DNA of 37,927 nucleotides from positions 1 through 37,927 of the forward strand of contig JAFTWV010000025.1 in NCBI GenBank assembly GCA_017465155.1, given 5' to 3'. The DNA is from Clostridia bacterium (GTDB taxonomy: Bacteria > Bacillota > Clostridia > Christensenellales > Aristaeellaceae). The notes below the pieces were generated by a model that was not told the origin of the DNA, did not search any database, and saw only the letters and a list, made by a program, of their open reading frames with translations. This document shows positions 1-37,927 of the stretch, piece after piece. Within the stretch, counting starts at the first letter, position 1; every line of letters begins with the position of its first letter. The translations under genes were made by a program, and so were the position numbers.

Positions 1-23
1 CGGCCGTGAAAAATGTAAGGAAT

Positions 24-109
24 GGTTTCGGCTGATGCCGAAACCGCCCCGCCCGCGCGGCAAAGCCCCGCGATACGATTACAGTCAGAGGGCCTGCGGG
101 CCCTCCGAC
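24..109. other. Cluster of three GC-rich hairpins, unknown identity
   Basis: Three stem-loops follow one another: 24-32 pairs perfectly with 37-45 (loop TGAT), about 55-59 pairs with 66-71 around a CAAAG loop, and 88-94 pairs perfectly with 99-105 (loop TGCG), extended by 84-86 with 107-109. No reading frame across 1-187 resembles a known protein. One forward frame closes at a TGA at 33-35, so the tail of a truncated upstream gene cannot be excluded. The element could be the 3' part of a structured RNA, a 3' untranslated region or a dispersed palindromic repeat. I recognise no RNA family. Confidence 0.35.
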
Positions 110-140
110 ACCTCCCGTGAAGCTTTTTTTGACAGTCTGA

Positions 141-173
141 GAGCTGGCTTGCATTTGCGGAGCCAGCTCTTTT
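141..173 (+). terminator. Rho-independent terminator
   Basis: GAGCTGGCT at 141-149 pairs perfectly with AGCCAGCTC at 161-169, followed by TTTT. It would end a forward transcript entering from the left and faces the end of the reverse gene at 188. Read on the reverse strand it lacks a U-run, so it is at best a weak terminator for the reverse operon. Confidence 0.7.
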
Positions 174-187
174 CGTTGTCTGTGCGA

Positions 188-670
188 TTACCGGACAGTG
201 GTTTTGACGGTGAACGGCACGCCCCACATGTAGTAGGTCACGACGACCTCGCGGATGGAATGCATGTTCACGTCGGTGAGGAGGGTGGCGGTGGCATCAG
301 CAGTGCCGCGGGCAGGAAGCGCAGCGCTGACGGAAGAGCCAATTTGCAGCACGTCCCCGGCCATGGGGCTGATCTGCAGTTCTACCATGTCTGCAGGAAC
401 GTAACAGTCGTTACGCAGGCGGATGGTGTAGGTGAGAAACTGGTAGTCCTCTGCGTTGGTGAGTTCGCCCTGTGCGATGAAGGGGGTGCCGACCACTGCG
501 CCCAGACGCATCTGTGTGCGGAGCTGCTCAAACAACTCGGGCTGCGCAGATGCTTCCAGCGCAGTAACGCCGGTAGCTTCGACAACTACGTTAGCGGTCA
601 TATACAGCCAGCCGACGCCTGCCAGCGAAGCAATGAGGATCAGTACGGTCAGGATGGCAAAGAATTTCAT
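188..670 (-). CDS. Single-pass membrane-anchored protein, third gene of a ZorAB-like operon
   Basis: A 160-residue protein that I do not recognise. It begins MKFFAILTVLILIASLAG, an uncleaved signal anchor or membrane span at about residues 4-26. The rest is an extracytoplasmic domain rich in beta-prone stretches ending in VTVRs-like strands, with no cysteine pair or catalytic motif visible. The ATG at 670 is preferred over the TTG five codons upstream because AAAGGTGA sits at proper spacing before it. It lies 77 bases after the OmpA-type gene on the same strand, with a hairpin between them, and is the last gene of the operon. Its consistent topology with the channel proteins suggests it acts on the outer face of the same envelope complex; this is inference from position only. 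The only visible alternative is an unrelated secreted protein. Confidence 0.75.
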   Translation of the reverse strand: MKFFAILTVLILIASLAGVGWLYMTANVVVEATGVTALEASAQPELFEQLRTQMRLGAVVGTPFIAQGELTNAEDYQFLTYTIRLRNDCYVPADMVELQISPMAGDVLQIGSSVSAALPARGTADATATLLTDVNMHSIREVVVTYYMWGVPFTVKTTVR

Positions 671-693
671 AGCGTCACCTTTCAAACAAGTTG

Positions 694-729
694 GGAAAGG
701 GAGGGACTCCTGGCGGAATCCCTCCTTCC
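694..729 (-). other. Intercistronic hairpin
   Basis: Between the second and third genes of the reverse operon, 719-729 (TCCCTCCTTCC on the forward strand) pairs with 694-706 apart from a two-base bulge. The reverse-strand sequence after it is CAACTTGTTT, a poor U-run. It may lower expression of the last gene or protect the upstream message; it is not a convincing full terminator. Confidence 0.4.
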
Positions 730-747
730 TTGATATGCGGGTATGGG

Positions 748-1791
748 TTATTCGCCCTTCAGCAGACGATTCATTTCCTCAATCATTTCTGCATCCTTCA
801 GGCTGAATTTGAATTCCACGCGGCGGGAGGCGTCCTGATTGACAACGGTGGTACCGGGATAGTAAATCAAGTCGGATTCGCTGCGGCCTGTGGCGGTGAG
901 AATCTGCTCAAGCATCTTGCGCTTCTCGGAGCCTTCGGGATACATGCTCAGCACATACTCGGCTACCTCCAGCGCGCGGTTCTGAGACAGCTTGAGGTTG
1001 TTCAGGTAGGTACCCTGATCATCCGTGTGGCCCTCGATAATGATTTCGCCCAGATAATCGCTGTATTCCGGACGGAGCAGCACCTCGAGATACACGGGGA
1101 TGAAGCGGTTGAGCAGATACTGGCCGTCCGACATGATGTCGGAGGAGTTGGTCTTGAAGAGGACGGCGCTGTCCAGCACGATGTCACCCGTATTGGGATC
1201 GACGGCGGCGCTCAGGTTGGCGCGGGAGAGGGACGTGGACAGGTCGCTGATGATCTGCGTCCTCATGCCGACCATATCCTCAATTTTGTCGGTCTGGCTG
1301 TTGAGTGCCTGCTGCTTGGCATTGAGTGCTTCGATAGCGGCCTGCAGGGCGATCTCTTTGTTGGCGAGGTTGGTTGCCATGGTGCTCAGCTCGGTTTCCT
1401 TGTCGTCCAGTTTGCCCTGCAGGATGATCAGCTGATTCTTCTGGTTGGCAAGGCTGCTTTCAAGGGTGATCAGCTGCTGTTCCTTCTCTTCCAGCGTGGT
1501 CTGGATGACGATGATCTGCGCATTCTGATGATCCATGGTCACCTGCTGCGAGGCGATCTGCAGCGTCTGAGCGTCAAGCTGAGACTGCTGCACGCTGATG
1601 AGCGCCTTCTGCTCATCCAGCTCGGCGGTCTTGGTTTCCATCATCGTGAAATACTGGTACAGGATGACGCAGAGCATCAGCACGAACATCAGCAGAAGGG
1701 CACACATCAGGTCGGAGTAACTGATCCAGCTGGCGCCTGCGTTGCCGGCGCCTGTGCCGCTGCGGCTGTTATGGATGCGTTGGCGGGCCAT
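748..1791 (-). CDS. MotB/OmpA-type stator protein, ZorB-like
   Basis: A 347-residue envelope protein. The N-terminal part SWISYSDLMCALLLMFVLML holds one membrane span with an aspartate (residue 27) at its start, the position of the proton-binding Asp of MotB, ExbD/TolR and ZorB proteins. A coiled coil of about 140 residues with regular E/Q/L heptads follows, and then an OmpA-like peptidoglycan-binding domain (about 215-347) with EGHTDDQG near residue 255 and LSQNRA, whose Asp and Arg contact diaminopimelate in this family. The start at 1791 is chosen because AAGGAGG lies seven bases upstream; the ATG at 1797 sits too close to it. The gene begins two bases after the stop of the channel gene, so the pair is translationally linked. 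Classical ZorB is shorter, without so long a coiled coil. A flagellar role is unlikely since no flagellar gene is nearby. Confidence 0.85.
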   Translation of the reverse strand: MARQRIHNSRSGTGAGNAGASWISYSDLMCALLLMFVLMLCVILYQYFTMMETKTAELDEQKALISVQQSQLDAQTLQIASQQVTMDHQNAQIIVIQTTLEEKEQQLITLESSLANQKNQLIILQGKLDDKETELSTMATNLANKEIALQAAIEALNAKQQALNSQTDKIEDMVGMRTQIISDLSTSLSRANLSAAVDPNTGDIVLDSAVLFKTNSSDIMSDGQYLLNRFIPVYLEVLLRPEYSDYLGEIIIEGHTDDQGTYLNNLKLSQNRALEVAEYVLSMYPEGSEKRKMLEQILTATGRSESDLIYYPGTTVVNQDASRRVEFKFSLKDAEMIEEMNRLLKGE

Positions 1792-1793
1792 GA

Positions 1794-3320
1794 TCATTCC
1801 TCCTTGGCGGGGATGGACTGCTTCAGCTGGGTCAGCAGGCGCTGCAGCTCAGCGGTCTGCTCGGCAGTCGTGCCGCTGACGCCCGAGGCGGACAGGCTGT
1901 CGATTTTTTCTGTCAGAGCGGCGATGAGGGTCGTCATGTTCTGATCAAACATGCCCAGCGCCTGACTCAGGCCGCCGACCACATTCTGTACGAAGCTCTG
2001 GCAGCTTGCGGACAGCTCCTGACCGGCGCTGCTCATGGAGGCAGCCACCTGTGTGAGCTGCTGTCCGTTGGCAGCGGCAGACTGCTGCACGCCCGCGATG
2101 GACTTTTCGCTTTGGGCGGTGAACTGACGGATGCTGCCGAGGAGGACCTGATGGCTGTCGGTGACCTGCTGGAGCGCCTTGGACTGTGCGGCGTTCATCT
2201 GCTGCATCTTGTCCAGCAGGGAAGCGGTGGACTGCTCGAAGCGTTCGTCGCGGCGGCGGGCGTCGCCCAGCTCGCGCACATACTGTTCAAAATGGTTCAT
2301 CACGTCCGTTGATACAGTATGCAGCTGTTTCACATCCCCGACGATGGTGCCCGCAGCCTGCAGAGCCTGATTCAGGCGATCCACAGAAACCTGCTGGTTC
2401 TGGTTGATTTCTGTCATCGTGCGGCCCAGCTGGACGAACTGATCATTCAGAGACATGTTCATCTGCTGAACGAAGCTGGTGACGATGCGGCCTACGCCGT
2501 CCACCTGCGCGCGGGTTGCCCCGACGAGGAAATTGTCCATTGCCTGCGCAACGGGCTGCATCGCGCGGGACACAGAGGTTTCCATCGCTCCAGCAAGCTG
2601 GCCGGGAAGCACCTCTGTGAGGCTTGAGAGCATGTGATTGGAGTCCTGATTCTGGCAGATCAGCTGCACGTCATTATCCAGCGGACGGGACATTGCCAGC
2701 GAAGTGAAGCATTCAACGAAATCGTCGATCGCCCGGTAGCTTGAACCCTGCAGGGTACGGTTGAGCACGTTGAAGATGATTGAGCAGCTCACGCCTGCGA
2801 CTGAAGTGCCGAAGGCGAACTGCATGCCGGAGAGCAGAACCGGGATGCCCTCGATGATTTTCGTTGAGTCTGTAAAGTCGAGGCCGCCCAGACCGCGCAC
2901 CATGCCGATGAAGGTGCCCAGAATGCCAAGGCTTGTCAGCAGGCTGGGAATCAGTTCAGCCAGCTGAGCGTTGCCGGGGCCGTGGGTGACAGTATCGTCG
3001 TTGATGTACTCCTCCACGTTGCAGGGAAGGCCGCGGCGATCAAGCTGCTCGGCATTCTGAAGAAATCGCAGCCAGGAGCCTTTGAGACGGTTGCCCATGA
3101 AACGCTTTTCCTGCCACACGGGCGTACCCTGTCGGGTACCTGCGTCCTGCTGAAGACGGCGGATTGCCCGGCGCAGCGCGCGGGTGGTGCCCATCAGCGG
3201 AAGCAGGCACTTGAACAGACCGATGAGCATCATCATTGCCTCGGCCGCATAGATGAGGAAATCGACCAGATTGGGCAGCAGGTCATTGATCAGGGTGGTC
3301 ATATCGGTCATCGATGGCAT
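1794..3320 (-). CDS. MotA/TolQ/ExbB proton channel protein with long coiled-coil tail, ZorA-like
   Basis: A 508-residue inner membrane protein. Membrane spans are visible at about 17-44, 122-144 (LIPSLLTSLGILGTFIGMV) and 157-186; the latter two form the MotA/ExbB channel signature. A cytoplasmic loop of about 75 residues lies between spans one and two. From about 230 to the end there is an uninterrupted Gln/Ser/Ala-rich helical coiled-coil tail, which MotA and ExbB lack but ZorA of Zorya antiphage systems has, where the tail projects into the cytoplasm and signals to nuclease effectors. Start ATG at 3320 with AGGAGG seven bases upstream; a promoter is at 3397-3425. Together with the OmpA-type gene it should form an ion-driven 5:2 type motor anchored to peptidoglycan. 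Whether it serves defence is open: no ZorC, ZorD or ZorE gene is present. Confidence 0.85.
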   Translation of the reverse strand: MPSMTDMTTLINDLLPNLVDFLIYAAEAMMMLIGLFKCLLPLMGTTRALRRAIRRLQQDAGTRQGTPVWQEKRFMGNRLKGSWLRFLQNAEQLDRRGLPCNVEEYINDDTVTHGPGNAQLAELIPSLLTSLGILGTFIGMVRGLGGLDFTDSTKIIEGIPVLLSGMQFAFGTSVAGVSCSIIFNVLNRTLQGSSYRAIDDFVECFTSLAMSRPLDNDVQLICQNQDSNHMLSSLTEVLPGQLAGAMETSVSRAMQPVAQAMDNFLVGATRAQVDGVGRIVTSFVQQMNMSLNDQFVQLGRTMTEINQNQQVSVDRLNQALQAAGTIVGDVKQLHTVSTDVMNHFEQYVRELGDARRRDERFEQSTASLLDKMQQMNAAQSKALQQVTDSHQVLLGSIRQFTAQSEKSIAGVQQSAAANGQQLTQVAASMSSAGQELSASCQSFVQNVVGGLSQALGMFDQNMTTLIAALTEKIDSLSASGVSGTTAEQTAELQRLLTQLKQSIPAKEE

Positions 3321-3396
3321 AAGCGATCCTCCTGTACGGTAGCTTCTGTTATGATCATCCAGGCGTCAGGATGGGATTGTCATAAGTACACATTCT

Positions 3397-3425
3397 ATTT
3401 TACATGATTTTCTCCGTCTTGTAAA
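3397..3425 (-). promoter_or_regulatory. Sigma-A type promoter of the ZorAB-like operon
   Basis: On the reverse strand TTTACA (3420-3425) and TAAAAT (3397-3402) are separated by exactly 17 bases, each five of six to consensus. The predicted transcript would start near 3390 and give a leader of about 70 bases before the ATG at 3320. Confidence 0.65.
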
Positions 3426-3541
3426 TGTCGAATGTAAACAAACCCTTCAGGAGATTCAACGAATCCCATCGCATCTTTTGTCCCGGGAGGGTCATGATTT
3501 TCCGTGCTGTGCATAGAATGCTACTGCAAATGGGGGTTGTG

Positions 3542-3745
3542 ATGATGCGATGCAGGCAGGATAGGCGTCCCCAAAGACGATATCGGGGCTGTGACGACAG
3601 CGGCGGACGCATTCTTGGCAGCGTGATGATTGCTGCGGGCTTGCTGCTGCTGTTCCTGTGCATCCCTGGCTGGGCATGGGCGGCGCTGGCTGGAGCAGCA
3701 TTGGTGGCGCTGGGCTATTGGCTTATTCAATGCGGCAGGAGGTGA
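3542..3745 (+). CDS. Small two-span membrane protein upstream of spoVM
   Basis: A 67-residue protein with a basic, Arg/Cys-rich N-terminus (about 1-22) followed by two hydrophobic segments at about 24-42 and 45-62 separated by a Pro-Gly turn, ending QCGRR. The start at 3542 has GGGGG five bases upstream; the next codon is also ATG. Longer upstream reading in this frame lacks a ribosome binding site. Its last codons contain the AGGAGGTG ribosome binding site of the spoVM-like gene, so the two are translated together. I recognise no family; the Leu/Ile/Trp/Gly-rich hairpin is a common style of Clostridia small membrane protein. Context suggests a role in the mother cell or forespore membrane during sporulation, which is inference. 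Confidence 0.6.
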   Translation: MMRCRQDRRPQRRYRGCDDSGGRILGSVMIAAGLLLLFLCIPGWAWAALAGAALVALGYWLIQCGRR

Positions 3746-3750
3746 AGAAG

Positions 3751-3837
3751 ATGCGTGTGCGGATGGTATGCATCCGGCTGCCGAGGTTCCTCAGCGGCGT
3801 TGTCCGAATGATGACGGGCAGGGGAAAACGAACCTGA
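3751..3837 (+). CDS. spoVM: Stage V sporulation protein M (SpoVM)-like peptide
   Basis: A 28-residue peptide reading MRVRMVCIRLPRFLSGVV then RMMTGRGKRT. It aligns without gaps to Bacillus SpoVM over its core: hydrophobic-Ile-basic-Leu-Pro-basic-Phe-Leu-Gly/Ser-Gly-Val/Ile-Val-Arg, with a basic C-terminus. SpoVM is an amphipathic helix that recognises the positively curved outer forespore membrane and anchors the SpoIVA coat base; the proline kept here (residue 11) is needed in Bacillus for proper localisation. The ribosome binding site AGGAGGTG at 3737-3744 is near perfect and six bases from the ATG. A start at the internal ATG (3763) would lack it. The gene overlaps the regulatory end of the preceding small membrane protein gene and is followed by a terminator. 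It shows the host makes endospores or descends from a spore former. Confidence 0.8.
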   Translation: MRVRMVCIRLPRFLSGVVRMMTGRGKRT

Positions 3838-3841
3838 GCGG

Positions 3842-3880
3842 AAGGGCGCGCCTGTGCGGGTCTGCGCCCTTTTGTAATTT
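3842..3880 (+). terminator. Terminator after spoVM
   Basis: AAGGGCGC (3842-3849) pairs perfectly with GCGCCCTT (3864-3871), followed by a T-rich stretch TTTTGTAATTTT. Confidence 0.75.
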
Positions 3881-3912
3881 TGTCCTGATTCTGTCTTTTC
3901 ATTGCACTTCCG

Positions 3913-3941
3913 TTGACAGACGGGATGAACCGTGATAAGAT
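3913..3941 (+). promoter_or_regulatory. Promoter of the asd-dapA-dapB transcript
   Basis: TTGACA (3913-3918) is a perfect -35 box; TAAGAT (3936-3941) follows after 17 bases. Transcription would start near 3948, just upstream of the lysine riboswitch. Confidence 0.65.
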
Positions 3942-3964
3942 AGCCATGGTAACCCCAAACAGCA

Positions 3965-4180
3965 TAGATGTTGATGGAATCAGAGGTGCGCAGCGCCGGG
4001 TACCGCGGCGGAGGACAGGCTTCCGCAGATGCCGCGTGAAGGAGCGATGCGCCGAAAGGCAGGAGGGAAGCCGACACTCCTGTGCTTGGGTGCAGGCCGG
4101 ACAGGTCTGCAGCTGTCATCGGCCGGCAGGACGCCGGTCCGGCGGAGCGCTGGTTCATGGGCGGACAGGGCGATCAATGC
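3965..4180 (+). promoter_or_regulatory. Lysine riboswitch (L box)
   Basis: The leader of asd carries the ordered conserved blocks of the lysine riboswitch: AGAGGTGCG (3982-3990), GGAGCG...GCCGAA (4041-4056), CTGTCA (4113-4118) and GGAGCGCTGG (4144-4153), separated by paired arms. The closing P1 helix can form between TTGAT (3971-3975) and ATCAA (4173-4177). In this family lysine binding stabilises P1 and favours a downstream terminator. The genes that follow make DAP and lysine, which fits end-product control. Boundaries are approximate. Confidence 0.85.
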
Positions 4181-4181
4181 G

Positions 4182-4230
4182 CTGGGTCTGCCTGTTGAGC
4201 ACCGCAGGCTTCGCTTGGGGTGATTTTTAC
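4182..4230 (+). terminator. Riboswitch-controlled terminator (attenuator) before asd
   Basis: CACC(G)CAGGC starting at 4200 pairs with GC TTGGGGTG ending at 4222 with small bulges around a TTCG-type loop, followed by ATTTTTAC. It stands 54 bases before the asd start and directly after the lysine aptamer, where the expression platform is expected. The preceding GCGCTGG (4179-4185) repeats the end of the aptamer (4147-4153) and could take part in an alternative antiterminator. Confidence 0.6.
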
Positions 4231-4283
4231 TTTCAATGACATCTGGGCCATCAAGTGAATAAAGAATACGGAGGGTATGCAAA

Positions 4284-5366
4284 ATGGAGAAGTATCGCGT
4301 TGGTATTGTTGGCGCTACCGGCATGGTGGGCCAGCGTTTCATTTCCCTGCTGAAGGATCATCCCTGGTTTCAGGTGACCTGTGTGGCTGCGTCTGCCCGC
4401 AGCGCCGGAAAGACCTATCGTGAGGCTGTTGGCGATCGTTGGGCCTTTGACTGGGAGATCCCCGCTGATGTGGCGGAGCTGACCATTGTGGATGCTTCTG
4501 ACATTGACACTGTGGGCGAGCAGGTTGATTTCGTCTTCTGTGCGGTTGATATGAAGAAGGATGAAATCCGCGCCCTTGAGGAAGCCTATGCAAAGCATGA
4601 AATCCCCGTTGTGTCCAACAACAGCGCCTGCCGCGGCGTGGAGGATGTGCCCATGGTGGTGCCGGAGATCAATGCGGCGCACCTGGAGGTCATTGAGGCG
4701 CAGCGAAAGCGTCTGGGTACCAAGCGCGGATTCATCGCCGTCAAGCCTAACTGCTCCATCCAGTCCTATGTGCCTGCTCTGACGCCCCTGATGGACTTCG
4801 GCCCCGAGAAGGTCAGCGTGTGCACCTATCAGGCCATTTCCGGCGCGGGCAAGACCTTCAAGTCCTGGCCTGAAATGGTGGACAATGTGATCCCCTACAT
4901 CGGCGGCGAGGATGAAAAGAGCGAGAACGAGCCCCTGAAGCTGTGGGGTAAGGTACAGGACGGCAAGATTGTCAACGCGACGCTGCCGGTTATCAGTGCC
5001 CAGTGCCTGCGCGTTGCCTGCTCGGATGGTCATATGGCAGCCGTGTCCGTGTCCTTCAGGAACAAGCCCTCCATTGAGGAGATCAAGGAGCGCTGGGCAA
5101 ACTACGAGACCGAGGCGCAGCGTCTGGAGCTTCCCAGCGCGCCCAAGCCCTTCCTGCAGTACTTTGAGGATCCGACCCGTCCCCAGACTCGTCTGGACCG
5201 CGATTTCCAGAATGGTTTCGGCGTGTCTATCGGCCGTCTGCGTGAGGATAAGCTTTTCGATTATCGCTTTGTCTGCCTTTCTCACAACACGGTGCGCGGC
5301 GCGGCCGGCGGTGCAATGCTGACTGCCGAGCTCCTGTGCAAGAAGGGCTACATTACTAAGAAGTAA
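4284..5366 (+). CDS. asd: Aspartate-semialdehyde dehydrogenase
   Basis: Reduces aspartyl-4-phosphate with NADPH to aspartate semialdehyde, the branch point to DAP/lysine, threonine and methionine. The 360-residue protein begins with the dinucleotide-binding motif GIVGATGMVGQRF (about 7-19). The catalytic cysteine is Cys157 in KPNCSIQS, and the conserved SGAGK stretch follows. Its length and sequence style (RDFQNGFGVSIGRLRED) match the archaeal/fungal-type branch of the family rather than the shorter enterobacterial type. Start ATG at 4284 has GGAGG nine bases upstream. It is the first gene behind the lysine riboswitch, with dapA 30 bases downstream. Confidence 0.96.
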   Translation: MEKYRVGIVGATGMVGQRFISLLKDHPWFQVTCVAASARSAGKTYREAVGDRWAFDWEIPADVAELTIVDASDIDTVGEQVDFVFCAVDMKKDEIRALEEAYAKHEIPVVSNNSACRGVEDVPMVVPEINAAHLEVIEAQRKRLGTKRGFIAVKPNCSIQSYVPALTPLMDFGPEKVSVCTYQAISGAGKTFKSWPEMVDNVIPYIGGEDEKSENEPLKLWGKVQDGKIVNATLPVISAQCLRVACSDGHMAAVSVSFRNKPSIEEIKERWANYETEAQRLELPSAPKPFLQYFEDPTRPQTRLDRDFQNGFGVSIGRLREDKLFDYRFVCLSHNTVRGAAGGAMLTAELLCKKGYITKK

Positions 5367-5396
5367 CAACCAACCTGTCAAGGAGGTCACGAAGAT

Positions 5397-6281
5397 ATGA
5401 AGCCTTTGTTCACTGGTACCGGTACGGCGATCGTTACACCGTTCCGTAATGACGAGATCGACTGGGAGGCCTTTGAAGCGCTGATTGAGGAACAGCTTGC
5501 AAACGGCGTGAGTTGCCTCGTGGCAGCAGGCACCACGGGCGAGCCCTCCACCATGACCTGGAAGGAGCACCTGCAGGTGATCCGCTTCGTGACCGACAAG
5601 GCGAAGGGACGCGCATGCGTCATTGCCGGCACGGGCAGCAACTGCACCAAGGAGGTCATTGAGGCTGCCAAGGAGGTCAAGGACTGGGGCGCCGATGCGC
5701 AGCTGTGCGTTACGCCTTATTACAACAAGACTACGCAGGATGGCCTTGTGGCGCATTACAATGCCATCGCGGACAGCGACACCCTGCCTGTGGTCGTATA
5801 TAACGTGCCGGGCCGTACGGGCATGAACATCACGCCCGGCGCTCTCAAGCGCATCACTGCCCATGAGAACGTTGTGGCGGTGAAGGAGGCCAATCCTGAC
5901 TTTGTGGAAGCAATGGAAAAGATCCGCCTCTGCGGCGATCAGGTGACCTTCTATTCCGGCATGGATGAGCTGATCATCCCGCTGATGAACATTGGCTTCA
6001 AGGGCGTGATTTCCGTTGTGTCCAATGTCATGCCCAAGGAAACCAGCGAGATGACCCGGCTGGCGCTGGAGGGCAAGTGGGCGGAGGCGAATGCCTTGCA
6101 GCTCAAGTATCTGCCCTTTATCCAGTCCCTGTTCTATGAGACCAATCCTACCCCCGCCAAGGCGGCGCTGTCCCTGATGGGCAAGATGTCCGATGAGGTG
6201 CGTCTGCCGCTGGTGCCCATGTCTGCGCCCAACCGCGCGAAGATGGTTGCGCTGATGCAGGAGCTGGGGCTGATCAAGTAA
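5397..6281 (+). CDS. dapA: 4-hydroxy-tetrahydrodipicolinate synthase
   Basis: Condenses pyruvate with aspartate semialdehyde to hydroxy-tetrahydrodipicolinate, the first committed step to DAP and lysine. The 294-residue TIM barrel shows GTTGEPST at 45-52, the proton-relay tyrosine Tyr135 in VYNVPGRTG, and the Schiff-base lysine Lys163 in AVKEANPD. Length is typical. Start ATG at 5397 with AAGGAGGTC upstream. It follows asd by 30 bases and so shares the riboswitch-controlled message; in spore formers the product also supplies dipicolinate. Confidence 0.97.
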   Translation: MKPLFTGTGTAIVTPFRNDEIDWEAFEALIEEQLANGVSCLVAAGTTGEPSTMTWKEHLQVIRFVTDKAKGRACVIAGTGSNCTKEVIEAAKEVKDWGADAQLCVTPYYNKTTQDGLVAHYNAIADSDTLPVVVYNVPGRTGMNITPGALKRITAHENVVAVKEANPDFVEAMEKIRLCGDQVTFYSGMDELIIPLMNIGFKGVISVVSNVMPKETSEMTRLALEGKWAEANALQLKYLPFIQSLFYETNPTPAKAALSLMGKMSDEVRLPLVPMSAPNRAKMVALMQELGLIK

Positions 6282-6318
6282 GCCGGCATCTCACACAATT
6301 GACCATGATGATCCGAAC

Positions 6319-6359
6319 ACTCAGCTCCAATGCGCCTGCATCGGGGCTGAGTGGTTTTC
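6319..6359 (+). other. Intercistronic hairpin between dapA and dapB
   Basis: ACTCAGC (6319-6325) pairs with GCTGAGT (6346-6352), followed by GGTTTTCA. The U-run is short, so this may be a partial terminator that reduces dapB relative to asd-dapA, or a stabilising hairpin. No separate promoter for dapB is evident in the 157-base gap. Confidence 0.45.
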
Positions 6360-6438
6360 AAATCCGGGGCTTTGAACCTGCCGGAGAGCACGCCGACAGG
6401 GCATGAGTTCCCGATGACCCGTGAAAAGGAGCAATACA

Positions 6439-7185
6439 ATGAACATTCTGATTTCCGGCGCGCTGGGCTACATGGGCCGTGAGGTGGCCCGTCAGGCGGA
6501 GACAAACGGCATTGAGGTTGCCTGCGGTGTGGATATCCGTACCGGTGCGGCTGATTTCCCCATGTATACGACCTATGAGGAGTGTCCGAAGGTGGATGTG
6601 ATCGTCGACTTCTCCACCTGGAAGCCCGGCGCGGATCTGCTGACCTATGCGGTCAAGCATCACGTCCCTGCGGTTATTGCGACAACAGGTCTCACGGAGG
6701 AACAGCTGTCTGCCATCGACGAAGCAGCGAAAGTCATTCCGATCTTCCGCAGCGGCAACATGAGTCTTGGCATTGCGCTGCTGCGTGCGTTGGCAAAGAA
6801 GGCGGCTTCTGTGCTGGGCGAGAGCTTCGATATCGAAATCGTCGAGGCGCATCACAACCGCAAGGCCGATGCTCCCAGCGGAACGGCGCTGATGCTGGTG
6901 GACGCTGTAAAGGAGGGCTGTGCAGAGGAACGTCAGGCTGTGTATGGCCGTCATGGCCGCGATGCCAAGCGCCAGAAGCAGGAGATCGGCGTACATGCTC
7001 TGCGCGGCGGTACGGTGACGGGAGAGCATGAGGTGTGCTTCTTTGGCACGTCCGAGCGCATCAAACTCAGCCACAGCGCCGAGAACCGCAGTGTGTTTGC
7101 AGCGGGTGCGCTCCGGGCGGCTGAGTTCCTTGTTGGCAAAGAGCCCGGCATTTATACCATGGATGACATCGTCGGGAAGCTGTAA
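6439..7185 (+). CDS. dapB: 4-hydroxy-tetrahydrodipicolinate reductase
   Basis: Reduces the DapA product to tetrahydrodipicolinate using NAD(P)H. The 248-residue protein has the N-terminal nucleotide-binding motif ISGALGYMGREV (about 4-15) and the family signature EAHHNRKADAPSGTA, with catalytic His138/His139 and the lysine of RKAD. The ATG at 6439 is preferred over the in-frame GTG at 6421 because AAAGGAG lies between them at correct spacing. It is the last gene of the lysine/DAP operon and ends 13 bases before a clear terminator. The later DAP enzymes are not in the window. Confidence 0.96.
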   Translation: MNILISGALGYMGREVARQAETNGIEVACGVDIRTGAADFPMYTTYEECPKVDVIVDFSTWKPGADLLTYAVKHHVPAVIATTGLTEEQLSAIDEAAKVIPIFRSGNMSLGIALLRALAKKAASVLGESFDIEIVEAHHNRKADAPSGTALMLVDAVKEGCAEERQAVYGRHGRDAKRQKQEIGVHALRGGTVTGEHEVCFFGTSERIKLSHSAENRSVFAAGALRAAEFLVGKEPGIYTMDDIVGKL

Positions 7186-7198
7186 TATCATCTTTTGA

Positions 7199-7225
7199 GG
7201 CAGGCGAATGAAACGCCTGCCTTTT
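7199..7225 (+). terminator. Terminator of asd-dapA-dapB
   Basis: GGCAGGCG (7199-7206) pairs perfectly with CGCCTGCC (7214-7221) around AATGAAA, followed by TTTT. Confidence 0.85.
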
Positions 7226-7257
7226 CATGTGCGGAGATGCTGCAAGTTCATATTCAG

Positions 7258-7287
7258 TTGATATTGAGGCCACGTTCGGTTCAAAAT
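7258..7287 (+). promoter_or_regulatory. Possible promoter of ftsH
   Basis: TTGATA (7258-7263) is followed after 18 bases by CAAAAT (7282-7287). The -10 box is weak, but it is the best candidate between the dapB terminator and the ftsH start. Confidence 0.3.
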
Positions 7288-7325
7288 AGAGTGATACCCT
7301 TTGACTGTGGGAGGTATAAAGCAAC

Positions 7326-9137
7326 ATGGATGAAATCAAGAATCCGAGAAAACCGGTCATATACTATTATGTGATCGTCCTGCTGGTCATCTTTCTGTTC
7401 AACGCGCTGGTGATGCCCATGATTGATACCCAGAGAATCGTTGAGGTAGACTACGGGAAGTTCATGGACATGACCTTGAACGGCAATGTCGGGCTGGTGA
7501 ATGTGGAGTCCAATCAGATCCTCTTCACCGACAAAGAGGAAAAGCAGGTCTACCGGACTGGCCTGATGTATGATCCGGAACTGACGCAGCGCCTGTATGA
7601 AAATGGGGCTACCTTCTCCACAGAAATCGTGGATGAGATGTCACCCTTTCTGGCGTTCTTTCTCAGCTGGGTGCTGCCGATCCTGATGTTCACGATCATC
7701 GCCCGGGTGCTGACGAAGCAGATGAGCAAGCGGATGGGCGGCAACGCGATGTCCTTTGGCATGGGCAAATCCAACGCGAAGGTATATGTCAAGTCCTCTG
7801 CTGGGATCAAATTTGACGATGTGGCAGGCGAGGACGAGGCGAAGGAGAACCTGCAGGAGATCGTTGACTTCCTGCATGATCCGTCCAGGTATCGCGAGAT
7901 CGGCGCTGCGATGCCCAAGGGGATTCTGCTGGTCGGACCTCCCGGTACAGGCAAGACCATGCTGGCCAAGGCTGTTGCGGGTGAGGCAAATGTACCCTTC
8001 TTCTCCATTTCAGGCTCTGAATTTGTGGAGATGTTCGTCGGCATGGGTGCATCGAAGGTACGAGATTTGTTCCGGCAGGCCAAGGAAAAGGCACCCTGCA
8101 TCGTCTTTATTGATGAGATCGACGCCATCGGTAAGAAGCGTGACGGCGGAAGGCTTGGAGGCAATGATGAGCGTGAGCAGACCCTGAATCAGCTGCTGAC
8201 GGAAATGGACGGCTTTGAGTCATCCGGCGGGGTTATCATTCTTGCGGCGACAAACCGTCCTGAGTCTCTTGATCCGGCGCTGACCCGTCCGGGACGTTTC
8301 GATCGTCGCGTGCCAGTGGAGCTTCCTGACCTCAAGGGCCGCGAGGCCATCCTGCGCGTCCATGCCCAGAAGATCAAGGCGTCTCCTGACATTGATTACG
8401 CTGCAATCGCCCGCATGGCCTCCGGAGCCTCCGGTGCAGAACTGGCCAATATTGTCAACGAGGCTGCGTTGAGAGCTGTACGTGACCATCGCACAGAAGC
8501 GATGCAGTCTGACATGGAGGCAGCCATCGAGGTCGTCATCGCTGGCTATGAGAAGAAGAACGCCATTCTTACTGACCGGGAGAAATCCATCGTGGCTTAT
8601 CACGAGATCGGACATGCGCTGGTGGCTGCTCTGCAGGATCACTCTGCGCCTGTGCAGAAGATCACCATTGTTCCGCGAACTTCGGGCGCGCTGGGCTATA
8701 CGATGCAGCTTGACGAGGGGAATCATTACCTGATGAGCCGCGAGGAGATCGTCAATAAGATTGCCACCTATACCGCAGGCAGGGCAGCGGAAGCGCTGGT
8801 CTTTGGCAATGTCACCACCGGTGCGGCTAATGACATTGAGCAGGCCACAAAGCTGGCCCGCGCCATGATTACCCGCTACGGTATGAGCGATGAATTCGGC
8901 ATGGTTGCCATGGAAACGGTTGAGAATGCCTACCTTGGCGGCGATGCATCGCTTTCCTGCTCATCGGAAACACAGGCACGCATCGATACGCTGGTTGTCG
9001 ATCTTGTGCGCTGCCAGTATGACCGGGCGATGAAGATCCTCACCGAAAACCGCATGAAGCTCGACCAGCTGGCAAAGCATCTCTATGAAAAGGAAACCAT
9101 AACCGGCGAGGAATTCATGACCATCCTCAACGCATAA
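7326..9137 (+). CDS. ftsH: ATP-dependent zinc metalloprotease FtsH
   Basis: Membrane-bound AAA+ protease that extracts and degrades misfolded membrane proteins and some regulators. Order of the 603 residues: first span (about 12-32), a short external domain, second span (about 105-127), AAA domain with Walker A GPPGTGKT at 204-211, Walker [13 protein letters not shown], second region of homology [20 protein letters not shown], then the M41 peptidase with HEIGH (426-430) and the third zinc ligand Asp503 in AANDIEQAT. Start ATG at 7326 is preceded by GGGAGGT. The protein is a little shorter than the common 640-650 residues, mainly through a short C-terminal tail. It stands alone, away from the tilS-hpt neighbourhood usual in Firmicutes, and is followed 27 bases later by a DUF308 gene. 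It could be an additional FtsH paralogue. Confidence 0.94.
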
Positions 9138-9164
9138 CATCCGTACGAAAGGCAGGAAATAACA

Positions 9165-9695
9165 ATGAAGCAGGTATTCAAGGGGAAGGCGGGCAGCGTG
9201 ATGACCAGCATGCTGGAAATCATCGCAGGCGTATTGCTGCTTATCAACCCCGTAGGCTTTACCAGCAGCATCATCATCGGCGCAGGCGCGGTGATGGCAT
9301 TGCTTGGCGTGATGAACCTTGTGCGGTACTTTCTGGGGAAGCCGGAAATCGGTGCGCAGAAGCAGCAGCTTTTTAAGGGAATGGTGCTGATAATGGCAGG
9401 TGTGGTGTGCATCACCCAATACCCCTGGTTTCTCACTGCGTTTCCGCTGCTGACGGTTCTTTATGCCGGCTGGATGCTGGTGCTGGCGGCCATGAAACTG
9501 CAGCAAATGGCCGATATGCTCCGTGCGAAGGCAGGGCGATGGTACATGCCGGGCATTGCGGCGCTGCTGGCAGCAGTACTCGCGGCGATCATTCTTGTTA
9601 ATCCCTTCGGTGCAACCAGCGCGGTATGGGTGTTTGTAGCAGTGTCGCTGATCGCAGAGGCTACGGTGGAGCTCGTCAGTGTGATTGTTGGATAA
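9165..9695 (+). CDS. DUF308 (HdeD-like) membrane protein
   Basis: A 176-residue integral membrane protein with about six hydrophobic segments in two similar halves: GVLLLINPVGFTSSIIIGAG near the start recurs as AAIILVNPFGATSAVWVF near the end. The repeated LxNP-G motif is characteristic of DUF308, the family that includes HdeD of enteric bacteria (acid resistance). Molecular function is not known for Firmicute members. The start at 9165 has AGGCAGGAAA upstream. It lies 27 bases after ftsH and is followed by a terminator, so the two are probably cotranscribed, which hints at a membrane stress role. Confidence 0.75.
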   Translation: MKQVFKGKAGSVMTSMLEIIAGVLLLINPVGFTSSIIIGAGAVMALLGVMNLVRYFLGKPEIGAQKQQLFKGMVLIMAGVVCITQYPWFLTAFPLLTVLYAGWMLVLAAMKLQQMADMLRAKAGRWYMPGIAALLAAVLAAIILVNPFGATSAVWVFVAVSLIAEATVELVSVIVG

Positions 9696-9700
9696 ATTGG

Positions 9701-9735
9701 CAGCCGTCTGTGACATGCGGGCGGCTGTACTTTTA
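9701..9735 (+). terminator. Terminator after ftsH-DUF308
   Basis: CAGCCG (9701-9706) pairs with CGGCTG (9722-9727), the stem extending inwards with G-U pairs, then TACTTTTAT. Confidence 0.6.
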
Positions 9736-9746
9736 TGGTATTATCC

Positions 9747-9775
9747 TTGCATTTTGGTGAAAAAACGAATACAAT
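9747..9775 (+). promoter_or_regulatory. Promoter of folT
   Basis: TTGCAT (9747-9752) and TACAAT (9770-9775) with a 17-base spacer; the start would fall near 9782, eleven bases before the riboswitch. Confidence 0.7.
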
Positions 9776-9792
9776 GATGGTGATTCGTATCA

Positions 9793-9932
9793 GGCAGAGT
9801 AGCTGCTGGCGCGTCAAGTGTTCATGAACGGGGAGTTGTCATGAAACGAAGGGGACCTCATCTGCTTTCTTTTCAGCCCGATGGGAAGAAGCTGATATGG
9901 TTTCCGCGGTGCCAGCGGCGCATCCCGCTGCT
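9793..9932 (+). promoter_or_regulatory. Tetrahydrofolate (THF) riboswitch
   Basis: The folT leader matches the THF riboswitch consensus in order: AGAGTAG (9796-9802), GCGTCAAGTG (9811-9820), AACGGGGAGTTG (9827-9838), ACGAA (9846-9850), GCGGTG (9906-9911) and GCATCCCGCTGC (9919-9931 region). P1 forms between 9794-9797 and 9928-9931, and P2 between GCTGCTGG (9802-9809) and CCAGCGGC (9912-9919). The P3 arm (about 9850-9905) is longer than in the best known examples. The family binds reduced folates and usually turns folate transport off when they are abundant; the gene controlled here is a folate transporter subunit. Confidence 0.88.
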
Positions 9933-9945
9933 TCGGTGCAAGCTG

Positions 9946-9986
9946 CCTCCTGCGAGTCGGTTCCTTTTACGACTGTGATAAGGAGG
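9946..9986 (+). promoter_or_regulatory. Shine-Dalgarno sequestering hairpin of folT
   Basis: CCTCCT (9946-9951) is complementary to the folT ribosome binding site AGGAGG (9981-9986), and AGTCG (9955-9959) pairs with CGACT (9970-9974) inside it, forming one nested hairpin that hides the ribosome site. The 5' strand of riboswitch P1, AGGCAG (9792-9797), is also perfectly complementary to CTGCCT (9943-9948), which overlaps the sequestering strand. Ligand-bound P1 would therefore allow sequestration, and ligand-free RNA would open the site. The pairings are seen; the switching is inferred. Confidence 0.65.
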
Positions 9987-9994
9987 TTTTTTGT

Positions 9995-10552
9995 ATGCAA
10001 AAAAAGAAAAACGTTTTCTCGATCCAGATGATCACCTTCACTGCGATGTTGACGGCCCTTCAGATTGTGCTGGGCAATCTGCTGCAGGTTCCGCTGCTGG
10101 GGAAGCAGTACAATCTGGGGCTGCTGCCGATTGCTGCATCTGGGGCGCTGCTGGGCCCGCTTCCTGCTGCCATTGTCGGTGGTCTGGGGGATTTCATCGG
10201 CGCGCAGCTGTTCCCGGCGGGAGCCTATTTCCCCGGCTTCACGCTGACAAATGTGCTGGCAGGTCTTGCCTGCGGTCTGGTGCTGCACCGGTGGAAGCCC
10301 ACGGTGCTCCGGGTATTTTTTGCGGTAGCGGTATCGCTGCTGATCACCTGGCTGCTCAACTCTTACTGGCTGAGTATCCTCGGATTCGTTCCGGGCAGAA
10401 GCTTCTGGGTCTGGGCGTCTGTGCGTGCGGTGAATTACCCGATTGAGCTGGTGGTGAACGGCGCCTTGGCGTTTGTGACGCTGATGCTGCTGACACGAGC
10501 TGCCCATGTGCTGCCGCCGGATATGCGGCTGACCCGCGGAAAGGATGCGTAA
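9995..10552 (+). CDS. folT: Folate ECF transporter S component
   Basis: Substrate-binding membrane subunit of an ECF-type vitamin importer, specific for folates in this family. The 185-residue protein has about six membrane segments. The region GPLPAAIVGGLGDFIGAQLF followed by PAGAYFPGFTLTN is the FolT signature. An N-terminal Gln/Lys-rich start and TFTAMLTALQIVL carry the Ala-rich first helix that docks on EcfT. Start ATG at 9995 with AAGGAGG eight bases upstream. A THF riboswitch precedes it, independent support for the substrate. The ATPase and scaffold subunits it needs are encoded at 28.4-31 kb in the same window. nth follows after two bases. Confidence 0.9.
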   Translation: MQKKKNVFSIQMITFTAMLTALQIVLGNLLQVPLLGKQYNLGLLPIAASGALLGPLPAAIVGGLGDFIGAQLFPAGAYFPGFTLTNVLAGLACGLVLHRWKPTVLRVFFAVAVSLLITWLLNSYWLSILGFVPGRSFWVWASVRAVNYPIELVVNGALAFVTLMLLTRAAHVLPPDMRLTRGKDA

Positions 10553-10554
10553 CG

Positions 10555-11202
10555 ATGCGTTTCTCCAAGAAAGCGATCCTCGCCGAGCTGGCGAAGCTCT
10601 ATCCCGATGCCGGCCCGGAGCTGAATTTCACCAATCCCTACGAAACTCTTGTGGCGGTGATGCTATCCGCCCAGTGTACTGACAAGATGGTCAACAAGGT
10701 GACGCCCGCCGTCTTTGCACGTTACCCCGACGTGGCAAGCATGGCGGCTGCGACCGTGGAGGAGCTGCATCCAATGGTTAAATCCTGCGGCTTCAAATCA
10801 AAGGCGAACAATATTATCGAAACCTGCAGGCTGCTGATGCTTCGTCACGGCGGGGAGGTGCCGCGCACCATGGAGGAGCTGACTGCGCTGCCGGGCGTGG
10901 GACGCAAAACGGCCAATGTGGTCATGTCCAACGCATTCGGGATTCCGGCCATTGCGGTGGACACGCATGTGTTCCGCGTGAGTAACCGTCTCGGCCTCGC
11001 GGAGGCTGACGATGTGCTCAAGACGGAGCTGCAGCTGCAAAAGGCGATTCCAAAGGCAGACTGGCTTGATTTCCATCACCGGCTGATCCTTCATGGCCGC
11101 CGCGTGTGTAAAGCTCAGCGTCCCCTTTGTGCTGAATGTACCATGCAGGAGATGTGCAAGGCTCGTCGGGCGCAGCAGCGGGCAAATAAGGACATGGAAT
11201 AA
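10555..11202 (+). CDS. nth: Endonuclease III
   Basis: DNA glycosylase/AP lyase that removes oxidised pyrimidines in base excision repair. The 215-residue protein shows the helix-hairpin-helix LPGVGRKTANVV with catalytic Lys118, the catalytic aspartate Asp136 in VDTHVFRVSNRLG, and the [4Fe-4S] loop with cysteines 185, 192, 195 and 201 (C-X6-C-X2-C-X5-C). Length is normal. The ATG at 10555 lies two bases after the folT stop, with GGAAAGGA upstream inside folT, so expression is linked to the THF-controlled message, an unusual pairing without an obvious functional reason. Confidence 0.95.
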   Translation: MRFSKKAILAELAKLYPDAGPELNFTNPYETLVAVMLSAQCTDKMVNKVTPAVFARYPDVASMAAATVEELHPMVKSCGFKSKANNIIETCRLLMLRHGGEVPRTMEELTALPGVGRKTANVVMSNAFGIPAIAVDTHVFRVSNRLGLAEADDVLKTELQLQKAIPKADWLDFHHRLILHGRRVCKAQRPLCAECTMQEMCKARRAQQRANKDME

Positions 11203-11209
11203 AGCAGAA

Positions 11210-11244
11210 AACAGGCGGCTGACGATGATGGTCAGCCGCCTGTT
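11210..11244. terminator. Bidirectional terminator between nth and the secreted protein gene
   Basis: AACAGGCGGCTGAC (11210-11223) pairs perfectly over 14 bp with 11231-11244, loop GATGATG. On the reverse strand the stem is followed by TTTTCTGCTTT; on the forward strand by TTCATATG. It serves both converging genes. Confidence 0.8.
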
Positions 11245-11261
11245 CATATGCTGTGGATTAT

Positions 11262-12788
11262 TTATTCGACAAATTGGAGGTCGAAATAGGGGTAGGTTTC
11301 TGTGCCGGCATCGGTCACCACATCGTAGGTGCCCAGGCACTTGAGGTACATGCGCGCCTCGCCGCCAGCGGAGAAATCAGGCTCATCCGTGCTGCGGATC
11401 ACCATGACATTCTTGTACACGCCAGCCTTGGTTTTGCTCTGACCGGCAAAGATCAGATAGCCGGTGGAGGTCTTGTCGATGCGTTCAATCTGCAGGGTAT
11501 AGACCATGTAGCGGCCGGTGTAGCCGTCAATCTTCCTGGTCAGGTTGCTGTAGGAGGGCTTGACGGCCTCGTCGCGAACCTTTTGGCGCATATCCTCCTG
11601 TGTGTAGGTACGGCTGGCCTCGGAGCGGAAACGGCGGGTTGCATAGCCCTTCTTCTCGAACACAAGGGTGATGGTGTACACGCCTTCCTCGCTGGTATCC
11701 AGCTCGAAGGAGAACTTGCCGGAATTGTTGGTGGTGATCTGCTTCTGGTAGCGGCCGTCAACGATGCACTGCACCTTGGTCTGTTTCATGGTGGTGCCGG
11801 AGATGATCAACTCGTTGCCGGTGATGGCAGTGGGAAGATCGGCATTCAGGGTGACCGTCAGCAGGTTGGCCTGATAGGTGATGGGATTGAATGCGCCCTC
11901 TTCAACGACGGTATCGCCGTTGACAACGGTATAAGTCATCAGCCAGTAGCCCTCGCTGGGGAGCTTCACATCCAGCTCAAACTTGCCGGACTTGCCGATG
12001 GTGGTGTCGAACTGATAGGCGTCAGAGGCAGACATACGCATCACTACGCCGATGATCTGCAGGCCGGTGGCGCCGCTGCCCTTGACGGTAAACTTGCCTG
12101 TGGAGGTTTCCAGCGGCGGTTCGGCGGAGAAGATCAGCTTGGATACGCTGGTGGCAGGGCGGGGGAATACCTCCAGGAACTCCCAGGTGTCCATGATGTC
12201 ATCCAGCGCATTTTTGTCCGAGCTCTTGAGGCCGCGGCCATGCACCTGATAGTCCATGTGGATGGTGTAGCCGTTGCGGATGGTCTTGCGGGCATAGCCG
12301 CGGTAGGTTTCGCCGTTGACCGTACGGGTATACTGCAGCTGCAGGAAACGGCCTGTCTTGGACGTATTCTTCCACTGGGCGGACTCATAGTCGTAGCCCT
12401 GCTCGCGGTAGTAGCCGTTCTTGTCGGAGGAGTGGCCAAGACGGTAGGTCTTGCGCTCGTCATCGGTGACCTGATTCACGTCATAATACTGTGCGGCAAA
12501 ATCATCCTGCACGGCACTCAGCTCGATGCAAACGTCACCCGAGGAGGACCAGGCCTGCAGCAACACGCCGCGGGCATTCCAATCGGCCAGCGTTTCATCC
12601 ACCGTCGAGCCGTTGACGGCCAGAAAATCTGCATGCCCGGCGATGTTGTCAGGGGTGATGATGGTGTACTTGTCCCCGGAAATCTCACACGTTGCGCTGA
12701 AATCGTCAAACGTGAAGGAATCCGCAAGGGCCGCAGGGCACAGAAAAAGGCTCGCCATGAGCAGCAGCAGGAGGAAGAACTTCCGCAT
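11262..12788 (-). CDS. Secreted protein of unknown function with Ig-like segments
   Basis: A 508-residue exported protein that I cannot assign to a named family. MRKFFLLLLLMASLFL... ends in an AxA-type signal peptidase site (ALA at about residues 20-22). The mature part has an N-terminal domain of about 180 residues that may measure or bind an extracellular ligand (it resembles the lipoprotein-like domains in which one DTWEFLE-type helix closes the fold), followed by two Ig/CNA-like beta segments (about 200-300 and 300-380, with SGKFELDVKLPSEGYW and SGKFSFELDTSEEGVY as parallel strands), and a C-terminal OB-like region. The ATG at 12788 is preferred over the in-frame GTG at 12800 because of position relative to the GGTG upstream. 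It has its own strong promoter with an inverted repeat and stands as a single transcription unit. Confidence 0.8.
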   Translation of the reverse strand: MRKFFLLLLLMASLFLCPAALADSFTFDDFSATCEISGDKYTIITPDNIAGHADFLAVNGSTVDETLADWNARGVLLQAWSSSGDVCIELSAVQDDFAAQYYDVNQVTDDERKTYRLGHSSDKNGYYREQGYDYESAQWKNTSKTGRFLQLQYTRTVNGETYRGYARKTIRNGYTIHMDYQVHGRGLKSSDKNALDDIMDTWEFLEVFPRPATSVSKLIFSAEPPLETSTGKFTVKGSGATGLQIIGVVMRMSASDAYQFDTTIGKSGKFELDVKLPSEGYWLMTYTVVNGDTVVEEGAFNPITYQANLLTVTLNADLPTAITGNELIISGTTMKQTKVQCIVDGRYQKQITTNNSGKFSFELDTSEEGVYTITLVFEKKGYATRRFRSEASRTYTQEDMRQKVRDEAVKPSYSNLTRKIDGYTGRYMVYTLQIERIDKTSTGYLIFAGQSKTKAGVYKNVMVIRSTDEPDFSAGGEARMYLKCLGTYDVVTDAGTETYPYFDLQFVE

Positions 12789-12851
12789 GAGGGTCACCAA
12801 CCTTTATGTAGATATCTATTTCATACCTGCAGGGCAGACATATTCAGCATC

Positions 12852-12880
12852 ATTATAACACAGTTTGCACAACTGTGCAA
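12852..12880 (-). promoter_or_regulatory. Strong promoter with overlapping inverted repeat (operator-like)
   Basis: On the reverse strand TTGCAC (12875-12880) and TATAAT (12852-12857) are 17 bases apart. The -35 box lies in the inverted repeat TTGCACAACTGTGCAA (12865-12880; 7-bp arms, 2-base centre), which could bind a dimeric repressor and block RNA polymerase. It drives the secreted protein gene. Confidence 0.7.
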
Positions 12881-12907
12881 GAAAACTCTGTAACAAACTG
12901 CATTATT

Positions 12908-13429
12908 TCAGCGGATTTTGAGGATACGGTTCAGCGGCCTGAGCGCAAAGCAGACCCGCCCGCGGATGGCCTGACGCTTCAGCGGCCCCACGCGGCGGCT
13001 GTCATTGGAGCTGTCGCGGTTGTCTCCGAGGACAAAGTATTCGTCAGGGCCGAGTGTTATCGGGGGACGATTACGCTGGAAGCGGGTGCGGCGCGGGTCA
13101 AGATATGGTTCGTACAGCGGACGGCCGTTGATGTGCACCACGCCGTCGATCACCTCGACCGTTTCGCCCGGCAGGCCAATGACGCGCTTGACAAAGGACA
13201 GTGGCAGGAAGCGGATATTCCGCCAGCAGCGGCCGGGATAGCGGCAGATGACCACATCCTGTCTTTTCGGCCTGCCTGTCCGATAGGAGAGCCGCCAGAC
13301 CAGCAGCCAGTCCCTGTTCTCCAGCGTGGGCAGCATACTCCGCCCCTTGACGCGGGCAAAGGACAGGATGAACAGACGCAGCAGGAGCACGCCTACTGCG
13401 CATAAAAACAGCTCAGCAAGCTCGGTCAT
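12908..13429 (-). CDS. lepB: Signal peptidase I
   Basis: Membrane-bound serine protease that cleaves signal peptides of exported proteins. The 173-residue protein has one N-terminal span (about 7-24), the catalytic serine Ser31 in KGRSMLPTLE, the general-base lysine Lys81 in FVKRVIGLPGE, and box E GDNRDSSNDSRRVG. The length and single span are those of Gram-positive Sip proteins. The ATG at 13429 overlaps the TGA of the DUF951 gene (ATGA), so the protein is translationally coupled; its own ribosome site is weak. It could process the secreted proteins encoded at both sides of the window. Confidence 0.93.
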   Translation of the reverse strand: MTELAELFLCAVGVLLLRLFILSFARVKGRSMLPTLENRDWLLVWRLSYRTGRPKRQDVVICRYPGRCWRNIRFLPLSFVKRVIGLPGETVEVIDGVVHINGRPLYEPYLDPRRTRFQRNRPPITLGPDEYFVLGDNRDSSNDSRRVGPLKRQAIRGRVCFALRPLNRILKIR

Positions 13430-13647
13430 ACGGGATTTCCGGCAGGGTCGGGCCCCTGTGTGATGGTTTTCTTGCGGCGCTTGAGGAAGGTTTCGCGGTC
13501 CATCATCACGATGCGTCCGCATCCGCTGCATTTAATCTTGATGTCCGCGCCGGTGCGTGTAACGGTCCAGATGCTTGCGCCGCAGGGATGCTGCTTGCGG
13601 GTCTGTACCACGTCGCCCAGACGGATTTCCTGGCTTGTATCAACCAT
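13426..13647 (-). CDS. DUF951 family protein
   Basis: A 73-residue soluble protein. Residues IRLGDVVQTRKQHPCGASIW then TVTRTGADIKIKCSGCGRIV carry the DUF951 pattern: a small beta-barrel with a zinc-ribbon-like CSGCG and an HPCG motif, widespread next to various genes in Firmicutes. Function is not known; a nucleic acid or ribosome role is only a guess. The start at 13647 has AAGGAG eleven bases upstream; the longer upstream frame has no ribosome site. It precedes lepB with overlapping stop and start codons and is driven by the reverse promoter at 13684-13712. Confidence 0.85.
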   Translation of the reverse strand: MVDTSQEIRLGDVVQTRKQHPCGASIWTVTRTGADIKIKCSGCGRIVMMDRETFLKRRKKTITQGPDPAGNPV

Positions 13648-13683
13648 GGCGGGTTCGCTCCTTATCGTAGCATTTTCTCTACC

Positions 13684-13712
13684 ATTATACAGTGCTTCGC
13701 TGAATTTCGCAA
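13684..13712 (-). promoter_or_regulatory. Promoter of DUF951-lepB
   Basis: Reverse strand TTGCGA (13707-13712) and TATAAT (13684-13689), 17-base spacer. It is back to back with the murI promoter, with 14 bases between the two -35 boxes. Confidence 0.7.
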
Positions 13713-13726
13713 GGTCGATGTGGTCG

Positions 13727-13755
13727 TTGCATTTCCTGCGAATTACGGGTATAAT
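13727..13755 (+). promoter_or_regulatory. Promoter of the murI operon
   Basis: TTGCAT (13727-13732) and TATAAT (13750-13755) with a 17-base spacer, 33 bases before the murI start. Confidence 0.75.
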
Positions 13756-13787
13756 AGGAACACGCGAAACAGAAGGGAGACGCAGCC

Positions 13788-14558
13788 ATGGCAGACAAAA
13801 GGAGTCCCGTCGGCGTGTTCGATTCAGGGGTGGGCGGCATAGGGACGCTTGCGGCACTGCGGCGCGAGCTGCCGAAGGAGCGATTCCTGTTTTATGGAGA
13901 CACGGCAAACGCGCCTTATGGAACCAAGACCCGCGAGGCTTGCATGGCATGCATTGACCATGTGATGCAGCGGCTGCTTGCTCAGGACGTCAAGGCGGTG
14001 GTAATTGCCTGTAATACAGCCTCGGCTGTGGCGGCTGCGGAGCTGCGCGCCCGCTGCGAGCTGCCCATCGTCGCCATTGAACCGGCGCTGAAGCCAGCGT
14101 ATGAGCTGCGCCGTGACGGTACGATTCTGGTGCTGGCTACCCCCATGACGCTGCAGCTGGAGAAATTCCGCGCGCTTTATGAGCGCTATGGTGAGGGAGC
14201 GGTTCCGCTGCCATGTCCCGGTCTCATGGAGCTGGTGGAACAGGAGGCGCATGAACAGGCCCGACGTTATCTGACGGAGCTGTTTTCACCCTATGACCTG
14301 AACAGGGTGGACGCGGTCGTGCTGGGCTGTACGCACTATGTATTCCTGCGCCCCATCCTCAGAGAGCTGCTGCCGGATACGGTTTCCGTGCTGGACGGCA
14401 ATCAGGGCACGGCGCGTCAGCTTCGGCGGGTGCTGACTGCTCGCGGGCTGCTGGCAGACGGCGTGGGCAGCGTGATGCTGGAGACCAGCGGCGACCCGGC
14501 GAAGGTCATCCCTGTGATGGAGCGTCTGCTGGTGCGTGCGGAGAAGGAGCTTCAATGA
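13788..14558 (+). CDS. murI: Glutamate racemase
   Basis: Interconverts L- and D-glutamate, supplying D-Glu for the peptidoglycan stem peptide. The 256-residue protein has the N-terminal FDSGVGGIGTL (11-21), the two catalytic cysteines Cys75 in ACNTAS and Cys181 in GCTHYVF, and YGDTANAPYG. Length is typical. Start ATG at 13788 with AAGGGAGA upstream. It opens a four-gene cluster in which every gene overlaps the next; its stop overlaps the methyltransferase start. Confidence 0.95.
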   Translation: MADKRSPVGVFDSGVGGIGTLAALRRELPKERFLFYGDTANAPYGTKTREACMACIDHVMQRLLAQDVKAVVIACNTASAVAAAELRARCELPIVAIEPALKPAYELRRDGTILVLATPMTLQLEKFRALYERYGEGAVPLPCPGLMELVEQEAHEQARRYLTELFSPYDLNRVDAVVLGCTHYVFLRPILRELLPDTVSVLDGNQGTARQLRRVLTARGLLADGVGSVMLETSGDPAKVIPVMERLLVRAEKELQ

Positions 14559-15178
14559 TGACAGACGTTATCCGGCACTATGATCTGCTGATCGGAGAGG
14601 GAAACGACCCTGTGGACGATCCGGAGCCGCTGCGGCAGTATATGGACGGTTGGGACGGTCGGCTTTTTCTGTCAGCGCTGGCGCTGGACGGTACGCAGGA
14701 TGTGCTGGAAATCGGCGTGGGTACGGGGCGGATGGCCCTCCGGACGGCGTTGGATTGCCGCAGCTTCACAGGTGTGGATCTTTCGCCTGCAAGCATAGAA
14801 CGCGCGGCACAGCACCTTTCCGGTCGGGCGAATGTGCGCCTGCTGTGTGCGGATTTCATGACCTGGGAGACGACAGAGCGTTTCAATGTGATATATTCCA
14901 CGCTGACCTTCATGCATATTGCTGATAAGCTCGGTGCAGCGCAGCGGATTGCGCTGCTGCTCAAGCCCGGCGGAAGGGCGGTCATCTCGCTGGACAAATC
15001 GCAGTCGGACGTGCTGGACTATGGCACAAGGCAGCTGCGTATCTATCCCGATGACCCGCACAGGATGGCAGCGCACCTGCGCGAGGCGGGATTATTTATC
15101 CTGCCCATGCAGGAAACGGAGTTTGCATATCTGCTGACGGCCATCAGGGAAGGAGAGGACAAAAGATGGGGATTCTGA
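14555..15178 (+). CDS. Class I SAM-dependent methyltransferase
   Basis: A 207-residue methyltransferase of unknown substrate. Motif I is VLEIGVGTGRMAL (about 49-61), the acidic ribose-binding end of strand two is FTGVDLSPASIERA, motif II is LLCADF, and LKPGGRAVISLD is motif post III. The C-terminal part is short. The ATGATG at 14555/14558 overlaps the murI stop, with AAGGAG six bases before. Its stop lies 13 bases inside the next gene. The substrate cannot be read from the context of cell wall, kinase and VOC genes. Confidence 0.85.
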   Translation: MMTDVIRHYDLLIGEGNDPVDDPEPLRQYMDGWDGRLFLSALALDGTQDVLEIGVGTGRMALRTALDCRSFTGVDLSPASIERAAQHLSGRANVRLLCADFMTWETTERFNVIYSTLTFMHIADKLGAAQRIALLLKPGGRAVISLDKSQSDVLDYGTRQLRIYPDDPHRMAAHLREAGLFILPMQETEFAYLLTAIREGEDKRWGF

Positions 15179-15693
15179 TCTGCGGGCTTAACGGCAGCGG
15201 CAAATCCACCCTCGGCTGTGCGCTGGCGGAAAATCTCGGCTGGCGGTTCATTGACAATGAGGATCTGTACTTCCCAAAGGATGATCCGGATGATCTGTTT
15301 GCCCGTCAGCGTCCGCAGGAGGAGGTTGAACGGCTGCTGCTGGAGGCTGTACGGCAGGACGAACGTTTCGTATTTGCGGCTGTCAAAGGAAACTACGGTG
15401 CAGAGGTGCTGCCGTATTATGAGCGGGCGGTACTGGTGGAGATCCCACGGGAATTGCGCCTGAAGCGAGTGCAGCAGCGTTCACTGGACAGGTTTGGCGA
15501 GAGGGCGATGCCCGGCGGCGACCTCTACGGGCGCGAGAAATGGTTTTTCGATCACATTAGCGCCCGTCCGGAGGATTATGCTGTCCGTTGGCTGGATACG
15601 CTGGATGTGCCGGTCCTGCGGGTGGACGGCACGAAGCCTGTGCAGGAGAATGTCGGGCGGATCACGGCGTGGCTGAAGGGGGGACAATCGTGA
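15166..15693 (+). CDS. P-loop kinase-like ATPase (AAA/shikimate kinase type)
   Basis: A 175-residue protein with Walker A GLNGSGKST at residues 7-15, directly at the start as in small-molecule kinases. WRFIDNEDLYFPKDDPDDLF resembles the acidic substrate-binding region following strand two in shikimate/cytidylate kinase-like proteins. The later RPEDYAVRWLDTLDVPVLRVDGTKP fits the C-terminal strand and lid part. The substrate is unknown. ATG at 15166 has AAGGAGAGG upstream and lies within the end of the methyltransferase gene. Its TGA overlaps the GTG start of the VOC gene. Confidence 0.75.
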   Translation: MGILICGLNGSGKSTLGCALAENLGWRFIDNEDLYFPKDDPDDLFARQRPQEEVERLLLEAVRQDERFVFAAVKGNYGAEVLPYYERAVLVEIPRELRLKRVQQRSLDRFGERAMPGGDLYGREKWFFDHISARPEDYAVRWLDTLDVPVLRVDGTKPVQENVGRITAWLKGGQS

Positions 15694-16076
15694 AGAATTA
15701 CACGCAGGTCTACGTGAAGAACAGCGCAGAAGCGGCACAGCACTACTGTAATGCCTTTGGTGCGGAAATCACCTGCGAATACTGGAACGAGGACAAAACG
15801 GCCTACGAGCACTGCGAGCTGTCCGTGAGCGGCGAGGGCTTCCTGGCTCTGTCCGAAGCACAGCATCCCTGTGACGTTGCATTGGTGCATAAACTCAAGT
15901 GGGAAACCATGACCTTCAACGTGTTCGAAATGGGCAGCGAGGCGGCGGTGCGCCATGCCTTCGATGTGTTGTCGGACGGCGGTGTTGTGCTGCAGCCTGT
16001 TGGTCCTCTGCCATGGAATCCCTGCAACGCCACGGTGATCGACCGCTACGGCGTGTGCTGGTGGATCGCAATCTGA
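15690..16076 (+). CDS. VOC family (glyoxalase/PhnB-like) protein
   Basis: A 128-residue protein beginning at GTG (15690), chosen because AAGGGGGGA precedes it and the codon overlaps the previous stop (GTGA). The opening VYVKNSAEAAQHYCNAFGAE is the first beta-alpha-beta unit of the VOC fold, and DRYGVCWWIAI is the final strand, as in PhnB/3-demethylubiquinone methyltransferase-like proteins. Few clear metal-binding His/Glu positions are seen, so it may bind rather than convert its ligand. It closes the murI cluster before a strong terminator. Confidence 0.8.
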   Translation: MKNYTQVYVKNSAEAAQHYCNAFGAEITCEYWNEDKTAYEHCELSVSGEGFLALSEAQHPCDVALVHKLKWETMTFNVFEMGSEAAVRHAFDVLSDGGVVLQPVGPLPWNPCNATVIDRYGVCWWIAI

Positions 16077-16081
16077 ATAGG

Positions 16082-16119
16082 AAACGCCTCCGCGCGCTTT
16101 GATGCATGCGGAGGCGTTT
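16082..16119. terminator. Bidirectional terminator
   Basis: AAACGCCTCCGC (16082-16093) pairs perfectly with GCGGAGGCGTTT (16108-16119). It ends the murI cluster and, from the other side, the short reverse reading frame at 16123. Confidence 0.75.
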
Positions 16120-16122
16120 ATG

Positions 16123-16236
16123 TTACGGCCGGTTCACATACCCGGCCATGGTCAGCTCGTTCGTCAGTTCCACAAAGCCGTTCTTTTCATAGAAGGGAAC
16201 GCTGGGGAAGCCGCGCTCGGTGATCAGGGACATCAT
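16123..16236 (-). pseudogene. Truncated GNAT acetyltransferase remnant
   Basis: A 37-residue frame whose last 29 residues, FPSVPFYEKNGFVELTNEL then TMAGYVNRP, match the C-terminal strand and motif B region of GNAT N-acetyltransferases (the V/A-x-FYEK-x-GF pattern). The acetyl-CoA-binding motif A and everything before it are absent. It still has AAGGAG 10 bases before its ATG and a good promoter, so an internal deletion that fused the gene's own start to its end is likely. It cannot be an active acetyltransferase. A short peptide may still be made. Confidence 0.7.
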
Positions 16237-16264
16237 GGCGCTTCTCCTTGATCGTGTTGGCACC

Positions 16265-16293
16265 AGTATAGAGCATCCTCCCGTACATATCAA
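16265..16293 (-). promoter_or_regulatory. Promoter of the truncated acetyltransferase
   Basis: Reverse strand TTGATA (16288-16293) and TATACT (16265-16270) with a 17-base spacer, about 30 bases upstream of the frame at 16236. Confidence 0.6.
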
Positions 16294-16394
16294 GGCCGGG
16301 AGGAATACAAAAAAAGTACAGCCGTTGTATGCCAAAATAGCTACACTGGATTTATAAAAAATAACTAAAGATGAAAATTCACTAAAAATCCCCC

Positions 16395-16423
16395 TTTCTT
16401 TTTTGCACAATGTATGATATACT
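16395..16423 (+). promoter_or_regulatory. Likely promoter of the EF-G-like gene
   Basis: TATACT (16418-16423) is a good -10 box; the -35 position 17 bases upstream reads TTTCTT, which is weak. The region 16294-16400 is AT-rich, unlike its surroundings, and holds no gene. The leader to the ATG at 16526 would be about 95 bases. Confidence 0.4.
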
Positions 16424-16525
16424 GATTTCAACATTCTTGGAGAAATTGTTCGGCAGGCTGCATACGTTCAATGGAGAGCTGTCCGGACGGAACAAATCAC
16501 CTATTATACAAGGAGGAACACTATC

Positions 16526-18613
16526 ATGGCTGAGTACATCACGACCAATATCCGTAACATCGCCCTCATGGGACATGGCGGCGAGGGCAAGACCACGCTG
16601 ACCGAGGCCATGCTCTACGCCGCTGGCATCATCGACCGTCAGGGTAAGGTGGAGGACGGCTCCACTGTGACTGACTTTGAAGCTGAAGAGATCAAGCGCG
16701 GCTGTTCCCTGAGCGCTGCGACCGCTCCCATCGACTGGAACGACAAGATGCTCAATGTCATTGACGTTCCTGGTTATTTCGATTTTATCGGTGAGCAGGT
16801 CGGTCCTCTGCGCGTGGTGGAGACGGTCGGCATTGTTGTGTCTGCGTTGACCGGTCTGTCCGTCGGCGCTGAGAAGGCTTTCACCAACGCCATCAAGCAT
16901 CAGGTCGGCCGTATGTTCATTATCAACCAGATGGATCGCGAGCATGCTTCCTTTGACAAGGTTCTGCAGCAGCTGCGCGACCGTCATGGCTCCTGCGTCG
17001 TGCCCGTGCTGATGCCCATCGGCGAAGGCGCCGGCTTCAAGGGCGTTGTGAATGTGCTGGAAAAGAAGGCGTATGAAGGCGCCTACAAGAAGAGCGTGGA
17101 AGTCCCCATGCCCGACAGCATGAAGGATAAGGTCGACAAGGCCTTTGACGATCTGGTGGAAGCTGCTGCCAGCTCCGACGATGAGCTGATGGAGAAGTAC
17201 TTCGAGGAAGGCGAGCTGTCCTACGACGAGATCCTCAGGGGCTTCCATAAGGGCATGAAGAACGGCGACATCGTCCCCGTCGTGGCGCTGTCTGCGCTGA
17301 CTGGCGTTGGTATTGCCCGCACCATGGATCTGATGGCCAAGTATCTGCCCTCTCCTGCACATCAGGGCATCGAGCACGATGGCTTCAATCCCCGCAGCGG
17401 CGAGCATCAGGTTCGCGTGTGTAAGGATGACGAGCCTTTCTCCGCGTTCGTGTACAAGACGGTTGCTGACCCCTTCGTGGGCAAGCTGAGCCTGATCCGT
17501 ATCTTCTCCGGCACCATCACTCCTCAGACCATTCTGTATAACGTCAACAAGGACAAGACTGAAAAGTCCTCCGGTCTGTACATCATGCGCGGCAAGAAGC
17601 AGGTTCCCAAGCAGACCCTGCATGCAGGCGATCTGGGCGCTCTGGCCAAGCTGCAGTATACCTCTACCGGCGATACGCTGGCGGATTACAACAATCCCAT
17701 CCAGTACCCCGGCATGGTGTTCCCGACTCCCTGCATGCACAAGGCTGTGTACGCTTCCAAGCAGGGCGAGGAGGACAAGATCTTCTCCGGCCTGAACCGC
17801 CTGATGGAAGAAGATCCCTCCATCGTCATCCAGAAGAACGTTGATACCACCGAGACCTGGCTGTCCGGTCAGGGCGAAATGCATCTGGAGGTCATCAAGA
17901 ACCGTCTGCAGGCCAAGTTCGGCGCCAATGCCATCCTGCAGGATCCCAAGATCCCCTATCGTGAGACCATCCGCAAGGCCGTGAAGGTTCAGGGTCGTCA
18001 CAAGAAGCAGACCGGCGGCCACGGTCAGTTCGGCGACGTGTGGATCGAGTTCAGCCCCGTGCTGGATGGCTCCACCGAGATGGTGTTCGAAGATGCAGTC
18101 GTGGGCGGCGTCGTTCCGCGTAACTTCATCCCCTCCGTCGAGAAGGGCCTGCGTGAGTGCATGGTGCGCGGTGTGCTGGCCGGCTATCCCATGGTCTCCG
18201 TGAAGGCGAAGCTGTACGACGGCTCCTATCACCCCGTTGACTCCTCCGAAATGGCGTTCAAGACCGCTGCCCGCATCGCCTATAAGAAGGGCTGTGCTGA
18301 CGCGTCTCCCGTGCTGCTGGAGCCGATCATGCACGTTGAGGTTCTCGTGCCTGACGAGTACATGGGCGATATCATGGGCGACATGAACAAGCGCCGTGGC
18401 CGCATCATCGGCATGGAGCAGGTTGGCGGCATGCAGCAGGTTGTTGCGGAAGCGCCCCAGTCCGAAATGTTCAAGTATGCCACCGATCTGCGTTCCATGA
18501 CGCAGGCTCGCGGCTCCTTCACCATGACCTTCGAGCGTTATGAGGAAGTGCCCGCTGACGTGGCCAAGAAGGTCATCGCCGCCGCCGACAAGGTCGAGGA
18601 CGACGAGGATTGA
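16526..18613 (+). CDS. Elongation factor G-like GTPase (FusA2 type)
   Basis: A 695-residue translational GTPase with the full five-domain EF-G layout. The G motifs depart from canonical EF-G: G1 is GHGGEGKT (16-23) instead of AHxDAGKT, the switch I region reads EEIKRGCSL instead of EQERGIT, G3 is DVPGYFDF (80-87) with Tyr84 where EF-G has the catalytic His, and G4 is NQMD (134-137) instead of NKMD. Domain IV has QTGGHGQFGDVWIEF with the conserved GGxGQFG, and domain V ends LRSMTQARGSFTMTFERYEEVP. This is the pattern of the EF-G2-like subfamily, whose members hydrolyse GTP slowly and often cannot replace EF-G. AAGGAGGA precedes ATG 16526. It stands alone, without rpsL, rpsG or tuf, so a second, specialised factor is most likely. 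Confidence 0.92.
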   Translation: MAEYITTNIRNIALMGHGGEGKTTLTEAMLYAAGIIDRQGKVEDGSTVTDFEAEEIKRGCSLSAATAPIDWNDKMLNVIDVPGYFDFIGEQVGPLRVVETVGIVVSALTGLSVGAEKAFTNAIKHQVGRMFIINQMDREHASFDKVLQQLRDRHGSCVVPVLMPIGEGAGFKGVVNVLEKKAYEGAYKKSVEVPMPDSMKDKVDKAFDDLVEAAASSDDELMEKYFEEGELSYDEILRGFHKGMKNGDIVPVVALSALTGVGIARTMDLMAKYLPSPAHQGIEHDGFNPRSGEHQVRVCKDDEPFSAFVYKTVADPFVGKLSLIRIFSGTITPQTILYNVNKDKTEKSSGLYIMRGKKQVPKQTLHAGDLGALAKLQYTSTGDTLADYNNPIQYPGMVFPTPCMHKAVYASKQGEEDKIFSGLNRLMEEDPSIVIQKNVDTTETWLSGQGEMHLEVIKNRLQAKFGANAILQDPKIPYRETIRKAVKVQGRHKKQTGGHGQFGDVWIEFSPVLDGSTEMVFEDAVVGGVVPRNFIPSVEKGLRECMVRGVLAGYPMVSVKAKLYDGSYHPVDSSEMAFKTAARIAYKKGCADASPVLLEPIMHVEVLVPDEYMGDIMGDMNKRRGRIIGMEQVGGMQQVVAEAPQSEMFKYATDLRSMTQARGSFTMTFERYEEVPADVAKKVIAAADKVEDDED

Positions 18614-18628
18614 TTCTGATCACTCCAG

Positions 18629-18657
18629 GGGAGAGGTTTCCGCCTCTCCTCTTTTTT
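18629..18657 (+). terminator. Terminator of the EF-G-like gene
   Basis: GGAGAGG (18630-18636) pairs with CCTCTCC (18643-18649), followed by TCTTTTTTC. Confidence 0.85.
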
Positions 18658-18722
18658 CATCATGCGGATAAGCCGCGTGTAATCCGGATGAGTACAATAA
18701 TGGCTCAAGCGGAGGTGAAAAG

Positions 18723-19238
18723 ATGGCCTTGCAAATCGTCAGCGCACATATCGAGGACTGCTCCGCCTGCCGCTTCATCGGCAAGCGTTACACGCCTGCG
18801 GACAGCATGAACGGAGGCTATGGGCACAAGTGGGGCGAGTGGTGGCAAAACGGCTGGTTTGCGCCCATCGACAAGCTGCTTCACATGCCCATCGTCGGGG
18901 ACAGCACCATGGCTGCCATGCACGTGGTGGATGGCGAGCTGGAATACTGGATTGGCTTCTTCTGTCCGCCGGATACTGATGTTCCTGAGGGCTACGAAGC
19001 GATTGATGTTGGTCCGCGCAGCTATGCGGTGCTCTGGAAAAAAGGAAGCGAGCATAATGGCGAGCTTTATGGGCTGGAAGCGCATGTCCTCTGCTTGCAA
19101 GAGCTGACGAAGCATGGATGGAAGCGCGTGGAGGACGACTGGTGCTTCGAGCGGTACAACTGCCCGCGCTTCACGACGCCGGATGCCAACGGCGAGGTCA
19201 TTCTGGATTATGGCATATCTGTGGAGGTATCATCATGA
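18723..19238 (+). CDS. GyrI-like/effector-binding domain protein
   Basis: A 171-residue soluble protein. The layout of beta strand, helix, WFAPIDKLL, then GELEYWIGFFCPP...VPEGYEAIDVGPRSYAVLW, and a final WKRVEDDWCFERYNCPRF, fits the GyrI-like small-molecule-binding domain found at the end of AraC/MerR regulators and as stand-alone proteins (SOUL/GyrI superfamily). No DNA-binding domain is attached. A ligand is not predictable; aromatic residues are abundant. GGAGGTG precedes ATG 18723. Its stop overlaps the HAD gene start (ATGA). Confidence 0.65.
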   Translation: MALQIVSAHIEDCSACRFIGKRYTPADSMNGGYGHKWGEWWQNGWFAPIDKLLHMPIVGDSTMAAMHVVDGELEYWIGFFCPPDTDVPEGYEAIDVGPRSYAVLWKKGSEHNGELYGLEAHVLCLQELTKHGWKRVEDDWCFERYNCPRFTTPDANGEVILDYGISVEVSS

Positions 19239-19882
19239 GAGCATTTATCTTTGACATGGACGGTTTGATGTTTGATACGGAGCGTGTGTTCATCGGTGCG
19301 TGGGACTATGCAGGTGAGCAGATGGGCTTGGGAAAGACCGGCTACATGGCCCTGAAAACCCTTGGTATGAACACGAAGGCCTGTGAACAGATGTGGCTTG
19401 ATGAGTTCGGTGAGGTTGACATGGCAGCGCTTTGGCAGCATTCGCGCGACTACATTGATGCGTATTACAGCAAGTACGCTGTATCTGCCAAGCCCGGATT
19501 GTATGACCTGCTGACCTACCTCAGACGGAAAGGCTATAAGCTGGCTGTTGCTTCCTCTACCAACCGCCCCCAGGTCGAGAAGCACCTGACAAATGCCCGC
19601 GTCCGGGAGTATTTCAATGCTGTGATCACCGGTGATATGGTGGATAAGTCGAAGCCCGAGCCTGATATCTACCTGAAGGCCTGCGCGGCGCTGGGTGAAA
19701 AGCCGCAGGATTGCTATGCGCTGGAGGACAGCCGCAATGGCTTGATTTCTGCCTATAAGGCTGGATGCAAGCCCATCATGGTGCCGGATCTCTGGCAGCC
19801 GGACGATGAGGTGAAGAAATTCATCCTTGGCCCGTACGATAGTCTGCTGGAGGTACGTGACTGGCTGATTTCTCGGCAATAA
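19235..19882 (+). CDS. HAD superfamily phosphatase, beta-phosphoglucomutase-like
   Basis: A 215-residue hydrolase. Motif I DMDGLMFDTE (6-15) holds the nucleophile Asp and the acid Asp; motif II is VASSTNR; motif III lysine is in VDKSKPEPDIY; motif IV is ALEDSRNGL. A helical cap between motifs I and II places it in subfamily I, with beta-phosphoglucomutase and sugar-phosphate phosphatases. The substrate is unknown. The ATG at 19235 has GGAGGT upstream and overlaps the stop of the GyrI-like gene; reading further upstream has no support. It ends before the long hairpin shared with the reverse operon. Confidence 0.88.
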   Translation: MRAFIFDMDGLMFDTERVFIGAWDYAGEQMGLGKTGYMALKTLGMNTKACEQMWLDEFGEVDMAALWQHSRDYIDAYYSKYAVSAKPGLYDLLTYLRRKGYKLAVASSTNRPQVEKHLTNARVREYFNAVITGDMVDKSKPEPDIYLKACAALGEKPQDCYALEDSRNGLISAYKAGCKPIMVPDLWQPDDEVKKFILGPYDSLLEVRDWLISRQ

Positions 19883-19910
19883 GACAGCATCTTGACCGTA
19901 AGCGTGTCAA

Positions 19911-19968
19911 AACTGCATACGCAAACAGGACTGCAGCGTTTGTTGCAGTCCTGTTTGTGTATGCAGTT
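19911..19968. terminator. Long bidirectional terminator hairpin
   Basis: 19911-19935 pairs with 19944-19968 over 25 bp with a single wobble/mismatch and a loop of eight bases. The reverse strand continues with GTTTTGAC, so it can end the 11-gene reverse operon; the stop codon of mgtC overlaps its outer edge. On the forward strand it ends the HAD gene. Confidence 0.75.
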
Positions 19969-20656
19969 ATATGATTCGGCAGCTGACCAACTGAATATCG
20001 GCGTCTTTGGCAGCAATGGCGATTTGATCCATCAGCTCTGCACGGTCAAAGCGCTGGCTGGTGCTCAGCATCATCAGAAAGCTGCGGCTGCCGTCATCCA
20101 TGGCCAAATGTGCGTCCAGCTGAACATCTTCTACGGTTATGCTGCGGGCATGCAGTGCATCCATGAACATTCCGAGACTGACACTTGAAGGAAGCTCCAC
20201 GTAAGCCTCGAAATGGTCAGTCTTGCGGTGCATGCGGTCATCCAAATTAGACAGTACGGACAATGTGACGAAAATCACAACCGCGCCTGCGATGGCGGCT
20301 TCGTAGAAACCGACGCCTGTTGCCAGTCCCACAGCCGCTGCGGCCCAGAGTCCGGCAGCCGTGGTGAGGCCCTTGATCTGATTATGCCGGGTCACGATGA
20401 TCGTTCCTGCGCCCAGAAAGCCAATGCCGCTGACGACCTGCGCGCCCATGCGGACAGGATCTCCTGAGCCGTACTGCTGCACGACGTATTCGTTAGTCAT
20501 CATGATCAGGCATGCGCCCACGCACACGAGCATATATGTCCGCAGTCCTGCCGGACGCTGCTTCAGTCCGCGCTCCATGCCCAGCATACCGCCAAGCACG
20601 AAGGCTATGATGATCCGTACGAGCATTTCCAGCCAGGTTATTTCACGCAGCATCAT
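19967..20656 (-). CDS. MgtC/SapB family membrane protein
   Basis: A 229-residue membrane protein with about four to five spans. The conserved GGMLGMERGLKQRPAGLRTYMLVCVGA (about 19-45), QVVSGIGFLGAGTI and IKGLTTAAGLWAAAAVG are hallmark blocks of MgtC/SapB. A cytoplasmic ACT-like domain follows from about 155. Members affect magnesium homeostasis and, in pathogens, F-type ATPase control; the role in this host is unknown. The ATG at 20656 is chosen because GAGGTGA precedes it at proper spacing; an in-frame GTG at 20665 overlaps this site. It is the last gene of the long reverse operon, 40 bases after the PfkB gene. Confidence 0.88.
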   Translation of the reverse strand: MMLREITWLEMLVRIIIAFVLGGMLGMERGLKQRPAGLRTYMLVCVGACLIMMTNEYVVQQYGSGDPVRMGAQVVSGIGFLGAGTIIVTRHNQIKGLTTAAGLWAAAAVGLATGVGFYEAAIAGAVVIFVTLSVLSNLDDRMHRKTDHFEAYVELPSSVSLGMFMDALHARSITVEDVQLDAHLAMDDGSRSFLMMLSTSQRFDRAELMDQIAIAAKDADIQLVSCRII

Positions 20657-20696
20657 CCTGTTCACCTCACTTGTCTGATGAGCAGAAGCATATGAT

Positions 20697-21497
20697 TCAG
20701 AAACCGCCGATATGCGAGAGTGTAATGGACGCCCGCCGTGAGCCTTCGTTCATTGCTTCGATGACATCACCATCCCGCACAAAGGAGCAGACAAAGCCGG
20801 CATGGTAGCTGTCGCCGCAGCCTGTGGTGTCGATGACCTCTGCGACCGGAACGGCCTGTACGCGGTACTGCTGCCCCTTGTGGAAGGTGACGCTTCCAGC
20901 AGCTGCCAGTGTCACGTTGATCAGGCTGTCGTACTTATCCGACCAGGACCGGAATACAGGCAGGATGTCCTCTGTGCCGCTGATGAAGAAGAAGTCGATC
21001 CATGGCAGGAAGGACTCCATCGTATCAAAATCGCGCACTACATCGAAATCGACGGCCAGCTTGAACTGCCCATGTTTGCGCAGGGCAATGACGTCGGCAA
21101 AATTGGGGCAGTAGTAGGTGGTAAACACAACGTCAGAGGCCTGAATGGCAGCTCGATCCTCCGGGCTGAGCTGGAAGGAGCCGTAAACGCCATTTGTCCA
21201 GGAGTCGGGCTTGAAGTAACGATCTCCTTCGGCGGTGTGATAAATGCGGTTGCTGGCGGTCACGCCGCCGGGAATGACGTGGACGCAGTCGTGACGGATT
21301 GGCCGTTCCTGAATGGCGGACAGTACATGCCGGCCGACCTCATCGTCGCCGATGGCTCCGAGAAGCCCGGCGTCAACATGGGGATAGCGGCATGCATTGG
21401 CCGCAAAGTTCAGCGCTTCGCCGCCGGGGAGAATCTCTCCGGTGCTGTCAAAAATGTCGGCGCACATGGTCGTCATTGCCGTGATCTTTGTTGTCAT
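20697..21497 (-). CDS. PfkB family sugar kinase, fructoselysine kinase-like
   Basis: A 266-residue ribokinase-family kinase. LPGGEALNFAANACRY (about 22-37) is the N-terminal substrate motif, and DTTGCGDSYHAGFV is the PfkB signature 2 with catalytic Asp, with Cys in the usual Ala position of GAGD. Its layout and spacing resemble FrlD-like fructoselysine 6-kinases, but no deglycase or matching transporter is adjacent, so the substrate is open. The first Met lies only one base behind AAGGAG, so the next Met (21497) is taken as the start. It follows pepT by 18 bases. Confidence 0.78.
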   Translation of the reverse strand: MTTKITAMTTMCADIFDSTGEILPGGEALNFAANACRYPHVDAGLLGAIGDDEVGRHVLSAIQERPIRHDCVHVIPGGVTASNRIYHTAEGDRYFKPDSWTNGVYGSFQLSPEDRAAIQASDVVFTTYYCPNFADVIALRKHGQFKLAVDFDVVRDFDTMESFLPWIDFFFISGTEDILPVFRSWSDKYDSLINVTLAAAGSVTFHKGQQYRVQAVPVAEVIDTTGCGDSYHAGFVCSFVRDGDVIEAMNEGSRRASITLSHIGGF

Positions 21498-21515
21498 AGA
21501 CATGCTCCTTGGCGG

Positions 21516-22712
21516 TCAGGCATTTTTCACGATGCTCTCCAGTACGTCAACCATCTTCTCCATAGCTTCGACGGTGATGAGCTCCTTGCGGCCATGGAAG
21601 TTATAGCCGCCGGTGGACAGATTCGGGCAAAGAAGACCCATGTAGCTCAGGCGGGCGCCGTCTGTACCGCCGCGGATGGGGGTCGTGATGGGTGTTACGC
21701 CGCAGGCACGGAATGCGTCGCCTGCCTTTTCGACAATGTCCATGCGGGGCTCAAGCATTTCGCGCATGTTGCGATAGCTGTCACGAATCTCACAGGAGAA
21801 GGTTCCTTCGCCATATTTGGCGTTGAGATAATCCGTGATGCGCTGTACGGTGGCCTTGCGCGCGTCAAACTTCGCCGCGTCGTGATCACGGATGATGTAT
21901 GCCAGCGTCGTCAGCTCTTCGTCGCCCGACATGTGCATCAGGTGATAGAAGCCTTCGTAGCCCTCGGTGTGGGCAGGCGTTTCAGCGGGGGGGAGCAGAC
22001 TGTTCCATTCCATGCCCAGCAGCAGTGCGTTCTTCATCTGATTCTTAGCGCTGCCGGGATGGATGTTTACGCCCTTGACAGTTACCTTACAGGAGGCTGC
22101 GTTGAAGTTTTCGTACTCCAGCTCTCCAAGTGCGCCGCCATCCACCGTGTAGGCGTAGTCAGCGCCAAAACCGGGCACGTCGAACAGGTCGGCGCCGCGG
22201 CCAATCTCCTCGTCCGGGGTGAAGCCGATGCATACTGTGCAGTGCTCCGGGGCATCTGGAGCCGTCAGGCGCTGGGCAAGGGCCATGATTTCCGCCACGC
22301 CGGCCTTGTCGTCTGCGCCCAGAACGCTGTCGCCGCTGGTGACGATCAGCTCCTGACCGGCAAGGCTGGGCAGAAAGTCAAAGCCGTCGATGACCACGCC
22401 GTTCTTCAGAGTGATGGCCTTGCCGTCATAGTTCGGGATGCACACGGGATTGGTTGCACCGCGCACGCCGTCGGAGGTGTCCATGTGGGCAATGAGGCCG
22501 ACCTTTGCGGGGTGATTCCCCTTTGCCGGGATAGTCGCGTAGACATAGCCGTTTTCATCCACATGGGCGTTGGCGATGCCCATGGTCTTCAGCTCGGAGA
22601 CCAGCAGATTCGCGAGTACCAGCTGATTCGGGCTGGAGGGGCAGGTCGGGCATTCAGCCTCGGAGGTCGTTTCGATCTGCACATAGCGCAGGAATTTCTC
22701 TTTGACGTTCAT
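21516..22712 (-). CDS. pepT: Peptidase T (tripeptide aminopeptidase)
   Basis: Dinuclear zinc exopeptidase that removes the N-terminal residue from tripeptides in the cytoplasm. The 398-residue M20B protein shows the metal/catalytic set: His76 and Asp78 in AHMDTS, Asp134 in LGADDKAG, catalytic Glu168 with Glu169 in TPDEEIG, Asp191 in TVDGG, and the C-terminal His in NFHGRKE. The lid domain lies between (about 205-310). Start at 22712 with AAGGAG 13 bases upstream; the ATG at 22721 sits too near this site. It provides amino acids from peptides, consistent with the ACT-domain hydrolase in the same operon. Confidence 0.95.
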   Translation of the reverse strand: MNVKEKFLRYVQIETTSEAECPTCPSSPNQLVLANLLVSELKTMGIANAHVDENGYVYATIPAKGNHPAKVGLIAHMDTSDGVRGATNPVCIPNYDGKAITLKNGVVIDGFDFLPSLAGQELIVTSGDSVLGADDKAGVAEIMALAQRLTAPDAPEHCTVCIGFTPDEEIGRGADLFDVPGFGADYAYTVDGGALGELEYENFNAASCKVTVKGVNIHPGSAKNQMKNALLLGMEWNSLLPPAETPAHTEGYEGFYHLMHMSGDEELTTLAYIIRDHDAAKFDARKATVQRITDYLNAKYGEGTFSCEIRDSYRNMREMLEPRMDIVEKAGDAFRACGVTPITTPIRGGTDGARLSYMGLLCPNLSTGGYNFHGRKELITVEAMEKMVDVLESIVKNA

Positions 22713-22726
22713 GGTCAGCATTCTCC

Positions 22727-23641
22727 TTATTTCAGATTGACGAGGTACATGTTTTCATCCAGCAGCGGTTTGCCATTAGCGAGGGGGAGCAGCATTTCAT
22801 CCGTCCAGCGGGTCAGGCGCGGTGCGAACCATGGTTCCCTGGGCCAGACGTCCGCATGGAATACCAGCGCTTCCAGCAGTCCAAGGGTCATCCCTGCATC
22901 CAGCAGCGGCAGATCAATGCGTCCGCCAGCTTGGGTGTAGCCATCGGCGATAGCCTTGCGCTGCACAAGGGTACTGGTATTGCCGATCAGAATGCCCAGG
23001 TCGTGCATCGGATGCCCCAGGCCAAAGAGGGAAAAGTCGATGGGAGCCAGCCCGCCTTCTGTCAGCAGGATATTGGACTGGGAAAGATCACAATGGATGG
23101 GGACAAATTCGGTGGCAGCGCCGCGCAGCCTGTCCTCAATCACCTGCGCGGCCTGACATGCTGCGGTGATATCATCTCGATTCAGATCATAACGCTTACC
23201 CATGCGGCGGATATCAGCAGCCGTCTGGGCGACGTGGGTCGTGTCATAGCGGCGCATGGACGGATGATGAAATCCCCGTGCAGCTTGATGCAGACGGGCT
23301 GTCATTGCACCGATCTGGTGCTGCATTTCGGGCGTGAACTCCGCCTCGGTGATGTGATGGCCCTCCAGCCATGTCAGCAGCGTTGCCATGGTGCCGTCTG
23401 ACAGCGTTGTTTCGGCTGCGGGGCGCTGCACAAGCAGGCCTCTGTCGGCCAGGTGTCGCAGAAAGGCCAGCTCTGCGCAGCGCCTGTCCGGGTTGTGATC
23501 GACCTGCAGCCCTTCTGCAGCCTTGTGGATGCGCAGGAGATACTGCCCATCCGCCCGGTATACGGCGTTCTCGTGCTGCTGGATGAACTCTGCATGAGTC
23601 AGACCGAAGGAAGTCAGCGCCTCCCTCAGCAGCGCGTTCAC
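22727..23641 (-). CDS. Phosphotransferase of the APH/choline kinase family
   Basis: A 304-residue protein with the aminoglycoside phosphotransferase fold. Brenner's motif is HCDLSQSNIL with His183 and catalytic Asp185, and IDFSLFGLG supplies the metal-binding Asp after it (usually IDW/IDFE). The N-terminal YRADGQYLLRIHK carries the ATP-binding lysine. The family includes homoserine, choline and fructosamine kinases as well as antibiotic kinases; nothing here points to drug resistance. GTG start at 23641 with AAAGGAG upstream; the codon overlaps the TGA of the FAD gene. Confidence 0.82.
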   Translation of the reverse strand: MNALLREALTSFGLTHAEFIQQHENAVYRADGQYLLRIHKAAEGLQVDHNPDRRCAELAFLRHLADRGLLVQRPAAETTLSDGTMATLLTWLEGHHITEAEFTPEMQHQIGAMTARLHQAARGFHHPSMRRYDTTHVAQTAADIRRMGKRYDLNRDDITAACQAAQVIEDRLRGAATEFVPIHCDLSQSNILLTEGGLAPIDFSLFGLGHPMHDLGILIGNTSTLVQRKAIADGYTQAGGRIDLPLLDAGMTLGLLEALVFHADVWPREPWFAPRLTRWTDEMLLPLANGKPLLDENMYLVNLK

Positions 23642-25236
23642 AGGCGGCTCCTTTCGATGGCGGCCAGCGCCGCGACAATGCCATCTACCGCCGCTGACGT
23701 GATACCGCCTGCATAGCCTGCGCCCTCTCCCACGGGGAACAGGCCGTCAAGACCTTCCGCCATACAGGTTGTACGGTCGCGATTCAGGCGAACGGGGGAG
23801 GAGGACCGGGTCTCCACGCCGGTCAGCACTGCATCAGGATGCGCAAAGCCGTGCAGCTGCTTGTCCATGCCGCGGATGCCGTATTTCAGGTTGTCGATGA
23901 TAAAATCTGGCAGGCAGGCACGAAGGTCAGCGGGTGTTACGCCGGGCTGATAAGTGGGGAGTACCTCGCCGAGACGGGCAGTTGCGCGGCCTGCGAGGAG
24001 GTCTTCCACGCGCTGCACGGGAGCATGGTAGTTGCTGCCGCCAAGGCGGTATGCGGCCTGCTCAATGCTCCGCTGCCACACAAAGCCAGCCAGCGGGTGA
24101 TCATCGCCGAAGTCCGGCGGGTTTACGCCCACCAGCAGCGCGGCATTGGCGTTTCGGCCGGCGCGGGCATGATAGCTCATGCCGTTGACGCACAGTCCGC
24201 CCGCCTGACTTGCCGCAGCGATCACCTCACCGCCCGGACACATGCAGAAGGTGTAGCAGCCGCGCTTGTCCGGCGTGTGGACGGCCAGCTTGTAATCAGC
24301 CGCGCCGAGGGCTGGGTGCTGCCAGACTTTACCGTACTGGCTCTGGCTGATGAGGGACTGCGGATGCTCAATACGAACGCCCATCGCGAAAGGCTTCTGT
24401 ACCATCATCACGCCCTGATTAAACAGAGTCTGCATGGTGTCGCGTGCGCTGTGGCCGATGGCCAGCAGCACTGTATCGCTGAGCAGCTCGCGCATCTCGC
24501 CTCTTTGGCTGACACGCACGCCCTCCACATGACTGCCGCGAATGATCAGCTCAGTGGCCTTCGTCTCGAACATCACCGTACCGCCCAGGCGGATGATCTC
24601 ATTGCGGATGGAAGCGACCACGCCCTTGAGCCTGTCAGTGCCGATATGGGGCTTGGAGAGATACAGGATATCCTCCGGTGCACCATGATCGACAAAGGTA
24701 CGAAGAACATGACGGATATAGGGTGATTTTGTTCCCGTGGTCAGCTTGCCGTCGGAAAACGCGCCGGCGCCGCCTTCGCCAAACTGAACGTTGCTGTCAG
24801 GATCAAGCAGGCCATTCTTCTGCATGGCTGCAACATCCTGCGTACGCTGCTCTACGGCACGGCCGCGCTCGATCAGGATGGGATTTGCGCCGGATTGCGC
24901 CAGTGTCAGCGCGGCAAACAGACCAGCCGGGCCAGCGCCAATCACCACCGGCGGCCGGGAGAAACGGGCGGCAGGCGGTACCGGCGGGGCAGGGGGCGTA
25001 TAGCGATTGGCAATGCCGGGCTTGAGACGCTTGAGTACCGTCTCTTCATTGCGCAGCTTCACGTCCACGGAAAGCACGAAATGTACGTCGCCCTTGTCAC
25101 GGGCGTCAACAGACTTTTTCGCCAGCGTCAGGGAGACGATCTGATCGGCAGGAATGCGGAGCCTGCGCTGGACAGCCTCTGTCAGCAGGGCGGTTGTCCA
25201 GTCCAGCGGCATGGAAAGATTATCAAGTCGGAGCAT
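23638..25236 (-). CDS. FAD-dependent oxidoreductase, COG2509-type
   Basis: A 532-residue flavoprotein. An N-terminal domain of about 90 residues (two-strand ferredoxin-like region with the PADQIVSLTLAKKSVDAR stretch) precedes the FAD dinucleotide fold with GAGPAG at 100-105 and ERGRAVEQR as the ribose-binding end of strand two. SDGKLTTG and the C-terminal GLFPVGEGAGYAGGITSAA complete the FAD site. The family is annotated as uncharacterised NAD(FAD) dehydrogenases with wide occurrence in Firmicutes; the reaction is unknown. GAGGTT precedes ATG 25236. It follows the ACT/MBL gene by 11 bases and overlaps the phosphotransferase start. Confidence 0.88.
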   Translation of the reverse strand: MLRLDNLSMPLDWTTALLTEAVQRRLRIPADQIVSLTLAKKSVDARDKGDVHFVLSVDVKLRNEETVLKRLKPGIANRYTPPAPPVPPAARFSRPPVVIGAGPAGLFAALTLAQSGANPILIERGRAVEQRTQDVAAMQKNGLLDPDSNVQFGEGGAGAFSDGKLTTGTKSPYIRHVLRTFVDHGAPEDILYLSKPHIGTDRLKGVVASIRNEIIRLGGTVMFETKATELIIRGSHVEGVRVSQRGEMRELLSDTVLLAIGHSARDTMQTLFNQGVMMVQKPFAMGVRIEHPQSLISQSQYGKVWQHPALGAADYKLAVHTPDKRGCYTFCMCPGGEVIAAASQAGGLCVNGMSYHARAGRNANAALLVGVNPPDFGDDHPLAGFVWQRSIEQAAYRLGGSNYHAPVQRVEDLLAGRATARLGEVLPTYQPGVTPADLRACLPDFIIDNLKYGIRGMDKQLHGFAHPDAVLTGVETRSSSPVRLNRDRTTCMAEGLDGLFPVGEGAGYAGGITSAAVDGIVAALAAIERSRL

Positions 25237-25247
25237 AATAACCTCAA

Positions 25248-26687
25248 TTATAGGCGCTGATCGCGCTGTCTGACCGCTCCGTGACCAGGCAGGATAAGCC
25301 AGCCTTCGCCGTCGAGCATGGTCTTGAGCGTCCGGAGGATCTCGCGGTATTTGGCGGAATCTTGATTGACGCTGCGTGCCAGATAGGGCGCAAGGCGATT
25401 GAATTCCTTCTGGGGCGCGGTGCAGTCGTGAATGTTGACATAATCATCACCGGTGATGGCGATGCGGTGTACGTCGTCCATGAGCACAGTTTCGCCGGGG
25501 ACATGTCCGCCGTTGCCCTGCATGACGGTAAAGGTCATATCGGCAAAGTGGAACAGGCCAATGGGGCTCAGCGGCTGCTGATCGTTCCCAGGGCGTTGGT
25601 TGAGGATGCGCAGGCTGCTCAGCTGGGGAGGTTCGTAGCCGGTGAAGATGGTCGACAGCCGGTAATAGGGCAGCATGTTCCTGTTCTCCTCCCGCGGGGT
25701 GGGGAGGCCCATACGCTCGTCAGCAAAGCAGTTTGCCGTGCGCTGGCTGCACCAGATCACGTCGAAATATTTGCAAATGCCCGTGTGATCAGAATCGGAG
25801 TGTGTCACCAGCATTTCTCTGCGGCGGGCGTCAAAGCCGGGATACAGTGTCCGGAGCAGCTGCATGGTCAGCTTCTCGTAGCATGCAAAGCCGCCGTCGA
25901 CTACCAGCAGCGGGCCGCCGGGACCATCCTCCAGAACGGTGATATTGCTGCCGCAGGGCGGCTCGATGACCGTGCAGTTGACGCGTTCGGTCAGCTTCTG
26001 CGCAGTGATGCGGCAATCGTAATTGGAGCCGCCGTGGTCGGCGACAAAATGGGCAAAGCGGCTGACATACTCGAAGGTTTTGCCATGGGGTTCGCCCTTC
26101 TCGTCCAGCTGCTGCATGACAAGGTTTGCGTAATAGATGACTTCGGTGGTCTGCTCCTGTGTCAGGTTCAGAAGCTTTCGCATCTCGCTGGCAAGCGTCA
26201 GATAGAATACGGTGTTGTCCAGCTTCTTTTCACCTGCATCGTAGGAGAGAATGTGCACCGGACACAGGGCGGACAGCTCCTGCAGCAGCTCGTCAATGAC
26301 GTCAGGGTTCTCAATGTACAGCCCCATCTTCAGCTCGATCGTTGCCGTACCTGTCGACTGGCAGGACAGGTAGGAGATACTGATGTGATATCGCTCCAGC
26401 ACCTCCAGCACAGGAATGGTCGAGCCGGGACTGTCCGGCAGCTCGAAGGCCATCAGCACAACTTTCACATGGGATGCTGTCCGCAGGAAGCCGGCGGCAC
26501 TCAGCGACTGTTCAATCGCGTCGAGGGCAGGTTCGGGCGCCTCCACATCAAGGAAAAGCATATGTGCGTCAACGGCCTGATTGTAGCTGGCGCGGGTCAT
26601 GTTGCCGCCATGGGCGAGGATGATGCGGCTGGCCTGCAGGAATGCGCCGGGGCGCTCAGGCAGGCTGGTCATGAATGAACGCATCAT
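25248..26687 (-). CDS. ACT-ACT-metallo-beta-lactamase fold hydrolase fusion
   Basis: A 479-residue, soluble multidomain protein. Residues 1-70 form an ACT domain (FMTSLPERPGAFLQASRIIL) and about 76-150 a second (ELPDSPGSTIPVLEVLERYH). A helical linker (about 155-220) precedes an MBL-fold domain (about 240-479) with HSDSDHTG (the HxHxDH motif, Asp for the second His), GGHVPGE (third His), GDDYVN (bridging Asp) and LPGHG. ACT domains bind amino acids, so an amino-acid-gated hydrolase is a reasonable inference; the substrate is unknown. The start at 26687 follows GGGAGG by seven bases; the longer frame to 26900 is out of place, overlapping the phosphoesterase gene. It lies between a phosphoesterase and an FAD enzyme gene in the long operon. 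Confidence 0.82.
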   Translation of the reverse strand: MMRSFMTSLPERPGAFLQASRIILAHGGNMTRASYNQAVDAHMLFLDVEAPEPALDAIEQSLSAAGFLRTASHVKVVLMAFELPDSPGSTIPVLEVLERYHISISYLSCQSTGTATIELKMGLYIENPDVIDELLQELSALCPVHILSYDAGEKKLDNTVFYLTLASEMRKLLNLTQEQTTEVIYYANLVMQQLDEKGEPHGKTFEYVSRFAHFVADHGGSNYDCRITAQKLTERVNCTVIEPPCGSNITVLEDGPGGPLLVVDGGFACYEKLTMQLLRTLYPGFDARRREMLVTHSDSDHTGICKYFDVIWCSQRTANCFADERMGLPTPREENRNMLPYYRLSTIFTGYEPPQLSSLRILNQRPGNDQQPLSPIGLFHFADMTFTVMQGNGGHVPGETVLMDDVHRIAITGDDYVNIHDCTAPQKEFNRLAPYLARSVNQDSAKYREILRTLKTMLDGEGWLILPGHGAVRQRDQRL

Positions 26688-26706
26688 GTGGCTTCCTCCC
26701 TTTTGT

Positions 26707-27645
26707 TCAGACATAGAGGTACGGATACTGTTCCGGGCTGACGGCATGGAAATCCGCATAGGCAGCTTCCCATGTTTCGCGGGCAAAGGGCCGGCGCGGA
26801 TCGCCGATTCGAAAGGCATATTCCTCCGCATGCTGAAGAAGGAAGAATACCTTCTCACGACAGGTGCGCCATTCAGAAAAGATTGTTTCACTCCACACAC
26901 GGGCAGACTGATACTGCCCGGTTCTCTTTACCTGTGAGATCAGTGCTTCCACATCGTAGGGCACGCGTCGCTCTTCCACGCTGCATCTGCCATTTTCGAT
27001 GGTCAGGAGCGTGTAGGCAGCGCCAAAGCGCCCGCAGTCCAGCGGAAGGCCGCAGGAACCAGGATTGATCAGGATGCGGCCGTCATAATCAGCCCATGTC
27101 TGGATGTGGTTGTGCCCGAAGACATAGACGCCCTTGGGCAGGCGCTGAATATGCCTGCGGAATGCGTCTCCCTCCCAAAGGCTGCGGAAATCCTGCAGAA
27201 GGGTATCCCGGCACACTGGTCCATCCGGATAGCGCGAGGGCAGGATGGAGGTACGGAACCGTTCATGCAGCGATTTGCCCACGAAGGCTTCAGAGGAATG
27301 GGCCATACGGATGACGACATTTCCGCAGCTGACAGTGATCTGTTGGGGGAGCGTGTCGAGCCAGCGGCGATTTTCGGGCGTCAGGTTACCTGCACACCAG
27401 CGCGATACTTCATACTGCCCATCGTCGCCATCAGGGACATTCAGGTGATCCTCGTCATTCCCGCGGATGAAATGAGCAGACGGGGTGTGTTTCAGGAGAT
27501 GAATGACTTCGTTGGACCATGGGGCGCTGATGACGTAGTCACCTGCGAAAAGGAAGCCCTCCGCGCCCTGTGTACGCGCATCATCCAGTGCCAGACGAAG
27601 AGCGGGCGCGTTGCCATGAATATCGGAGATAATGGCGTACTTCAT
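26707..27645 (-). CDS. Calcineurin-like metallophosphoesterase (YfcE/MJ0936-like with extension)
   Basis: A 312-residue cytoplasmic phosphoesterase. Metal-binding motifs in order: SDIHGN (7-12), GDYV, GNDE, MAHSSE, and GHNHIQ with INPGSCGLP after it. The GN-x-D/E block has Asp instead of His, as in YfcE-like members that carry GNCD. The C-terminal about 80 residues (from VEERRVPYD on) are an added helical region ending EQYPYLYV. The substrate is unknown. The ATG at 27645 follows GAGGA and begins three bases after the truA stop. Confidence 0.85.
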   Translation of the reverse strand: MKYAIISDIHGNAPALRLALDDARTQGAEGFLFAGDYVISAPWSNEVIHLLKHTPSAHFIRGNDEDHLNVPDGDDGQYEVSRWCAGNLTPENRRWLDTLPQQITVSCGNVVIRMAHSSEAFVGKSLHERFRTSILPSRYPDGPVCRDTLLQDFRSLWEGDAFRRHIQRLPKGVYVFGHNHIQTWADYDGRILINPGSCGLPLDCGRFGAAYTLLTIENGRCSVEERRVPYDVEALISQVKRTGQYQSARVWSETIFSEWRTCREKVFFLLQHAEEYAFRIGDPRRPFARETWEAAYADFHAVSPEQYPYLYV

Positions 27646-27648
27646 GCG

Positions 27649-28431
27649 TCAGTCCTCGTGCCATTTTACGCTCTCGGGGAGAAGGAATGCTTCTTCCGGG
27701 TAGTAGACCTTCGTCAGCTCCAATCCGTGCGGCGGGGCGGTAATACCAAGCGACAGGCGGCTCAGCGTGCGATAAGCCTCCTCAAAGGCATGAACATGAC
27801 GCCGGTGATGACCGATTTCGATCAACGTACCGGCGATGATGCGTACCATATTATAGAGGAAAGCATCGCCCTCGACGGTCAGGATGATCTCGTCTCCGAT
27901 TGAGGTGAGTTCTGCGCTGCGGATGGTACGTACAGTCGTTTTTGCCGTACCGCCGGCTGCCTGAAATGCTGCGAAATCGTGCTTTCCCAGAAGATACCCC
28001 GCGGCTTCATCCATCAGGGCAAGATCCAGCGGAAGCGGCACATGAACATGGGTGTTGCGCCGGATCGCACTGGCATGCCGGGTGTTGATGATGCGGTAGG
28101 TATAACGCTTTCCATTAGTCATGAAGCGTGCGTGAAATTCTCCCGGAACCTCCCTCCCGGCATGCACGCGTACATCCCTGGGAAGCATGGTATTCAGCAC
28201 AAAGGGGTATTTTTCAGGAGGTATAGAGCTGCTCGTATCGAAGTGTACAGCCTGTCCAAGCGCATGTACGCCTGCATCGGTGCGGCTGGCTCCAGTTACA
28301 ACGATGTGTTCCCGGGTCGCCTTGCACAGTGCTTCCTCCAGTACCTGCTGTACAGCCAGTCCATTGATCTGCCGCTGCCAGCCGGCATAGTTTGTGCCGT
28401 CGTATTCGACGGTCAGAAGGATGCGCTTCAT
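27649..28431 (-). CDS. truA: tRNA pseudouridine(38-40) synthase
   Basis: Isomerises uridines 38-40 in the anticodon arm of tRNAs. The 260-residue protein begins LTVEYDGTNYAGWQRQ and has the catalytic Asp52 in SRTDAGVHALGQ, the same number as in Bacillus TruA; the C-terminal FLYNMVRIIAGTL is the second conserved block. The ATG at 28431 overlaps the ecfT stop (ATGA), the common Firmicute order ecfA1-ecfA2-ecfT-truA. Here the usual neighbours rplQ and rplM-rpsI are missing, so the module sits apart from the ribosomal protein cluster. Confidence 0.96.
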   Translation of the reverse strand: MKRILLTVEYDGTNYAGWQRQINGLAVQQVLEEALCKATREHIVVTGASRTDAGVHALGQAVHFDTSSSIPPEKYPFVLNTMLPRDVRVHAGREVPGEFHARFMTNGKRYTYRIINTRHASAIRRNTHVHVPLPLDLALMDEAAGYLLGKHDFAAFQAAGGTAKTTVRTIRSAELTSIGDEIILTVEGDAFLYNMVRIIAGTLIEIGHHRRHVHAFEEAYRTLSRLSLGITAPPHGLELTKVYYPEEAFLLPESVKWHED

Positions 28432-29267
28432 GCCATCAGCCCCTTCACAGCAGCGAGAACAGCGGGAACGGCCCAGCCCTCCAGCACAATCAATCCGATC
28501 AGCAGGGCAACGCATGCAGCTGCCAGATAATCGTTCTTCGTGATCTTCAGTACGCGCAGGCGGGTACGATGCTCGCCGCCATGATAGCAGCGGGACTCCA
28601 TGGCCATCGCCAGATCGCCCGCACGGCGGAATGCACTGACAAACAGCGGCACCAGCAGCGGTACCATGGCTTTTGCACGCGCCAGCAGGTTGCCGGATTC
28701 AAAGTCAGCGCCGCGAGCCATCTGTGCCTTCATGATCTTATCCGCTTCCTCCATCAGCGTAGGGATAAACCGCAGCGCGATAGACATCATCATCGCCAGT
28801 TCGTGAGCAGGGAAATGCAGCTTTTTCAAGGGTGAAAGCAGCATCTCGATGCCGTCGGACAGGGCGATGGGAGAGGTGGTCAGGGTCATCAGGGAGGTAC
28901 CGAGCACCAGAAACACAAGGCGCAGCGAATAATGCACCGCCTGCGAAAGCCCCTCCTGGGTGATCCGCAGGAAGCCCCATTCCACCAGAAGCGTTGTGCC
29001 GTTGTTGAAAAACAGATTCAGCAGGAATGTCAGAATCAGGATGATGCGCAGAGGCTTCACGCCGCGAAGCAGCATCTTGAAGGGAATCCTCGCAAGCCGG
29101 GACGCCAGGTACACAAAGCCCAGCACCAGCGCATATCCAGCCAGAGAATGCACCATAAACACTGCCACGATCATGGCGATGGTCAGCACGATCTTCGTGC
29201 GGGGGTCAAGGCGGTGTACCCAGCTGTCTACCGGATAATACTGTCCCATGGTGATGTTCTTCATCAT
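28428..29267 (-). CDS. ecfT: ECF transporter transmembrane scaffold protein
   Basis: Membrane scaffold that couples the EcfA1/EcfA2 ATPases to exchangeable vitamin-binding S components. The 279-residue protein begins with SWVHRLDPRTKI, has about five to six spans, and two coupling motifs that lock into the ATPases: AQMARGADF and AMESRCYHGG. Length is typical. The ATGATG at 29264/29267 overlaps the ecfA2 stop, with AAGGAGG eleven bases upstream. Group II modules serve several S components; FolT encoded at 9995 is the one visible here. Confidence 0.94.
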   Translation of the reverse strand: MMKNITMGQYYPVDSWVHRLDPRTKIVLTIAMIVAVFMVHSLAGYALVLGFVYLASRLARIPFKMLLRGVKPLRIILILTFLLNLFFNNGTTLLVEWGFLRITQEGLSQAVHYSLRLVFLVLGTSLMTLTTSPIALSDGIEMLLSPLKKLHFPAHELAMMMSIALRFIPTLMEEADKIMKAQMARGADFESGNLLARAKAMVPLLVPLFVSAFRRAGDLAMAMESRCYHGGEHRTRLRVLKITKNDYLAAACVALLIGLIVLEGWAVPAVLAAVKGLMA

Positions 29268-30124
29268 CAGCGGCCCGCCTCCTTCCAAAGACGCAGCAGG
29301 TGCTCATGCAGCTCCTCCTGCGTGTAAAGATCTGCCGGGAGATCAAGGCCTCGTGCACGCAGCTTTGCGCAGAGCTGCGCCGCTTCCGGGACGCCCAGAC
29401 CTACGCCGGACATCATATCCGGCTGTGCAAACAGATTGCGGGGCGTGTCGCTGGCTACGACGGCGCCCTTGCTCATCACGATCATACGGGTGGCCAGGCG
29501 CGCGCAGTCATCCATGCTGTGACTGACCATCACGACCGTCACGCCCTCCCGGTGCAGGTCCTGGATCATACCCAGAATGCGGTCGCGTCCCTTGGGATCA
29601 AGACCGGCGGTAGGCTCGTCAAGGATCAGGTATGCCGGCTCCATCGCCAGTACGCCTGCGATGGCTATACGGCGCATTTGTCCGCCGGAAAGCTCGAAGG
29701 GGCTGCGCTCGGCATACTTGTCGTAGTCCAGATGCACATGCGCCATGGCACGACGAACACGGCGGTCGATTTCGTCCGCCGAAAGACCTTGATTTTTCGG
29801 GCCGAAGGCAACATCCTTCGCGACCGTTTCCTCGAACAGCTGATACTCGGGGTACTGGAATACAAGGCCGACCCTTTGGCGGATACGCCGTTTGTCAACG
29901 CTATCGCCGTTCATGTCTTCGCCGTCGACGAGGATCTGGCCGGAGGACGGCTTGAGCAGGCCGTTCAGGTGCTGTACCAGAGTGGATTTGCCGCTGCCCG
30001 TGTGCCCCACAATGCACACGAATTCGCCGTCTTCGATCGTCAGGTTGACGTCGTTGATCGCCGTGGACTGGAAGGCGCTTCCTGCGCTGTATGTATGGGT
30101 CAGATGCTTTACTTCGATCGGCAT
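29267..30124 (-). CDS. ecfA2: ECF transporter ATPase EcfA2
   Basis: ATP-binding subunit of the ECF vitamin importer. The 285-residue protein has Walker A GHTGSGKST (40-48), Q-loop FQYPEYQLF, signature LSGGQMRRIAIAG, Walker B YLILDEPTAGLDP and switch His in VSHSMDD. The ATG at 30124 is within the last codons of ecfA1 (16-base overlap), AGGAGG lying about 13 bases upstream, somewhat far. The partner EcfA1 is encoded immediately upstream and EcfT downstream. Confidence 0.95.
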   Translation of the reverse strand: MPIEVKHLTHTYSAGSAFQSTAINDVNLTIEDGEFVCIVGHTGSGKSTLVQHLNGLLKPSSGQILVDGEDMNGDSVDKRRIRQRVGLVFQYPEYQLFEETVAKDVAFGPKNQGLSADEIDRRVRRAMAHVHLDYDKYAERSPFELSGGQMRRIAIAGVLAMEPAYLILDEPTAGLDPKGRDRILGMIQDLHREGVTVVMVSHSMDDCARLATRMIVMSKGAVVASDTPRNLFAQPDMMSGVGLGVPEAAQLCAKLRARGLDLPADLYTQEELHEHLLRLWKEAGR

Positions 30125-30954
30125 AGCAGCTTGCACACCTCCTCGGTCATTTCATCCACAGTCAGGATGCCGGCGGGAAGGGGCAGGCCTTCTGCCCGCA
30201 GATCCTGCGCCAGATCCGTCATGTGAGGCACATCCAGATGCATCTCACGCAGCGCTGCGACTTGTTCAAACACCTCGCGGGGTGCACCGGTCAGAGCGGT
30301 CTGGCCGTGGTTCATCACCACAATGCGGTCTGCCTGCGCGGCTTCCTCCATAAAGTGGGTGATCCACACGACGGTGATGCCCTTTTCCCGGTTGAGGCGG
30401 CGGATTGTGGAAAGCACCTCTGCGCGGCCGGAGGGATCCAGCATGGCTGTCGCTTCGTCAGCGATAATGACACTGGGTTGCATGGCGAGGATGCCGGCAA
30501 TGGCAACCCGCTGCTTCTGTCCGCCCGAGAGCATATGAGGGGCAGATTCCGCATAGTCCGTCATGCGAACGGCTGCAAGGGCTTCGTCAATGCGGCGGAT
30601 CATCTCCGCATGGGGAACGCCGAGGTTCTCCAGTCCAAAGGCCACATCCTCCCGCACGACCGTTGCGACAATCTGGTTGTCCGGGTTCTGGAAGATCATG
30701 CCGGCCTGCTGACGGATGTCCCAGAGATGCTCATCATCCCTGGTGTCCAGTCCGCAGACCGTGACGCTGCCTTCGCTGGGCAGATACAGGGCGTTGAGCA
30801 GCTTGGCAAGCGTCGATTTGCCTGAACCGTTATGCCCAAGCACGGCCAGAAACTCGCCCTTGCGAACCTCCAGGGAAACACCGGTCAGGGCAGGCTCTGC
30901 AGCCTCTTCATAGGTGAAGGAAACGTCCTTCACCGAAATGATTACATCTTTCAT
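30109..30954 (-). CDS. ecfA1: ECF transporter ATPase EcfA1
   Basis: First ATP-binding subunit of the ECF importer. The 281-residue protein has Walker A GHNGSGKST (40-48), Q-loop FQNPDNQIV, signature LSGGQKQRVAIAG, Walker B VIIADEATAMLDP and switch His in ITHFMEE. The ATG at 30954 follows AAGGAG by eight bases; a longer frame upstream has no ribosome site and crosses the promoter. It is the first gene of an 11-gene reverse operon and heterodimerises with EcfA2. Confidence 0.95.
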   Translation of the reverse strand: MKDVIISVKDVSFTYEEAAEPALTGVSLEVRKGEFLAVLGHNGSGKSTLAKLLNALYLPSEGSVTVCGLDTRDDEHLWDIRQQAGMIFQNPDNQIVATVVREDVAFGLENLGVPHAEMIRRIDEALAAVRMTDYAESAPHMLSGGQKQRVAIAGILAMQPSVIIADEATAMLDPSGRAEVLSTIRRLNREKGITVVWITHFMEEAAQADRIVVMNHGQTALTGAPREVFEQVAALREMHLDVPHMTDLAQDLRAEGLPLPAGILTVDEMTEEVCKLLCRSK

Positions 30955-30994
30955 CAGGGTTGCTCCTTGTCGAGGGGATAATATACCACTCTGT

Positions 30995-31023
30995 ATTGTA
31001 ACACAGCGGCAAAGGCTCTGCAA
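30995..31023 (-). promoter_or_regulatory. Promoter of the ecfA1-to-mgtC operon
   Basis: Reverse strand TTGCAG (31018-31023) and TACAAT (30995-31000) with a 17-base spacer; the start would be about 35 bases before the ecfA1 ATG. A TATTAT nearer the gene lacks a matching -35 box. Confidence 0.65.
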
Positions 31024-31043
31024 GACTTCCGCATAAAAAGGCG

Positions 31044-31075
31044 AAAAAACACCGCCTGCATCGGTGCATAGGCGG
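31044..31075 (-). terminator. Reverse-strand terminator upstream of the ecf promoter
   Basis: 31052-31060 pairs with 31065-31075 (CCGCCTGCA with TGC-AT-AGGCGG, two-base bulge), and on the reverse strand it is followed by GTGTTTTTTC. It would stop a reverse transcript arriving from within or before the DUF421 gene, insulating the ecf promoter. No reverse gene is visible upstream of it. Confidence 0.55.
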
Positions 31076-31123
31076 CAGAAAACCGGGCATGATAGGGGAC
31101 ACGCAGCTTGGGAGGGATGCAAC

Positions 31124-31846
31124 ATGCTAACAATTTTTGTCCGTTCGGTGATCCTGTATGCGGTGTCGCTAATGGCGATGCGGACCATGGGGAAGCGGCA
31201 GGTTGGGCAGCTGCAGCCCTTCGAGCTGGTGGTGGTTATCATGATTGCAGAGCTGGCAGCGACACCCATGGGCGGCGTGGGAATTCCCATGCTCTATGGC
31301 GTCCTGCCGATGATCGCAGTGGTGGTGTGTCACAGCGTGATTACGGTGCTGTGCATGAAGTGGCAGTCCTTCCGGGTATGGATGTGCGGTCAGCCGACGG
31401 TGCTGATGCGCAATGGGGTCATCTGTGAAAAGCAGCTGCGGCGCGTATCCATTGACCTGAATGACCTGATGGAGGCCATCCGCACAGGTGGAATTCTTGA
31501 TCCGGCTGAGGTCGGTACAGCAGTGCTGGAGCCAGGCGGACAGATCAACGTATTCCCTAAGGCTGATTACCGGCCTGTTACGCCCCATGACATGGAAAAG
31601 AACGTCCTCAGGGACGGATTGCCGCTTCCGCTCGTCATGGATGGCGTCTTGCAGCAGGATAACCTGATTCGCGGCCAGCTGACGGAAGCGTGGCTCCGCA
31701 GGGAAGCGGAGAAGGCGGGCTTCAGGAGCCTCGCGCAGGTGTTGTTCATGTGTCTGAATACACAGGGACAGCTGCTGATTCAGGGGAAGGGCTGTACGGA
31801 TACCCACCTGATACAGGCCATGGAGCCGGAAAGGGCGGTGTGGTAA
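31124..31846 (+). CDS. DUF421 (YetF-like) membrane protein
   Basis: A 240-residue protein. Three N-terminal spans (about 3-80) with MRTMGKRQVGQLQPFELVV (about 20-38) are the DUF421 signature. A soluble domain of beta-alpha type follows (GQPTVLMRNGVICEKQLRRV) and a second copy-like stretch near the end (PLVMDGVLQQDNLIRGQLTE), as in YetF/YdfS proteins of Bacillus, which are linked to spore or envelope functions. GGGAGGG precedes ATG 31124. It is followed directly by its usual partner, a DUF4363 gene, with no intergenic base. Confidence 0.9.
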   Translation: MLTIFVRSVILYAVSLMAMRTMGKRQVGQLQPFELVVVIMIAELAATPMGGVGIPMLYGVLPMIAVVVCHSVITVLCMKWQSFRVWMCGQPTVLMRNGVICEKQLRRVSIDLNDLMEAIRTGGILDPAEVGTAVLEPGGQINVFPKADYRPVTPHDMEKNVLRDGLPLPLVMDGVLQQDNLIRGQLTEAWLRREAEKAGFRSLAQVLFMCLNTQGQLLIQGKGCTDTHLIQAMEPERAVW

Positions 31847-32230
31847 ATGCGGACGAGCCTGTGTATTGCGCTGGTGCTGCTGACGCTGACGATTGGATGC
31901 GGAATTCTGACGTCAGGAGAGATTCGTATGCTGTCTGACCGCTACGTATCCGCGGCGGAGGAGCTTCTGATCCTGACCGAAAATGAGGAATGGCAGCGCG
32001 CAGGAGAAACGGTCGAGTCGTATATAGGAAGCTGGGAACAGACGGTACCATGGCTTCAGACGCTCATCAACCATGATGATACGGACAGTGTGACTGCGGC
32101 GCTGGCACAATTAAGGGCGGGCATCCGGGCGCAGGAGCAGGCCATGTGCTATGAGGCCTGCGCGATGCTGCGCGAGAATGCCCGCCATCTGTATCATCGG
32201 GATGCGTTTACGCTGGGAAACGTGCTGTGA
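31847..32230 (+). CDS. DUF4363 family protein
   Basis: A 127-residue protein with an N-terminal membrane anchor (about 4-20, with a Cys at 18 that might be lipidated but lacks a good lipobox) and an all-helical external domain of heptad-like Glu/Leu repeats. DUF4363 genes commonly follow DUF421 genes in Clostridia, and here ATG 31847 immediately follows the DUF421 stop. Function is unknown. Its stop abuts the stop of the convergent phosphoesterase gene at 32231 without any spacing or terminator. Confidence 0.75.
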   Translation: MRTSLCIALVLLTLTIGCGILTSGEIRMLSDRYVSAAEELLILTENEEWQRAGETVESYIGSWEQTVPWLQTLINHDDTDSVTAALAQLRAGIRAQEQAMCYEACAMLRENARHLYHRDAFTLGNVL

Positions 32231-33139
32231 TTACTTGGCGCTGCGGATGGTGATCAGATGAATCTGCGGCCGGCACAGGAGACGAACCGGCAGTCCTGAG
32301 GTACCCACACCCCGGGAAACAAGCATGTCGATTCGATTTTGCCGCAGCCAGCCCTGCGTGTACTCATTGGGCACGCCGTCGCGGTCAAGGAGTTCCTCCA
32401 GGAAGATGATCTGCCCGCCGTGGGTATGCCCGAACAGGCCGAGATCGTACCAGCTGCTGCGCCCGCTCCGGTCTGACGTTCGCAGCGCCTGAGGGATAAT
32501 CTCCGGGCTGTGGCTGAGGAAAATGACATAATCGTCCGTACTGACCCGGCTGGCCACGCCGTTGAGATCCGGATGTCCGCAGTTGACGTCGTCGATGCCT
32601 GCCAGATATACGTCGCTCAGCCCTATGCGTACGCGGGCGACGTCGTTGATCAGGGGGGTCACACCGGCATTCAGCATGGCCGTGCGCAGCTGAGTCAGGT
32701 TGCTTTCAGGCGTAGTGCGGTCATGATTGCCCACCACGGCATATACGCCGTATCGCGCGTAGATGCGGGGCAGGGACTGAAAGAAGGCCACTGCTCCGGC
32801 GCTGTCCTGCGCATAGTCGCCGCCCAGCAATACAAGGTCGGCATTACAGGCATTGATGCGGCTGACCAGATCCCGCAGGCGGCCGTCCGTGAAGGAACCG
32901 CCCTTGTGGATATCTGTGGCGTACAAGATACGCAATTGACCGATGTCGGAGGGCAGATCGTCCGCAAGCAGAGAAACGCTCTCGGTCTCCAGCATGTAGG
33001 GCTCGATGAAGGGCCAGGCAAGCAGCAGAAGAATCAGCAGCGCGGCCATGATTTTCATGAATGTCCGCTTTTTGCTGGTGCTGGGATCATATGCACCGGC
33101 ATGTCGGCCCTGAGGGGAAACGTGTCCGGGAAACAGCAT
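32231..33139 (-). CDS. Membrane-anchored metallophosphoesterase (YkuE/YaeI type)
   Basis: A 302-residue protein with a basic N-terminal segment, one membrane span (about 29-46) and a calcineurin-like phosphoesterase domain outside. Metal motifs in order: ATDIH, GGDYAQ, GNHDRT, LSHSPE and GHTHGGQI. The ending SRGVGTSGLPVRLLCRPQ is typical of YkuE/YaeI-like enzymes thought to act on membrane lipids. AAGGAGG precedes ATG 33139. It follows the AEC transporter gene by 24 bases on the same strand. Confidence 0.9.
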   Translation of the reverse strand: MLFPGHVSPQGRHAGAYDPSTSKKRTFMKIMAALLILLLLAWPFIEPYMLETESVSLLADDLPSDIGQLRILYATDIHKGGSFTDGRLRDLVSRINACNADLVLLGGDYAQDSAGAVAFFQSLPRIYARYGVYAVVGNHDRTTPESNLTQLRTAMLNAGVTPLINDVARVRIGLSDVYLAGIDDVNCGHPDLNGVASRVSTDDYVIFLSHSPEIIPQALRTSDRSGRSSWYDLGLFGHTHGGQIIFLEELLDRDGVPNEYTQGWLRQNRIDMLVSRGVGTSGLPVRLLCRPQIHLITIRSAK

Positions 33140-33163
33140 AGCGTCCTCCTTTATTGCGGTGTT

Positions 33164-34054
33164 TTACACAAGCAGAAGCATCAGCGGTACGGTGATCATG
33201 GAAAGCGCAGTCGACAGTGCTACGCCGCGGGACGCCAGAGCCTTATCGCAGTCAAACAGCTCGCTCTGCATGGCTGTGAGGGCGGCGCAGGGCATCGCTG
33301 TGCACAGGTACACGGCGCTGACGACCATGTCCGGCAGGGGCGTCAGGCGCAGCAGCAGGATCATCGCCGGGAAAACCAGCAGCCGCAGCACGCAGACGAT
33401 CAGCAGCTTCACATCCTGCAGATGCTCCCTGCGCAGGCTGATCAGGCGCGCGCCGATCACGAACATGGCCAGCGGCGTAGTGGTGCCGCCCATCATGTTC
33501 AGTGCATCGTTGAGGAAGGACGGAAGCCGCCAGCCGGTCAGGAACAGCGTCAGACCAGCCGCGACAGCGATCAGCGACGGGTTGGTCAGGAGCTTGCGGG
33601 GCTGCATCGCCCTGGGTCCGCCAAAATAATATGCGCCCAGCGTCCAGCCCATAAGGTTGAAGGCGGCTACGAACACCACGGCGTAGATCAGCGCGCTCTC
33701 GCCCATGGTTGCGATGATTACGGGATAGCCCATGTAGCCGCAGTTCGATACCATGGACAGGTTTGTCAGCACTGCGCGGCGCTCGGCGGTTTCCTTCGCA
33801 AAAATGCGGAAAGCAATCACACCTGCAAGGCCGATGGTCAGGCAGGTCAGGAAGAACACCCATATCAGGTCGATGATCAGCTCCGGGCTGGCGGGAGTCT
33901 GCAGCTTGTGCAGGATCATCGCGGGCTGCGCAAAATAGAGCACAAGGGTATTGAGTCCCTTCACGCCTTTCTCGTCCAGAACCTTGTATTTCACCGCGCC
34001 AAGGCCCGTGATCATCAGCAGGAAAAGTGTCAATACCTGCATAAGAACAGTCAT
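33164..34054 (-). CDS. AEC family transporter (auxin efflux carrier type)
   Basis: A 296-residue integral membrane protein with about ten spans in two halves. LNTLVLYFAQPAMILHKL (about 34-51) and SMVSNCGYMGYPVIIATMG, with its Asn-x-Gly-Tyr-x-Gly-x-Pro block, mark the AEC/malate permease family. Substrates of such proteins are organic acids; none can be named here. AAGGAGG precedes ATG 34054, and a promoter is at 34118-34146. It is divergent from the flavin reductase gene. Confidence 0.88.
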   Translation of the reverse strand: MTVLMQVLTLFLLMITGLGAVKYKVLDEKGVKGLNTLVLYFAQPAMILHKLQTPASPELIIDLIWVFFLTCLTIGLAGVIAFRIFAKETAERRAVLTNLSMVSNCGYMGYPVIIATMGESALIYAVVFVAAFNLMGWTLGAYYFGGPRAMQPRKLLTNPSLIAVAAGLTLFLTGWRLPSFLNDALNMMGGTTTPLAMFVIGARLISLRREHLQDVKLLIVCVLRLLVFPAMILLLRLTPLPDMVVSAVYLCTAMPCAALTAMQSELFDCDKALASRGVALSTALSMITVPLMLLLV

Positions 34055-34098
34055 CTGGTCAGCCTCCTTATCCAAAGAACAGCGGCAGTGCCTCTGCC

Positions 34099-34127
34099 TT
34101 GACATTCATTCTGCATTATTGTACACT
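34099..34127 (+). promoter_or_regulatory. Promoter of the flavin reductase-like gene
   Basis: TTGACA (34099-34104) and TACACT (34122-34127) with a 17-base spacer; the start would be about 28 bases before ATG 34163. It overlaps the opposing transporter promoter. Confidence 0.7.
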
Positions 34128-34146
34128 ATTTTCAAATGATAAACAA
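34118..34146 (-). promoter_or_regulatory. Promoter of the AEC transporter gene
   Basis: Reverse strand TTGTTT (34141-34146) and TACAAT (34118-34123) with a 17-base spacer. Its -10 box physically overlaps that of the forward promoter, so the two polymerases compete. Confidence 0.6.
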
Positions 34147-34162
34147 GAACGGAGTGCGATCT

Positions 34163-34774
34163 ATGGCGAATAACTTCCGGGAATTCAATCCCTGCACGCT
34201 TCTTGCGCCGGTGCCGGCGGTAATGGTTTCCTGCTGTGGTGTACAGGCCGGGGCAAAGCCCAATATCATCACGGTTGCATGGGCGGGGACGGTCAACAGC
34301 GAGCCGCCCATGGTGTCTGTCAGCGTCCGCAAGAACCGCTTCAGCCATCATATGATCAGTGAAAGCGGTGAATTCGTCGTGAATCTTGTGGACGAAGCAC
34401 ACTGCAAGGCGCTGGACTTCTGCGGCGTGCGGTCGGGAAAGGATGTGGACAAGTGGGCGCACTGCGGCCTGACGCCCCTGCCCGTCAAGGAACTGGACCA
34501 TGCGCCCGCCATTGCGGAATGTCCGGCTTATCTGGCCTGTAAGGTACGTCAGGTGCTGGAGCTGGGCAGCCACGACATGTTTATCGGCGAGGTCGTGGGT
34601 GTACAGGTGCGTGAGGAGATGTTCGAGGGGACGGCGCTTCATCTGGAGCGGGCGGGTCTTGTGACCTACAATCATGGCGTATACCAGCGCGCAGCAGATG
34701 TGCTGGGCTTCTTCGGCTATTCTGTGGCGCGGCCTGAGGTGCTGGAGCGGCGCATGAAGGTTTACGAAAAGTAA
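34163..34774 (+). CDS. Flavin reductase-like (flavoredoxin) protein
   Basis: A 203-residue protein with the FMN-binding split barrel: PAVMVSCCGVQAGAKPNIIT, then VAWAGTVNSEPPMVSVSVRK (about 40-60) and ESGEFVVNLVDE carry the flavin contacts. The C-terminal part keeps CKVRQVLELGSHDMFIGEVV. Such proteins act as flavin reductases or flavoredoxins; partners are unknown. ATG 34163 follows GGAGTG by eight bases; the predicted transcription start makes the upstream ATG at 34136 unlikely. Confidence 0.87.
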   Translation: MANNFREFNPCTLLAPVPAVMVSCCGVQAGAKPNIITVAWAGTVNSEPPMVSVSVRKNRFSHHMISESGEFVVNLVDEAHCKALDFCGVRSGKDVDKWAHCGLTPLPVKELDHAPAIAECPAYLACKVRQVLELGSHDMFIGEVVGVQVREEMFEGTALHLERAGLVTYNHGVYQRAADVLGFFGYSVARPEVLERRMKVYEK

Positions 34775-34783
34775 TGACAGAAA

Positions 34784-34823
34784 ACCGCCTTTCGGTACAG
34801 CATGAGCGCTGCCGGAAGGCGGT
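34784..34823. terminator. Bidirectional terminator
   Basis: ACCGCCTTTCGG (34784-34795) pairs with CCGGAAGGCGGT (34812-34823) with one wobble pair. Reverse strand continues TTTTCTGTC; forward strand continues CTTTATGTCATTTTT. It is shared by two convergent genes. Confidence 0.75.
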
Positions 34824-34830
34824 CTTTATG

Positions 34831-35466
34831 TCATTTTTCCGGTGGATGCAGCTTTTCCCAGTCCCGGCGGAGGATGGCCCAGAGCTCCACATCGCGGAAG
34901 TCGCCCTTGTTATAGATGCGCTGGCGATGGCTGCCTTCATGGATCATTCCGCATTTTTCCATCACGCGGCCGCTGGAGGGATTCTCGCTGAAGTGCTGCG
35001 CCTCCACGCGATGCAGTCGAAGCACCCCGAAGGTTTCCGCCAAAACGGCGTTCAGCGCTTCGGTCATCAGGCCCTGATTCCATCTTTCCCTTGCGAGGCT
35101 GTAGCCCAGCTCAACGGTGCTGTTATCCACGCTGTACCACATGTAGCCGATGGTTCCGATGACGCGTCCGGTGTCCCTGGCCACAATGCCCCAGCTGGAG
35201 GGCTCTCCCAGACGATACTGCCGAAGGATGAACCGCAGATATGCCCGCGTATCCCAGATGGAGCGATGTGCATCCCAAAGCACATGCCGGGCGACCTCGG
35301 GATCCTGTGAGTAGGCATAGATATCTTGTGCGTCACGCATGGTCAGGCGGCGCAGCGTCAGGCGAGGCGTATCGATCACGGGCAGACGCGCGAAGTATTC
35401 CTGCGGCGTGCCCGGCAAAGACGCGGGCAGCAGCCATGACAGCAGCGACTGCTTCGTTTCAGCCAT
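34831..35466 (-). CDS. GNAT family acetyltransferase (RimJ/RimL-like)
   Basis: A 211-residue acetyltransferase. After an unmatched N-terminal 30 residues, IDTPRLTLRRLTMRDAQDIY (about 31-50) is the usual start of RimJ/RimL-type GNAT enzymes; VELGYSLARERWNQGLMTEA contains the acetyl-CoA-binding motif A, and NPSSGRVMEKCGM is motif B. The acceptor is unknown (a ribosomal protein terminus or small amine is typical). Its ATG overlaps the end of the small membrane protein gene, so it is translationally coupled; its own ribosome site is weak. Confidence 0.88.
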   Translation of the reverse strand: MAETKQSLLSWLLPASLPGTPQEYFARLPVIDTPRLTLRRLTMRDAQDIYAYSQDPEVARHVLWDAHRSIWDTRAYLRFILRQYRLGEPSSWGIVARDTGRVIGTIGYMWYSVDNSTVELGYSLARERWNQGLMTEALNAVLAETFGVLRLHRVEAQHFSENPSSGRVMEKCGMIHEGSHRQRIYNKGDFRDVELWAILRRDWEKLHPPEK

Positions 35467-35635
35467 GGTATTTCCATGCCGCCATGGCGCTTTGGCGGTT
35501 CAGCGGCAGCTGCGGCACAGGCACGCCGTTGGTCATGCTGCCGTAGACGAGCAGTATAATGCCCAAAACCAGCACCACGAGCATCAGCAGCACGAAAACA
35601 GTGAACGGAGAAACCGCCCGATGCTTCTTTGCCAT
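35459..35635 (-). CDS. Small single-span membrane protein
   Basis: A 58-residue protein: a basic start (MAKKHRAV), one hydrophobic span of Val/Leu/Ile (about 11-32), and an external tail with prolines. I recognise no family. ATG 35635 has AAAGGAG at proper spacing, and its last eight bases overlap the acetyltransferase start, good evidence that it is translated. The upstream part of the frame to 35737 has no ribosome site. Gap 35636-35761 to the Nudix gene holds an imperfect hairpin but no clear promoter, so it may be cotranscribed with the Nudix gene. Confidence 0.65.
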   Translation of the reverse strand: MAKKHRAVSPFTVFVLLMLVVLVLGIILLVYGSMTNGVPVPQLPLNRQSAMAAWKYHG

Positions 35636-35761
35636 GACGAACACTCCTTTCCGGGTCAATCTTGCGTATGGAAGGCAGAAACGCTGCCTGCATGGGAAGC
35701 AGACACATATCTGAAATATTTTTGAAATAAATATCACGCGTCCGGGAAGAACTGCGGTTTC

Positions 35762-36328
35762 TTATTCGTTGATATGAGCAGAGGCCGCCACATGCGCATG
35801 AGCCATCATGATGCCCAGCGCGGTCTTGCCGTCGCGGAAGGTGCCGTCCATGACCTTTTTGAAGGCTTCGGAGAGGGGCATACGGGTCGTGGCGACGAAT
35901 TCGTCCTCATCGGGATGGGTCTCACCCAGCTTCAGGCCGGAGGCCAGATAGAGGTGGATGCGCTCGTTGCAGAAGCCGGGCGTGGTTTCCAGAACGGTCA
36001 GCTTCGTCCAGTTTTCGGCGAGATAGCCCGTCTCCTCAGACAGCTCGCGCTTGGCGCACTCGAAGGGATCCTCGTCAGCGCTGTCCAGCTTGCCGGCAGG
36101 GATCTCAAGGGTCAGACGGTGCACGGGTGCGCGGTACTGGTGCACAAGGATCACATTCTGCTCCTCATCCAGTGCCACGACAGCGGCAGCGCCGGGATGG
36201 CACGCGACCTCGCGCAGGGCCAGCTTGCCGTTGGGCAGCTCCACCTGCCAGTGCTCCAGACGGATGATTTTGCCATTGAAAACGACCTCGCCGCTCTTGT
36301 AGGTCTCGATCAGATTCTGCTCGTTCAT
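35762..36328 (-). CDS. nudF: Nudix hydrolase, ADP-ribose pyrophosphatase type
   Basis: Hydrolyses ADP-ribose or a related nucleoside diphosphate derivative. The 188-residue protein has VHQYRAPVHRLTLEIPAGKL, then DEDPFECAKRELSEETGY, the Nudix box with catalytic REL-SEE-TG; one extra residue follows the first Gly compared with the strict GX5E spacing. The N-terminal SGEVVFNGKIIRL is typical of the NudF branch. AGGAGG precedes ATG 36328. The longer frame to 36754 is not supported. The gene opens the reverse group ending at 34831. Confidence 0.9.
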   Translation of the reverse strand: MNEQNLIETYKSGEVVFNGKIIRLEHWQVELPNGKLALREVACHPGAAAVVALDEEQNVILVHQYRAPVHRLTLEIPAGKLDSADEDPFECAKRELSEETGYLAENWTKLTVLETTPGFCNERIHLYLASGLKLGETHPDEDEFVATTRMPLSEAFKKVMDGTFRDGKTALGIMMAHAHVAASAHINE

Positions 36329-36453
36329 GAGTATGCCTCCTGATGGTGCGAAATATGAATGTGACGCGGGGATAATCCTGCGTGCAGAACAGTTCGACAC
36401 ATACGCCCTGAAATCCTGCGTAGAAACGGGAAAAACCGTCGGCTCGGCTTCCA

Positions 36454-36481
36454 TTGACAAAGCCGGCGGCCGATGTATAAT
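36454..36481 (+). promoter_or_regulatory. Consensus promoter of the repeat-containing secreted protein
   Basis: TTGACA (36454-36459) and TATAAT (36476-36481) are both perfect, with a 16-base spacer. CGGCTT (36445-36450) and AAGCCG (36460-36465) form an inverted repeat around the -35 box, a possible operator. Confidence 0.8.
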
Positions 36482-36524
36482 ATAAATTGGATAACTATAT
36501 GACTTACTCAAGGAGGGACACGCC

Positions 36525-37927
36525 ATGATGAAATCTGGCGCAACGCATCTGCATCGTCTGCTGGCCTTTGTGCTGACGCTGGCGCTGCTGATGACCACAT
36601 GGACTGTACCGGCAAAGGCGCTGGAGGACTGGGAAAACCTGGCGATCAGCGTCCTGCAGCCCGATGCAGACAGCATGTTTACGATGTCCATTCCCGCCAC
36701 GCCCGTACCGGGCAGTACGCCCCCTGCATACTGGGTTACGCTGGATCCTTCCATGCTGGGCAGCGTGCTGAACGTGAGCGTGTCGTATCCGGATCCGGAT
36801 TATCGCTTCTACTTCAACACCTATGATCTGTCTCTGGCATGGGATGAAACCATGAATGCCCAGAGCCTTGATACGTTCTATGCGAACTACATGGCCTTTG
36901 ACTATCAGGGTGTGCCGCAGAATCAGTTTATCCTGCTGTACGTGTCCACGCTGCCCATGCCTGCGGATGTGCCTGCGGGCGGGCAGGTGAGTTCAGCGGT
37001 GCAGGTGCCAGTCCGGTACATGAGCGAGGATGGCGTGCAGCTGGATCTGCAGTATGTCAACTGCTATCCCGGCCAGTTCACGGATGTGTGGGCCAGCTCC
37101 GGCGCGACGCAGGGCTACACCCTCGTGGGCGGGAATATGCAGCAGGTTTATGTGGATGCGACGGGTTTTGTCAGTCCGACGGAGGTTGTTTTCACTTACC
37201 GCAGGAATGAGTCTGGCTTTGGAGAAAAACCTACCTCGGCCCCGGCTGTACAGTCTCAGCTGACAGTGATCTATCAGCTGGAGGACGGGACGGTGCTGGA
37301 TCAGCAGACCATGTTTCTTGATCCTGGCGAGCATACCATCTGGCCTGGCAGCGGTGCCGTGGGCGGTCTTGAGCTGGCGGGCGAGTACAGCGCATATGTT
37401 TATGCGGATGCCAATGGCTATGCCAGCCCCGGCACGGTGTATTTCACCTATCGCCAGCCCTATACAGCTCCTGCTGAGAGCTATGTGACTGTCTATTATT
37501 ACCATCAGGACGGGTATCTGCTGGATACGAAGGACGTTCGTGTGGTAGAGGGCGTGAACACGGTGTATCCTGACAGCGCGACGGTGAACGGCCTTGAACT
37601 GGTCGGCGACGCATACGCGACAGTGACGGTATATGCCGACGGCTCGACAGACATGGCGAGCGTGTCCTTCATCTACAAGGATCGAGCACCCGCAGAAAGC
37701 ACCGTCACGGTGTACTACTACCACGAAAACGGTACGCGCCTTGACGTAAAGGACGTTCGTGTGGTAGAGGGTGTGAACACGGTGTACCCTGACAGCGCGG
37801 CGGTGAATGGCCTTGAACTGGTCGGCGACGCATACGCGACAGTGACGGTATATGCCGACGGCTCGACAGACATGGCGAGCGTGTCCTTCATCTACAAGGA
37901 TCGAGCACCCGCAGAAAGCACCGTCAC
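36525..37927 (+). CDS. Secreted surface protein with tandem MucBP-like repeats, partial at right edge
   Basis: A reading frame open to the window end (at least 467 residues). AAGGAGGG precedes ATG 36525 by seven bases. Residues 1-31 form a signal peptide with a basic start and a cleavage site after VPAKA. An N-terminal domain of about 200 residues (beta-rich, PSMLGSVLNVSVSYPDPDYR) precedes repeat domains: a diverged one around residues 215-315 (QLEDGTVLDQQTMFL) and near-identical 73-residue units starting at 37485, 37704 and 37923, each reading VTVYYY(H)...(D)VKDVRVVEGVNTVYP. This fits MucBP-like extracellular binding repeats. A sorting signal or stop is beyond the window. Confidence 0.85.
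   Translation, partial: MMKSGATHLHRLLAFVLTLALLMTTWTVPAKALEDWENLAISVLQPDADSMFTMSIPATPVPGSTPPAYWVTLDPSMLGSVLNVSVSYPDPDYRFYFNTYDLSLAWDETMNAQSLDTFYANYMAFDYQGVPQNQFILLYVSTLPMPADVPAGGQVSSAVQVPVRYMSEDGVQLDLQYVNCYPGQFTDVWASSGATQGYTLVGGNMQQVYVDATGFVSPTEVVFTYRRNESGFGEKPTSAPAVQSQLTVIYQLEDGTVLDQQTMFLDPGEHTIWPGSGAVGGLELAGEYSAYVYADANGYASPGTVYFTYRQPYTAPAESYVTVYYYHQDGYLLDTKDVRVVEGVNTVYPDSATVNGLELVGDAYATVTVYADGSTDMASVSFIYKDRAPAESTVTVYYYHENGTRLDVKDVRVVEGVNTVYPDSAAVNGLELVGDAYATVTVYADGSTDMASVSFIYKDRAPAESTV
37485..37927 (+). repeat. 219-bp tandem repeat array (window ends inside third unit)
   Basis: Units begin at 37485, 37704 and 37923, an exact period of 219 bases (73 codons). From 37529 and 37748 on, the first two copies differ by only a handful of mostly third-position changes (for example GGC/GGT and TAT/TAC) while their first about 45 bases differ more. 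This is typical of recent duplication or gene conversion in surface proteins. Confidence 0.9.

Follow-up and report, generated by a model that had tools for sequence, protein, structure and literature searches.

The three-gene set studied here probably encodes a housekeeping, ion-driven 5:2 motor of the ZorAB type, carried by a Clostridia family in which neither a flagellar rotor gene nor an outer-membrane assembly gene was detected. Its ZorA-like protein and its third protein are near-universal and vertically inherited in this one family of gut Clostridia. Because the set is vertical and family-wide, and no known defence nuclease lies beside it, the sequence data suggest that the motor's everyday job is most likely at the cell wall rather than in phage defence. 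A sequence-only reading had offered two interpretations, a new Zorya-like defence variant and an ion-powered motor with a different use; the former is not supported, because nearly all genomes of a single bacterial family carry the genes by vertical descent, and the latter is the better of the two.

The window (the whole stretch of DNA that was analysed) is an entire contig of 37,927 bp. The channel gene, its partner and the third gene were found to be open reading frames as described in that reading (Table 1). The zorA-like and zorB-like frames share a 4-base overlap, and the third frame encodes 165 aa if it starts at a TTG, or 160 aa if it starts at the ATG at 670, just 5' of which sits a purine-rich AAGGTGA. 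The promoter proposed upstream of zorA exists as a site matching 10 of 12 consensus positions; in the first 4.3 kb, 6 sites of equal quality were observed versus 1.4 expected. The operon had also been called complete. This is not demonstrable inside the window, because the window is the whole contig and 187 bases remain past the last gene of the set; completeness is supported by same-genus loci (L032-L034), in which the gene after the third one lies on the opposite strand. When four same-genus genomes were compared, the genes of the set showed purifying selection (dN/dS about 0.13-0.35, synonymous sites being close to saturation in some genome pairs). The neighbours of the set in the window are housekeeping genes (asd, dapA, dapB and ftsH). 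PADLOC matches to IetA/TRIP13 at 7326-9137 were rejected, as the protein there is an FtsH-type AAA protein; the only remaining PADLOC matches among the ten neighbours scanned were helix-turn-helix ones (L032, 6288-7070).

Table 1. Features of the motor gene set in the window.
Feature	Position	Strand	Remarks
zorA-like	1794-3320	-	508 aa; PADLOC and PDB matches
zorB-like	748-1797	-	349 aa; PADLOC and Pfam OmpA matches
third gene	188-670	-	160 aa, single span, no accepted family
promoter-like site TTTACA-17-TAAAAT	3397-3425	-	upstream of zorA; consensus match only

By hydropathy, the ZorA-like protein has three spans (residues 18-36, 120-138 and 168-186) followed by a cytoplasmic tail of ~300 residues. 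The ZorB-like protein has one span, which contains Asp29, then a coiled-coil-like stalk of ~130 residues and an OmpA-type peptidoglycan-binding domain (Pfam OmpA, 1.5e-10). In PADLOC the two proteins matched ZorA1 (E 3.8e-26) and ZorB1 (E 1e-67), and the best PDB matches of both were ZorAB structures (8vvn at 1.4e-13 and 8qyd at 2.4e-6 for the ZorA-like protein), so that the ZorA and ZorB core subunits of Zorya are present and the architecture first read from the letters (MotA/ExbB spans plus tail; membrane Asp plus OmpA domain) stands. In HMM searches against the ZorA/ZorB and MotAB/ExbBD families the pair fell with ZorA/ZorB; flagellar MotAB or ExbBD as closest match, the outcome that would have spoken against the earlier reading, did not occur. 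The curated NCBIfam cut-offs were missed (75.9 of 100 bits for antiphage_ZorA_2 and 70.2 of 400 for ZorB1). Moreover, T136 and S173 of the ZorA-like protein align with T147 and S184 of 8qyd, and Asp29 of the ZorB-like protein with D26 (positions by our own count). ZorA T136, T172 and S173 were invariant in 36/36 sequences and ZorB Asp29 in 18/18, as were OmpA-domain residues of ZorB among the family sequences compared. The pair thus has both the channel Thr/Ser ring and the B-subunit membrane Asp of the broad class of 5:2 motors.

Distribution was then assessed in 130 genomes of the family from 50 genera, the window's own genome included. ZorA was found in 123 genomes (47 genera) and the third protein in 114 (46 genera); more than one ZorA stretch was matched in 10 of the 123 ZorA-bearing genomes, some of these being split genes (own count). 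Tree distances correlated with those of the housekeeping protein Ffh at r 0.846 for ZorA and 0.777 for ZorB (29 of 30 genomes, G049 being left out as it lacks a full-length Ffh), and at r 0.85 for the third protein (28 genomes); for each of the three, 0 of 2000 permutations reached the observed value. Without one genome with a split zorA, the values were 0.852 for ZorA and 0.773 for ZorB. Such a distribution, with ZorA in 123/130 genomes and congruent with Ffh, is not the patchy one typical of defence systems. Counting against a housekeeping role, only 13 of 26 splits of the ZorA tree were shared with Ffh. Family ZorA formed a single clade (support 0.991; the support values follow a re-rooting of the tree with E. 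coli MotA and may be shifted by one branch). ZorB-like matches in 142 of 291 genomes of the class, ranging from E 1.8e-68 down to weak OmpA/coiled-coil matches, were not counted as this system.

As the sequence-only reading had stated, no ZorC, ZorD or ZorE was found near zorAB. These three effector queries gave no match at E 1e-3 in 42 and 46 zorAB-bearing loci, two sets with some contigs in common, in which controls worked. A full-length clostridial ZorD query detected no full-length match in the 130 family genomes, and helicase-core stretches only (25-38% identity) in 102 of them. FliG (FliG_C) was found in 0/130 family genomes, with the control positive in 4 of 14 known genomes, and Omp85 in 0/130, with the control positive in 7 of 14; on these grounds it was rejected that the motor is a flagellar stator or serves to energise an outer membrane.

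The third protein consists of an N-terminal membrane anchor (one span) and an outside domain, and ends C-terminally in a (V/I)(T/S)YYxWGxPF-type motif. It had been described as belonging to no recognised family, and indeed no family in Pfam, PADLOC or NCBIfam was matched at an accepted score, nor did a PDB profile search give anything below E 0.29. Weak fold matches among 43 members were FixG_C in 2 (Ig-like, best E 0.0026), DUF6174 in 2, CBM49 in 2 and the rest single; an Ig-like beta-sandwich would be our guess for its fold. No match was found in phages. Class-wide, the protein was matched in 3/291 genomes, one being the window's own and the other two giving weak fragments (E 3.6e-5 and 8e-4) within much longer frames. 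A different single-span protein, c5, is encoded after zorAB in a sister clade. It occurs in 122 of the 130 family genomes, and no genome has both the third gene and c5 beside zorAB; homology of the two was not supported (hhalign probability 0.6%). In 10 of 20 c5 loci read away from zorAB a dihydrouridine synthase gene is its companion, which weakens the case from adjacency for c5 as a motor partner.

By analogy with the solved ZorAB structures, five ZorA would encircle two ZorB, and a ring of ZorB Asp29 and ZorA Thr136-Ser173 would form the ion path. The OmpA domain, on its long coiled-coil stalk, would anchor ZorB to the wall, relative to which ZorA and its cytoplasmic tail would rotate. Less firmly than these structure-based steps, the driving ion is proposed to be Na+ on the basis of the Thr172-Ser173...Ser180 pattern, which ZorA shares with Na+-bound Shewanella ZorA and whose first place is Ala in S. 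kujiense type II and Gly in E. coli (PMC11890865). Most likely, ion flow would be turned into mechanical work or signalling between wall and cytoplasm, in the service of envelope upkeep or growth of the wall. Candidate partners outside the membrane, which would gate or load the motor, are the third protein and perhaps c5; the wall gripped would be that of a single-membrane bacterium, with envelope partners specific to the family.

Whether the third gene belongs to this machine at all must be weighed. It adjoins zorAB in 65 of the 111 genomes with both and was not found there in the other 46, some perhaps through contig breaks; absence of the third gene from orthologous loci, named in advance as evidence against the sequence-only reading, was therefore seen in part. 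It could be a bystander that ended up downstream of zorAB in only some of the family, the machine being ZorAB only, a view that we consider possible but doubtful. In line with it, 7 of 18 unlinked regions read place the gene next to polA-coaE, genus g10 has ZorA and lacks the third protein in 5/5 genomes, and two metabolic genes sit between zorB and the third gene at L086. Three genomes have the third protein without a detected ZorA, and at the two G073 loci (L046 and L255) neither zorA nor zorB adjoins the third gene. The g10 genomes and these three genomes count against the housekeeping reading, as they show that the third protein does not always go with the motor. Against a bystander, adjacency persists in the 65 genomes though the surroundings change, and zorB and the third gene are adjacent in 45 of 46 named loci, which came from a search seeded with the third-protein motif. 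The third protein is thus family-specific but separable from the motor.

Two other uses of the motor were considered. The set might be a Zorya-like defence system turned family core gene, whose effector might lie at another locus of the genome or belong to an unfamiliar type, with the third protein and c5 sensing phage wall damage. The closest matches are Zorya subunits (PADLOC), and among the nearest relatives beyond the family are true, effector-bearing clostridial Zorya loci (L133 and L134, type I; L143, type II) that branch near it with low deep support, which also counts against a housekeeping role. However, near-universal vertical inheritance is unlike the spread of Zorya reported in PMC11890865, neither ZorC+ZorD nor ZorE was found beside zorAB, and the third protein matches no PADLOC model, so that we regard a defence function as unlikely. 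A motor linked to pili or surface motility, instead of wall upkeep, seems more improbable still. It is suggested by L131, which holds one of the two ZorA relatives closest to the family from outside it: there, ZorA-ZorB and an EH-like protein precede T2SSE, T2SSE and T2SSF proteins (which we would name pilB/pilT/pilC-like); L132 has genes matching these by size alone. Yet no pilus gene occurred among the family zorAB neighbours scanned (a minority of all neighbours), and PMC12694931 describes the closest cultured relatives of its strain, Aristaeella among them, as non-motile, which is relevant if they belong to the window's family.

A search of the open PMC literature, a scope beyond which most subscription papers lie, found nothing on vertically inherited ZorAB motors of this kind, with no known effector; in the literature found, ZorAB is described solely as part of a defence system. 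PMC12505986 did not include ZorAB in its phylogeny, treating it as a remote homolog. We tentatively raise the idea, with more doubt than confidence, that ZorAB-type motors serve single-membrane Clostridia primarily as housekeeping machines of the envelope (here with a four-part core of ZorA, ZorB, the third protein and c5), and that Zorya defence arose by the addition of nuclease effectors. A vertically inherited ZorAB with no known effector, in bacteria where neither a flagellar rotor nor outer-membrane machinery was detected, provides a natural setting for studying the motor alone, and makes defence first or housekeeping first a testable question. Such genomes may also be counted as partial Zorya by profile-based annotation.

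Compared with known systems, flagellar MotAB shares a MotA/ExbB channel and an OmpA-type B subunit, but FliG is undetected in the family and the sequence match is weaker than that to ZorAB. ExbBD/TolQR, which are related ion-driven motors (PMC12505986), differ in that the B subunit here is OmpA-type and the family genomes yielded no Omp85. The ZorA-ZorB-TPR-like arrays of other Clostridia (L136-L139 and L144-L147) likewise have a ZorAB-type pair, a coiled-coil ZorB and a further adjoining gene, and branch separately from family ZorA; their next protein is ~300-325 aa, with Pfam TPR repeats in L136 and L145 and none in L138 (three scanned). The type I Zorya core (8qyd and 8vvn; PMC11890865) resembles the present pair in subunit architecture, pore Thr/Ser ring, ZorB Asp, OmpA domain and long cytoplasmic ZorA tail. 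In contrast to type I Zorya, the set described here has no ZorC/ZorD nearby, misses the NCBIfam ZorA/ZorB cut-offs, carries the extra coiled-coil-like stalk in ZorB, and is family-wide and vertical.

The three minus-strand genes that had been proposed from the sequence alone (zorA, zorB and a third gene) were confirmed by reading the open reading frames, and a promoter-like site was found where one had been claimed. zorA overlaps zorB by 4 bases, and the third gene's ATG follows zorB after a gap of 77 bases. The described architectures also held: in ZorA, three hydrophobic spans are followed by a tail of ~300 residues, and ZorB combines a single span with a coiled-coil-like stalk and an OmpA domain (Pfam, hydrophobic spans). 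The third protein carries a single, N-terminal span. The claim that the operon is complete stood only in part. Because the window spans a whole contig (its assembly is 2.80 Mb and 68.5% complete), just 187 bases lie beyond the third gene, but in three relatives of the same genus whose contigs reach further (L032-L034) the next gene runs the opposite way. In seven loci (L041, L045, L048, L170, L176, L177 and L178), a MarR-like regulator adjoins zorA upstream (Pfam, two loci); it is divergent in five and on the same strand in L176 and L178.

Features of the window and of related loci (L, locus; G, genome; C, contig)
Feature	Location	Strand	Remark
zorA	1794-3320	-	
zorB	748-1797	-	
Third gene	188-670	-	
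Promoter-like site	3425-3397		
Lysine riboswitch	3973-4160	+	Rfam 60 bits; precedes asd-dapA-dapB, oriented divergently from zorA
THF riboswitch	9793-9932	+	74.7 bits; precedes ECF S component
ECF transporter S component	9995-10552		Plausibly a folate transporter
asd, dapA, dapB, ftsH, DUF308 protein, ECF component, HhH-GPD glycosylase, Asp/Glu racemase-like, EF-G-like protein			Right of operon; one of ten scanned ORFs without match
ZorA-ZorB, EH-like protein, T2SSE, T2SSE, T2SSF	L131:3900-11634		Last three type IV pilus-like
ZorA-ZorB-TPR-like array	L136:4758-8387		
ZorA-ZorB-TPR-like array	L138:4696-8200		
ZorA-ZorB-TPR-like array	L144:4208-7669		
ZorA-ZorB-TPR-like array	L145:4150-7542		
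ZorA-ZorB-TPR-like array	L147:4204-7623		
c5, window's own genome	L196:5525-6064		Contig C129, away from zorAB
Third gene, G073	L046:9187-9681 / L255:15687-16181		zorA and zorB not found alongside; four congeners differ

The pair carries the Pfam domains MotA_ExbB and OmpA, and its best PADLOC models were ZorA1 (3.8e-26) and ZorB1 (1e-67). ZorAB entries were also the top solved-structure matches, with ExbB and flagellar MotS ranking behind, which bears out the proposed ZorAB type; scores fell short of the curated NCBIfam cut-offs for Zorya subunits. With positions counted by hand along the alignments, ZorA residues T136 and S173 align with T147 and S184 of 8qyd, and ZorB D29 with D26. ZorA T136, T172 and S173 were unchanged in 36 of 36 relatives, and ZorB D29 in 18 of 18. 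Bound Na+ is reported in Shewanella ZorA, and a more proton-like site in S. kujiense type II, in one published account (PMC11890865). The T172 position is Thr in the Na+-bound Shewanella protein, Ala in S. kujiense type II and Gly in E. coli; the Thr shared with Shewanella suggests that the window's motor may be driven by Na+.

Distribution was examined in counts that take in the window's own genome. Profile searches of the 130 family genomes found ZorA in 123, the third protein in 114 and c5 (a single-span protein of ~180 aa encoded behind zorAB in a sister clade) in 122, with all three together in 105. The third protein as a lone query matched 99 of 200 relatives, including 15 of 17 other same-genus genomes; across the class, 3 of 291 genomes matched, namely the window's own and two with weak fragments. 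In the order, 16 of 200 genomes matched ZorB, made up of the window's own, 12 further family members and three lower-scoring ones from other families (E 1.7e-23 to 2.1e-9). ZorB-like matches also occurred in 11 genomes of another family, f71. All records for 46 labelled loci were metagenome-assembled or uncultured (labelled Clostridia, Clostridiales, Eubacteriales, Christensenellaceae, Christensenella or Bacillota), many with ruminant sample names (goat, sheep, deer, yak).

Gene order was tallied over 128 family genomes, two of the 130 carrying no gene of the set; 5 of the 128 yielded no zorA match. The proposed linkage of the third gene to the motor held in 65 of the 128, where it lies on the same strand within 2.5 kb of zorA. 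By the same measure c5 accompanies zorA in 33, and in 6 others it lies within 6 kb; neither gene is near zorA in 19 (some perhaps contig breaks), and both beside zorA in 0 of 128. In the loci read, zorB sits between zorA and the third gene or c5. The ZorA tree gathers the loci whose c5 is next to or close to zorAB into a single clade (0.994); L173, with c5 on another contig, falls inside it as well. The remaining family loci, third-linked and some unlinked, group at low support (0.554). Where the third gene is unlinked, it is transcribed divergently from a polA-coaE cluster in 7 of the 18 regions inspected (Pfam on L154), and six of these seven hold slt. Profile comparison did not support a relationship between c5 and the third protein. 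The own-genome c5 matched SnoaL_4 only weakly (E 1e-4, under the cut-off). Because a dihydrouridine synthase recurs behind c5, both in 10 of 20 loci with c5 away from zorAB and in several zorAB-c5 loci, the c5-motor link could be partly accidental.

Elsewhere in Clostridia, Zorya I with effectors occurs in L133 and L134, and Zorya II with effectors in L143. The EH-like call in L131 has a Pfam E of 0.005, below cut-off; L132 holds an array of matching gene sizes whose EH-like protein is 59% identical. The ZorA tree places these two loci sister to the family (0.996), with little support at its deep nodes; in the ZorB tree they fall at another position. In L136-L139 and L144-L147, ZorA-ZorB adjoins a 300-325-aa protein (TPR by Pfam in two of three scanned). 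These arrays, from several other clostridial families, are apparently a second ZorAB type without known effector.

That the motor, ZorAB-type as it is, serves defence appears unlikely. As the sequence-only reading had it, no ZorC, ZorD or ZorE lies beside zorAB: proteins from verified Zorya loci, which matched control loci, gave zero matches at E 1e-3 in 42 zorAB-bearing loci (697 kb) and the 46 labelled loci (645 kb), sets with some contigs in common. The EH-like protein of L131 likewise gave zero matches at E 1e-3 in these loci. A full-length clostridial Zorya I ZorD (L134) matched 102 of 130 family genomes at E 1e-20, only over its helicase core (residues ~465-981 of 1150, 25-38% identity); full-length matches numbered 0 of 130. 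FliG_C and Omp85 were each detected in 0 of 130 family genomes, with matches in control genomes, and flagellar stator and outer-membrane roles were respectively set aside.

Descent was compared with that of the housekeeping protein Ffh in 29 genomes (30 hand-chosen, one dropped without a full-length Ffh). Tree-distance correlations with Ffh were 0.846 for ZorA, 0.777 for ZorB and 0.85 for the third protein (28 genomes), values reached by 0 of 2000 label permutations each; leaving out a split-zorA genome gave 0.852 (ZorA) and 0.773 (ZorB). Splits common to the Ffh tree numbered 13 of 26 for ZorA and 12 of 26 for ZorB, the c5 clade included; the other half differ. Given this congruence and dN/dS of ~0.13-0.35, the descent and selection pattern is that of a core gene.

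A housekeeping use of the motor seems the fairly probable reading. Conserved pore residues, an OmpA-type domain, a long stalk and tail, and core status are its sequence-level features. By analogy with solved relatives, five ZorA and two ZorB would assemble (5:2), and ZorA would rotate about wall-held ZorB. The third protein, and perhaps c5, might be partners that load or gate the motor from outside the membrane, and the cytoplasmic tail of ZorA might work on some partner; for a direct partnership of the third protein with the motor, we put the chances slightly short of even. Zorya shows, according to PMC11890865, the differential distribution across genomes that typifies anti-phage systems, whereas ZorAB in this family behaves as a core gene.
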